The position numbers and the translations under genes are program-made. Shown here one piece after another: positions 1 to 33,980 of a DNA stretch of 33,980 bases (its first letter is position 1; each line of letters starts with the position of its first letter). The notes beneath the pieces are model-generated. The model saw only the letters and a program-made list of their open reading frames with translations, ran no database searches and was not told where the DNA came from. The DNA is from Thermoleophilaceae bacterium (lineage in GTDB: Bacteria; Actinomycetota; Thermoleophilia; Solirubrobacterales; Thermoleophilaceae). The stretch spans positions 1 through 33,980 of the forward strand of contig JACCVG010000185.1 in NCBI GenBank assembly GCA_013698335.1. Direction: 5' to 3'.

Positions 1-921
1 GCGCAGGAGCGCGGCGCCGTCCTGTTGGCCCACAACTACCAGCTCCCGGAGATCCAGGACGTAGCCGACTTCGTCGGGGATTCGCTCGGGCTCTCGCGCC
101 AGGCGGCAGCCTCCGGTGCCGATCTGATTGCCTTCTGCGGCGTTCACTTCATGGCCGAGACCGCCGCGATCCTCTGTCCCGCGGCGACCGTGTTGCTACC
201 CGACCTCGACGCCGGCTGCTCACTCGCCGATTCGATCACTGCCGACCAGCTGCGCGCCTGGAAAGGCGAGCATCCCGGGGCGCTGGTCGTCATGTACGTG
301 AACACGACCGCCGAGGTCAAGGCCGAAACCGATTACTGCTGCACCTCCTCGAACGCCGTCCAGGTCGTCGAACACATCTGGCGCGAGCACGGCCCCGACA
401 CCGAGATCCTGTTCGGTCCAGACATGTGGCTCGGGGCCTACGTCGAGCGGGTGACCGGCCGGCGGATGCACGTCTGGGACGGTGAATGCCACGTCCACGC
501 CGGGATCCGCCCCTCCGACATCCGCGACGTGCGCGCAGAGCATCCGGCCGCCGAGTTCATGATCCATCCCGAGTGCGGCTGCACCACCCAGGTGATGGAG
601 TACGTCGCCGCGGGAGACGTCGATCCGGAGCGCACCCACATGCTCTCCACCGGAGGAATGCTGGATTTCGCACGCAGCTCGTCGGCTGAGGAGTTCATCG
701 TCGCCACCGAGACCGGGATGCTCTACCCGCTCGAGCAGGAGAACCCCGGCAAGCGGTTCATTCCCGCAAACCGCCAGGCCTCCTGCCGCTTCATGAAGAT
801 GATCACGTTGCCCAAGTTGCGCGACGCGCTGCGCGAGTGCGCACCCGTTGTCACCGTAGCGCCGGCGATCGCCGAACGCGCGCGCGTGCCGATCGAGCGG
901 ATGGTCTCGATCACCCCGTGA
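1..921 (+). CDS. nadA: Quinolinate synthase NadA (5' end outside window)
   Basis: NadA condenses iminoaspartate with dihydroxyacetone phosphate to quinolinate in de novo NAD synthesis and carries a [4Fe-4S] cluster. The reading frame is open from base 1, so the N-terminus (probably a few tens of residues) is missing; 306 codons plus stop are present. The three cluster cysteines expected for the short NadA type are visible: AGCSLAD (Cys codon 217-219), GECHVH (487-489) and ASCRFM (784-786). Other family motifs include LAHNYQ near the start, CGVHFMAE and HPECGC. The stop codon lies inside the GTGA that starts the next gene, so the two are probably translationally coupled. No nadB or nadC is visible downstream; they may lie upstream of the window. 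Identification is secure. Confidence 0.97.
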
Positions 922-1682
922 GCGGTGCCGTCCCGCCACGTCTGCGGCGGATCTTCCCGGAACCCGCCGAGCTGACCGTCGAATCGTTTCTCGAGGAGCT
1001 GCTCGCCCGTCGAGCCGACCGTGCCCCGCGCGAGGACCGCCCCTGGCTGGCTCTCAACATGGTTGCCTCTGCGGACGGCAGGGTGGCGCTCGACGGCCGC
1101 AGCGAGGGTCTCAGCGGCTCGGCGGATCGCGCACTCTTCCACGCGCTGCGCGCGACCACGGACGCGGTCCTGTTTGGCGCCAAGACCGCCAACCTCGAGC
1201 GCTACGGACGCATGGTCAAGGATCCAGATCGTCGTGCCTTGCGCGAACGGGCGGGCCTCGCGCCCGAACCCTTGGCGGTCTGTGTCTCCGGTGAGCTCAG
1301 TGTGTCGGCGGAGCTTCCATTGTTCGCCGAGCTGGAGGCGCGGGTCGTTGTCGCGACCCGTGCCCTCGGCCGCCTCGAAGGGGCGCGGGCCGAGGTCGAC
1401 TATCTCCGCCTCGGCGATGCGGGCCTCGAGACCCTGGTGCGCGCGCTTCGCTCCGATCACGGCGTCGAGCACGCCCTCTGCGAGGGCGGCCCCCGCCTCA
1501 GCGCCACGCTGCTCGCCGAGGGTCTCGTCGACGAGTTCTATCTGACGATCGCTCCGCTGCTCGTGGGTTCGCCCCCGTTCCCGGTCGTTCAAGGGCCGCT
1601 GGCACAACCGATCCGGCTCGAGCTGCTCGACAGCATCGAATCGGCCGGAACGGTGTTTCAGCGGTACGGAGTTGCCAGCTAG
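918..1682 (+). CDS. Stand-alone RibD C-terminal (pyrimidine reductase) domain protein
   Basis: A 254-residue protein with the RibD-C / dihydrofolate-reductase fold. In riboflavin synthesis this fold reduces 5-amino-6-ribosylaminouracil 5'-phosphate with NADPH. Visible family features are [13 protein letters not shown] near residue 50, a G-x-x-T region ([16 protein letters not shown]), and [30 protein letters not shown] towards the C-terminus, which covers the nucleotide-binding and substrate loops. There is no N-terminal deaminase domain, so it is not a full bifunctional RibD. It resembles the single-domain actinobacterial reductases (Rv2671 type), for which a dihydrofolate reductase-like activity is also known. 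I chose GTG 918 because it overlaps the nadA stop by 4 nt; the same frame stays open further upstream inside nadA. Substrate is uncertain. Confidence 0.82.
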
Positions 1683-1860
1683 CAAGCCCACACCCGCTGC
1701 CGCCGATCGAGACCTGAAGGTGCAGAATGCGTTGCACCCCTGGGAAAGATCGAATGGACCCGCTACAACCAGATCGATGGCAGCCGGGAACTCCGAGGTC
1801 GCGGCGCTCGCCCAGCAGGGCCAGCAGCGTCGTGCCGAACAGATGAGCGAGCGCTCGCGC

Positions 1861-2634
1861 ATGCGCAGCGGGGAGGTCCCCGTCGTCGAGTTGCGCGACG
1901 TGTCGAAGGTCTACGGCGGGGGCACCGTGGGCCTCGAGCGCGTTTCGCTGGAGATCGGTCGCGGCGAGTTCATCTTCCTCGTGGGGCCGACGGGGTGCGG
2001 TAAGTCGACGTGCCTGCGCCTGCTGATGAAGGAGATCGAGCCTTCCGAGGGCGAGCTCTTCATAGCCGGTCGCTCGCTCAAGGTGATCAAGCGCAATCGC
2101 GTGGCCCACCTGCGCCGCAACATCGGCAACGTCTTCCAGGACTACAAGCTGCTTCCGAATCGGACGGTGGCCGCGAACGTCGCCTACGCGCTCGAGGTCG
2201 TCGGCCAGCCGCGCTCGGAGATCCGCCGCAAGGTCCCCGAGATCATCCGCCTCGTCGGCCTCTCGACCAAGCTCCACAACTACCCCGACGAGCTCTCCGG
2301 GGGCGAGCAGCAGCGCGTCTCGATCGCGCGGGCGTTCGTCAACCATCCGCCACTGCTGCTGGCCGATGAGCCGACCGGCAACCTCGATCCCGAGACCTCG
2401 ATCGGGATCATGCAGCTGCTCTACCGGATCAACCGCACCGGGACGACCGTCGTCGTAGCGACCCACGACCGCGACATGGTGGACAAGATGCGCCGCCGCG
2501 TCGTCGAGCTCTACGAGGGCCGGGTGATCCGCGACGAGCGCTCCGGGCTTTACAGCCCCGACGAGTCGACGAGCGAGTTCGCGATCCGCCTGCGCGGTGA
2601 GTTCGGCATCGGCGCCGAGGGGCACCCCAACTAG
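1861..2634 (+). CDS. ftsE: Cell division ATP-binding protein FtsE
   Basis: ABC-type ATPase that partners with FtsX and regulates peptidoglycan hydrolysis at the septum. From ATG 1861 (257 aa) the motifs are Walker [10 protein letters not shown] at 42-50, Q-loop Q93, signature LSGGEQQR at 145-152, Walker B LLLADE at 165-170 and switch His202. [13 protein letters not shown] is typical of FtsE. The start is ambiguous: in-frame ATG codons at 1843 and 1777 and a TTG at 1672 would add 6, 28 or 63 residues, and none has a clear Shine-Dalgarno. I took the shortest form because homologs start just before the [10 protein letters not shown] strand. A C-terminal extension of about 45 residues follows the H-loop. 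ftsX starts 3 nt after the stop. Confidence 0.95.
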
Positions 2635-2637
2635 CCG

Positions 2638-3549
2638 ATGCGCCTCGGCTTCTTCCTCAAGGAGGCGTTCCGCGCGCTGCGCCGCAACGCCGCGCCCAGC
2701 TTCGCCGCGACGATGACGATCCTCGTCACCGCGCTGCTGCTCGGCGTATTCATCCCGATCGTCCAGGCGACGACCGGCGGCGCCAGCCAGGTCCGCGATC
2801 GCGTGCTGCTCGACGTCTACGTCAAGGACGCGGCGACGGAGCCCCAGATCCAGCGGCTTGGAACCGCGCTCAAGAATCTCGACAACGTCGGTGAGGTCGA
2901 GTTCATCTCCAAGGCGACGGCGCTCAAGGCTGAGATGAAGGAACGCGGCTCCGAGGCCTACGAGGTGCTCGGCAACAACCCGCTCCCGGACGCTTTCCGC
3001 GTGACCCCCGACGATCCCGATCGGATCGACGCGCTCGCAGACGCGATCGTCGTCCCGGACTCGGGTGAGAAGCGCGGGTCGATCACGTCGAGCCCGGCGT
3101 TCGCGATCATCGACGAGATCCAGAACAAGGAGGAGGAGACCCAGAAGATCCTCTCAGCTACCGGCGGGATCTTTGTCGGCGCGATTGTCCTGGCGGTGCT
3201 CCTGACGATCGCCTCGGTCGCCCTCGTCGCGAACACGATCCGGCTCTCGGTCTTCGCCCGGCGGCGGGAGATCGAGGTGATGAAGCTGGTCGGCGCGACT
3301 AACTGGTTCATCCGCTGGCCGTTCGTCATCGAGGGCGTCGTCGTCGGCGTGATGGGCGGGATCCTCGCGATCCTCCTGCTCGCGCTCGCGAAGGTGACCG
3401 TCATCGATTCGCTGCAACAGACCTTCGACTTCCTCTCGACGCCGGAGACGCTTGGCTTCCTGCCGCTCTCGCTCGTCCTTTTGTTCGCCTGCGTGGCCGT
3501 CTCGGCGATCGGCTCGGGTCTCACCCTGGGCCGCTTTCTCCGCGTATAG
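2638..3549 (+). CDS. ftsX: Cell division protein FtsX
   Basis: Membrane partner of FtsE; the complex passes ATP hydrolysis across the membrane to wall hydrolases. The 303 residues show the FtsX layout: a cytoplasmic N-terminus (FLKEAFRALRRN), TM1 at about 22-43, an extracellular domain at about 45-172, and three C-terminal TM segments at about 174-199, 228-253 and 272-297. The conserved cytoplasmic loop RRREIEVMKLVGATNWFIRWPF lies between TM2 and TM3. The ATG is 3 nt behind the ftsE stop, so translation is probably coupled. The window contains no NlpC/P60 or M23 hydrolase next to it that would be an obvious activation target; the SLT/VanY fusion at 27786 is 24 kb away. Confidence 0.96.
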   Translation: MRLGFFLKEAFRALRRNAAPSFAATMTILVTALLLGVFIPIVQATTGGASQVRDRVLLDVYVKDAATEPQIQRLGTALKNLDNVGEVEFISKATALKAEMKERGSEAYEVLGNNPLPDAFRVTPDDPDRIDALADAIVVPDSGEKRGSITSSPAFAIIDEIQNKEEETQKILSATGGIFVGAIVLAVLLTIASVALVANTIRLSVFARRREIEVMKLVGATNWFIRWPFVIEGVVVGVMGGILAILLLALAKVTVIDSLQQTFDFLSTPETLGFLPLSLVLLFACVAVSAIGSGLTLGRFLRV

Positions 3550-3593
3550 CGCCTCGCTAACCTGTTCGGGACGCGCCGGCGGCGCTCCGATCC

Positions 3594-4775
3594 ATGCTCA
3601 GCACCGTTCGCGCATTCATCCTCGCGCTGTTCCTAGCGCTGATCGCCTTCGCCGGAGGGCTCTACCTCGGCGGCCATCCCGAACGGCTGCCGAGCGGGCT
3701 GCGCGCGATCTTCGTCGGCGAGGATCGGGCGCTACGAGCCGAGATCGAGGCCGCGATCAACGCTTTCTTCTTCGAGAAGGTCGATCCGGCTTCGCTCGAG
3801 GAGGGCTCTCTGCGAGGGACCGTCGCGGCGCTCGGGGACCCTTTCTCGAACTACTTCTCGCCCGAAGACGCGCGCGGGCTGCGCGACTCGTTGTCGGGCA
3901 ATTTCGACGGGATCGGCGTCGCTATCGACGCCGGAAAGCAGGGTCTCGAGGTGCTCGTCGTCTACGAGGACACGCCCGCGGAGGGCGTCGATATTCAGGT
4001 CGGTGACCTGATCACTGAGGTCGACGGTGAGTCGATCGCGGGGGAGCCGCCGGAAGTTGCGACCGCCAAGATCAAGGGGCCGGCCGGTACCCCGGTCGAG
4101 CTGACGCTGGTCGATCCGAAGACCGGACGCGAGCGAACGGTCAGGCCCAAGCGCGCCAACATCGAGGTCCCCGTGGTCGAGACAAGTGTCGAGGAGGTGG
4201 AGGGCCGCAAGATCGGTGTGATCCAGTTGATCACGTTCTCGGAGGGTGTCCACGCTGACGTCGCCAAGGCCGTCAAGAAGCTCACGCGACTGCACGTCGA
4301 CGGGCTCGTGCTCGACATGCGCGGCAACGGTGGCGGCCTGCTCACCGAGGCGGTGCTCGTCGCGAGCGTCTTCATCGAAGAGGGTGAGATCGTCGCGACG
4401 CGCGGTCGCACCTCGCCCGAGAGGGTCTACGAGGCGCTCGGTACGGCGGTCGACACCGACACGGAGATGGTCGTGCTCGTCGATGGCGGAACCGCGAGCT
4501 CGTCCGAGATCGTCGCCGGTGCGCTTCGCGACAGCGGCCGCGCCGAGGCGATCGTCGGTGAGACGACGTTCGGCAAGGGGGTCTTCCAGGAGATTATTCC
4601 GCTCTCCAACGGGGGGACGGTCAACCTCACCGTCGGCAGCTACTTCCTGCCGCAGGGCGACAACCTCGCCGACGCCGGAATCGAGCCCGAAGTCAAGGCG
4701 GTCGACGACCCGCGCACCGAGCCCGACGAGGCGCTTCCTCGCGCTCTCGACCAGCTTACGTCGAACCTCCCGTGA
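3594..4775 (+). CDS. S41 family C-terminal processing peptidase (CtpA-like)
   Basis: A 393-residue secreted or membrane-anchored serine protease. Residues about 6-26 form an N-terminal hydrophobic segment. A PDZ domain spans roughly 100-190 (GIGVAI, VYEDTPAEG, VGDLITEVDGESI), followed by the tail-protease core. The catalytic Ser-Lys dyad is readable: Ser302 as the first serine of ASSSE, and Lys328 in TFGKG. Proteases of this family trim C-termini of envelope proteins, often ones that control wall hydrolases. Placement straight after ftsEX fits a wall-related role, but the substrate is not known. The gene starts 44 nt after ftsX; a TAACCT hexamer at 3558-3563 could supply an internal promoter. 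The stop overlaps the next start (GTGA). Confidence 0.93.
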   Translation: MLSTVRAFILALFLALIAFAGGLYLGGHPERLPSGLRAIFVGEDRALRAEIEAAINAFFFEKVDPASLEEGSLRGTVAALGDPFSNYFSPEDARGLRDSLSGNFDGIGVAIDAGKQGLEVLVVYEDTPAEGVDIQVGDLITEVDGESIAGEPPEVATAKIKGPAGTPVELTLVDPKTGRERTVRPKRANIEVPVVETSVEEVEGRKIGVIQLITFSEGVHADVAKAVKKLTRLHVDGLVLDMRGNGGGLLTEAVLVASVFIEEGEIVATRGRTSPERVYEALGTAVDTDTEMVVLVDGGTASSSEIVAGALRDSGRAEAIVGETTFGKGVFQEIIPLSNGGTVNLTVGSYFLPQGDNLADAGIEPEVKAVDDPRTEPDEALPRALDQLTSNLP

Positions 4776-6532
4776 GCTCGCGGGCACCGGGCCCCGCCGA
4801 GCCCCGGATTGCGGTCCTCGCGCGGCGCGGCAGGCTTACGGTCGCTGAGCCGGTCTTCGAGCGCGGTGGCGGCCGGGTGGCGCTCGAGGGCCGGGCGCGT
4901 GGTGATGCGCAGCCCGGCGACCTCGTCCTGCTCGGCCGCGGCAAGCGCGGAGTACGGGTCGTGCGACGGGTCGGGCGCGCGTCGGTCACGCGTGACGTGC
5001 TCGAGGGGCTGATGCTCGAGCGAGGGCTGCGGCGGCGATTCCCGACCGGGGTCGAGTCCGAGGCAGCTGAGGTCTCGCACAGCCCCGCTCGTGGGATGGA
5101 CGCCGTCGGGCGGGCCGACCTGCGAGCCCTGCCGACCCTGACGATCGATCCGACCAGTGCACGCGATTTCGACGATGCCATCTCGGCCGAGGCGCTGGGC
5201 GACCGCGTCCGGGTCTGGGTCCACATCGCCGATGTGAGCGCCTACGTCCGGCCCGGCACGGCGCTCGAGAAGGAAACCTTGCGCCGCGCGACCAGCGTCT
5301 ACGTCCCCGGGGCGGTCGAGCCGATGCTCCCGGAAACGCTCTCCAACACCGCTTGCTCGCTGGTGCCCGGCGAGGACAGGCTCGCCGTGAGCGTCGAGCT
5401 GGAGCTGGACGGTGCCGAAGTGCGTTCGGCCGCCTTCACGCGTTCGCTGATCCGCTCTGACGCACGGCTGACCTATGACCAGGTGGACGCCGTCTTCGCG
5501 GGTGCCGAGCGCGCAGCGGACCCGTGGGGCGAGCCGCTCGCGCTGGCGCGCCGGGTGGCGGCCGAGCTGACGCTACGGCGCGAGCAGCGCGGGGCCCTGG
5601 CGATCGAGTCGAGCTCTGAGCCGGCCTTCGGCTTCGACGCCGCCGGGCGGGTCGAATCGGTCGCGCGCGAACGGCAGACGGAATCCCATCGGCTGATCGA
5701 GGCGCTGATGATCCTCGCCAACGAGCAGGTCGCGGGGCTACTCTCCGATCGTCGCCTGGCGACGCTCTACCGGGTCCACGAGCGCCCTGATCCGGCCGCC
5801 GTGGAGGCGCTCGTCGGGAAGCTGGCCTCGCTCTCGGTCCCGACGCCACCGATGCCGCGGTCGATCGCGCCGCAGCAGGCCGCCGAGCTCGTCGGGGAGA
5901 TCAGCGTCATGGTCGCCGAGCACGTTCGATCGAACGGCGGGCGCGGCGCGGCGGCGTTCACCTCGCTCGTGCTCCGCTCGCTCAAGCAGGCCTACTACTC
6001 GCCCCGCAACCTCGGCCACACGGGCCTCCAGAGCACACGCTACTGCCACTTCACCTCGCCGATCCGCCGCTACCCCGACCTCGTCGCACACCGCGCCCTG
6101 CTCGCCGCGATCGGCGCCGACGACGTCGCGCCGCGGGCCGACGCGCTCGAAGAGGCGGCGGCCTGGTCGAGCCAGGTCGAGCGCGACGCGATGCGGATCG
6201 AGCGCTCGGCCGATGACATCTGCCTCGCCTTCCTGCTCGAGCGCTCGCTCGCCGAGCGGGCGCACGACGATCGCGACTTCAACGGCGAGGTCGTCGGGCT
6301 GATCGGGTCGGGGGCGTTCATCCGATTCGGCGCCGAGGGGTTCGAAGGCTTTCTGCCGGTCCGCCGCATGCAGGGCTACTGGACGCTCAACGAGCAGGAG
6401 ACGATCCTCTCGACCGGCAGCCCCGGCGGGACGCTGCGGTTGGGTGATCCGGTTGCGGTCCGGGTCGATCGCGTTGAGCCGCTCCGCGGCCGCACGGACC
6501 TGGTGCTCGCCGAGGATCGACGGGTAGCGTAG
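4772..6532 (+). CDS. rnr: RNase R / RNB-domain 3'-5' exoribonuclease
   Basis: A processive hydrolytic 3'-5' exoribonuclease of the RNase II/R family, 586 aa. Residues about 1-115 form a short N-terminal OB-like region. The RNB catalytic domain starts near 120 with IDPTSARDFDDA, whose metal-binding aspartates are D126, D132, D134 and D135. It continues through HIADVSAYV and the RYCHFTSPIRRYPDLVAHR segment. A C-terminal S1 domain runs from about 505 (FNGEVVGLIGSGAFIRF). It is shorter than E. coli RNase R (813 aa), with no N-terminal helix-turn-helix and no Lys-rich tail. In trans-translation RNase R degrades the nonstop mRNA released by tmRNA-SmpB, and smpB begins 6 nt downstream. RNase II is an alternative name; the neighbourhood favours an RNase R role. 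Confidence 0.92.
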   Translation: MSSRAPGPAEPRIAVLARRGRLTVAEPVFERGGGRVALEGRARGDAQPGDLVLLGRGKRGVRVVRRVGRASVTRDVLEGLMLERGLRRRFPTGVESEAAEVSHSPARGMDAVGRADLRALPTLTIDPTSARDFDDAISAEALGDRVRVWVHIADVSAYVRPGTALEKETLRRATSVYVPGAVEPMLPETLSNTACSLVPGEDRLAVSVELELDGAEVRSAAFTRSLIRSDARLTYDQVDAVFAGAERAADPWGEPLALARRVAAELTLRREQRGALAIESSSEPAFGFDAAGRVESVARERQTESHRLIEALMILANEQVAGLLSDRRLATLYRVHERPDPAAVEALVGKLASLSVPTPPMPRSIAPQQAAELVGEISVMVAEHVRSNGGRGAAAFTSLVLRSLKQAYYSPRNLGHTGLQSTRYCHFTSPIRRYPDLVAHRALLAAIGADDVAPRADALEEAAAWSSQVERDAMRIERSADDICLAFLLERSLAERAHDDRDFNGEVVGLIGSGAFIRFGAEGFEGFLPVRRMQGYWTLNEQETILSTGSPGGTLRLGDPVAVRVDRVEPLRGRTDLVLAEDRRVA

Positions 6533-6538
6533 GCGGCG

Positions 6539-7012
6539 ATGGCCAAGAAGGGCAAACGGAAGGCGGCGCCGGGCGATGTCGCTACCAATCGCCGGGCGTC
6601 GTTCAAGTACACGCTGACCGATCGCTGGGAATGCGGAATGGTGCTCCAGGGCTCCGAGGTCAAGTCGATGCGCGCCGGAGCGGTCCAGCTAAAGGACGCC
6701 TACGCGGCCGTCGACGGTGGCGAGGTGTTTCTCCACAACATGCACGTCGCGCCCTACCCGGCGGCCTCGCGAGAGAACCACGAGCCCGAGCGGGTGCGCA
6801 AGCTGCTGCTCCACGAGCGCGAGATCGAGCGGATCCTCGGGAAGACCAACGAGAAGGGGCTGACGCTGGTGCCGACAAGGGTCTACTTCTCCGGACGCAA
6901 CGCCAAGGTCGAGATCGCGCTGGCGCGCGGCAAGGACCTCTACGACAAGCGGCGTGACCTCAAGGCCAAGGACGCCCGTCGCGAGATCGAACGCGGTCTA
7001 CGTGGGGAGTGA
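6539..7012 (+). CDS. smpB: SsrA-binding protein SmpB
   Basis: SmpB binds the tRNA-like domain of tmRNA and delivers it to ribosomes stalled on nonstop mRNA. At 157 aa it has normal length. It shows the OB-barrel signatures LQGSEVKSMRAG, LKDAYAAVDGGEVFLHNMHVAPY and RKLLLHEREI, then GLTLVPTRVYF and VEIALARGKDLYDKR. The basic C-terminal tail that enters the empty mRNA channel is present (KAKDARREIERGLRGE). It sits 6 nt after the RNase R gene, and its RNA partner ssrA lies 2.5 kb downstream. The last 15 nt overlap the tail-to-tail M50 protease gene on the other strand. Confidence 0.98.
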   Translation: MAKKGKRKAAPGDVATNRRASFKYTLTDRWECGMVLQGSEVKSMRAGAVQLKDAYAAVDGGEVFLHNMHVAPYPAASRENHEPERVRKLLLHEREIERILGKTNEKGLTLVPTRVYFSGRNAKVEIALARGKDLYDKRRDLKAKDARREIERGLRGE

Positions 7013-7873
7013 GCGCGGCAGGTACGTCGCGGTCATCGCGAGGCCGAGCACGACGACCAGGCCGACGTAGCTGAGCGCGACCAGCGCCCGCGTGCGCGGG
7101 GTGACTTCGTTGTAGCGCTTGGACTCCGGAGACTTACGCTCCTTCCAGCGACGGTAGGTCTCAAAGCCGCCCACCAGCACGACCAGCAGCAGGATCGGGT
7201 TCGGGAAGACGAACACCATCCCGATCAGCAGCGCCCAGCCGACGCCCCACATCCAAGGGGTGAGGGCAGCCATCGCGCGGCCGCCGTCGAGCGGCAGCAC
7301 GGGGAGGAGGTTGAAGAGGTTGATCAGGAAGCCGGTGTAGGCGAGCGCCTGGAAGAACACGTTTCCGGTCGCCAGCCAGAGCGCGACCGGTATCAGGCAA
7401 CCGAGCGAGCCGAGAATGGGGCCGGCGAGCCCGACGCGAGCCTCAGCGCCCGCATCCTTCGGCAACTCCTTCATCGCGACGACCGCTCCGAGGAACGGGA
7501 TGAACATCACGGGGCTCGATTTGATCCCCTCCCGCCGCAGCTGGAATACGTGGCCGAGCTCGTGGACGAACAGCAGCGCCACGAAACCGACCGCGAAGCT
7601 CCAGCCCCAGATCAGCGCGTAGGCGGCGACCGACACGAGCGCGCTGGCGGAGGTCGTGAACAGCTTGACCTTCGTCAGGGCGAGCAGGACGAACTTGAGC
7701 TTCGCGCCGAAGTTGAGGATCAGCAGGCCGACGGCCGCCGCGGCGCCCGCGATCCGCTTCCAGGGCGACTTCGGGCGTGCCGGCTCGGGCGAGTAGGTCT
7801 CCGGGTAGTGGCTCTGTGGCCCGTCGGCGGGTTGCGGGCCGACCGTCGCCGGGGTGGGGGAGTGGGATTCCAC
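6998..7873 (-). CDS. M50 / site-2-protease family membrane metallopeptidase
   Basis: A 291-residue integral membrane zinc protease. The N-terminal 38 residues are Pro/Ser-rich and soluble. Several hydrophobic segments follow. HELGH at 104-108 supplies two zinc ligands and the catalytic Glu105. LPLDGGRA (Asp196 in DGGR) supplies the second conserved site of the family, corresponding to the NPDG/LDG motif. Members cut transmembrane substrates such as anti-sigma factors, but no anti-sigma or sigma gene is adjacent, so the substrate is unknown. The reading frame extends well upstream of 7873, but that extension is Arg/Asp-rich antisense to the neighbouring gene. GTG 7873 is therefore preferred, although its GGAAG lies very close to the codon. 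It converges on smpB with a 15-nt overlap. Confidence 0.88.
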   Translation of the reverse strand: MESHSPTPATVGPQPADGPQSHYPETYSPEPARPKSPWKRIAGAAAAVGLLILNFGAKLKFVLLALTKVKLFTTSASALVSVAAYALIWGWSFAVGFVALLFVHELGHVFQLRREGIKSSPVMFIPFLGAVVAMKELPKDAGAEARVGLAGPILGSLGCLIPVALWLATGNVFFQALAYTGFLINLFNLLPVLPLDGGRAMAALTPWMWGVGWALLIGMVFVFPNPILLLVVLVGGFETYRRWKERKSPESKRYNEVTPRTRALVALSYVGLVVVLGLAMTATYLPRSLPT

Positions 7874-7933
7874 GCTTCCAGTGTGGCAATCCCGCACGCC
7901 GGACTGCTCCACGGCGTGGGAGGATGCCTCGCG

Positions 7934-8794
7934 GTGGCCGACGAAAAGCCCCAGACCAGCTCCAAGGCGATTCTCAATCCGCGCTCGTCCGGGACGACGA
8001 CGATCGGCTCGGTGCCGCCCGTCGACCCGCCCGATGGGCCTCGCCGCTCGCCGCTGCGCGAGGGTGGGATCGGAGAGCGACTGCTGGTGGTCCTGACGAT
8101 CCTGCTCACCTTCGGGGCGGCCGCCTACGTCTTCTCTGCCGAGGAGCAGGACGCACTCAGCGATCCGCTGAAGCGCGCCGCCCGCGGCGAGGTCGATTCG
8201 GGAACGGCGATCTCGTTCACGCGCCGGGAGAACATCCGGCGCGCCCTGACGGTGATCGGCGAGACGGCCGCGCCGGGCGCGACGATCGGGACGTTCACGA
8301 TCCGGCCGGATCGGATCGACGTCACGACGATCAACCCGGACGGCCGGACCCAGACCGGCCAGGTCGACCTCGATTACTCGCTCGAGCTGCGCGACTTCTC
8401 GACGAGCGACTACGACGGGCTCGACCGCTCGGAGATCGACCCCGCCGCACCGGCCAAGATCATCGATCGCGCGCAGCGCGCGGCGGGACTGCTCCCGGCC
8501 GACTTCGACTACATGACGATCAGCGCCTATCCGACCGAACTCATCGAGTCCTCCTGGAGCGCCTTCTGGTCCGAGCCGCCGCGCGGCAACGACATCGCCG
8601 CCGCGATCGACGGCAGCGACGTCCGTCCGCTCGGCACGGCGGACGCGGCCGCACGCAAAGCGCAGGCAAAGGCGACGGCGGCCGCCGAACGCGCCCGACG
8701 TGCCGCCGCCAAACAGGCCGAGCTCGCGATCGAGCAGGCGAAGTGCGCCGTCAAGGCGCTCGATGGGGAAGCGCTCGCGCGGTGCTACCGATGA
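7934..8794 (+). CDS. Unknown single-pass membrane protein
   Basis: I do not recognise this 286-residue protein. It starts at GTG 7934, with GGGAGG about 11 nt upstream. Residues 1-47 are Pro/Ser-rich and probably cytoplasmic. One membrane helix spans about 48-68 (LLVVLTILLTFGAAAYVF). An extracytoplasmic domain of about 160 residues follows with repeated Asp/Thr/Ile strands (IGTFTIRPDRIDVTTINPDG). The C-terminus, about 232-272, is an Ala/Arg/Lys-rich helix likely to form a coiled coil, with two cysteines near the end. It is divergent from the M50 protease with only 60 nt between the starts, and overlaps the next gene by 4 nt (ATGA), so 7934-9501 looks like a two-gene operon. No function is proposed. 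Confidence 0.72.
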   Translation: MADEKPQTSSKAILNPRSSGTTTIGSVPPVDPPDGPRRSPLREGGIGERLLVVLTILLTFGAAAYVFSAEEQDALSDPLKRAARGEVDSGTAISFTRRENIRRALTVIGETAAPGATIGTFTIRPDRIDVTTINPDGRTQTGQVDLDYSLELRDFSTSDYDGLDRSEIDPAAPAKIIDRAQRAAGLLPADFDYMTISAYPTELIESSWSAFWSEPPRGNDIAAAIDGSDVRPLGTADAAARKAQAKATAAAERARRAAAKQAELAIEQAKCAVKALDGEALARCYR

Positions 8795-9501
8795 TCCGCC
8801 TCGCCCGCTCACTTGTCGGCCTCGGGATGATCGCCGCCGCTTCGGTGCTCGCGGGCTGGGCGATCTACGGGTTGGTTCGTACGGGGACCTGCGCGTCGGG
8901 AGGCCCCTACATCTCCGCTCGTCCCTGCCCGCCGGGCACCGACCTCAAGATCATCGGCTTGGTCGGCGCGGTCTTCGCGACGCTGGCCGGGGCGGTGATA
9001 TCGCCCGTCCGCGGCTCTGGCCGACTCGCCTGGGGGCTTGGCTTCACCCTGCTGGGCGCGGGTGCGCTCGTCGCCGCCTTCGGACCAGCCAAGCCGCCCG
9101 ATGGCGGGATTGGCCTGCTGATCCTTGGGGTTGCCCTCGGCTGCGTGTTCGGTGCGATGGGTCTCCCCGGCCTGATCGGGGCAATCTTCGCCGGGGCGGG
9201 GCGGGCGAAGGCGATCGAGTTGATGTCCTCCGGCGACGCGTCTGTCGCGACCGTCGACCTCACCGGGGGCGAGCTCGATCCGGAGCAGGCCAAACGGGTC
9301 GGCGATGTATTCGGTTCGCTCGGTATGGGTGAGCTCGCCACGACGCTCCGGCAGCACGCTCGTAGCGCCGGATCCGCGACCGGCCCGGCGAGCGCACCCG
9401 ATCTGACCGCCGAGCTGACCAAGCTCGCCGAGCTTCGCACCGGGGGAGCACTGACCCAGGCCGAGTTCGATCAGGCCAAGAAGAAGCTGCTGGGTCTGTA
9501 G
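8791..9501 (+). CDS. Four-helix membrane protein with C-terminal SHOCT-like domain
   Basis: A 236-residue protein starting at ATG 8791, overlapping the preceding stop by 4 nt. Hydrophobic segments lie at about 5-29, 52-71, 77-98 and 103-137. A soluble tail follows, ending at about 205-236 in a short amphipathic pair of helices, LxKLAELRTGGALTQAEFDQAKKKLL, which matches the SHOCT pattern (short C-terminal domain with G-x-L-T-x-x-E-F). SHOCT domains occur at the ends of many unrelated bacterial membrane proteins and are thought to mediate oligomerisation, so this does not define a function. The gene ends 18 nt before the tmRNA 5' end and probably belongs to one operon with the unknown membrane protein in front of it. 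Confidence 0.75.
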   Translation: MIRLARSLVGLGMIAAASVLAGWAIYGLVRTGTCASGGPYISARPCPPGTDLKIIGLVGAVFATLAGAVISPVRGSGRLAWGLGFTLLGAGALVAAFGPAKPPDGGIGLLILGVALGCVFGAMGLPGLIGAIFAGAGRAKAIELMSSGDASVATVDLTGGELDPEQAKRVGDVFGSLGMGELATTLRQHARSAGSATGPASAPDLTAELTKLAELRTGGALTQAEFDQAKKKLLGL

Positions 9502-9519
9502 GATTAGAAGCGCTCATAC

Positions 9520-9883
9520 GGGGACGACAGGCTTCGACGTGGTTGTCTCGTGCGAGCAGTTGCGAGCCGAGGTCCCCGGTCGGCCTCGTAAAACAACCGG
9601 GAAAACCATAAGTGCGGACTCTCACGAGTACGCCCTCGCTGCTTAGCAACAACTAAGCGAGCGAGGTGTCGGCCCGCCCTCGGCCCGTGGGGTGGAAATC
9701 CGGCATCAACAACGGGCTCCACCCGCGCCGAGCGCCTTCGGCGGCGCGGGGAAATCTAAGGAGGCTGGCCCCCCGCCACCCTGCCTGAGCGGCGATCGGG
9801 GAGCGAGACACAGAGCTCTGGCTACGCTCGTAGAAGCTGTTCGTGCCCGACCGCGGACGTGGGTTCGATTCCCACCGTCTCCA
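9520..9883 (+). ncRNA. ssrA: Transfer-messenger RNA (tmRNA)
   Basis: One-piece tmRNA of about 364 nt. The 5' end GGGGACG (9520-9526) pairs over 7 bp (one G-U) with CGTCTCC (9876-9882) to form the acceptor stem. The T arm GTGGG-TTCGATT-CCCAC precedes it and the discriminator is A9883. The next bases are TCA, so the terminal CCA is not encoded and must be added. The tag reading frame starts at the GCG resume codon 9614 and ends at TAG 9644-9646. It encodes ADSHEYALAA, giving AADSHEYALAA once the charged alanine is counted. The C-terminal ALAA is the usual degron for ClpXP-type proteases. Paired GC-rich segments after the tag correspond to pseudoknots; I did not fold them. smpB is 2.5 kb upstream. 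Confidence 0.97.
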
Positions 9884-9943
9884 TCAGAACGAGTGACAGG
9901 CAGTGCAGGACCGACGTCGCGTGCGTAATCCGGTGGTGCTGAG

Positions 9944-9971
9944 TTGGCTGCCGGGCGTTCGTGGGTACTAG
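9944..9971 (+). promoter_or_regulatory. Candidate sigma70-type promoter for the 9978 gene
   Basis: TTGGCT (9944-9949) and TACTAG (9966-9971) are separated by 16 nt and match the -35 and -10 consensus in 4 and 3 positions. The start codon ATG 9978 is 6 nt after the -10, so a transcript would be leaderless or nearly so. The stretch 9884-9943 between the tmRNA 3' end and this promoter shows no terminator hairpin with a T-run. Confidence 0.4.
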
Positions 9972-9977
9972 TCGGGA

Positions 9978-10394
9978 ATGACCGAAACCAAGCCCCACAG
10001 AATCCTTGCCCTCGTATCCGAGCCCGTCTCAGGGGAGCAGCTGCGCAGCGCGATCGGCGAATCGGCCGCCAACGCCGAGGTGCTCGTCGTAGCGCCGGCG
10101 TTGATCTCGCGTACGCGCTGGATCTTCGCCGACCCCGATCCCGCCATCGACCGGGCCGAGGCCGTTCAAGAGGAAACCGTCCATCAGCTCGACGAGGACG
10201 GCGTCGACGCTGCCGGCAACACGGGCGAATCCGACCCACTGCTGGCGATCCAGGACGCGCTCGCGACGTGGCCCGCCGACGAGCTGGTCGTCTTTCACCA
10301 TCCGGAGGCAGAGGCCAACTGGCTCGAAGACGGCCTCGTGGACGACGCGCGCGCGCGCTTCTCGCTGCCGATCAAGGAGTTCACCGTCGAGTAG
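9978..10394 (+). CDS. Small unknown acidic protein, possibly USP-like fold
   Basis: A 138-residue soluble, acidic protein with no clear motif. It begins with a strand-rich segment, [20 protein letters not shown], followed by [10 protein letters not shown]. The middle contains [50 protein letters not shown]. The alternation of beta strands and helices, and ELVVFHH preceding a helix, recall the Rossmann-like universal stress proteins, but the ATP-binding G-2x-G-9x-G motif is absent. It is transcribed in the direction of ahcY and ends 71 nt before the preferred ahcY start (only 5 nt before an alternative GTG at 10400), so the two may be cotranscribed. Function is not assigned; the fold suggestion is weak. 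Confidence 0.75.
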
Positions 10395-10419
10395 GAGTCG
10401 TGACCGATCGGTATCTTGA

Positions 10420-10454
10420 GCGGTTGGACGTCAACGCTTTCGCGCCCCAACCGC
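10420..10454 (+). promoter_or_regulatory. Hairpin next to the ahcY ribosome-binding site
   Basis: GCGGTTGG (10420-10427) can pair perfectly with CCAACCGC (10447-10454), and a nested CGC-TTTC-GCG forms inside the loop (10435-10444). The 3' arm ends 1 nt before AGGAG (10456-10460), the ribosome-binding site for TTG 10466. The sequence does not match the SAH or SAM riboswitch consensus features that I remember. It may be a simple translational control hairpin, or coding sequence if GTG 10400 is the real start. Confidence 0.4.
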
Positions 10455-10465
10455 CAGGAGAAACC

Positions 10466-11919
<1,454 letters not shown>

Positions 11920-11923
<4 letters not shown>

Positions 11924-12807
11924 TCGGCAGCGACCGCCAGGGCCCCGGGGATTGGTTCTCCGCGGGCGTGGCGGCGGCGTTCGGTGTCGCGGACTTGGTT
12001 GAAGAAGCTCGTGTTCTTACCGCGACGAAGGGCGACGGGGACGATGGGGCGGCTGGCTCGCACCGCCGCGACGGTTGCGTTGAATCCGAGCACGTGAGCG
12101 GGTGTCCAGCTGAGACCGAAGATCTCGCGGACCCGGGGCGGCAGCGATCCGCGGATCAGGAGGTTGTGAAGCTGCATCGCCGGTGCATTCGGCGCCGGAA
12201 CCGGGATCTGAAACATGATCGCCACGCTGAGCCTCCGCGCGTCCGCGCTGAGATGCGCCTCGGATGATTCGATCCTCCCGCGGAAGTACTCGCGGAACTG
12301 GGCGTGCGACCCCGGTGCGACCTCGCGTGGCATCCCGAACAGCTCGCCAAAGCGGACGTAGTCGGCCCAGAAGGCGTCGCGCTCGGACTCCGTAAGCGGT
12401 CCGACGAGCAGCTCGTAGAAGGTTCGAGCCGAATCCGCCGCGACCGCGATCGTCCAGAGCATCAACTCGGGATCGTGCGCGGAGTAAGGGGTGCCCGCCG
12501 GATGAGCGCCGGACCCTTCCGCGAGGACGCCGTTCACGCGGTCGTGCATCCCGTGGACCGCCGCGAGGACGCGATCGGCTTCGTCGCGCGAGCCGAAGAA
12601 GATCGTCTCGAACATCTTGCCCGTCCGAGTCAGCCGCTCGAAAGGTGTCGCGCGGCCGCGCGTGTGGTTCAGCGTCCCGATGAAGTTGAGTGGCGCAAGG
12701 GCCCCGATCGCCAGGGCCCGCTGCCCATAGAGCAGCCCGACGGCACGCTCCGAGTGGACCCGCCGCAGGACCGACGTGCCGGCCGGGAAGTAGCCCTCAG
12801 CGGCCAT
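11920..12807 (-). CDS. MpaB-like oxygenase (DUF2236 / Lcp-related)
   Basis: A 295-residue protein resembling the oxygenase MpaB / DUF2236 family, which includes the haem-dependent rubber oxygenase Lcp and the fungal MpaB chain-cleaving oxygenase. Visible family features are an N-terminal region around [17 protein letters not shown], then [33 protein letters not shown], and [19 protein letters not shown], carrying the conserved histidines thought to hold haem. A later segment is [18 protein letters not shown]. No signal peptide is obvious. The gene overlaps the preceding tetR by 11 nt on the same strand, so it is almost certainly the regulated target. The substrate is unknown; small hydrophobic or isoprenoid compounds would fit the family. 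Confidence 0.85.
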
Positions 12808-13456
12808 TGGTCCTCGCCCGGCCGCGCGCGATGCCGACGGCGCCTTCGCCGGTGATCACGAACAGCTCGGCGACGTCGGCGATCAGATCGTCGAGGTCGA
12901 TGCTCAGACGACCGTCGAGCCACGCGATCAAGAGCTCGGTCACACCTCCGACGAGCAACGCGCCGGTCACCTCGCTGATCGGGTCGGTATCGCCCGGTTC
13001 GCCATAGAACTCTCTGGCATAGGAGGCCAGCAATCCGGCCCAGGCGTGCATCGCGGCGAGCCGCCGCTTGGCCAGTGCCTCGTTCCCGAGCGCTTCCACC
13101 AACAGCACCCGCGCGCGTCGGGGGTCCTCGGTTGCGTGTCTGACGAACGCGCCGATCGACGCCTCGGCCTTAGCGTGGGCGTCGGGGGGCGCACGGTCGT
13201 AGGCGACGATGGTCGACCGCGCCAGCTCGGCGGCCGCTTCGTCGAAGACCGCCAGCAGCAGATCGTCGAGGTGCTCGAAGCTCTCGTAGAAGTAGCGGGG
13301 GTTGAGCTCCGCCCGGCGGCAGATCGCCCGCACGCTGGTGCCCTGCCAGCCCTCTGTGCCGAGCAGGTCGAATGATTCGTCGAGCAGCCTGCGCCGCCGG
13401 TTCGCCTGCCGAACGTCGGCCGCCATCCCGCCGTAGACACCCGTCGCGGTGGTCAT
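12797..13456 (-). CDS. TetR/AcrR family transcriptional regulator
   Basis: A 219-residue regulator when started at ATG 13456. The N-terminal helix-turn-helix covers about 20-65, with LLDESFDLLGTEGWQGTSVRAICRRAELNPRYFYESFEHLDDLLLAVFDE being the classic TetR pattern. The remainder is an all-helical ligand and dimer domain that probably senses a small hydrophobic molecule. The frame extends upstream to 13528, but that would place the palindromic operator inside the coding region; ATG 13426 is a shorter alternative. Its 3' end overlaps mpaB by 11 nt, so repressor and oxygenase form one transcript. Auto-repression is likely given the palindrome over the promoter. The effector is unknown. Confidence 0.92.
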   Translation of the reverse strand: MTTATGVYGGMAADVRQANRRRRLLDESFDLLGTEGWQGTSVRAICRRAELNPRYFYESFEHLDDLLLAVFDEAAAELARSTIVAYDRAPPDAHAKAEASIGAFVRHATEDPRRARVLLVEALGNEALAKRRLAAMHAWAGLLASYAREFYGEPGDTDPISEVTGALLVGGVTELLIAWLDGRLSIDLDDLIADVAELFVITGEGAVGIARGRARTNGR

Positions 13457-13457
13457 C

Positions 13458-13475
13458 TGGAAACGAGTGTATCCA
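13458..13475. promoter_or_regulatory. Palindromic candidate TetR operator over the tetR promoter
   Basis: TGGAAACGAGTGTATCCA is an inverted repeat with 7-nt arms, 6 of 7 matched, and a 4-nt spacer. It starts 1 nt upstream of the tetR ATG (13456). On the minus strand it contains TACACT (13466-13471), a fair -10 hexamer 9 nt from the start codon, so bound repressor would block initiation of tetR-mpaB. Confidence 0.6.
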
Positions 13476-13655
13476 AACTGACGGACCTCTAAAGGTTTGC
13501 GATGGGGCCGCCGATGTAGCCACAGCAAGAAACCCCCGCAGGCGCATCATTTCGCCCACCGGACCGGACGAACCGACACATTCCGCAGAGAGGTGTGTTA
13601 CATCTCTAAGAACGGATTAAAGGAACGTCCGAATAACCATCGAAGCTACACCTGA
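13476..13655. other. Intergenic region upstream of tetR, no gene seen
   Basis: Together with 13656-13972 this forms a gap of about 500 nt between divergent tetR and the cyclase fusion. It holds the far promoter side of tetR and a 7-bp stem-loop (13589-13607). I see no convincing reading frame, repeat or RNA family in this part. Confidence 0.5.
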
Positions 13656-13898
13656 ATGGTGAGCATCTCGGTAGGGGTACCGATAGGAAAATTTAGGATG
13701 AACTCGCTGCTACACGGTTTACGTCTTGAAGGACTCGTCTCGGCCGAAGAGACGGGCACCGCAGCGAAGCGCTCACGCCGCCCGGGCAATCGCAACCGCC
13801 CTCAGCGCTCCTCCTACAGCCCCAGCCGTCCGCCCCGCTCCGCCACTCGACCCCGGTTCATGAACGACGAGCGCGACACCACCGACGGCGGCTGGTAG
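13656..13898 (+). CDS. Possible small basic protein (uncertain)
   Basis: An 80-codon frame in the otherwise gene-free 13476-13972 stretch; ATG 13698 would give 66 residues. The translation is Arg/Pro/Ser-rich (SRRPGNRNRPQRSSYSPSRPPRSATRPRF) and low in complexity, with no domain. Third positions are mostly G/C only in the second half. The upstream sequence (13560-13720) is unusually AT-rich and contains two short stem-loops: AGAGGTG/CATCTCT at 13589-13607 and TCGGTA/TACCGA at 13669-13684. A structured leader or small RNA is as plausible as a protein. Confidence 0.25.
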   Translation: MVSISVGVPIGKFRMNSLLHGLRLEGLVSAEETGTAAKRSRRPGNRNRPQRSSYSPSRPPRSATRPRFMNDERDTTDGGW

Positions 13899-13900
13899 CC

Positions 13901-13940
13901 GCCCCGGGCATCTCGCCCGAGCCGGGGCCAAACGGCCCGG
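13901..13940 (+). promoter_or_regulatory. Two mutually exclusive GC-rich hairpins before the cyclase gene
   Basis: GCCCCGG (13901-13907) pairs with CCGGGGC (13922-13928), with an inner CTC/GAG. The same 3' arm can instead pair, with one bulge, as CCGGGGCC (13922-13929) with GGCCCGG (13934-13940) around an AAAC loop. Shared-arm hairpins of this kind can act as an attenuator, but there is no T-run, and such pairs arise easily by chance at this GC content. Confidence 0.3.
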
Positions 13941-13972
13941 GCGCGTAGGCTTCCCTGCGGGGCAGCCTGCAA

Positions 13973-15301
13973 GTGACCGAAGCGCCGACCAATTACGCCC
14001 GCAGCGGCGACGTCCACATCGCCTACCGCGTCTTTGGCGAGGGACCGATCGACCTGCTCTACGTACCGACGTGGATCTCGAACATCGGGGTGATGGACGA
14101 GGAGGGCTCGCCGGCGAGGCCGTTCTTCGGACGGCTCGGAGAGTTCGCCCGCCTCATCGGCTTCGACCGTCGCGGTTCGGGTCTGTCCGACCCGATCGTC
14201 GGGGTCGCGACTCTCGACGAGCAGATGGACGATGTGATTGCCGTCCTCGATGCAGCCGGATCGAAGCAGACCGCGCTGTTCGCGCAGCTCGAGGGGGGAG
14301 CGATGGCCACGATGTTCGCCGCCACCCACCCCGAACGGACGAGTGCATTGGTGCTCTTCTCGGCATGGGCCCGACTGCTCTGGGCCGAGGATTACCCCTG
14401 GGCGGCCACGCGCGAGGAGCGCCAGCCACGGATCGACGCGCTCCTCGAGAACTGGGGCGATGGCAGCTGGGTCGCCGGTTTCGCACCGTCGCGGATGAAC
14501 GATCCGGGCACGGTGCGCTGGTTCGCGCGTTTGCAACGGTTCGGCGCGAGTCCCGCGACCGCCCGCGCGATAATCCAGGCGATCGGGGAGACCGACGTCC
14601 GTGGAATCCTCCACTCGATCCAGGTTCCGACGCTGGTCATGCGTCGCAAAGACGATCAGTTCATCGCGCCGGAGCACGCCCGCTACCTCTCTGAGAACAT
14701 CCCGGGCGCGCGCCTCGTCGAGGTCCCGGGCGTCGATTCGGTCGCGATCTCCGGCGACGCCGAGCCGGTGATCGCCGAGATCGAGGAGTTTCTGACCGGG
14801 GCGCGCAGCGAGCGCGAGCCCGATCGCGTACTCGCCACGGTTCTGTTCACCGATATCGTCGACTCGACCGCCCGCGCCGCAGAGCTCGGTGACAGCCGCT
14901 GGCGGGAGTTGCTCGCTCGCCACGACACGCTCGTGCGCCGCCACGTGGAGCGCAACCGCGGCCGCGCCGTCAAGTCGACGGGCGACGGGGTCCTTGCCAC
15001 CTTCGACGGCCCCGCCCGTGCGATCCGCGGTGCGCGCGAGATCGTTCAGTCGGCCGCCGACCTGGGAATCCGCATCCGCGCTGGACTCCACACCGGCGAG
15101 TGCGAGGTGATCGGCGACGACGTCGGTGGGCTCGCGGTTCACATCGGCGCGCGCGTGATGAGCAAGGCGGGCCCGGGCGAGGTGATGGTCTCCTCGACCG
15201 TACGCGACCTGGTTGTCGGGTCGGGGATCGACTTCAGCGATCGGGGCGAGCACGACCTCAAGGGTGTGCCCGGACCCTGGCGGCTGTTCGCCGTCGCGTG
15301 A
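13973..15301 (+). CDS. Fusion of inactive alpha/beta-hydrolase domain and class III nucleotide cyclase
   Basis: A 442-residue soluble two-domain protein. Residues about 5-275 have the alpha/beta-hydrolase fold, with the usual landmarks VHIAYRVFGEGP and FDRRGSGLSD. The nucleophile elbow, however, reads AQLEGG with Leu106 where G-x-S-x-G has serine, and the expected His of DH near the end is Ser256 (VDSVAISGD). Two of three triad residues are thus gone, which suggests a binding rather than hydrolytic domain. Residues about 285-442 are a class III cyclase: metal aspartates D294 (FTDIVDST) and D338 (STGDG), Lys334 preceding GDG, and Arg394. The usual transition-state Asn position is His390. This resembles the Rv1900c arrangement. 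Product (cAMP or cGMP) and activity are unproven. GTG start; the stop overlaps the amine oxidase start. Confidence 0.88.
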   Translation: MTEAPTNYARSGDVHIAYRVFGEGPIDLLYVPTWISNIGVMDEEGSPARPFFGRLGEFARLIGFDRRGSGLSDPIVGVATLDEQMDDVIAVLDAAGSKQTALFAQLEGGAMATMFAATHPERTSALVLFSAWARLLWAEDYPWAATREERQPRIDALLENWGDGSWVAGFAPSRMNDPGTVRWFARLQRFGASPATARAIIQAIGETDVRGILHSIQVPTLVMRRKDDQFIAPEHARYLSENIPGARLVEVPGVDSVAISGDAEPVIAEIEEFLTGARSEREPDRVLATVLFTDIVDSTARAAELGDSRWRELLARHDTLVRRHVERNRGRAVKSTGDGVLATFDGPARAIRGAREIVQSAADLGIRIRAGLHTGECEVIGDDVGGLAVHIGARVMSKAGPGEVMVSSTVRDLVVGSGIDFSDRGEHDLKGVPGPWRLFAVA

Positions 15302-16668
15302 GCGCCGAGGGCTTCGCCAGCGTAGACGTGGCCGTCGTCGGCGCCGGCCTCGCTGGCCTCTCGGCGGCTCGCGAGCTCGAGCGCCGGGGGCGTTCGGTCC
15401 TGGTGCTCGAGGCGCGCGACCGCGTCGGGGGGCGGACGCTGAACGGCGAGATCGGCGATCGAGCCGCGGTCGAGTTGGGTGGCCAATGGATCGGCCCGAC
15501 CCAGACCCGGATGCGGAAGCTGGTTGGCGACCTCGGTCTGCGCACGTTCCCGACCTACGGGACCGGAGCGCATCTGACCGAGTTCGAGGGTGCCGTGATC
15601 AAGCACAAGGGGACGATTCCCCGGATTTCCGGTCCAGTGCTGCTCGACGTCGCTCGCGCGCAGCGGAAGCTCGACGCGATGGCCGACGAGGTCCCGCTGG
15701 AGGCGCCCTGGAAGGCGCCGAAGGCGCTCGAGTGGGACAGCCAGACGTTCTGGTCGTGGATGCGCGCCAACCTGTTCACCAGGGGCGGCTGGTCACTCGT
15801 CCAGTTGGCCGTCGAGTCGGTCTTCGCGGCCGAGCCAGAGGACCTCTCCCTGCTTCACGTCCTCTTCTACATCCACTCGGCAGGCGGCTTCGACGCGCTC
15901 GTCGATACCGAGGGAGGAGCGCAGCAGGACCGCGTCGTCGGCGGGTCGCAACTCGTGTCGATCGCGATCGCAAAGCGGCTCGGTGGTCGCGTCGTCCTGG
16001 GCGCGCCCGTCCGGCGGATCGCCCAGGAAGCGGACGGTGTCCGCGTCGTAGCCGAAGGGGCGATCGCGACGGCCAGGCGCGTCCTGGTCGCGATGTCGCC
16101 GACGCTCGCCACGCGACTCGTGTTCGATCCCGCGCTGCCGGGCCTGCGTGACCAGCTGACCCAGCGGACCGGCCAGGGTGCCGTGATCAAGTGCATGGCG
16201 GTTTACGAGCAGCCGTTCTGGAGGGCGGCTGGGTTGACCGGACAGGCCACGAGCGACGTGGGGCCGGTGAAGCTGACCTTCGACAACACGCCGGCCGAGG
16301 GAGCCCCTGGCGTGTTGCTGGGCTTCCTCGAGGGCCGGCAGGCGCGGATCCTCGGGCGCGAGTCGAGCGAGCTGCGCCGCGAGGTCGTGCTGAGCTGCTT
16401 TGCGCGGCTGTTCGGGCCGGAAGCCGCGACCCCGCTGGATTACCTCGAGCGCGACTGGGCCGAGGAGGAGTGGACCCGCGGGTGCTACGGGGCTTACATG
16501 CCCCCTGGTGTCTGGACGGGGTTCGGGACTGCCCTGCGCGCGCCGGTCGGACGAATCCACTGGGCCGGTGCCGAGACGGCGACGGTCTGGAGCGGCTACA
16601 TGGAGGGTGCGGTGCAGTCGGCCGAACGGGCGGTGGAGGAGATCTCGGCGGCCGAGGGGTGGAGCTAG
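15298..16668 (+). CDS. Flavin-containing monoamine oxidase family protein
   Basis: A 456-residue FAD enzyme that would oxidise a primary or secondary amine to an imine/aldehyde with O2. The Rossmann FAD motif is GAGLAGLSAARELERRG near residues 15-31, followed by EARDRVGGRT and ELGGQWIGPTQ. The C-terminal block GCYGAYMPPG, then HWAGAETATVWSGYMEGAV, closely matches MAO and putrescine oxidase. Cys396 in GCY lies at the position of the cysteine that covalently binds FAD in MAO-A/B, so covalent flavin is predicted. GTG 15298 overlaps the cyclase stop by 4 nt, and an SDR follows 4 nt after the stop. The three genes probably share a transcript, which would link amine oxidation with a nucleotide signal and an SDR. 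The substrate is unknown. Confidence 0.92.
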   Translation: MSAEGFASVDVAVVGAGLAGLSAARELERRGRSVLVLEARDRVGGRTLNGEIGDRAAVELGGQWIGPTQTRMRKLVGDLGLRTFPTYGTGAHLTEFEGAVIKHKGTIPRISGPVLLDVARAQRKLDAMADEVPLEAPWKAPKALEWDSQTFWSWMRANLFTRGGWSLVQLAVESVFAAEPEDLSLLHVLFYIHSAGGFDALVDTEGGAQQDRVVGGSQLVSIAIAKRLGGRVVLGAPVRRIAQEADGVRVVAEGAIATARRVLVAMSPTLATRLVFDPALPGLRDQLTQRTGQGAVIKCMAVYEQPFWRAAGLTGQATSDVGPVKLTFDNTPAEGAPGVLLGFLEGRQARILGRESSELRREVVLSCFARLFGPEAATPLDYLERDWAEEEWTRGCYGAYMPPGVWTGFGTALRAPVGRIHWAGAETATVWSGYMEGAVQSAERAVEEISAAEGWS

Positions 16669-16672
16669 CGCC

Positions 16673-17464
16673 ATGGATCTCGGGCTCGACGGCCGGGTAT
16701 GCGTGGTGACCGGCGCGAGCTCGGGGATCGGGCTCGCGACCGCGCGGCGGCTGTCTGTGGAGGGTGCCGGCGTCCTCTTGGTGGCGCGCCACGTGGACGC
16801 ACTCGACCTGGCCGCCGCGAGTTGCGGGCCTGGTCGGGTGGCGACCCTGTCATTGGACATGACCGGGGCCGATGTCGGCGAGCGCGCGCTCGAGGCAGCT
16901 CGCGCGGAGCTGGGGGAGCCGTGGGCGTTGGTCAACAACGCGGGGACGATGGATGTCGTCGCGCTCGCCGATCTCGTCGATCGCGACTGGAACGACCAGT
17001 GGGATCTCAACGTGATGGCGTCGATGCGGATGATGCGCTCCTTCGCGCCCGCGATGGCGCGGGGTGGGGGAGGACGAATCGTCAACGTCAGCTCCTCCTC
17101 GGGCAAACGATCCTCGGGCAACAACGCCGCCTACTCGGTCGCCAAGACGGCCCAGCTCGCCCTGTCACGCGCCTACGCCGACGGCTACGCCGCGGAGGGG
17201 GTGCTCGTCAATGCGCTCGCGCCGGGAATGACCGACACACCGCTCTGGCACGCCGAGGGCGGATTGGGCGATCAGGTCGCCGCGGCGCGCGGTGTTCCTC
17301 GCGAACAGGCCCTCTCCGATGCTCGCGCGAAGATTCCGCTCGGTCGTTTCGGCACCGAGGACGAGATCGCTGCCGTTGCGACGTTCCTCTGCTCCGAGGA
17401 TGCCGCGTTCGTGACCGGTGCCGTCTGGTCCGTCGACGGAGGCTCGGTGCCGACCGTTATCTGA
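16673..17464 (+). CDS. Short-chain dehydrogenase/reductase
   Basis: A 263-residue classical SDR. The cofactor motif TGASSGIG is at 13-20, NNAG at 89-92 by the family pattern, catalytic serine in the NVSSSSG block (about 140-142), and Tyr154/Lys158 in YSVAK. The C-terminal GAVWSVDGGS is typical. It oxidises or reduces a hydroxyl/carbonyl with NAD(P)(H); the Arg40-His41 after the second strand leaves NADPH possible, but this is not conclusive. The ATG is 4 nt after the amine oxidase stop. It may handle a carbonyl product from that enzyme, which is inference from position only. Its last 8 nt overlap the convergent peroxiredoxin gene. Confidence 0.93.
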   Translation: MDLGLDGRVCVVTGASSGIGLATARRLSVEGAGVLLVARHVDALDLAAASCGPGRVATLSLDMTGADVGERALEAARAELGEPWALVNNAGTMDVVALADLVDRDWNDQWDLNVMASMRMMRSFAPAMARGGGGRIVNVSSSSGKRSSGNNAAYSVAKTAQLALSRAYADGYAAEGVLVNALAPGMTDTPLWHAEGGLGDQVAAARGVPREQALSDARAKIPLGRFGTEDEIAAVATFLCSEDAAFVTGAVWSVDGGSVPTVI

Positions 17465-17921
17465 TCTCGGCGAGCGCCTTCAGCACGAGCGCGTCGTGCT
17501 TCTTGGGCTGGATCTTGGGGAAGACGGCCGCGGCAATGCCGTCTCCATCGATCACGACGGTCGCGCGTGCGGTGCCCATGTAGGTGTTGCCGTACATCGA
17601 CTTCTCGATCCACGTTCCGTAGAGCTCGCAGACTGCGTGGTCCTCATCTGCCAGCAGCGTGAAGTTGAGCGAGTGCTTCTCGTGGAAGTGCTTGACCTTG
17701 GCGACCGGGTCGGGCGAGACACCGATCACGGTCGCGTCGTGCTCGCTGTAGTCGGCGGCGTGATCGCGCACTCCACATGCTTGCGTCGTGCAGCCGGATG
17801 TGTCGGCCTTGGGATAGAAGTAGACGACGACCGGGGTGCCGAGCAACGCCGAGAGGGTTACCGGGCCGCCGTCCTGGTCGGGCAGCGTGAAGTCGGGCGC
17901 GCGCTCGCCGGTCTCGATCAT
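17457..17921 (-). CDS. bcp: Thioredoxin-dependent peroxiredoxin, Bcp type
   Basis: A 154-residue cytosolic thiol peroxidase that reduces H2O2 and organic peroxides with thioredoxin. The active site YFYPKADTSGCTTQAC places the peroxidatic Cys44 and a resolving Cys49 five residues apart, followed by GVRD (Arg52), as in atypical 2-Cys Bcp proteins. Full length for the family. Start ATG 17921 is 8 nt downstream of TAGATT on the minus strand (17930-17935), so a leaderless transcript is likely. It is divergent from the YgjP-like metalloprotease gene, with only 45 nt between start codons, and convergent with the SDR. Confidence 0.96.
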   Translation of the reverse strand: MIETGERAPDFTLPDQDGGPVTLSALLGTPVVVYFYPKADTSGCTTQACGVRDHAADYSEHDATVIGVSPDPVAKVKHFHEKHSLNFTLLADEDHAVCELYGTWIEKSMYGNTYMGTARATVVIDGDGIAAAVFPKIQPKKHDALVLKALAEIR

Positions 17922-17929
17922 CGCCGCCC

Positions 17930-17959
17930 AATCTATGCGACCGGAGGGACCCCTAGGGT
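17930..17959. promoter_or_regulatory. Divergent -10 elements for bcp and the YgjP-like gene
   Basis: On the minus strand TAGATT (17930-17935) lies 8 nt before the bcp ATG. On the plus strand TAGGGT (17954-17959) lies 7 nt before GTG 17967. Both spacings suit leaderless transcription. The -35 regions would overlap the opposite promoter; I see no strong -35 hexamer. Confidence 0.45.
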
Positions 17960-17966
17960 TCTCGAT

Positions 17967-18659
17967 GTGGGGGTGGTCGCCTACACGGTCCGCCGATCCG
18001 ATCGCGCCCGCCGCGCGCGGCTGATCGTCACCGCCGAGGGCGTCGAGCTCGTCGTGCCGCGCCGGATGGCGCTCGCGGAGGCCGCAGAGCTCGTCCGGGA
18101 AAAGCGTGGCTGGCTCGCGTCTCAACGCAGCCGCCTGCGGCGAGCGGCCGCCGAGCATCCTCCTGTACGGGTTGATCACGGGGCCCAGATCCCGTACCTG
18201 GGGGAACATCTGCGGCTGTCGGTACGGGTCGAGCCCGGACGCCGACGGCCGTTCGTGCGCAGGACGGGCGACGCGCTGACGATTTCGGTTGGCTCCCAAG
18301 CCGGCGACGCGGTGCGCGAGACGCTCGAGCGGTGGTTCCGAGAGCGCGCGCGGGTCGAGATCACTGAGCGCCTCGATGCAGCCGCAGCCCGGGCCGGGAC
18401 GTCCTACTCGCGGCTGGCGATCCGCGATCAACGGACACGGTGGGCGAGCTGCTCGGCGAACGGGACGATGAGCTTCAACTGGCGGCTGTTGCTGGCTCCG
18501 GCGGCGGTGCTCGACTACGTCGTCGAGCACGAGGTGGCCCACCTCGAGGTACCCGACCACTCGGCCAGGTTCTGGGCACTCCTCGCCCGTCGGTTGCCGA
18601 GCTACCGCAACGCGCAGCGGTGGCTCCGCGATCACGGCCCGTCCCTGCGGCTCGAGTAG
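17967..18659 (+). CDS. YgjP-like zinc metallopeptidase (DUF45 / M48-like)
   Basis: A 230-residue protein of the YgjP/DUF45 family. The zinc site is visible: HEVAH at 188-192 with a further His198 in PDH, followed by ARFW. Upstream, RDQRTRWASCSANGTMSFNWRLLLAPAAVLDYVV is the strongly conserved family block. The N-terminal half carries VRRSDRARRARLIVTAEG and a WLASQRSRL helix. The function of the family is poorly known; a SprT-like cytosolic protease role has been proposed for relatives. GTG 17967 is preferred because TAGGGT sits 7 nt upstream; GTG 17973 would shorten it by two residues. No signal peptide. Confidence 0.88.
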   Translation: MGVVAYTVRRSDRARRARLIVTAEGVELVVPRRMALAEAAELVREKRGWLASQRSRLRRAAAEHPPVRVDHGAQIPYLGEHLRLSVRVEPGRRRPFVRRTGDALTISVGSQAGDAVRETLERWFRERARVEITERLDAAAARAGTSYSRLAIRDQRTRWASCSANGTMSFNWRLLLAPAAVLDYVVEHEVAHLEVPDHSARFWALLARRLPSYRNAQRWLRDHGPSLRLE

Positions 18660-18709
18660 GTCTCGGCCTTTCCGACTCTCCCACGCACGCTCCCGTGGAA
18701 TCAATCATC

Positions 18710-18715
18710 TAGCGT
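18710..18715 (+). promoter_or_regulatory. Candidate -10 of mscS-like gene
   Basis: TAGCGT lies 8 nt upstream of ATG 18724 in the short gap after the metallopeptidase gene. No Shine-Dalgarno is present, which fits a leaderless mRNA. No convincing -35. Confidence 0.35.
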
Positions 18716-18723
18716 CTGGGCCG

Positions 18724-19614
18724 ATGGCGACCTGGATTCCCGAGACCAAGAGCCACGAGTGGGAGCAAGCCGGACTTTCGGCCCAGCTGGTCCACCGCAA
18801 CGCGGTGCGCGCGCGCTTGGAGCTGCTCGTCCTGGGGCCGCTGATCGCGGGGGTGCTCGTCGTATACAACCTGCGCGAGGAACTCGAGCTGCCCGAGATT
18901 CCTGTCCGGATCGGGGCCGTCCTGCTGCTCGTCCTGCTCGGCTACCGGCTCGCGCGCGACCTCGGGCGGATGATGGGCCCGACGCTGCTGCGCCGCGTCG
19001 AGCCGGGTACGGCTGGCACGCTCGGCTTCCTGATCCGGTTGTCGACGATCGGGATCGCGATCATCGTCGCGCTGAACGTGGCTGGGTTGGATCCCGCAGC
19101 GCTCGCGGTCGGTGGCGCGGTCACCGGTGTCGTGATCGGCCTCGCGGCCCAGCAGACACTCGGCAACGTGTTTGCCGGCACGGTCCTGTTGACCGCCCGC
19201 CCGTTCCGTGTCGGGGAGCGCGTGCGGTTGCTGGGCGGCAACGTTAACGGGCAGATGGAGGCGACGGTCAGTTCGCTCGGGCTGCTCTACACGACGTTCA
19301 TGAGCAAGGGGGAGCGGATCATGATCCCGAACAACATCGTTATGCAGCTTGCGATTCAGCCGCTGCGCGAGCCCTCGGCGATCGACGTCCGCGCGCGGGT
19401 CTCGTCGGGAACCCGACCGACCGACCTCCAGCGGATCCTCGCCGAGCGTGTGACGATCGCGACGCGCGGCGTCCCCCGAATCGATGTCGAGGAGGTCGAC
19501 GGGGATGAGGTAGTTGTACGTGTGACGGCGACCCCCGCAGACGAAGCAGACGGCGCGCAGCTCGCCGACGAGGTCGTCGCTGCCCTCTCCCAGAACGAAG
19601 ACCCGGAGGCCTAG
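18724..19614 (+). CDS. MscS family small-conductance mechanosensitive channel
   Basis: A 296-residue channel protein that opens under membrane tension to release solutes on hypo-osmotic shock. Hydrophobic segments lie at about 31-50, 62-77 and 98-120. The pore helix follows at about 124-155, with the Gly/Ala-rich VGGAVTGVVIGLAAQQTLGNVFAGTVLL pattern of MscS TM3. It then enters the beta domain with RPFRVGERVRL and the IPNN strand (MIPNNIVMQ). The C-terminal alpha/beta vestibule domain is present. Only one or two helices precede the core, as in small MscS proteins. The stop lies inside the presumed ribosome-binding region and ATC start of the following HD gene. Confidence 0.94.
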   Translation: MATWIPETKSHEWEQAGLSAQLVHRNAVRARLELLVLGPLIAGVLVVYNLREELELPEIPVRIGAVLLLVLLGYRLARDLGRMMGPTLLRRVEPGTAGTLGFLIRLSTIGIAIIVALNVAGLDPAALAVGGAVTGVVIGLAAQQTLGNVFAGTVLLTARPFRVGERVRLLGGNVNGQMEATVSSLGLLYTTFMSKGERIMIPNNIVMQLAIQPLREPSAIDVRARVSSGTRPTDLQRILAERVTIATRGVPRIDVEEVDGDEVVVRVTATPADEADGAQLADEVVAALSQNEDPEA

Positions 19615-19615
19615 C

Positions 19616-20458
19616 ATCTCAACATCGGAGACGCCGGCAGTCGGCCCCGAGGGTGGGCCGATCCGCCCGCGCGAGGCAACCGCCGCCGCGCGGATCGGAG
19701 TCCCGGCACGCGGCAACCGCCGGCTCGACGCGCTGCTGGCGGCGGCCAACTCCGACGAGCAACTCAAGGCGTGGTGGCACATGCAGCACGTCAACGCCAA
19801 CCGGCTCGGGATGTCCGACCACTCCTGGGTTCACATCCAGATCGTGAGCAACATCGCCCTGCGCCTGTTCCGCCTGCTCCACCGGCGCGGCATCGAGCCG
19901 GTGATGGTCACCGAGCACCTGATGCGCGCACACGACGCCGAGGTCGTGATCCTCGCCGGGGCCCTGATGCACGACGTCGGCATGTCGATCCATCGCACCG
20001 ACCACGAGGCCTACAGCCTGTTCCTCGCCGCGAGCAAGCTGCCGCAGCTGCTCGAGCAGGTCTACGAGGAGCCCGAGCGCACCGTCGTCGTCGCCGAGGC
20101 GCTGCACGCGATCATCGGCCACCGCCGTCGCGGTGATCCGTTCACGCTCGAGGCTGGCGTGCTGCGGGTCGCCGACGCGCTCGATCTCTCGAAGGGCCGC
20201 TCGAGAGTTCCGTTCGAGCAGGGTCGACTGAACATCCATTCGCTCTCGGCCGCTGCGATCGACGAGGTCAAGATCTCCGCCGGACGCGACAAGGCGGTGC
20301 GGATCGAGATTGCGATGAACAACTCCTCGGGCATCTTCCAGGTCGATGAGTTGCTCGCGACCAAGCTGCGCGGCTCAGGCCTCGAGGACCACGTCGAGGT
20401 GATCGCGCGGATCGACGCCGAGCACGAGAAACGCCTCGTCCCGGTCTTTCGGATCTAG
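19616..20458 (+). CDS. HD-domain phosphohydrolase with apparent ATC start
   Basis: A 280-residue predicted metal-dependent phosphohydrolase if started at ATC 19616; from the first ATG (19781) it would be 225 residues. HD-domain ligands appear as SDHSWVHIQIVSN, GALMHDVGMSIHRTDHE, ALHAIIGHRR and RVADALDL. The segment before 19781 (ANSDEQLKAWWHMQHVNANRLGMSDH) looks like the true domain start, so initiation upstream of 19781 is likely. No in-frame ATG, GTG or TTG exists between the stop at 19523 and 19781. ATC 19616 has GGAGG (19605-19609) at 6-nt spacing. A C-terminal region (IDEVKISAGRDKAVRIEIAMNNSSGIFQVDELL) may form a sensory or dimer domain. Substrate unknown. Confidence 0.8.
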   Translation: MSTSETPAVGPEGGPIRPREATAAARIGVPARGNRRLDALLAAANSDEQLKAWWHMQHVNANRLGMSDHSWVHIQIVSNIALRLFRLLHRRGIEPVMVTEHLMRAHDAEVVILAGALMHDVGMSIHRTDHEAYSLFLAASKLPQLLEQVYEEPERTVVVAEALHAIIGHRRRGDPFTLEAGVLRVADALDLSKGRSRVPFEQGRLNIHSLSAAAIDEVKISAGRDKAVRIEIAMNNSSGIFQVDELLATKLRGSGLEDHVEVIARIDAEHEKRLVPVFRI

Positions 20459-20462
20459 CCCC

Positions 20463-21230
20463 TCAGACGCCCGCGCCGGCCCCGCCGCGGCCCTCACCCG
20501 CAGCGAACCGGCCCGCGCCTTCGACGGCGACCGCAAAGACTTCCATCCCCGCTTCGGCCTCGCGCTCCAGCCCCTCCGCGAAGGTCATGCCGATCCCTTC
20601 GATCGCGGCAGCCCGGTCAGCCAGCATCGTCTCCTGGGGGAAGCGCGCCAGTGCTTCAGCGATCTCCAGAGCCCGGTCGAGGTGCTCTCCGGCCGGCACG
20701 ATCTGGTTGATCAGGCCCATCGCGAGCGCCTCTTCGGCCGCGACCATCCGCCCGGTGAGGATCAGGTCGAGCGCCCGTCCGAGCCCGATGATCCGCGGCA
20801 TCCGTTGTGTCCCTCCGTCGATCAGCGGGACTCCCCACCGGCGCTCGGGAAACCCGACCGTCGAGCCCTCGGCGGCGATCCGCAGGTCGCACCAGAGCGC
20901 GAGCTCGAGCCCGCCCGCCAGACACCACCCGGAGATCGCGGCGATCGTCGGCTTGGAGGGGGTGATGCGGCTGAAGCCGAGCGGACCGCCGGGGTCCGCG
21001 AGACGAGGGCCGAAGGTCTCGATCGCCTTCAGGTCAGCTCCGGCGCAGAAGGCGAGGTCGCCCGAGCCGGTGATCACGAGCACACGTGCTTCATCGTCGG
21101 CCGCGAACCGCTCATAGGCCGCCTTCAGAAGCTCCGCTGTGGGCCCGTCGATTGCATTACGCCGCTCCGGGCGGTTGATCGTGATCAGCGCCGCGGCTCC
21201 GCGGCGTTCGTAGAGGACCTGCTCGCTCAT
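20463..21230 (-). CDS. Enoyl-CoA hydratase/isomerase family protein
   Basis: A 255-residue crotonase-fold protein. The oxyanion-hole segments are FCAGADLKAI and WCLAGGLELALWCDL. Both catalytic glutamates of hydratases are present: Glu109 in GGLEL and Glu129 in GFPER, followed by GVPLIDGGTQRMPRIIG. It probably hydrates a 2-enoyl-CoA in fatty-acid or amino-acid breakdown; chain specificity cannot be read. The C-terminus is Gly/Ala-rich (GAGRFAAGEGRGGAGAGV). It lies 14 nt downstream of a small membrane protein gene on the same strand and ends 4 nt from the convergent HD gene. Confidence 0.93.
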   Translation of the reverse strand: MSEQVLYERRGAAALITINRPERRNAIDGPTAELLKAAYERFAADDEARVLVITGSGDLAFCAGADLKAIETFGPRLADPGGPLGFSRITPSKPTIAAISGWCLAGGLELALWCDLRIAAEGSTVGFPERRWGVPLIDGGTQRMPRIIGLGRALDLILTGRMVAAEEALAMGLINQIVPAGEHLDRALEIAEALARFPQETMLADRAAAIEGIGMTFAEGLEREAEAGMEVFAVAVEGAGRFAAGEGRGGAGAGV

Positions 21231-21244
21231 GCGGGGAGGGGCGG

Positions 21245-21505
21245 CTACCAGCCGACGCGTTGGCGGGCGCCGTGGTCCTCGTGGTGCCGCCTCTCGAGTT
21301 TGTGCTGGATCAGCGACATCACGACGACGAACCCGGCGAAGAAGATGACGACGCCGAGCGAAAAGAAGGTGATCATGCGATCGGTTGTCTCGCCGAGCAG
21401 GCCCTCGCCGTTGTCGTGCTCGACGGCCTGTGCGAACGCGGACGTGGCGGTGGTCGCCAGCCAGAGCGCGGCGAATAGCAGGCTTGTGAGCGTGCGACGG
21501 AACAT
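21245..21505 (-). CDS. Small membrane protein with signal peptide, unknown
   Basis: An 86-residue protein. Residues 1-25 form a signal peptide with a likely AFA|QAV cleavage site. A short exposed segment (VEHDNGEGLLGETTDRM) precedes one TM helix at about 44-67 (ITFFSLGVVIFFAGFVVVMSLIQ), ending in a basic, His/Arg-rich cytoplasmic tail (HKLERRHHEDHGARQR). I know no function. It may be cotranscribed with the enoyl-CoA hydratase gene behind it. TAAAGT on the minus strand (21516-21521) is a possible -10, overlapping the ppa -35. Confidence 0.75.
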   Translation of the reverse strand: MFRRTLTSLLFAALWLATTATSAFAQAVEHDNGEGLLGETTDRMITFFSLGVVIFFAGFVVVMSLIQHKLERRHHEDHGARQRVGW

Positions 21506-21517
21506 TTGCGGGCGGAC

Positions 21518-21546
21518 TTTACCGTTCCGGCGGGCCGCGTTATCCT
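21518..21546 (+). promoter_or_regulatory. Promoter of ppa
   Basis: TTTACC (21518-21523) and TATCCT (21541-21546) are separated by 17 nt, each matching the sigma70 consensus at 4 of 6 positions. The GTG start 21553 is 6 nt after the -10, so the transcript is predicted to be leaderless. This is the clearest complete promoter in the window. Confidence 0.6.
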
Positions 21547-21552
21547 CGCGCC

Positions 21553-22053
21553 GTGTCCGAGGCGCCCCTCACGGTCTACATCGAGATTCCGAAGGGGTCG
21601 CGCAACAAGTACGAGTTCGACCACGACTCGGGCCTGCTGAAGCTCGATCGGTTCCTCTTCTCCTCGGTCGTCTACCCGCTCGACTACGGCTTCATCCCCG
21701 ACACGCTGTCACTCGACAGCGACCCGCTCGACGTGATGGTCTGCGTCTCGGAGCCGACCTTCCCCGGCTGCACGATCGACGTCAATCCGATCGCCCTCTT
21801 CAAGATGGCCGACGACAAGGGGATCGACGACAAGGTCATCTGCGTTCCGATCTCGGATCCGACGTGGAACAAGTTGCAGCGACTCGAAGACCTGCCTCAG
21901 CAGCTGACCAACGAGATCGCACACTTCTTCTCGATCTACAAGGACCTCGAGCGCAAGACGGTGACGGTTGACGGCTGGTACCCACGCGAGGTGGCGTTGC
22001 AGGAGATCGAGGATTCTCGCCGCCGCTGGCGCGAAGCCGGCGACGGCGCCTAA
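21553..22053 (+). CDS. ppa: Inorganic pyrophosphatase
   Basis: Family I soluble pyrophosphatase, 166 aa, which hydrolyses pyrophosphate to phosphate and pulls biosynthetic reactions forward. The signature DSDPLDVMV (Asp55, Asp57, Asp60) and the N-terminal EIPKGSRNKYEFD (Lys19, Tyr20, Glu21) are intact, as are YPLDYGFIPDT and HFFSIYKDLE. The C-terminal helix ends in SRRRWREAGDGA. GTG start with no Shine-Dalgarno. Divergent from the small membrane protein gene and followed by uppP, so pyrophosphate and polyprenyl-pyrophosphate hydrolases are neighbours. Confidence 0.97.
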   Translation: MSEAPLTVYIEIPKGSRNKYEFDHDSGLLKLDRFLFSSVVYPLDYGFIPDTLSLDSDPLDVMVCVSEPTFPGCTIDVNPIALFKMADDKGIDDKVICVPISDPTWNKLQRLEDLPQQLTNEIAHFFSIYKDLERKTVTVDGWYPREVALQEIEDSRRRWREAGDGA

Positions 22054-22061
22054 ATAGTCCG

Positions 22062-22067
22062 TAGTCT
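22062..22067 (+). promoter_or_regulatory. Candidate -10 of uppP
   Basis: TAGTCT lies 8 nt before ATG 22076 in the 22-nt gap after ppa; no Shine-Dalgarno is seen. Consistent with a leaderless internal promoter. Confidence 0.35.
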
Positions 22068-22075
22068 GCGCGCCG

Positions 22076-22900
22076 ATGTCGATTCTCCAGGCGATCGTGC
22101 TCGGCGTGGTCCAGGGGCTGACCGAGTTCCTACCGATCTCGAGCACCGGCCACCTGCGGATCGTGCCCGCCTTCCTCGGCTGGGAGGATCCGGGCGCGGC
22201 GTTCACGGCGATCACTCAGCTCGGAACTATGGCCGCCGTGCTGCTCTACTTCCGCGCCGATCTCTGGCGGATCGCGGTCGCCTGGACCGCGAGCCTGACC
22301 GATCGATCGCGGCGCTCGGAGCTGGACGCGCGACTTGGCTGGTACCTGATTCTCGGCACGATCCCGATCGGTATCCTCGGACTCGCCTTCAAGGACCAGA
22401 TCGAGACCGGCGCGCGGTCGCTCTACGTGATCGGGATCGCCCTAATCGCCCTCGGCCTGTTGCTGTTGCTCGCCGAGCGGGTCGGTAAACGGGAGCGCAA
22501 GATCGAGAGCGTCGGCCTGCGTGACGGGCTGTTGGTCGGCCTGGCGCAGGCGGCAGCCCTGGTGCCGGGGGTCTCGCGCTCGGGTGCCACGATCACCGCA
22601 GGCCTGTTCCTCGGTCTTGAGCGTGCCGACGCGGCCCGGTTCTCGTTCCTGCTCTCGATTCCAGCCGTTGTGCTGAGCGGAGGGTTCGAGATGCTCAGCT
22701 ACTTCGGCGATCGGGGCCTGGGAACCGAGTCGGTCGTTCCGCTGGTCGTAGCGACGGTCTTCGCGTTCATCTCGGGCTTCGCCGCGATCGCCTTCCTGCT
22801 CCGCTTCCTGGCGACCCACTCGACGGCGGTCTTCGTCATCTACAGAGTGGTCCTGGGGACGATCGTGCTGGCGCTCGCGGCGTCGGGCACGATCTCCTAG
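22076..22900 (+). CDS. uppP: Undecaprenyl-diphosphatase UppP (BacA)
   Basis: Integral membrane enzyme that recycles undecaprenyl pyrophosphate to the monophosphate carrier for peptidoglycan and other wall polymers; its activity also confers bacitracin tolerance. The 274 residues contain both signature motifs: QGLTEFLPISSTGHL (Glu17, His26) and PGVSRSGAT at 164-172 with Arg168. About eight hydrophobic segments are present. Full length. No antibiotic-resistance context; this is a housekeeping copy. Confidence 0.97.
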   Translation: MSILQAIVLGVVQGLTEFLPISSTGHLRIVPAFLGWEDPGAAFTAITQLGTMAAVLLYFRADLWRIAVAWTASLTDRSRRSELDARLGWYLILGTIPIGILGLAFKDQIETGARSLYVIGIALIALGLLLLLAERVGKRERKIESVGLRDGLLVGLAQAAALVPGVSRSGATITAGLFLGLERADAARFSFLLSIPAVVLSGGFEMLSYFGDRGLGTESVVPLVVATVFAFISGFAAIAFLLRFLATHSTAVFVIYRVVLGTIVLALAASGTIS

Positions 22901-22903
22901 GTC

Positions 22904-22909
22904 TAACCT
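22904..22909 (+). promoter_or_regulatory. Candidate -10 of the 22917 gene
   Basis: TAACCT lies 7 nt before ATG 22917, immediately after the uppP stop. No Shine-Dalgarno and no clear -35. Confidence 0.35.
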
Positions 22910-22916
22910 GCCTGCG

Positions 22917-23273
22917 ATGCGCACGGCGCTCAACTATCTGATCATCGTCCTCGTCGCGCTCGCGCTGACGCTGATCCCCGGCGGGGACGCCTCGCTCGGC
23001 GTGCTCCTGACACTGCTGACGCTCGCGTTCTTCGCCGGCATCGCGCTGTTCGGCGTGAAGCTCTACCGCGAGAATCAGCTCACGCTCGACGCGCTGACCG
23101 CCGGGCAGCGCACCGTCTTGTACGGCTCGATCGGACTCGCCCTGCTGACGTTCACCGCCACCTCGCGGCTGTTCGGCTTCGGCGGGGTCGGCTTCCTGCT
23201 CTGGTTCGCGCTGCTCGCGATGGCGGCGTTCGGGTTGTACTGGGCCTACACGCAGTCCCGCACCTACGGGTGA
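22917..23273 (+). CDS. Small four-helix membrane protein, unknown
   Basis: A 118-residue protein made almost entirely of membrane helices, at about 5-20, 25-48, 66-84 and 87-110. A short loop with YRENQLTLDALTAGQRTVLYGS lies between helices 2 and 3. No catalytic motif and no recognised family. It is coupled to the downstream acetyltransferase by a 4-nt GTGA overlap. Position after uppP could suggest an envelope role, but nothing in the sequence proves it. Confidence 0.75.
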   Translation: MRTALNYLIIVLVALALTLIPGGDASLGVLLTLLTLAFFAGIALFGVKLYRENQLTLDALTAGQRTVLYGSIGLALLTFTATSRLFGFGGVGFLLWFALLAMAAFGLYWAYTQSRTYG

Positions 23274-23743
23274 GCGGGGTCGCGCGGGTCTGGGTCGCTG
23301 GATCGGCCGAGGCACCCGCGATCGCCGGGCTGCTCGCCGAGTTCCGTGACTGGATGGGACGCTCGGCACCGGGTGATGGCGCGCTGCTCGCCAGCGTCGA
23401 GTTGCTGCTGGCCGACGGAGGCTGCGAGTACATCTTGGCGGCGCCGACGCCGGATGGCGAGGGCGAGGCGATCTGTCAGCTGCGCTACCGCCACGGCGTC
23501 TGGTATTCGGCCCCCGACTGCTGGCTGGAGGATCTCTACGTCCGTCCGACGGCGCGTGGGAGGGGGCTCGGGGGTGCGCTGATCGAGGCAGCGTGCGCGC
23601 GGGCGCGAGCGCGGGGGTGTCGGCGAATCGAGCTCGACACCGATACGGGCAATGTGCCAGCGCTCGGCCTCTACCGGCGGCTCGGCTTCAGCGCCAAAGA
23701 TGCTCAGGGAGAGACGCGGGTGTTGATGCGCCGGGCTCTGTAA
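23270..23743 (+). CDS. GNAT family N-acetyltransferase
   Basis: A 157-residue acetyl-CoA-dependent acetyltransferase. The N-terminus is VARVWVAGSAEAPAIAGLLAEFRDW. The acetyl-CoA loop is WLEDLYVRPTARGRGLGGALIEAACARARARG, fitting the R/Q-x-x-G-x-G/A pattern. The C-terminus has TDTGNVPALGLYRRLGF, the usual final strand and helix. The acceptor is unknown. GTG start overlaps the stop of the small membrane protein by 4 nt. An 8-bp hairpin follows 41 nt after the stop. Confidence 0.92.
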   Translation: MSGVARVWVAGSAEAPAIAGLLAEFRDWMGRSAPGDGALLASVELLLADGGCEYILAAPTPDGEGEAICQLRYRHGVWYSAPDCWLEDLYVRPTARGRGLGGALIEAACARARARGCRRIELDTDTGNVPALGLYRRLGFSAKDAQGETRVLMRRAL

Positions 23744-23784
23744 ACGAGTCGTCGCTCGAAGCGTGCCGTTGTGTAGCGGGGCGG

Positions 23785-23808
23785 CGGCCCCGAGGTGGAC
23801 CGGGGCCG
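23785..23808 (+). terminator. GC hairpin between GNAT and the pilus-like operon
   Basis: CGGCCCCG (23785-23792) pairs perfectly with CGGGGCCG (23801-23808) around an 8-nt loop, between the GNAT stop and ATG 23823. It lacks a T-run, so it may be a weak or factor-assisted terminator, or part of the next gene's leader. Confidence 0.35.
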
Positions 23809-23822
23809 TCACGGTTGCGGGG

Positions 23823-24107
23823 ATGAACCGTCCCATACGTGGAATCGGGTCCGTACGTGTGGCTCTGGTCGCGGCTGGATGTGTGCTGCTCACGGCTGTC
23901 GGGCCCGCCGGCGCCGTCATCCACGAAGACTCCAAGCGCTGGGATTGCCGGACTATGGGCGACCTCGAGTGCGGACCGGGGCTCGCGCGCTACTGCGATC
24001 GAACGGGCATCCGCTATTGCAACACTGCCCGCGCCTGCCGGCGGATCGCAAACCGGCCGCACCCGCTGCCCGGACGCCGGCTGGCATGGTCCTGTGAGAT
24101 CCAGTGA
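23823..24107 (+). CDS. Secreted six-cysteine small protein
   Basis: A 94-residue protein with a signal peptide (about 1-31, GPAGA|VIH cleavage likely). The mature part of about 63 residues is basic and carries six cysteines (42, 50, 58, 66, 72, 91), enough for three disulfides. I do not recognise the family. Cys20 lies inside the hydrophobic core and is a poor lipobox (AAGC), so lipidation is unlikely but not excluded. The frame runs upstream to 23763; ATG 23823 is chosen because it yields a clean signal peptide. The stop overlaps the first TadE-like gene by 4 nt (ATGA), tying it to the pilus-like operon as a possible exported partner or tip component (inference). Confidence 0.72.
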   Translation: MNRPIRGIGSVRVALVAAGCVLLTAVGPAGAVIHEDSKRWDCRTMGDLECGPGLARYCDRTGIRYCNTARACRRIANRPHPLPGRRLAWSCEIQ

Positions 24108-24472
24108 TGAGGATGCGGGCGGCGCGGGGATCTGCAGGTCAGGCGAGTGTCGAGATGGTCGCGGCGCTGCCGTTCGTCATCTTGATCGCGGCGCTCCTGA
24201 TCCAGTGCGCGATCGGCGGGTACGCGCTCTGGGCGTGTGCGAACGCCGCGCGCGTCGCGGCGCGAGCGGCGCTCGTCGGCGGTGACCTTGACCGCGCCGC
24301 GCGGAGCGCGCTTCCCGACGCCTTCGAGAACCATTTGACGGTGAGGGCTGAAGAACAGAGCGTCGAGGTGTCCTTCGAGCTGCCGCTGCTGGTCTCGGCG
24401 GGCTCGCTGCGGGTTCCGATCGAGGTCGGCAGCGGGCTGCCTCTAGCGGCCGGCGTCGGAGCAGCCCCGTGA
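24104..24472 (+). CDS. TadE-like pseudopilin 1
   Basis: A 122-residue protein with the TadE layout: a short basic N-terminus (MRMRAARGS), the GQASVE motif at 12-17 with the conserved glutamate, and one TM helix at about 18-42. A small extracytoplasmic domain with beta character follows (VRAEEQSVEVSFELPLLV). TadE/TadF minor pseudopilins assist Flp pilus assembly. ATG 24104 overlaps the stop of the cysteine-rich gene; ATG 24107 is an equal alternative. Next gene overlaps by 4 nt. No major Flp pilin or prepilin peptidase is in the window. Confidence 0.8.
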   Translation: MMRMRAARGSAGQASVEMVAALPFVILIAALLIQCAIGGYALWACANAARVAARAALVGGDLDRAARSALPDAFENHLTVRAEEQSVEVSFELPLLVSAGSLRVPIEVGSGLPLAAGVGAAP

Positions 24473-24813
24473 CCGCTGCGCGGTCGAGGGGGGCCAGCGG
24501 GCAGGCGAGCATCGAGTTGCTCGGGGCTCTCCCCGCGGTGGCCATGGTCGGGCTGGTCTGCTTTCAATTGCTCGCAGTCGGCCACGCGACGGTTCTGGCC
24601 GGGGCGGCGGCCGAGGCCGGCGCGCTCGCTCTGGCGGGAGGAGCAAGCGCCTCCGAGGCCGCGCTCGCGGCCGTCCCCGGTGCGCGGCGCATAGACCTAC
24701 GCACCGAGGTCGACGGCGGCACGGTACGCGTCGAGCTGCGGCCGAGCTCGCCGATCAGGGCGGTCGGCGATGCGCTCGTCGTGGAGGCACGCGCTTCGGT
24801 ACGGGCGCCGTGA
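24469..24813 (+). CDS. TadE-like pseudopilin 2
   Basis: A 114-residue paralogue-like neighbour. Basic N-terminus (MTAARSRGAS), GQASIE at 11-16, then a TM helix at about 17-43. An Ala/Gly-rich helix follows (AEAGALALAGGASASEAALAAVPG) and a short strand-rich tail (RIDLRTEVDGGTVRVELRP). It resembles TadE/TadF. It overlaps the preceding and following genes by 4 nt each (GTGA), so stoichiometric production with its neighbours is likely. Confidence 0.78.
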   Translation: MTAARSRGASGQASIELLGALPAVAMVGLVCFQLLAVGHATVLAGAAAEAGALALAGGASASEAALAAVPGARRIDLRTEVDGGTVRVELRPSSPIRAVGDALVVEARASVRAP

Positions 24814-25523
24814 GCGCGATCGCCCGTCGGCCCTTCGCGGAGATCTGGAGAACGGCGGTCGGCTTCCTGATCGAGCCGGTCGACCGGACGGCCTGTTCTC
24901 GAGTGTCGACCGACGGGCTCGTGGTTGCCGTGATCGGCCTCGCTCCCGGTTGCGGTACGACGACCGTCGCGCGGTTGCTGGCGCTCGTACTCGCGCGGGG
25001 CTCAGACAGTGACGCCGCCGTTGTAGTCAGCGACGAGCGGCCGGGCCGGCGCGGCTCACTCGGCCCCGGTGGGCGTCTCGCACGAAGGCTGGGGGTCACC
25101 TCGGCACGCGGCTGCGGCCGCCTTGCGGTCGTCCCTGCCGATGGGCTCCGGGGTGCGGTCGACCAATCGCGCGGACGAGCACCGGTCGTGGTCGACGTCG
25201 ACTACGGCGCCAACTGGGCTGTCGCCGCATCGCTCGCCCACCTCTGCGTGGTAATCGCCGGTGCCGATTCAGATAGCGCGCTGGTCGCGCTCGTCGCCGA
25301 CGAGCTGACAGCCCTTGGCGCAGCGCCGTTGGTGGCGCTCAACCGGGTCGAGTCCGGTTCCACCGCCGACGTGCTGCTCCCCGAGGCGGCTCTGGCTGCT
25401 CGGCTCGTTCGGGCGGGAATGCGGCCTACCGGTCCATTGTGGGATCGCGGCTCCGGCCTGGGTGATCTGTGCAGGCTCGGTGACGGGCGCCGGCAACGGG
25501 TGGCCCTCGATCCCGCGGGATGA
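24810..25523 (+). CDS. TadZ/CpaE-like P-loop protein with degenerate Walker A
   Basis: A 237-residue protein with a ParA/MinD-like outline. The phosphate-loop region GLAPGCGTTTVARLLA (43-58) has the shape of the deviant Walker A KGGxGKTT, but the signature lysine is Ala and the invariant lysine is Thr. VVVSDERPG and VVVDVDYGANWAV look like the A' and B strands. Alternating strands and helices continue to about 215. TadZ proteins, which place the Tad pilus machine at a cell pole, often have an atypical Walker A, and the overlap with two TadE-like genes fits this. ATP binding is doubtful. The last 98 nt overlap the opposing pspC gene. Confidence 0.68.
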   Translation: MSAIARRPFAEIWRTAVGFLIEPVDRTACSRVSTDGLVVAVIGLAPGCGTTTVARLLALVLARGSDSDAAVVVSDERPGRRGSLGPGGRLARRLGVTSARGCGRLAVVPADGLRGAVDQSRGRAPVVVDVDYGANWAVAASLAHLCVVIAGADSDSALVALVADELTALGAAPLVALNRVESGSTADVLLPEAALAARLVRAGMRPTGPLWDRGSGLGDLCRLGDGRRQRVALDPAG

Positions 25524-25689
25524 GGATCCAGAGCGCGATGTAGAGCAGCAGCTGTGGTCCCGGGAGCACGATCGAGATGACGAACGCCACTCGGACGATG
25601 GTCGCCGAGACGCCGAACCGCCGCGCGAGGGCGCCACAAACCCCGGCGACTACGCGTTCGTCAGCCCGTCGGGCGAGCCCCGTGTTCAT
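25426..25689 (-). CDS. PspC domain protein
   Basis: An 87-residue small membrane protein when started at ATG 25689. It shows the PspC pattern: LARRADERVVAGVCGALARRFGVSATIVRVAFVISIVL, then a membrane segment through PGPQLLLYIALWILIPRD. PspC domains sense or respond to envelope stress. The last 25 residues after the domain (PPVAGARHRACTDHPGRSRDPTMDR) are unstructured, and are encoded opposite the 3' end of the TadZ-like gene, a 98-nt convergent overlap. The frame upstream of 25689 (to 25827) is not PspC-like and is probably non-coding. Confidence 0.85.
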   Translation of the reverse strand: MNTGLARRADERVVAGVCGALARRFGVSATIVRVAFVISIVLPGPQLLLYIALWILIPRDRGPPVAGARHRACTDHPGRSRDPTMDR

Positions 25690-25788
25690 CGGTCGACTGT
25701 ACCCGTCGATGACTGCTGGCCGAATGCGGGTGGGGGAGGCTCCGCCACCGATCCCACGGGCTGTTGAAGGGCTTGCGATGCTTGTCGA

Positions 25789-27051
25789 ATGGATCCTCCC
25801 CAGCAGGCACTGGGCGAAGCCGACCAACTCGCGCTGCAGCGACGGGTGCTCGTCGTCCTGTCCGTGTCCCAGGTCTTCGCGGGGGTCGGTTTCTTCATCG
25901 GGTTGGCGGTGATCGCGCTGCTCAGTCGGGAGCTGTCCGGCTCGGCCGCGCTGAGCGGGATGCCCCCGGCGATCGCGGTCATCGGTTCGGCGCTCGCCGC
26001 TCCGCCGATAGCCGCGCTGATGGGACGGTTCGGCCGACGCCCAGGCTTGGTCGCCTGTTACGCGATCGCCGCGCTCGGTTCGCTTGTGATTGTCGCTGCC
26101 GCTGGGCTCGGCAGCTTCCCCGGGGTCTGTGCGGGTGCCTTTGGATTCGGCCTCGGCAGCACCGCGATCCTGCTCGCTCGCTACGCGGGCGCCGACCTCA
26201 GCCCGGCGTCCCGGCGCGGCCGTGCGGTCAGCACCGTTCTGGTGGTCACGACCGTCGGAGCATTGCTCGGGCCCAACCTTTCGCAGGGGGCTGCGACGGT
26301 CGCCGATCGGCTCGGCGGCCCCGCGCTCGCCGGACCGTTTGTCGTCTCAGCCGTCGGCTTCGTGATCGCCGCGCTGATCCTGGCGATGTTCTTGCGGCCG
26401 GATCCGCTGCTCGTCGCGCAGCGGCTCGGGAAAGAGACAAACGGAGGTCAGGATCCAGGGCTCGGCGAGGTTGCTCGCGGTTGGACTCCGCTCGCACTCG
26501 TGGCCCTCGCAACGCTCGTCGCGATCAACGCGGCGATGATCGCGATCATGACGATGACCCCGATCCACCTCGCCGACGGCGGTGGATCGCTCGGCGTGAT
26601 CGGTCTGGTGATTTCACTTCATCTCGGAGCAATGTTCCTGCCCTCTCCTCTGACCGGCTGGGCGAGCGACCGCTATGGCCGGCTGCCTGTGATCGCGGCC
26701 GGGGCGGTCGTCCTGTGCGCCGCCGGTGCGCTCGCTTCGATCGCCGCGCCGGACGCGTTCGTCCTGATCGCGTTTGCGCTGGTCCTGCTCGGGCTCGGCT
26801 GGAACCTCGGGTTAGTCAGCGCCAGCGCGCTGCTGATCGATGCCACGCCGCCGGCCGCGCGTCCCCGCGCGCAGGGCCTCTCCGATCTGGCGATGAGCTT
26901 CGGGGGTGGGGGTGCGAGCCTCGGCTCCGGACTGGCGCTCCAGCACAGCGGCTACAGCTCGCTCGGTCTCGCGGGCGTCGTGATCGGGGTGCTGCTGGTG
27001 CTCACGGCGATCGCCGCGCGCCGCCTTCCCGAGATGGCCCCCCAGACTTGA
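25789..27051 (+). CDS. MFS transporter
   Basis: A 420-residue major facilitator superfamily protein with about 12 membrane helices in two halves joined by a cytoplasmic loop near 205-230 (RLGKETNGGQDPGLGEVARG). The MFS motif A appears as GRFGRRPGLV between helices 2 and 3, and in the second half as GWASDRYGRLP. Substrate cannot be read; drug or metabolite efflux is the common role of this type. ATG 25789; divergent from pspC with a 99-nt gap. The next gene starts 4 nt after the stop. Confidence 0.93.
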   Translation: MDPPQQALGEADQLALQRRVLVVLSVSQVFAGVGFFIGLAVIALLSRELSGSAALSGMPPAIAVIGSALAAPPIAALMGRFGRRPGLVACYAIAALGSLVIVAAAGLGSFPGVCAGAFGFGLGSTAILLARYAGADLSPASRRGRAVSTVLVVTTVGALLGPNLSQGAATVADRLGGPALAGPFVVSAVGFVIAALILAMFLRPDPLLVAQRLGKETNGGQDPGLGEVARGWTPLALVALATLVAINAAMIAIMTMTPIHLADGGGSLGVIGLVISLHLGAMFLPSPLTGWASDRYGRLPVIAAGAVVLCAAGALASIAAPDAFVLIAFALVLLGLGWNLGLVSASALLIDATPPAARPRAQGLSDLAMSFGGGGASLGSGLALQHSGYSSLGLAGVVIGVLLVLTAIAARRLPEMAPQT

Positions 27052-27055
27052 CGCC

Positions 27056-27673
27056 GTGAGGTCCCGTCTGCTCAGCGAACGGTTCACCGAGGCGCTCGCC
27101 TACGCAGCGGAGCTGCACGCGGGGCACCGCCGCAAGGGCCCCGGAGACCTGCCCTACATGGGCCACTTGCTCGCCGTCGCCAGCCTGGTGCTCGAGGACG
27201 GGGGATCCGAGCAGGAGGCGATCGCCGCGCTGCTACACGACGCGATCGAGGATCAGCCGCGGGACGGTGGAACCCGGACGGAGATCGGAGATCGGTTCGG
27301 GCCCGCGGTGCTGGCGATCGTCGAGTGCTGCACCGACGCCGACAGCCACCCGAAGCCGCCGTGGGCCGAGCGCAAGAACGAGTACCTGCGTCACCTGCGC
27401 GAGGACGACCTGCCGGAGGGGGTGCTGCGCGTGGTGGCCGCCGACAAGCTCCACAACGCTCGCTCGTTGCTGAGCGATTACCGCGCCGTGGGCGATCAGC
27501 TCTGGATCCGCTTCAACGCGGGCAGCGCCGAGGGACAGCTCTGGTACTACGGGGCGGTCGCAGACGTGCTGGTCGAGCGGGGCGCCGGGCCGCTGGCGGC
27601 GGAGCTGCGCGAGACGGTGGACGAGCTGGTTCGGCTGGTGGAAGCCGAGCAGTCGGTTTCCCCGGAGGGGTGA
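27056..27673 (+). CDS. RelA/SpoT-type HD hydrolase (MESH1-like)
   Basis: A 205-residue stand-alone HD protein resembling the hydrolase half of SpoT/Rel enzymes. Metal ligands are His37 (YMGHLLAV), His61-Asp62 (LLHDAIED, with Glu65-Asp66) and Asp130 (AADKLHNARSLLSDY). The order GHRRKG...HLLAVASLVLEDGG...ALLHDAIED...FGPAVLAIVECCTD follows the Rel hydrolase domain. There is no synthetase or TGS/ACT domain. It could be a small alarmone hydrolase clearing (p)ppGpp, or, like MESH1, act on other nucleotides; both are inference. GTG start 4 nt after the MFS stop. Confidence 0.85.
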   Translation: MRSRLLSERFTEALAYAAELHAGHRRKGPGDLPYMGHLLAVASLVLEDGGSEQEAIAALLHDAIEDQPRDGGTRTEIGDRFGPAVLAIVECCTDADSHPKPPWAERKNEYLRHLREDDLPEGVLRVVAADKLHNARSLLSDYRAVGDQLWIRFNAGSAEGQLWYYGAVADVLVERGAGPLAAELRETVDELVRLVEAEQSVSPEG

Positions 27674-27785
27674 TCGTCGACCGCGGATGAGGCGATTCCG
27701 TCTGCTCTTGGATCGTCGCCGGAGGGTCCCGTAGGCGTAACGAATTGCGGGCCGGCCGTCGGCCCGGCGGGGCGATCGTCTCACG

Positions 27786-29114
27786 ATGGGCAGTCACCGC
27801 AGCGAAGCGGGTCAGGCGATCGTGCTCGTCATCGGGGCGATCGCGGTCGCGTTATGTGTCGTACTCGTCTTGGGTGCCTTCGGACAAGCGATGCTCGGCA
27901 AGGGGCGCCATCAACGGGGTGTCGACCTGGCGGCGGTCTGCGCGGGCCAGGTGATGCGTGATCTGCATCCCCGGTTGTTCGAGCCGGCTCGGCTTTCCGA
28001 CGGCCGGATCAATCCCAGCCATCTCACGCGAGCCCTCTATCTGAGTGAGGCGCGTGAGGCGGCGCTCAGATGTGGGCGGCGCAACGGTGTGGCCATCGAG
28101 CCTCGCTGGGTGAAGTTCGTCGATGCGGCCTCAATGGCGCCCGTTCGGGTGGCGGTTTCCGTTCGCGGTTCTCAGCGCATCAGAGAACCCGTCGATTCCG
28201 AAGTCCCGATCCACGCGGAGGCGCAGGCCGAGATCGTCCCGGTCGTGTCACCGCCCTCCGCACCCGCCGAGCCTTCCGGCGGCGAGTACTCGGGTCCGCT
28301 CGAGTACCGCCAAGGCAAGCCGATGCGCCCCGATGTCGCGCTCGCCTTCGACCGCATGGCGGCGGCGGCGCGCAGGGAGGCGGGTATCGCCCTGACGATC
28401 ACGAGCGCGTTCCGCACCAACGCCGAGCAGGCCGGCCTGTTCGCCGCCAACCCGAACCCGAAGTGGGTCGCTCCGCCCGGGACGAGCCTCCACCGGTTGG
28501 GCACCGAACTCGATCTCGGACCGCCGTCGGCCTACGGCTGGCTCGCGTCCAACTCCGAGCGCTTCGGGTTCCTCAAGCGGTATCCGCACGAACCCTGGCA
28601 CTTCGGTTACACCCGCAATCCGGGAACGACCTCCGTCGGCTTCGGGACTCGGTCGACTCCCGACGGCCGCCGCAGCTCAGTCCCGTCCTTCGTTCCCGCG
28701 CGCTACCAGGAGCCGATCGCGACTGCCGCCCAGCGCTGGAACGTTTCAGCGGGACTGCTCGCGGCTCAGCTCTTCGCCGAGAGCAATTTCAACCCGGCCG
28801 CGCAGTCGAGCGCCGGAGCTCAGGGCATCGCCCAGTTCATCCCGGGCACGGCGCGCGCCTACGGCCTGTCGAATCCCTTCGATGCCGAGCAGGCGATCGA
28901 CGCCCAAGCGCATCTGATGCGCGACCTGCTCCGGCAGTTCGCCTCCGTCCCGCTGGCGCTCGCGGCCTACAATGCCGGCCCCGGCGCGGTTTCGGCCTGC
29001 GGGTGTATCCCGCCCTACCCCGAGACCCGGGCCTACGTCGCGAAGGTCCTAGGCCTGCTCTCGGGTGGGGGTGAGCTCGTCGGTCAGGGCTTCGAGGTCA
29101 AGCTGGTCCGCTGA
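27786..29114 (+). CDS. TadE/G-like N-terminus fused to VanY-type peptidase and SLT transglycosylase
   Basis: A 442-residue three-part protein. Residues 1-60 have the TadE/TadG pattern: a short polar start, AGQAIVLVIGAIAVALCVVLVLGAF as membrane helix, then RGVDLAAVCAG. Residues about 60-165 form a variable extracytoplasmic part ending in a Pro/Ser linker. Residues about 170-280 are a D-Ala-D-Ala carboxypeptidase/endopeptidase of family M15B: SAFRTNAEQ, zinc ligands His236 and Asp243 in SLHRLGTELD, Glu269 and His272 in HEPWHFGY. Residues about 305-425 are an SLT lytic transglycosylase: catalytic Glu332 in FAESNFNP, GIAQFIPGTA, AYNAGPGAV. All key residues are present, so one protein should cut both glycan and peptide in the wall. 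ATG 27786; the preceding 112-nt gap holds a GGGCCG/CGGCCC hairpin. Confidence 0.88.
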   Translation: MGSHRSEAGQAIVLVIGAIAVALCVVLVLGAFGQAMLGKGRHQRGVDLAAVCAGQVMRDLHPRLFEPARLSDGRINPSHLTRALYLSEAREAALRCGRRNGVAIEPRWVKFVDAASMAPVRVAVSVRGSQRIREPVDSEVPIHAEAQAEIVPVVSPPSAPAEPSGGEYSGPLEYRQGKPMRPDVALAFDRMAAAARREAGIALTITSAFRTNAEQAGLFAANPNPKWVAPPGTSLHRLGTELDLGPPSAYGWLASNSERFGFLKRYPHEPWHFGYTRNPGTTSVGFGTRSTPDGRRSSVPSFVPARYQEPIATAAQRWNVSAGLLAAQLFAESNFNPAAQSSAGAQGIAQFIPGTARAYGLSNPFDAEQAIDAQAHLMRDLLRQFASVPLALAAYNAGPGAVSACGCIPPYPETRAYVAKVLGLLSGGGELVGQGFEVKLVR

Positions 29115-29143
29115 CCCGCAGTCACCACGGGGGTCTCGGCGTC

Positions 29144-29149
29144 TAGATT
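29144..29149 (+). promoter_or_regulatory. Candidate -10 of uvrC
   Basis: TAGATT lies 6 nt before GTG 29156. There is no Shine-Dalgarno. The same hexamer serves as the candidate -10 of bcp, also close to its start codon. Confidence 0.45.
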
Positions 29150-29155
29150 CGATGG

Positions 29156-31033
29156 GTGGCTTCCACCGCCGAGCTCAGCCCTCGCGAGCAGCGACTCGCC
29201 GAACAGCGGCGCGCGCTTCCCGATGGCCCCGGCGTCTACCTCTTCCGCGGCTCACGCCGCAAGGTCCTCTACGTCGGTAAGGCCAAGTCGATCCGCAAGC
29301 GGGTTGGCTCCCACTTTTCGAAGCCGGCGAGGCGCGGCGTCAGCGAGATGCTGTCCCAGATCGAGACGATCGATTTCGTCGCGACACAGACCGAAGCCGA
29401 GGCGCTGCTCGCCGAGCAGAACTTCATCAAGCGTCATCGGCCGCGCTTCAACGTCCGCCTGCGCGATGACAAGTCCTATCCCTACATCGCGATCTCGCTC
29501 GACGAGGACTTCCCGCGGGTCTACTTCACGCGCGAGCGACACCGTCGCGAGCGGGTCTACTTCGGCCCGTACTCGAACGCGAAGCGGGTGCGGGAGACAC
29601 TCAATCTGCTCGGCAAGGTCTTCCAGTTCCGCACCTGCGAAGGCAAAACTCCGGGACGCAAGTCGGGCAGCCCCTGTCTCGACTACTACATCAAGCGCTG
29701 CCAGGCGCCCTGTGTGGACTACATCTCCAAGGAGGAGTACCGCACGAGCATCGACATCATCGTCCGTTTCCTCTCGGGCCGCTACCGCCAGATCGAGCGC
29801 GATCTCGAAGACCGGATGCAGGCCCACTCCGACGCCGAGGAGTACGAGCAGGCGGCGCTGTTCCGCAACCGCCTGCAGGCCGTCCGCTCGCTGCTCGAAC
29901 GCCAGCGGATCGCCAACGAATCGGTCGGTACGCTCGACGCGATCGCGGTCGCCGTCGACGGCACCGATGCCAACGCCCAGGTCTTCCAGGTCCGCGACGG
30001 TGTGCTCGCCGATCGGCATAGCTTCTATCTCGAGAACGCCGCGGCGCGCGAGGAGGCCGAGGTGGCCGAGGAGTTCATCCTCCAGTACTACGCGACTTCA
30101 CCCGCGATCCCGCCCCAGCTGATCGTCCCCGCGGGGCTCGAGGACAGCGAGCTGCTCGCCGAGCTGCTCGCCGAGCGCCGCGGCGCTCCAGTCGAGGTCC
30201 GTCACGCCGAGCGTGGCGACAAGCGCCGGATCCACGAGCTCGCCACCCGCAACGCCCAGCTCGCGCTCGACCAGGACCGGCTGCGCACCGAGCACCGCCG
30301 CAGCCAGCGGATCGACGCGCTCGAGGGGCTGCGCACGGAGCTCGGCATGGAGGCGATCCCGATGCGGATCGAGTGCTTCGACATCTCGAACCTCGGCGAG
30401 ACCCACACCGTCGCGTCGATGGTCGTCTTCGAGGGTGGCGCGCCGAAGAAGTCCGACTACCGCCGCTTCGGGATCCGCGATGCCGCCCAGGACGACTTCG
30501 CCGCGATCGGCGAGGTGCTCGCGCGTCGAATGGCGCAGTACGAAGCTCAACGCGAGCGATCGCCGCACGAGCGCGGCTACGACGAGAGCTTCGCGTCGAT
30601 CCCCTCGCTGATCGTGATCGACGGCGGGAAGGGCCAGCTCGCGGCCGGAGTCCGAGAGCTTGGAGCGTTCCGGGAGCGGGGGGTGACGGTCGTCAGCCTG
30701 GCCAAGCGGATCGAGGAGGTCTTCCTGCCGAACGCTCGCGAGCCGCTTCGGCTGCCACACGATTCCGCGCCGCTGCAACTGCTCCAGCGGGTCCGCGACG
30801 AGGCCCACCGGTTTGCGATCGAGTTCCACCGGGGCCGCCGCGACGCCGCGATGACCCGCTCGGTGCTCGATGACCTGCCCGGTGTCGGTCCTTCGCGCAA
30901 GCGGCTGATCCTCGAGCACTTCGGCTCTCCCGAGCGGTTCCTGCAGGCCAGCCGCGATGACCTCGAGGCGGTCCCCGGCTTGCCCGGCAAGGTCGCGCGC
31001 GATGTGCACGCCCACGTGCACAAGGCCGGCTAG
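29156..31033 (+). CDS. uvrC: Excinuclease ABC subunit C
   Basis: UvrC makes the two incisions around bulky DNA lesions in nucleotide excision repair. The 625 residues show the complete architecture. The GIY-YIG nuclease is at about 21-100 (GVYLF, VLYVGKAKSIRKRV). The Cys-rich linker is FRTCEGKTPGRKSGSPCLDYYIKRCQAPC. The UVR/UvrB-binding helix pair lies near 215-245 (EEYEQAALFRNRL). The RNase H-like second nuclease contains ECFDISNLGETHTVASMVVF and IVIDGGKGQL. Tandem helix-hairpin-helix motifs end the protein (LPGVGPSRKRLI, VPGLPGKVA). GTG start, predicted leaderless. rapZ follows directly. Confidence 0.98.
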   Translation: MASTAELSPREQRLAEQRRALPDGPGVYLFRGSRRKVLYVGKAKSIRKRVGSHFSKPARRGVSEMLSQIETIDFVATQTEAEALLAEQNFIKRHRPRFNVRLRDDKSYPYIAISLDEDFPRVYFTRERHRRERVYFGPYSNAKRVRETLNLLGKVFQFRTCEGKTPGRKSGSPCLDYYIKRCQAPCVDYISKEEYRTSIDIIVRFLSGRYRQIERDLEDRMQAHSDAEEYEQAALFRNRLQAVRSLLERQRIANESVGTLDAIAVAVDGTDANAQVFQVRDGVLADRHSFYLENAAAREEAEVAEEFILQYYATSPAIPPQLIVPAGLEDSELLAELLAERRGAPVEVRHAERGDKRRIHELATRNAQLALDQDRLRTEHRRSQRIDALEGLRTELGMEAIPMRIECFDISNLGETHTVASMVVFEGGAPKKSDYRRFGIRDAAQDDFAAIGEVLARRMAQYEAQRERSPHERGYDESFASIPSLIVIDGGKGQLAAGVRELGAFRERGVTVVSLAKRIEEVFLPNAREPLRLPHDSAPLQLLQRVRDEAHRFAIEFHRGRRDAAMTRSVLDDLPGVGPSRKRLILEHFGSPERFLQASRDDLEAVPGLPGKVARDVHAHVHKAG

Positions 31034-31058
31034 CAACGAACCGCTCCGCGGGACGCGA

Positions 31059-31064
31059 TAGAAC
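31059..31064 (+). promoter_or_regulatory. Candidate -10 of rapZ
   Basis: TAGAAC lies 6 nt before ATC 31071, in the 37-nt gap after uvrC. Its first three bases also form the in-frame stop that limits the rapZ reading frame. If used, the mRNA would start at or very near the ATC. Confidence 0.4.
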
Positions 31065-31070
31065 CCAACC

Positions 31071-32995
<1,925 letters not shown>

Positions 32996-33014
32996 TCATC
33001 TGGCGGGTGCCGGT

Positions 33015-33980
33015 ATGCGCGCGTCGATGACGGGGTTCGAAAAGCGGACGCTCGAGGATCTCGCTGTCGAGCGCGGCGCACGAATCCTCGTTCGAGCCGA
33101 CTTCAACGTTCCGCTCGAGGGCGGGCGGATAACCGACGACACCCGTATCCGGGCCGCGCTGCCGGCGATCGTCCGGCTGCGCGAGCGCGGCGCCGCCGTG
33201 ATTCTGGCCTCCCACCTCGGTCGTCCTGACGGACCTGATCCCGAGACCTCGTTGGCGCCCGTCGCAAAGCGGCTCTCGGAGCTGTTGGGCACGGATGTCG
33301 TGCTGGCACGCGGTGTGGTCGGCGCGGAGGTCAGCGCCGCTGCCGAGGCGCTCGCGCCCGGCGAGGTCCTGCTGCTCGAGAACACCCGCTGGGAGCCCGG
33401 CGAGGTCGCCAACGACCCCCGGCTCTCCGAGCAACTGGCCGGTCTGGCGGAGGCGTTCGTCAACGACGCCTTCGGCGCAGCGCATCGCGCCCACGCCTCG
33501 ACGGCGGGCGTCGCCGACTATCTCCCGGCTGTCGCCGGCCCGCTGCTCGAGCACGAGGTCCGCACGCTGAGCGCGATCGCCGAGGCCCCGGACCGACCGC
33601 TCGTCGTCGTGCTCGGTGGCGCGAAGGTCTCGGACAAGGTCGGCCTGATCGAGCGTTTCCTCGACACGGCGGAGGCAATCGTGATCGGCGGGGCGATGTG
33701 CTTCGCCTTCTTCCGCGCACAGGGGATCGCGACCGGTGACTCGCTCGTCGAGGAGGAGGGGATCGCGCTCGCCGAGCGAGCGCTCGAGCGAGCTGCGAAC
33801 GGATTGCCGTCTGCTGCTGCCCGTCGATCTCGTGCTCGGCCGCGAGTTCTCGGCCGCCACCGAACTGCGTGCGCTCGACGGAGTCGAGGTCCCCGAGGGC
33901 TGGATGGGTCTCGACGTCGGCCGGCGCACGACCGAGGCCTACGCGAGCGAGATCGCGGGCGCGGGGACAGTGCTATGGAA
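33015..33980 (+). CDS. pgk: Phosphoglycerate kinase, 3' end outside window, apparent frameshift
   Basis: Enzyme that transfers phosphate from 1,3-bisphosphoglycerate to ADP. The N-terminal domain is normal: RVLVRADFNVP-type ILVRADFNVPLEGG, SHLGRP, LLENTRWEPGE, NDAFGAAHRAHAST, then GGAKVSDKVGLIERFL and GGAMCFAFFRAQG. At 33798-33802 the frame breaks: AACGGATTGCCG reads on as Arg-rich nonsense. Removing one G (33801 or 33802) restores LLLPVDLVLGREFSAATELRALDG and GWMGLDVGRRTTEAY to the window end. This is a 1-nt insertion, by sequencing error or true mutation. Start ATG 33015, or 33027 in the same frame. Up to about 320 residues are visible; roughly 70-80 lie beyond the edge. Confidence 0.93.
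   Translation, partial: MRASMTGFEKRTLEDLAVERGARILVRADFNVPLEGGRITDDTRIRAALPAIVRLRERGAAVILASHLGRPDGPDPETSLAPVAKRLSELLGTDVVLARGVVGAEVSAAAEALAPGEVLLLENTRWEPGEVANDPRLSEQLAGLAEAFVNDAFGAAHRAHASTAGVADYLPAVAGPLLEHEVRTLSAIAEAPDRPLVVVLGGAKVSDKVGLIERFLDTAEAIVIGGAMCFAFFRAQGIATGDSLVEEEGIALAERALERAANGLPSAAARRSRARPRVLGRHRTACARRSRGPRGLDGSRRRPAHDRGLRERDRGRGDSAME

What the first reader, a model, noticed from the sequence alone, without database searches (positions are those of the whole stretch)
23823..25523. Overlapping operon of a secreted six-Cys protein, two TadE-like pseudopilins and a TadZ-like protein
Four genes overlap by 4 nt each. A disulfide-rich exported peptide translated with minor pseudopilins and a polar-localisation-type protein is not a standard tad locus. 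The six-Cys protein might be a cargo, tip adhesin or assembly factor for a Flp-like pilus or pseudopilus secretion system.
Basis: partly seen in the sequence, partly recalled or inferred. Interest (0 to 1): 0.58.

Follow-up and report, generated by a model that had tools for sequence, protein, structure and literature searches.

The report
Tad pilus tip genes with wall-cutting TadG
The flagged genes are part of a conserved Tad-pilus minor-pilin cassette of soil actinobacteria whose TadG-like member carries two cell-wall-cutting enzymes, suggesting a pilus that bores its own way through the wall; the six-cysteine gene that drew attention is a local addition of this one lineage.

Summary
In detail: an exported-looking six-Cys protein, two TadE-like pseudopilins and a TadZ/Ssd-like protein lie in one chain with 1-4 nt overlaps. 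The emphasis on the six-Cys gene does not: it has no relative in 61 genomes, GTDB contigs or IMG/VR, and it is absent upstream of tadE in 18 syntenic relatives. What is conserved is the rest, plus a gene outside the given coordinates: tadE-tadE-(MinD-fold protein without a Walker A lysine)-tadG, where TadG (27786-29114) carries a VanY carboxypeptidase and an SLT lytic transglycosylase with invariant active sites. The cassette occurs across the order and, without the TadZ-like gene, in a second Thermoleophilia family. All 45 TadA-bearing genomes of 61 examined have it; all six genomes without it lack TadA. In eight genomes TadA is the only T2SSE-family ATPase and the cassette is still present. 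Published work places TadE/TadF/TadG as a pilus-tip complex and states that no peptidoglycan hydrolase has been reported with Tad pili. Best reading: a split Tad system whose tip complex carries its own wall-cutting enzymes. The motor was not found in this 85%-complete assembly. Function is inferred, not shown. New variant of a known kind.

The parts
23823..24107 (+). Small exported-looking six-cysteine protein, 94 aa; lineage-specific accessory gene
   Evidence: no relatives; absent upstream of tadE1 in 18 relatives
24107..24472 (+). tadE1, Rv3655c/TadE-type minor pilin (GTG 24104 also possible as start); G/QASVE processing-type motif
   Evidence: Pfam TadE 6.3e-5, NF041390 2.2e-5, G11 and E16 invariant in 14 aligned sequences
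24469..24813 (+). tadE2, second TadE-like minor pilin (TadF position); G/QASIE motif
   Evidence: NF041390 0.002; Pfam TadE in 7 of 16 members, best 0.0037; alignment A1
24810..25523 (+). TadZ/Ssd-like MinD-fold protein lacking the Walker A lysine (GLAPGCGTTT), a likely pseudo-ATPase
   Evidence: A3 alignment 12/12 without K; TIGR03815 in 2 of 12 members; model and MinD match
25426..27673 (.). Three genes lying between tadZ and tadG in this genome: PspC-like (-), MFS-like transporter (+), HD-like domain protein (+), named from sequence inspection; not part of the conserved cassette
   Evidence: tadZ-tadG distance is -26 to 128 nt in 14 relatives against 2262 nt here
27786..29114 (+). tadG-like protein: Tad/Rv3654c-type N-terminal pilin segment, VanY (M15B) D,D-carboxypeptidase domain, SLT lytic transglycosylase domain
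   Evidence: VanY and SLT in 15/15, Tad segment in 13/15; invariant SxHxxxTELD, ExWH, catalytic E; TIGR03816 5e-4

Best explanation
This is the minor-pilin (tip) arm of a split Tad (type IVc) pilus system in a Thermoleophilaceae-type actinobacterium. TadE1, TadE2 and the TadG-like protein are membrane-inserted minor pilins that form the tip/initiation complex. The TadZ/Ssd-like protein is a degenerate MinD-fold partner on the cytoplasmic side that helps place or organise the machine. The TadA motor and TadB/TadC platform are encoded elsewhere in relatives. The special feature is that TadG displays a D,D-carboxypeptidase (VanY) and a lytic transglycosylase (SLT) outside the membrane, so the emerging pilus tip, or its base, cuts the cell's own peptidoglycan and lets the filament cross a thick wall. 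The six-Cys protein is a recent, dispensable exported accessory translated with the operon. Shown: gene order, homology, conserved catalytic residues, predicted MinD fold, co-occurrence with TadA. Inferred: tip assembly, direction of cutting, role of the TadZ-like and six-Cys proteins.
For: Cassette order is conserved: tadE2 and tadG lie on the same strand within 2.5 kb in 40 of the 44 genomes that carry both on one contig, median 742 nt, with a MinD-like or eroded MinD-like ORF in most of the 11 gaps read in other genera and families. tadZ and tadG overlap or abut in relatives. VanY and SLT are in 15/15 members with invariant catalytic motifs and also in the more distant family f5. One TadG copy per genome. 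TadA in 45 of 61 genomes, all 45 with the cassette; the six genomes without it all lack TadA (Fisher p=1.4e-4, not corrected for phylogeny). Eight genomes at least 91% complete have TadA as their only T2SSE ATPase and still have the cassette, which excludes a PilB-only role. TadG N-terminus matches the Rv3654c family and TadE the Rv3655c family of the M. tuberculosis flp operon. Literature: TadE/F/G tip complexes with TadG bearing a C-terminal modular domain (PMC12075869; CpaL in PMC12607857); two distant tad loci both needed in Micrococcus luteus (PMC4322843).
Against: No TadA, TadB/TadC or RcpC was found in this genome itself; other cassette-bearing family members (G007, G015 and several incomplete genomes) and the 93%-complete G051 also lack TadA. 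No Flp pilin was seen beside the TadABC loci read. TadZ membership rests on the fold and weak profile hits. In this genome tadG is 2.3 kb from tadZ behind three unrelated genes. No expression or biochemical data exist.
Confidence: 0.62

Rival explanations
1. The TadG enzymatic tip attacks the peptidoglycan of other cells (contact-dependent killing or predation), as the Kil/Tad pilus tips of Myxococcus do, rather than the producer's own wall.
For: Tad pili with variable tips mediate contact-dependent killing in Myxococcus xanthus (PMC12075869). TadG carries two complementary wall-cutting domains.
Against: One copy per genome, about 60% identity across the family and near-universal presence with TadA look like housekeeping rather than a weapon. 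No recurrent extra gene that could be immunity was seen in the loci read.
Confidence: 0.15
2. The cassette is a small static cell-wall complex: TadE/TadG-like membrane anchors hold a VanY-SLT enzyme for ordinary wall growth, with no pilus involved.
For: This genome, G007 and G015 have the cassette but no detected TadA. Chromosomal neighbours in relatives include uppP, a wall-lipid gene.
Against: All six genomes without the cassette lack TadA, and all 45 TadA-bearing genomes have it. TadE processing-type motifs G/QASVE are conserved. Most TadA-less carriers are incomplete genomes.
Confidence: 0.18
3. The six-Cys protein is the functional point of the operon: a conserved cargo or tip adhesin of a Flp-like pilus.
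For: It is exported-looking, in a coding frame and overlaps tadE1.
Against: No relatives in 61 genomes, GTDB contigs or IMG/VR. Absent upstream of tadE1 in 18 syntenic relatives. It cannot be the general function of a cassette that is kept without it.
Confidence: 0.04

Closest known systems
Mycobacterium tuberculosis flp operon Rv3654c-Rv3660c (tadF/tadE/flp/tadC/tadB/tadA/tadZ)
   Same: Homologous parts: TadE (Rv3655c family), TadG-like N-terminus (Rv3654c family, TIGR03816) and Ssd/TadZ (TIGR03815).
   Different: Here the minor-pilin and TadZ genes form their own cassette apart from the motor, there are two TadEs, and the Rv3654c-like protein is extended by VanY and SLT domains.
TadE/TadF/TadG tip complexes (Kil tips of Myxococcus xanthus; CpaJ/CpaK/CpaL of Caulobacter)
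   Same: Two small minor pilins plus one large one with a C-terminal modular domain, encoded together.
   Different: Known tip domains are vWA or of unknown fold. Peptidoglycan-cleaving domains have not been reported with Tad pili (PMC12307814).
Micrococcus luteus tad-1 and tad-2 loci
   Same: Tad parts split over distant loci that work together; TadG-like PF13400 proteins end the clusters (PMC4322843).
   Different: Both M. luteus loci carry motor genes; here the cassette carries none, and TadG has enzyme domains.
Specialised lytic transglycosylases of trans-envelope machines (VirB1 of type IV secretion, FlgJ/SltF of flagella)
   Same: A machine-dedicated wall-cutting enzyme (comparison from general knowledge).
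   Different: There a separate soluble enzyme; here fused to a minor pilin and combined with a D,D-carboxypeptidase.

Membership tests
Tad (Flp, type IVc) pilus system | TadA ATPase and TadB/TadC platform in the genome | tested here: inconclusive
   Not found in the 85%-complete own assembly; TadA present in 45 of 61 genomes, all with the cassette
Tad (Flp, type IVc) pilus system | TadE/TadF minor pilins with G/XXXXE processing motif | tested here: met
   G/QASVE and G/QASIE; G and E conserved (D in place of E in two tadE2); Pfam/NCBIfam hits
Tad (Flp, type IVc) pilus system | Flp major pilin gene | tested here: inconclusive
   Motif scan of the TadABC loci read found no Flp; genome-wide Flp search not run
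Tad (Flp, type IVc) pilus system | Prepilin peptidase TadV | not tested
TadZ/CpaE/Ssd | MinD/ParA fold | tested here: met
   AlphaFold model, top solved structure MinD 1hyq, E 3.9e-7, TM 0.56
TadZ/CpaE/Ssd | Family profile match | tested here: inconclusive
   TIGR03815 in 2 of 12 members, best 1.1e-5; none for the window protein
MinD/ParA ATPase (active) | Deviant Walker A with catalytic lysine | tested here: not met
   Lysine replaced by T/A/S in 12 of 12
TadG / Rv3654c-like (PF13400, TIGR03816) | N-terminal Tad segment | tested here: met
   PF13400 in 13 of 15 members, best 1.6e-6; the window member alone 0.0032, below the curated cut-off; TIGR03816 5e-4, below cut-off
VanY D,D-carboxypeptidase and SLT transglycosylase | Intact catalytic motifs | tested here: met
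   SxHxxxTELD, ExWH and the SLT glutamate invariant in 15 sequences; activity not tested
T4aP / type II secretion pseudopilus | Association with PilB/GspE-type motor | tested here: not met
   Eight near-complete genomes with the cassette have no PilB/PilT-type hit, only TadA

The most novel reading that the evidence does not exclude
A self-boring Tad pilus: a minor-pilin tip complex in which TadG carries two different peptidoglycan-cleaving enzymes, so that the pilus opens its own passage through a thick actinobacterial wall; in this lineage a disulfide-rich exported protein has been added to the operon.
Probability: 0.4. Interest if true: 0.75.

Novelty: new variant of a known kind. Interest (0 to 1): 0.52.

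Why it matters
How type IV filaments get through thick peptidoglycan in monoderm bacteria is open, and a 2025 structural paper notes that no peptidoglycan hydrolase or lytic transglycosylase has been reported with Tad pili (PMC12307814). A conserved minor pilin fused to both a carboxypeptidase and a transglycosylase gives a concrete candidate that can be knocked out and assayed in cultured Solirubrobacter or Conexibacter.

Tried and rejected
Six-Cys relatives: the best hit outside the own genome (G032, E 3.5e-4) lies antisense to an apparent transposase in an ORF that is not cysteine-rich, and was rejected. The weak RNF4 RING match of the six-Cys protein in the PDB (E 0.005) was dismissed as a cysteine-composition match; its AlphaFold model is poor (pLDDT 57). 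A T4aP/T2SS pseudopilus reading was rejected by genomes with the cassette but no PilB. The promoter/terminator scan gave nothing above chance. Outside Thermoleophilia only the SLT part of TadG matched.

Full report
What was checked. The four flagged genes exist as described. The six-Cys ORF (23823-24107) shares TGATG or GTGA with tadE1; tadE1/tadE2 and tadE2/tadZ overlap by GTGA. Codon usage favours the six-Cys frame over the other five, and the N-terminus reads as a signal peptide, so it is probably a gene.

What is conserved. A search of 61 genomes (own plus 60 relatives) with the TadZ-like protein gave matches in 19 relatives, 18 of them in the same family. Reading the loci showed tadE1-tadE2-tadZ in fixed order in 17 of them, often preceded by a pyrophosphatase, uppP, a 118-aa membrane protein and sometimes a GNAT gene, and followed by a gene that in the window lies at 27786-29114, then often uvrC, rapZ, gap and pgk. 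In 10 of 14 relatives tadZ and that gene overlap by 4-26 nt; in the window three genes separate them. Named contigs place the family in Thermoleophilaceae MAGs.

The six-Cys gene. No relative was found above chance in the 60 related genomes, in GTDB contigs or in IMG/VR. None of the 18 syntenic relatives read, including the new locus L101, has a comparable gene before tadE1. It is an orphan of this lineage.

The downstream gene. Its product has a Tad/TadG-type N-terminal segment (PF13400 in 13 of 15 members; TIGR03816 Rv3654c-type 5e-4), a VanY domain and an SLT domain in 15 of 15. The zinc-site motifs SxHxxxTELD and ExWH and the SLT glutamate are invariant. It occurs once per genome across the order and in one more Thermoleophilia family, where tadE-tadE-tadG occur without the TadZ-like gene; elsewhere in the phylum sample only SLT-level matches remain. 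Forty of the 44 genomes with tadE2 and tadG on one contig have them within 2.5 kb on one strand.

The TadZ-like protein. Its model has a MinD/ParA fold. The Walker A lysine is missing in 12 of 12 family members, and in other families of the order the ORF in the same place has a still more eroded P-loop region (judged by eye and by position, not by a significant profile match except in L130). Two members match the actinobacterial Ssd/CpaE profile. It is best read as a pseudo-ATPase of the TadZ/Ssd type.

The motor. The window's genome has PilB and PilT homologues but no TadA, TadB/TadC or RcpC at 85% completeness. Relatives have TadA-TadB-TadC at a separate locus; one (G001) also has a second, standard tad locus with RcpC, a TadZ-type protein, TadE and TadABC. 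Across 61 genomes all 45 with TadA have the cassette, and the six without the cassette lack TadA. In eight near-complete genomes TadA is the only T2SSE ATPase. TadA was told from PilB/PilT by the stretch of the T2SSE profile matched (about 3-280) and its score. The association is not corrected for phylogeny; the losses amount to perhaps two or three independent events.

Interpretation. Recent work proposes that TadE, TadF and TadG form the tip complex of Tad pili, with TadG bearing a C-terminal modular domain (PMC12075869, PMC12607857). A 2025 paper states that no peptidoglycan hydrolase has been reported with Tad pili (PMC12307814), and a review treats wall passage in monoderms as an open matter (PMC6916266). 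A TadG with two wall-cutting domains, conserved with the TadA motor, fits a pilus tip or base that opens the wall. Whether it cuts the producer's own wall or that of neighbours is not shown; single-copy conservation favours the own wall.

Verdict.

Noticed in passing
window 25426-27673: PspC-like, MFS-like and HD-domain-like genes sit between tadZ-like and tadG in this genome; in most relatives the two genes overlap or are adjacent.
   Followed up: partly
window 22917-23273: 118-aa membrane protein without a family above cut-off, conserved between uppP and the tad cassette in about ten relatives.
   Followed up: partly
L115 (G001:C13:88000-103000): A second, standard tad locus (RcpC, TadZ-type protein, TadE, TadA, TadB, TadC) followed by a protein with bacterial TSP3 repeats and an N-terminal GQTAAEF pilin-like motif.
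   Followed up: partly
L114, L116 (G001, G003 TadABC loci): Split TadA-TadB-TadC loci near lon and rsmH with no recognisable Flp pilin beside them; the major pilin of this system is unidentified.
   Followed up: partly
L142-L147 (family f5 of the same class): tadE, a short second tadE and tadG::VanY::SLT occur without the TadZ-like gene, so the enzyme-bearing module may be older than the TadZ-like addition.
   Followed up: yes
L123-L133, gap between tadE2 and tadG: The MinD-like ORF appears to be extremely fast-evolving across the order, with the P-loop eroded to different degrees while gene order is kept.
   Followed up: partly
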